Source of the DNA: Clostridia bacterium
Lineage (GTDB): Bacteria; Bacillota; Clostridia; Christensenellales; Borkfalkiaceae
DNA: 5,083 bases
Direction of reading: 5' to 3'
NCBI GenBank assembly: GCA_017631725.1
Contig: JAGBSS010000251.1
Span: 1 to 5,083, forward strand
Part shown: piece by piece, positions 1 to 5,083 of the stretch
Numbering within the stretch: position 1 is the first letter of the stretch
Layout of the letters: the number at the start of each line of letters is the position of its first letter
Made by a program: the position numbers and the translations under genes
The notes under the pieces: generated by a model
Databases searched by the model: none
What the model saw: the letters and a program-made list of their open reading frames with translations, nothing else
What the model was told of the DNA's origin: nothing

Positions 1-887
1 GTATAGTGATACCAAATAGTGTATTAAGTATAGGTGATCGTGCGTTCGCTAGTTGCTGGTCATTAACAAGTATAGAAATACCAAACAGCGTAACAAGTAT
101 AGGTGATGATGCGTTCGAGAATTGCACGGCATTAACAAGCGTAAATTATACGGGCACAATAGACCAATGGGTGCAAATAGAGTTTGGTGGTTCTGATTCA
201 AACCCATTGAATTATGCTGAAAACCTATATATAAATAATGAGTTGGTAACACAAGCAAATATAACTACTGCAACTAAAATTAATAATTGTGCGTTCTCTG
301 GTTGCTATTCATTAACAAGTGTAGTGATAGGCGATAGTGTAACAAGTATAGGTAATTATGCGTTCTCTAATTGCAGTTCATTAACAAGTATAGAAATACC
401 AAACAGCGTAACAAGTATAGGTGATCGTGCGTTCATTGGTTGCACAGGTTTAACAAATGTAACTATAGGCAATAGCGTAAAAAGCATAGGTTCTGATGCG
501 TTCTATTATTGCTATTCATTAACAAGCATAGAAATACCAAATAGCGTAACAAGTATAGGCTCTTCTGCGTTCTATAATTGCGAATCATTAACAAGTGTAG
601 TAATAGGCGATAGCGTAACAAGTATAGGCTTTTCCGCGTTCTATAATTGTAGCTCATTAACAAGTGTAACAATAGGCGATAGTGTAACAAGCATAGGTTA
701 TTGGGCGTTCTATAATTGCAGTAAATTAACAAGCATAGTAATACCAAATAGTGTAACAAGTATAGAGGGAGATGCGTTCTATAATTGCAACAAGTTAATA
801 ATTTATTGCAAGACAGAAAGCAAGCCAAATGGGTGGAGTGATAATTGGAATGCTAACCGTCCTGTGCAATGGGGATATAAAGGTTAA
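1..887 (+). CDS. BspA-like leucine-rich-repeat surface protein, C-terminal part (5' end outside window)
   Basis: The frame is open to the left edge (first complete codon at 3), so this is the tail of a longer protein; the GTG at 6 is an internal valine of a repeat, not a start. The visible ~294 residues are 23-residue units of the LRR_5/BspA type, with a core like IPNSVTSIGxxAFYNCxSLTS. There are two units, then a ~50-residue non-repeat island beginning NYTGTIDQW at 144, then seven more units from 324. The protein ends in a short non-repeat tail (KTESKPNGW ... VQWGYKG) that caps many such proteins. BspA-like proteins are generally secreted or surface-exposed and linked to adhesion or host interaction, but no signal peptide or anchor is in view, so location and role are inferred. 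No membrane segment or LPXTG motif is seen at the C-terminus. The gene stands alone, ending in its own terminator and converging on guaA. Confidence 0.9.
   Translation, partial: IVIPNSVLSIGDRAFASCWSLTSIEIPNSVTSIGDDAFENCTALTSVNYTGTIDQWVQIEFGGSDSNPLNYAENLYINNELVTQANITTATKINNCAFSGCYSLTSVVIGDSVTSIGNYAFSNCSSLTSIEIPNSVTSIGDRAFIGCTGLTNVTIGNSVKSIGSDAFYYCYSLTSIEIPNSVTSIGSSAFYNCESLTSVVIGDSVTSIGFSAFYNCSSLTSVTIGDSVTSIGYWAFYNCSKLTSIVIPNSVTSIEGDAFYNCNKLIIYCKTESKPNGWSDNWNANRPVQWGYKG
60..107 (+). repeat. 48-bp perfect direct repeat, copy 1 (copy 2 at 378-425)
   Basis: By eye, positions 60-107 and 378-425 are identical across 48 bases, spanning the end of one LRR unit and the start of the next. The offset is 318 bp, exactly 106 codons. 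Recombination between the copies would remove the non-repeat island and one LRR-equivalent stretch while keeping the frame. Confidence 0.85.
324..797 (+). repeat. Coding tandem array of 69-bp units (seven LRR_5 repeats)
   Basis: Units begin at 324, 393, 462, 531, 600, 669 and 738, each 69 bp (23 codons); the last runs into the C-terminal tail. Units alternate loosely between an IGDS/IGNS type and an IPNS type. Every unit carries the hexamer GCGTTC for the Ala-Phe pair, and most carry AACAAG for Thr-Ser, so similarity is at the nucleotide level as well as the protein level. Two further units lie before the island, at 6-74 and 75-143. This fits recent duplication or gene conversion. Confidence 0.9.
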
Positions 888-892
888 AACCT

Positions 893-922
893 AAAAGCGT
901 GGTTTTGCCACGCTTTTATTAT
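893..922 (+). terminator. Rho-independent terminator of the BspA-like gene
   Basis: A perfect 10-bp stem (893-902 with 908-917, AAAAGCGTGG against CCACGCTTTT) has a 5-nt TTTTG loop. It starts 5 nt after the stop codon, and the T-rich stem end runs into TTTTATTATG. The flanking A and T runs could let it act on both strands. Confidence 0.88.
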
Positions 923-962
923 GCCTTTTTATATTAAAAGTTTTTTTACATTATATATAAAG

Positions 963-991
963 AAAAGAACTTGGAATTTCCAAGTTCTTTT
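963..991 (-). terminator. Terminator of guaA, probably bidirectional
   Basis: A perfect 12-bp stem (963-974 with 980-991) has a 5-nt AATTT loop. It lies 10 nt beyond the guaA stop codon on the minus strand. On that strand the stem ends in TTTT and is followed by CTTT. On the plus strand it ends in a T run (988-992), so it can also stop leftover transcription coming from the BspA-like gene. Confidence 0.88.
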
Positions 992-1001
992 TGTTTAAAT
1001 T

Positions 1002-1982
1002 TTATTCCCATTCTATTGTGCCGACAGGCTTTGGTGTTAAGTCTAATAAAACCCTGTTAATGCCTTCTACTTCGGCAGTTATTCTTGCAGTAATTTTATG
1101 TAAAACTGCGTATGGAATTTCTTCTATAGTAGCGGTCATAGCATCTACGGTGTTTACCGCTCTTATAATTGCAGGCCAACCTTCATAACGTTTGTCGTTT
1201 TTAACACCAACACTCTTAAAGTCTGGAACGGCGATAAAATATTGCCATACTTTACCTGCTAAACCGTTAATATCAAATTCTTCTCTTAAAATTGCATCTG
1301 CTTCGCGCAATGCGTGTAATCTATCACGGGTAATTGCACCTAAACACCTTACGCCAAGACCTGGGCCTGGGAATGGTTGACGGTCTACCATATTTGCAGG
1401 TAAGCCTAATGCTTTACCAACCACCCTAACCTCATCTTTAAATAAAAGAGCAAGTGGTTCAACTAAACTAAATTGCATATCTTCTGGAAGTCCCCCAACG
1501 TTGTGGTGAGCTTTAACACCATCACTTTCTAAAATGTCAGGGTAAATTGTACCTTGTGCTAAAAAGGAAATTCCTTTTAATTTAGATGCTTCTTCATCGA
1601 AAACCTTAATAAATTCTGCACCGATAATTTTTCTTTTTTGTTCTGGAGCGGAAACGCCTTGTAAAAGATCTAAAAACCTGTCCGTTGCATCAACGTAAAT
1701 AAGGTTAGCATCTAATTCTTTACCAAAAACTTCTATAACTTGTTCGCTTTCGCCCTTTCTCATTAACCCGTGGTTAACGTGTACGCAAACCAACTGTTTG
1801 CCAATGGCTTTAATCAAAAGCGCTGCAACAACCGAGCTGTCTACACCACCAGATAATGCTAAAAGAACTTTTTTATCTTTTACTTGTTCTCTAATTAAAG
1901 AAACTTGCTCTTCTATAAAAGCGTTGGCAAGTTGTAAGTTGTTAATGCGTTGCATATTTTCTGGGCGAACGATTTTTTCCAT
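1002..1982 (-). CDS. guaA: GMP synthase, ATP-pyrophosphatase/dimerisation subunit without glutaminase domain
   Basis: Converts XMP to GMP by adenylating XMP and replacing the adenylate with ammonia; cytosolic, last step of guanine nucleotide synthesis. The 326-residue product has the PP-loop SGGVDSS at 44-50, HVNHGLMRKGE at 68-78, QGTIYPDILES at 143-153, HHNVGGLPEDM at 159-169, QPFPGPGLG at 202-210, then the GMP-synthase C-terminal dimerisation domain (about 235-326) ending KPVGTIEWE, the family's usual end. Bacterial GuaA is normally about 510-525 residues with an N-terminal class I glutamine amidotransferase domain; that domain is missing. This is not a truncation caused by start choice: an in-frame TAA lies at 2004-2006, eight codons upstream of the ATG, and AAGGAG (1989-1994) sits 6 nt before the ATG. 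The form resembles the two-subunit GMP synthase of archaea (GuaAb). The ammonia source, a separate GuaAa-like glutaminase or free ammonia, is not in this window. Monocistronic, divergent from glnN. Confidence 0.95.
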   Translation of the reverse strand: MEKIVRPENMQRINNLQLANAFIEEQVSLIREQVKDKKVLLALSGGVDSSVVAALLIKAIGKQLVCVHVNHGLMRKGESEQVIEVFGKELDANLIYVDATDRFLDLLQGVSAPEQKRKIIGAEFIKVFDEEASKLKGISFLAQGTIYPDILESDGVKAHHNVGGLPEDMQFSLVEPLALLFKDEVRVVGKALGLPANMVDRQPFPGPGLGVRCLGAITRDRLHALREADAILREEFDINGLAGKVWQYFIAVPDFKSVGVKNDKRYEGWPAIIRAVNTVDAMTATIEEIPYAVLHKITARITAEVEGINRVLLDLTPKPVGTIEWE

Positions 1983-2009
1983 AACGTACTCCTTAAACGG
2001 GTTTTAATT

Positions 2010-2039
2010 ATTATATAAAATAGGTGGGAATTTTGTCAA
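2010..2039 (-). promoter_or_regulatory. Sigma-A promoter of guaA
   Basis: Read on the minus strand, a consensus TTGACA (2039-2034) is followed after 18 nt by a consensus TATAAT (2015-2010). The expected start near 2003 gives a leader of about 20 nt that contains the AAGGAG site. No room is left for a riboswitch, so no leader-level purine control is visible. Confidence 0.8.
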
Positions 2040-2108
2040 TTAAATAAAAAGTCTGAATAATAATTTTTAGGTTTTTTTGTAAAATATTGCTTATATTTGC
2101 CTTTAATA

Positions 2109-2138
2109 TTGACAACGCAAAGGAATAAGTGTTAAAAT
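2109..2138 (+). promoter_or_regulatory. Sigma-A promoter of glnN (and probably mazG)
   Basis: A consensus TTGACA (2109-2114) is followed after 18 nt by TAAAAT (2133-2138), with an extended TG at 2130-2131. A start near 2145 gives a ~23-nt leader to the ATG at 2168. The preceding stretch (about 2041-2108) is very AT-rich with T and A runs and holds no gene. I see no convincing GlnR/TnrA-type operator, so nitrogen control cannot be read from the sequence. Confidence 0.65.
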
Positions 2139-2167
2139 TAACGTATAATTATATTAGAGGTTTTGTT

Positions 2168-4276
2168 ATGAGCCAAATTAATGTCACAGAGATTTTTGCT
2201 TCTCACGTTTTTAACGATGCCGTAATGAAAGAAAGGCTTTCTAAAGAAGTTTATGCATCTGTTAAACGTGCTATGCAAGGCGGTGCGGCGCTTTCCGTTA
2301 AAGATGCTAAAGTTGTTGCAGAAGCAATGAAAAATTGGGCTATAGAAAAGGGGGCAACCCACTTTACCCATTGGTTCCAACCAATGACAGGTATAACCGC
2401 CGAGAAACACGACGGTTTTATTGACCTTGGCGAAAATGGAACGGCAATTACCAAATTTTCCGAAAAATCTCTCGTTCGTGGCGAATCAGATGCTTCAAGT
2501 TTTCCAACAGGTGGCTTAAGGGCAACCTTCGAAGCAAGGGGCTACACCGTTTGGGACCCAACTTCTTATGCTTTTGTTAAAGATGGCAGTTTATATATTC
2601 CAACAGCATTTTGCTCTTATGGTGGAGAAGCTCTTGATAAAAAAACTCCACTTTTAAGGTCTATGGAATCGCTAAACAAAGAAGCGATGCGTATTTTAAA
2701 ATTGTTTGGCGACACCACTACAAAGCGTGTTTTACCAACCGTTGGTGCAGAACAAGAATACTTTTTAATAGATAAATCCGTTTACGAAAAAAGGCGTGAT
2801 TTAATATATTGTGGCAGAACGCTTTTCGGTGCACCTGCATCTAAAGGTCAAGAGTTAGACGACCACTATTGCGGGGCAATTAAACCACGTATTGCTGCGT
2901 TTATGAAAGAGTTAGATGAAGAACTTTGGAAACTTGGTGTTTATGCAAAAACCAAACATAACGAAGTTGCTCCTTCTCAACACGAACTTGCCCCAATTTT
3001 TACCACGGCAAACGTTGCGTGTGACCATAACCAATTGACAATGGAAATAATGAAAGTGGTTGCAAACCGCCACGGCTTGGTATGTTTATTACACGAAAAG
3101 CCTTTTGCCTCTGTTAGCGGTAGTGGTAAGCACGATAACTGGTCACTTTCCACAGACCTTGGCGAAAACCTTTTAGAACCGGGCAATTCAAGTGCTACAA
3201 CGGCAAGATTTTTATTGTTTTTAGTAGCAATTATTTCCGCAGTAGACAATAACCAAGATTTACTCCGTTTATCCGTTGCATCTAATTCTAACGACCATCG
3301 TCTTGGTGCAAGTGAAGCGCCACCAGCAATAATTTCCGTTTATTTGGGTGAAAATTTAGAAGGTATTTTATCTGGCATAGAAAACGGCACTATAAGTGAA
3401 TATTATAATAAAAAAGACCCATCTGAAATAAAACTTGGCATTTCACTTTTACCAAGTTTTGCAAACGACTCTGCAGATAGAAACAGAACTTCTCCAATTG
3501 CGTTTACAGGTAATAAGTTCGAGTTTAGAATGGTTGGCTCTTCTGAAAACATTGCTTGTCCTAACTTTATTTTAAACACTATTGTTGCAGAAGAACTTTC
3601 TAAAATTGCCGACCAATTAGAAGGGGTTAAGGACTTTAACTCTAAACTTAACTCAGTTTTACAAGAAAAAATTAGAAAGCATAAACGCATATTGTTTTCT
3701 GGAAACAACTATTCTGGTGCTTGGCAAAAAGAAGCGGCAAGGCGTGGCTTGCTTAACCTAAAGACAACTGCCGTTGCTCTTCCTAAATTTACCGATGCTA
3801 AAAATATAGCGTTGTTTAAAAAGCACAAGGTTTTAACCACAAACGAAATTAAATCTAGATTAGAAGTTTTATTAGATAATTACGTTAAGCACGTTAAAAT
3901 AGAAGCAAGAACGGCTATAGATATGGCAAGAAAGCAAATTGTTCCTTCTCTTTTAGGCTATCAAACCTTTGTTATAGAAGCGTTTATGGCAAAATCAAGG
4001 GCTGGTGTTCCCGGTAAATATAAGTTAGAGGAAGATTTAATTAAAAAACTTTCTAAATTATCCGATTTATTCCACGATAAATTAGAAAAACTTGCAAAAG
4101 ATTTGTCGGAAATGGAAAAACACACGGCAATTAAGTTAAAGGCAGATTATTGTGAAAGCGTTATAATTCCATCTTTAAACTCTTTAAGGGCTTGCTACGA
4201 TGAAATTGAACCATTGCTTTCAGAAGAATTTAAACCATTCCCAAATTACGACGATATTTTATATAGCGTAAAATAA
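2168..4276 (+). CDS. glnN: Glutamine synthetase type III (GSIII)
   Basis: ATP-dependent ligation of ammonia to glutamate, giving glutamine; cytosolic, oligomeric, central to nitrogen assimilation. The 702-residue product has the usual GSIII length (about 700-730) and is far longer than GSI (about 450-470). Visible motifs are VGAEQEYFLID at 192-202 (metal-binding glutamates of the catalytic core), KHNEVAPSQHELAPI at 263-277, HEKPFASVSGSGKHDNWS at 309-326, RLGASEAPPA at 378-387 and DRNRTSPIAFTGNKFEFR at 437-454. A GSIII-specific, Lys/Glu-rich C-terminal region follows from about 490. ATG 2168 was chosen because AGAGG (2156-2160) sits 7 nt upstream and the product then begins MSQINVTEIF. The in-frame GTG at 2129 would add 13 residues but lies upstream of the predicted transcript start. 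The symbol glnN follows common GSIII usage; some annotations say glnA. mazG follows after 35 nt. No frameshift or missing motif is seen. Confidence 0.96.
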   Translation: MSQINVTEIFASHVFNDAVMKERLSKEVYASVKRAMQGGAALSVKDAKVVAEAMKNWAIEKGATHFTHWFQPMTGITAEKHDGFIDLGENGTAITKFSEKSLVRGESDASSFPTGGLRATFEARGYTVWDPTSYAFVKDGSLYIPTAFCSYGGEALDKKTPLLRSMESLNKEAMRILKLFGDTTTKRVLPTVGAEQEYFLIDKSVYEKRRDLIYCGRTLFGAPASKGQELDDHYCGAIKPRIAAFMKELDEELWKLGVYAKTKHNEVAPSQHELAPIFTTANVACDHNQLTMEIMKVVANRHGLVCLLHEKPFASVSGSGKHDNWSLSTDLGENLLEPGNSSATTARFLLFLVAIISAVDNNQDLLRLSVASNSNDHRLGASEAPPAIISVYLGENLEGILSGIENGTISEYYNKKDPSEIKLGISLLPSFANDSADRNRTSPIAFTGNKFEFRMVGSSENIACPNFILNTIVAEELSKIADQLEGVKDFNSKLNSVLQEKIRKHKRILFSGNNYSGAWQKEAARRGLLNLKTTAVALPKFTDAKNIALFKKHKVLTTNEIKSRLEVLLDNYVKHVKIEARTAIDMARKQIVPSLLGYQTFVIEAFMAKSRAGVPGKYKLEEDLIKKLSKLSDLFHDKLEKLAKDLSEMEKHTAIKLKADYCESVIIPSLNSLRACYDEIEPLLSEEFKPFPNYDDILYSVK

Positions 4277-4283
4277 AAACAGG

Positions 4284-4305
4284 AAAGAGCCGAAAAGGCT
4301 CTTTT
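4284..4305 (+). terminator. Intercistronic hairpin between glnN and mazG (weak terminator or attenuator)
   Basis: A perfect 8-bp stem AAAGAGCC (4284-4291) with GGCTCTTT (4297-4304) has a GAAAA loop, 7 nt after the glnN stop. The downstream T tract is only four bases and is interrupted by ACC, so termination is likely partial and some transcripts should reach mazG. The hairpin also holds the only purine-rich, SD-like sequences ahead of mazG: AAAAGG at 4293-4298 in loop and stem, and AGGAAAGAG at 4281-4289 across the 5' arm. Confidence 0.65.
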
Positions 4306-4311
4306 ACCATT

Positions 4312-4731
4312 ATGAGAAAATATAACGGAAAAGAATTTATAGAAAAAGAGAATCATACCATACAAGAACTTTTAGAAATTGTTAAAATTTTGCGTTCTCC
4401 CGATGGGTGCGAGTGGGATAGGGCTCAAAACTTTTCTACTATGAAAGAATGCTTAAAAAACGAGTCGGAAGAAGTTTTACAAGCCATTGATAAAGCCGAT
4501 TACGATAACCTAAAAGAAGAGTTGGGGGACGTATTGTTGCAAGTTATAATGAACGCAGAAATTGCAAGCGAAATGGGGCTTTTTAGTTTTAGCGACGTTG
4601 TTCAAGTGCTATCTGAAAAGTTAATTCGCCGTCACCCACACGTTTTTGGGGACGAGCCAAAGCCAACCACACCAGAAGAAAGTTTAGCCTTATGGAGAAA
4701 AGTTAAAGCAATAGAAAAAGGACTGAAATAA
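4312..4731 (+). CDS. mazG: Single-domain MazG nucleoside triphosphate pyrophosphohydrolase
   Basis: MazG hydrolyses NTPs and dNTPs to the monophosphate and pyrophosphate, and is linked to clearing aberrant nucleotides and to stress signalling; cytosolic, an alpha-helical dimer that needs Mg2+. In the 139-residue product the metal-binding motifs are E51xxE54 and E70xxD73 (within EELGD). The family blocks LRSPDGCEWDRAQNF (27-41) and KLIRRHPHVFGDEP (103-116) are also clear. E. coli MazG is about 263 residues with two domains; this protein matches the N-terminal catalytic domain only, a common arrangement in some Firmicutes. The ATG at 4312 keeps the whole domain; the next ATG (4441) would lose the LRSPDGCEWD block. 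No normal SD lies at 5-9 nt: the nearest, AAAAGG, ends 13 nt upstream and is caught in the hairpin. Expression is probably by read-through from glnN. Substrate preference cannot be told from sequence. Confidence 0.93.
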   Translation: MRKYNGKEFIEKENHTIQELLEIVKILRSPDGCEWDRAQNFSTMKECLKNESEEVLQAIDKADYDNLKEELGDVLLQVIMNAEIASEMGLFSFSDVVQVLSEKLIRRHPHVFGDEPKPTTPEESLALWRKVKAIEKGLK

Positions 4732-4768
4732 GGGCGTCACTCTTAGGGATTTAAATTAAATAATTTAC

Positions 4769-4802
4769 AAAACTCGACTTTTAATAAGTCGAGTTTTCTT
4801 TT
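4769..4802 (+). terminator. Rho-independent terminator after mazG
   Basis: A perfect 12-bp stem AAAACTCGACTT (4769-4780) with AAGTCGAGTTTT (4786-4797) has a 5-nt TTAAT loop and continues into TTTTCTTTTAT. It closes the glnN-mazG unit and separates it from the promoter that follows. The 37 bases between the mazG stop and this stem hold nothing I can recognise. Confidence 0.9.
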
Positions 4803-4818
4803 ATCAATACAAAAATGC

Positions 4819-4847
4819 TTGATAAAGTTGTTTATAAATGCTATAAT
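4819..4847 (+). promoter_or_regulatory. Sigma-A promoter of the structured leader/ncRNA
   Basis: TTGATA (4819-4824) is followed after 17 nt by a consensus TATAAT (4842-4847). The start expected 7 nt later is G4854, exactly the first base of the long closing helix of the RNA below. This coincidence supports both calls. Confidence 0.78.
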
Positions 4848-4853
4848 AATTTT

Positions 4854-5051
4854 GCCAAATCAATTTAATATATGTGTGGAAAGGTGTATTTTCTTTTTAG
4901 GGAATATATTTTTGTTGCTATGTCTATATTAGAATTTGATAAAATGCAAATTCCTACAATGTAGATATGGTAACACCTTTCACATTAAATTGGTTTGGCG
5001 ACTATCGGAGTTTGCGTTTTTGTGCGACAACTTCGGTTGTCGCACTTTTTT
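4854..5051 (+). ncRNA. Highly structured RNA, family not recognised: attenuating leader or stand-alone ncRNA
   Basis: From the predicted start G4854 the RNA can form a 16-bp helix (4854-4869 with 4984-4999, one G-U). It continues past a 6-nt bulge as 4876-4878/4981-4983 and, after a one-base bulge, as 4880-4887/4973-4980. Inside is a second long hairpin: 4916-4930 with 4958-4972 (15 pairs, four G-U), a 1x4 internal loop, 4932-4938 with 4947-4953 (7 pairs) and the 8-nt loop ATAAAATG. The 5' side carries a one-sided 28-nt bulge (4888-4915). A 22-nt linker then leads to the intrinsic terminator. I find no diagnostic core of TPP, SAM-I, purine, FMN, lysine, T-box, ZTP, THF or c-di-GMP elements. 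Because a gene begins 28 nt after the terminator's T run, with no room for another promoter, a cis-acting leader is favoured. A 6S-like free RNA is the main alternative. Folding was done by eye. Confidence 0.6.
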
Positions 5052-5056
5052 ATTTT
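5022..5056 (+). terminator. UUCG-capped intrinsic terminator ahead of the last gene
   Basis: A perfect 10-bp GC-rich stem GTGCGACAAC (5022-5031) with GTTGTCGCAC (5036-5045) is capped by TTCG and followed by TTTTTTATTTT. It is the most stable short hairpin in the window. It stands between the structured RNA and a strong ribosome-binding site, the layout of a transcription attenuator. The pentamer GCGAC of its 5' arm also occurs at 4998-5002 and could weakly compete for the 3' arm. Confidence 0.9.
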
Positions 5057-5078
5057 ATCAAACTTTTGGAGGTCTTTT

Positions 5079-5083
5079 ATGAA
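5079..5083 (+). CDS. Start of a gene cut by the right window edge (product unknown)
   Basis: Only ATGAA is visible. It is called because GGAGG (5068-5072) sits 6 nt upstream, the best Shine-Dalgarno spacing in the window. In several Firmicutes the gene after mazG encodes the DNA-binding protein HU, whose sequence often begins Met-Asn-Lys. ATGAA is compatible with that, and with any Met-Lys or Met-Asn start, so the product is not assigned. Its transcript must pass the structured RNA and the terminator. Confidence 0.55.

Follow-up and report, generated by a model that had tools for sequence, protein, structure and literature searches.

What does a long, strongly folded RNA do when it stands between a promoter-like sequence and the next gene, as it does at the end of a contig of a Clostridia bacterium? 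The stretch of DNA analysed here, called the window below, has 5,083 nt and is the entire contig C15 of a 1.09-Mb assembly of 254 contigs, which is 80% complete. An earlier note, made from the letters of the window, had proposed for this region a new attenuation leader, a leader by which one ribosomal or DNA-binding protein regulates its own gene, or a divergent 6S-type RNA. Our analysis of this copy and its relatives leads to the first of these in a wider form: with a probability of about 0.64, the window holds a portable 5'-leader cassette, one of many copies, whose mutually exclusive RNA helices make it act as a transcription attenuator. The parts of the cassette follow each other in the order of predicted promoter, rod-shaped RNA of ~150 nt, 17-nt linker, intrinsic terminator, Shine-Dalgarno (SD) sequence and start codon, and the linker pairings as well as the multi-copy and portable nature of the cassette go beyond what was read from the single copy.

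In the window all of these parts lie on the forward strand. The promoter scan places a -35 box TTGATA at 4819..4824 and a -10 box TATAAT with extended TG at 4842..4847, and the two, with a 17-nt spacer between them, score 11/12 as an extended-TG sigma-A-like promoter, which is presumably in use. Further upstream the sequence scan finds an intrinsic-terminator-like hairpin (4769..4797; CTCGAC...GTCGAG and a T run), possibly an insulator of the cassette; a like hairpin also stands 5' of the copies L003, L014, L018, L022, L004 and L005, and it is absent from some copies checked, e.g. L002 and L008. Seven nucleotides past the -10 box, G4854 opens the RNA by pairing with C4999, just as the earlier note had it, and the structured RNA claimed at 4854-5051 is borne out: this segment folds at -74.8 kcal/mol with a z of -10.5 against 200 dinucleotide shuffles, none of them as stable, and promoter, terminator, SD and ATG are all present.

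The helix sizes first read for this RNA stand only in part. The outer helix P1, which joins 4854..4867 to 4986..4999 (MFE and covariation), was rightly recognised, but it has 14 bp rather than 16; inside it, where a further 11 pairs and a hairpin of about 22 pairs had been counted, the MFE structure has P2 (5+5 bp, 4874..4884 with 4976-4985), P4 (18 bp, 4913..4930 with 4958-4975) and an apical hairpin of 7 bp with an A-rich loop (4932..4953), in which GAATTTG (4932-4938) pairs with CAAATTC (4947-4953; 88.2% of cells paired). What had been taken for a one-sided bulge of 28 nt is mostly a separate 10-bp side hairpin in the MFE structure, P3 (4885..4908), so that the rod has a three-way junction. 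At the border of P1 and P2 a conserved AATA (4867..4870) corresponds to columns 24-27 of an alignment, A1, of 76 copies (A 66/76, A 76/76, T 71/76, A 72/76).

Between the rod and the terminator lies the 17-nt linker (5000-5016). The terminator scan gives an intrinsic terminator with its U tract at 5022..5051 (stem 5022-5045, 10 pairs, 4-nt UUCG loop), which is followed by the SD sequence GGAGG (5068..5072) and an ATG at 5079-5081; the gene it starts (5079..5083) is truncated by the contig end and, because it runs off the contig, cannot be named. As far as sequence tells, the predicted terminator is placed between promoter and gene, as an attenuator requires. Four strands would take part in the switch, namely strand 1, the apical 5' strand given above; strand 2, the apical 3' strand TGCAAATTCC (4945..4954; alignment and pair counts), an alternative partner of the linker; strand 3, the linker itself; and strand 4, the terminator loop with the adjoining ends of its 5' and 3' arms, AACTTCGGTTG (5029..5039; pair counts), the antiterminator partner. 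The pair counts assign two registers to strand 3: in the antiterminator register CTATCGGAGTT (5002..5012) pairs with 5029-5039, with a U5003 x U5038 mismatch in this copy, and in the apex register GGAGTTTGCG (5007..5016) forms 10 pairs, including 2 G-U, with 4945-4954. Two MFE runs on the same 198 nt differ, one showing the terminator and the other (ViennaRNA 2.7.2) the linker paired with the terminator, and therefore both states are close in model energy.

Regarding known RNA classes, the conserved cores of the common riboswitches had not been recognised in the window, and the Rfam covariance search agrees with this. It gives ten matches in the window up to E = 10, all below the gathering score and none overlapping 4854-5051; in 28 related loci no match at gathering score falls on the element, a scan of 20 of them matching RNase P, tmRNA and tRNA away from the copies, and of four sub-threshold matches in the others one, Atu_C8 (24.9 of 50 bits), overlaps the copy in L196. 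A known riboswitch, a T-box or another Rfam leader class was rejected for want of a match at gathering score. 6S RNA is a rod of ~190 nt whose two ends pair with each other; it has a promoter of its own and a large central bubble that mimics an open promoter. The element resembles it in its length of ~190 nt, its closure by paired ends and its own predicted promoter, but differs in having a three-way junction, a linker that pairs with the terminator and a gene directly behind. What is more, the 6S model RF00013 finds 0 matches in this 80% complete genome (it has matches in 5 of 14 control genomes), and the MFE structures, which are single-sequence folds, have the P3 branch and no large central bubble; a divergent 6S-type RNA was therefore given up.

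Searches of CC-licensed PMC papers listed no title or abstract opening that describes the element. ROOL, GOLLD and OLE are large ornate bacterial RNAs that form homo-oligomeric complexes (PMC12286853); the element is likewise a structured bacterial RNA, and the name of ROOL points to the rumen, but it has ~200 nt and is a gene leader for which an oligomer is a possibility. A study of human microbiomes gives 508 candidate structured RNAs within 25 bp upstream of genes (PMC8040213); their position is alike, and the element may overlap with them.

The element is not restricted to the window. In the same genome BLASTN finds five further places, and the covariance model R1, built in this analysis, finds seven copies including the window. 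Across the genus a BLASTN match (E <= 0.001) occurs in 31 of 44 genomes, one of which (G015) matches on the promoter side only. The exact linker/terminator pattern is present in 86 of 301 genomes and 13 of 18 genera of the family sample, in 11 of 121 genomes of the order sample and in 6 of 118 at class level, all three counts including the own genome, and the reversed-pattern control gives 0 matches in these three samples; R1 finds none in 100 other genomes of the phylum sample under stricter filters, which lose weak matches. In named genomes at least 118 stretches carry the pattern, some of them on contigs that the genus search had also returned. Among the matches listed, the titles are those of Clostridia, Clostridiales, Oscillospiraceae and similar Bacillota, nearly all MAGs, and many refer to the gut of goat, sheep, deer, cattle, yak or rabbit; Pumilibacter intestinalis CLA-AA-M10 also carries a copy (L135). 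In the plasmid collection no match was found. As for the surroundings, in two genomes a tmRNA gene (L015:427-781 and L020:1881-2233) lies 5' of a copy, at ~730 and ~160 nt, and in L197 a second, degenerate-looking copy is 271 nt away from the first.

For comparison among copies, 151 distinct ones were extracted, selected for P1 and a -10 box, with identical element sequences counted once. The region closed by P1 has a mean z of -8.9, with z < -5 in 149 of the 151 (40 shuffles each), and the MFE structure has exactly two hairpin loops in 124 of them. In A1, whose 76 copies were chosen from the 151 by dissimilarity and a length of 130-185 nt, 98.7% of the P1 cells (columns 5-11 x 208-214) are paired and 5 of its 7 pairs show two-sided changes, so that this helix swaps letters among copies yet retains its pairing, and P1 together with the apical hairpin is paired in 94.0% of 1280 cells, against 27.5-48.9% when the strands are slid. 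Since the copies were selected for P1, these counts on P1 are partly circular; free of that selection is a test on 123 pattern matches not chosen on P1, of which 8 were omitted as too near the locus end. All 115 evaluable matches have a -10-like box (at least 4/6) 3-10 nt 5' of the outer helix, and all 115 combine such a box with a P1 in which 8 or more pairs are contiguous, compared with 114 of 2086 random anchors. The compensatory changes on which the earlier note had made the structured RNA depend are thus present, in P1 as well as in the two linker helices described below. P2, P3 and P4 were judged from single-copy folds rather than from column covariation, and in the RNAalifold result on a MAFFT alignment the rod did not appear, its stems probably being insufficiently aligned. 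It should be kept in mind that the copies share kinship, so that the shuffle tests overstate significance.

Comparative counts carry the pairing of the linker with the terminator (3:4). At its variable position, the 5' half of the linker can pair with the terminator in 128 of 143 copies (A-T 63, T-A 45, T-G 15, G-C 4, G-T 1), whereas the maximum in 20,000 shuffles is 90; 8 of the 151 copies without a readable variable base were omitted, the count uses a corrected anchor in place of a misplaced one on TTTTTCGGTGCG, and the U x U mismatch of the window copy is one of the 15 unpaired cases. Over the 130 copies with a regular linker (21 irregular ones omitted), the register of seven base pairs is paired in 890 of 910 cells (97.8%), against a shuffled maximum of 854 in 5,000 and 11.5-51% when slid, and when this register is lengthened to eleven positions, up to where the terminator 5' arm ends, 10 or more of them pair in 126 of the 130 copies. 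When linker and terminator are folded alone, 144 of the 151 copies have an MFE structure in which 4 or more pairs join the two.

The second partner of the linker is the apex (2:3). The helix of its 3' half with the apical 3' strand was the single one that RNAalifold returned, unprompted, on the MAFFT alignment, and it is paired in 98.6% of 759 cells, against 17-51% when slid. Cells with two-sided changes number 11, where shuffles average 1.9 and 0 of 500 reach 11; the number of two-sided pairs is 3, which 19 of 500 shuffles reach. After shuffling of letters among copies the pairing still averages 97.3%, so that most of the support for 2:3 is conservation plus the 11 two-sided cells. In two columns U-G is the commonest pair (50/76 and 64/76), which suits pairing in RNA better than in DNA. 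Nine extra R1 matches outside the alignment offer a further view: seven keep 10/10 pairs, several with altered letters, and in L193, L198 and L200 both strands are changed and pairing is kept; L196 keeps 9/10, and in L199 a clear partner was not found. Copies of the L003 type keep just 8/10 pairs. In five genomes that have both letters at the covarying position, with the own-apex partner taken as the best match, a linker C goes with a G in its own apex (7 copies) and a linker T with an A (15), and this agreement within each copy argues for pairing in cis or in a homodimer rather than between different copies. Because the 2:3 and 3:4 registers both use GGAGU, they are mutually exclusive; the linker pairings are thus two exclusive, covarying helices, and a conserved alternative helix competes with the terminator.

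Model energies do not tell which way such a switch would be set. In the stretch of linker and terminator by itself, over the 151 copies, the terminator has a mean of -11.1 kcal/mol if the linker is kept unpaired and the antiterminator one of -11.6 kcal/mol if the terminator 5' arm is kept unpaired, the antiterminator value being no higher than that of the terminator in 85 of the 151; a shorter antiterminator duplex, at only -7.8, had made the terminator look clearly stronger, but the fuller comparison does not. As the two are nearly equal, no direction of the switch follows from energy. For the duplex of linker and apex the mean is -13.6 kcal/mol, and given the similar stability of antiterminator and terminator, an apex that binds the linker could shift the choice towards termination. 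Regarding geometry, the rod has ~41 bp and the linker begins a few nucleotides from its base. In 121 of the 151 copies (30 whose MFE structure lacks a clear two-branch junction or apex were omitted), the length of P1+P2 correlates with that of P4 at rho -0.53, and their sum stays near 41 bp with an sd of 3.95 bp, although the anticorrelation may partly reflect ambiguous placement of the junction in the MFE structure; the distance from apex to linker is 56 +- 4 nt, range 45-67, in 143 of the 151 (8 without clear apex omitted). A simple fold-back at the three-way junction, which predicts the opposite of this anticorrelation, was rejected, and the 2:3 helix may instead be formed through bending, partial opening or a homodimer.

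Taken together, a new attenuation leader with a gene dependent on read-through, as the earlier note had suggested among its three choices, is supported by the missing Rfam match, by the terminator preceding an SD and a start codon in most copies (counts below) and by the exclusive covarying helices. By the logic of the pairings alone, with the apical hairpin 1:2 closed the linker would pair as 3:4, the antiterminator, and transcription would enter the gene (ON); when the apex captures the linker (2:3), the terminator would form and transcription would stop near 5046-5051 (OFF). This order of states, and with it a default state, is what we infer, and a signal would come in as a factor, be it ligand, protein or RNA, that shifts the apex between 1:2 and 2:3 and so sets the gene.

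Terminator-type riboswitches and T-box leaders have a folded domain and exclusive antiterminator and terminator helices, and occur in several copies before different genes. The element, also a multi-copy 5' leader with a folded domain and such a choice of helices, differs from them in that the main partners of its linker are the loop and 3' arm of the terminator, of whose 5' arm just the last bases take part; moreover, each copy brings a promoter-like box at the base of the hairpin, and the stems keep their pairing but little sequence. Trp-type attenuators alternate four strands as 1:2, 2:3 and 3:4. Four alternating strands are found here too, but 3:4 is the antiterminator and 2:3 goes with the terminator. 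A leader peptide, or attenuation coupled to translation, was considered since the GGAG of the linker is SD-like and precedes a GTG of the terminator, but no leader peptide was seen: the frame of the gene relative to the terminator is random (43/43/35 of 121), and 14 of 121 are fused in-frame.

How the copies sit before genes bears on the next possibility, that the element is a structured small RNA that stands by itself, has a promoter and a terminator of its own and acts either in trans or on RNA polymerase, and that the gene is reached by leaky read-through. A promoter-like box and a terminator in each copy examined speak for it, as do tandem copies without intervening gene, ~280-350 nt apart (three in L036:1376-2243, others in L030:1544-2019 and L062:2160-2694), in which every copy has its -10-like box and terminator, the stems of neighbours differ, and a gene stands directly behind the last one only. 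However, 121 of 146 copies have an SD with start codon no more than 90 nt past the terminator (median 26 nt; 5 of the 151 omitted for having less than 90 nt of downstream sequence), while random positions have one in 279 of 1245, and the 25 of 146 copies that have no gene start within 90 nt include some of the tandem ones; covariation of the linker with the terminator is also unexpected for a plain terminator. We regard the small RNA as unlikely, though the best placed of the alternatives to the attenuator.

The genes that follow are diverse. Downstream proteins with starts within 150 nt, cut at 420 aa, number 132 (14 of 146 omitted for lack of a start or for being shorter than 35 aa), and they match 65 Pfam models, some overlapping, which lends no support to a leader through which a single ribosomal or DNA-binding protein would regulate its own gene; they were also scanned with PHROGs and PADLOC. 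Among the models listed are BspA-type LRR (20), zinc ribbon (6), EcoRI-type methylase (5), MazE-like (4), AMP-binding (3) and Rho_N (2), and these genes give the impression of accessory, not housekeeping, functions. In the genome of the window, the genes behind the copies seem from their sequences to encode a lipoprotein, a protein ending in a zinc ribbon, a SHOCT-like protein and C5-methyltransferase-like and adenine-methyltransferase-like proteins; a further frame after a copy resembles the adenine-methyltransferase-like one. The window itself begins with the end of a gene (3-887, forward) for a repeat protein, presumably BspA-type leucine-rich by its repeat pattern, a kind that is elsewhere the commonest target of the RNA. 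At 1002-1982 on the reverse strand the window encodes a 326-aa protein that starts at the ATP-pyrophosphatase part, which we assume to be GuaA-like and seemingly without the glutaminase domain; divergent perfect or near-perfect sigma-A-type promoters at 2010-2061 and 2109-2138 separate it from a gene presumed to be glutamine-synthetase-like.

Near-identical RNAs have different genes behind them in L003/L014/L018 (three species), L008/L010/L043 and L022/L042, and in alignments the similarity ends at about the U tract of the terminator; near-identical cassettes before non-homologous genes mean that the unit is portable. In another set, L005, L006, L034 and L196, all before methyltransferase genes, the copies share the sequence GGTGCGACT from terminator to start, followed by an A-rich GGAG, and have similar P4 stems, CATACTCCCATT, as if a methyltransferase-associated subtype travelled with the methyltransferase.

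Portability would also agree with an unregulated insulated promoter cassette, in which an upstream terminator, a strong promoter, a stabilising 5' hairpin and a partial terminator fix a low expression; the upstream terminator-like hairpin common to several copies and the near-equal model energies of terminator and antiterminator fit as well, but two conserved competing linker pairings are needless for a fixed attenuator, and we think it somewhat less probable than the small RNA. A shade less probable again is processive cis antitermination like that of phage HK022, whose put RNAs fold in the nascent transcript and bind the polymerase so that terminators are ignored. A rod-like RNA at the extreme 5' end would suit this, and three viral contigs that share genes (L174-L176) hold a copy 5' of a zinc-ribbon protein gene, just before phage genes adjoining genes taken to be terminase-like; in the phage collection an unannotated human-gut faecal phage record, L201 (MT835503.1), gives a partial match. 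Against it, alternate pairing of the linker with apex and terminator would be left unexplained, and most stem letters vary freely among copies. A mobile element at the level of DNA, a MITE or an integron attC-like folded site whose palindrome merely looks like RNA, is very improbable, since for all its long palindrome, near-identical multiple copies in new contexts and patchy occurrence (6/118 in the class sample), U-G pairs are frequent and the order of promoter, hairpin, terminator and SD is kept, and the P1 3' strands GTTTGGC, GTGTGAC, GTACGCC and GTATGTC do not fit the attC rule of a GTTRRRY core in the 3' arm.

The cassette is an RNA family with strong covariation, outside the Rfam release searched, in mostly uncultured gut Clostridia. 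Multi-copy riboswitch regulons read a signal shared across their copies, and recurrence of the element within genomes before unrelated gene families would likewise point to a shared signal. We put forward as a tentative proposal, one we hold to be a good deal less probable than the attenuator itself, that the promoter-sensor-terminator module may represent a new class of self-contained, transplantable riboregulators that, in gut Clostridia, pass from gene to gene and among chromosomes and phages; the apical loop would read a single intracellular signal to which accessory genes (surface LRR, DNA methyltransferases, MazE/AbrB-like, SLOG-like) all respond, and two rods may join in a head-to-tail homodimer. 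The cassette would be a ready module for tests in a heterologous host, and the copy of Pumilibacter intestinalis should make the question accessible to experiment. Since the whole switch appears to move in one piece, it could help to explain how accessory genes of these bacteria quickly come under control.
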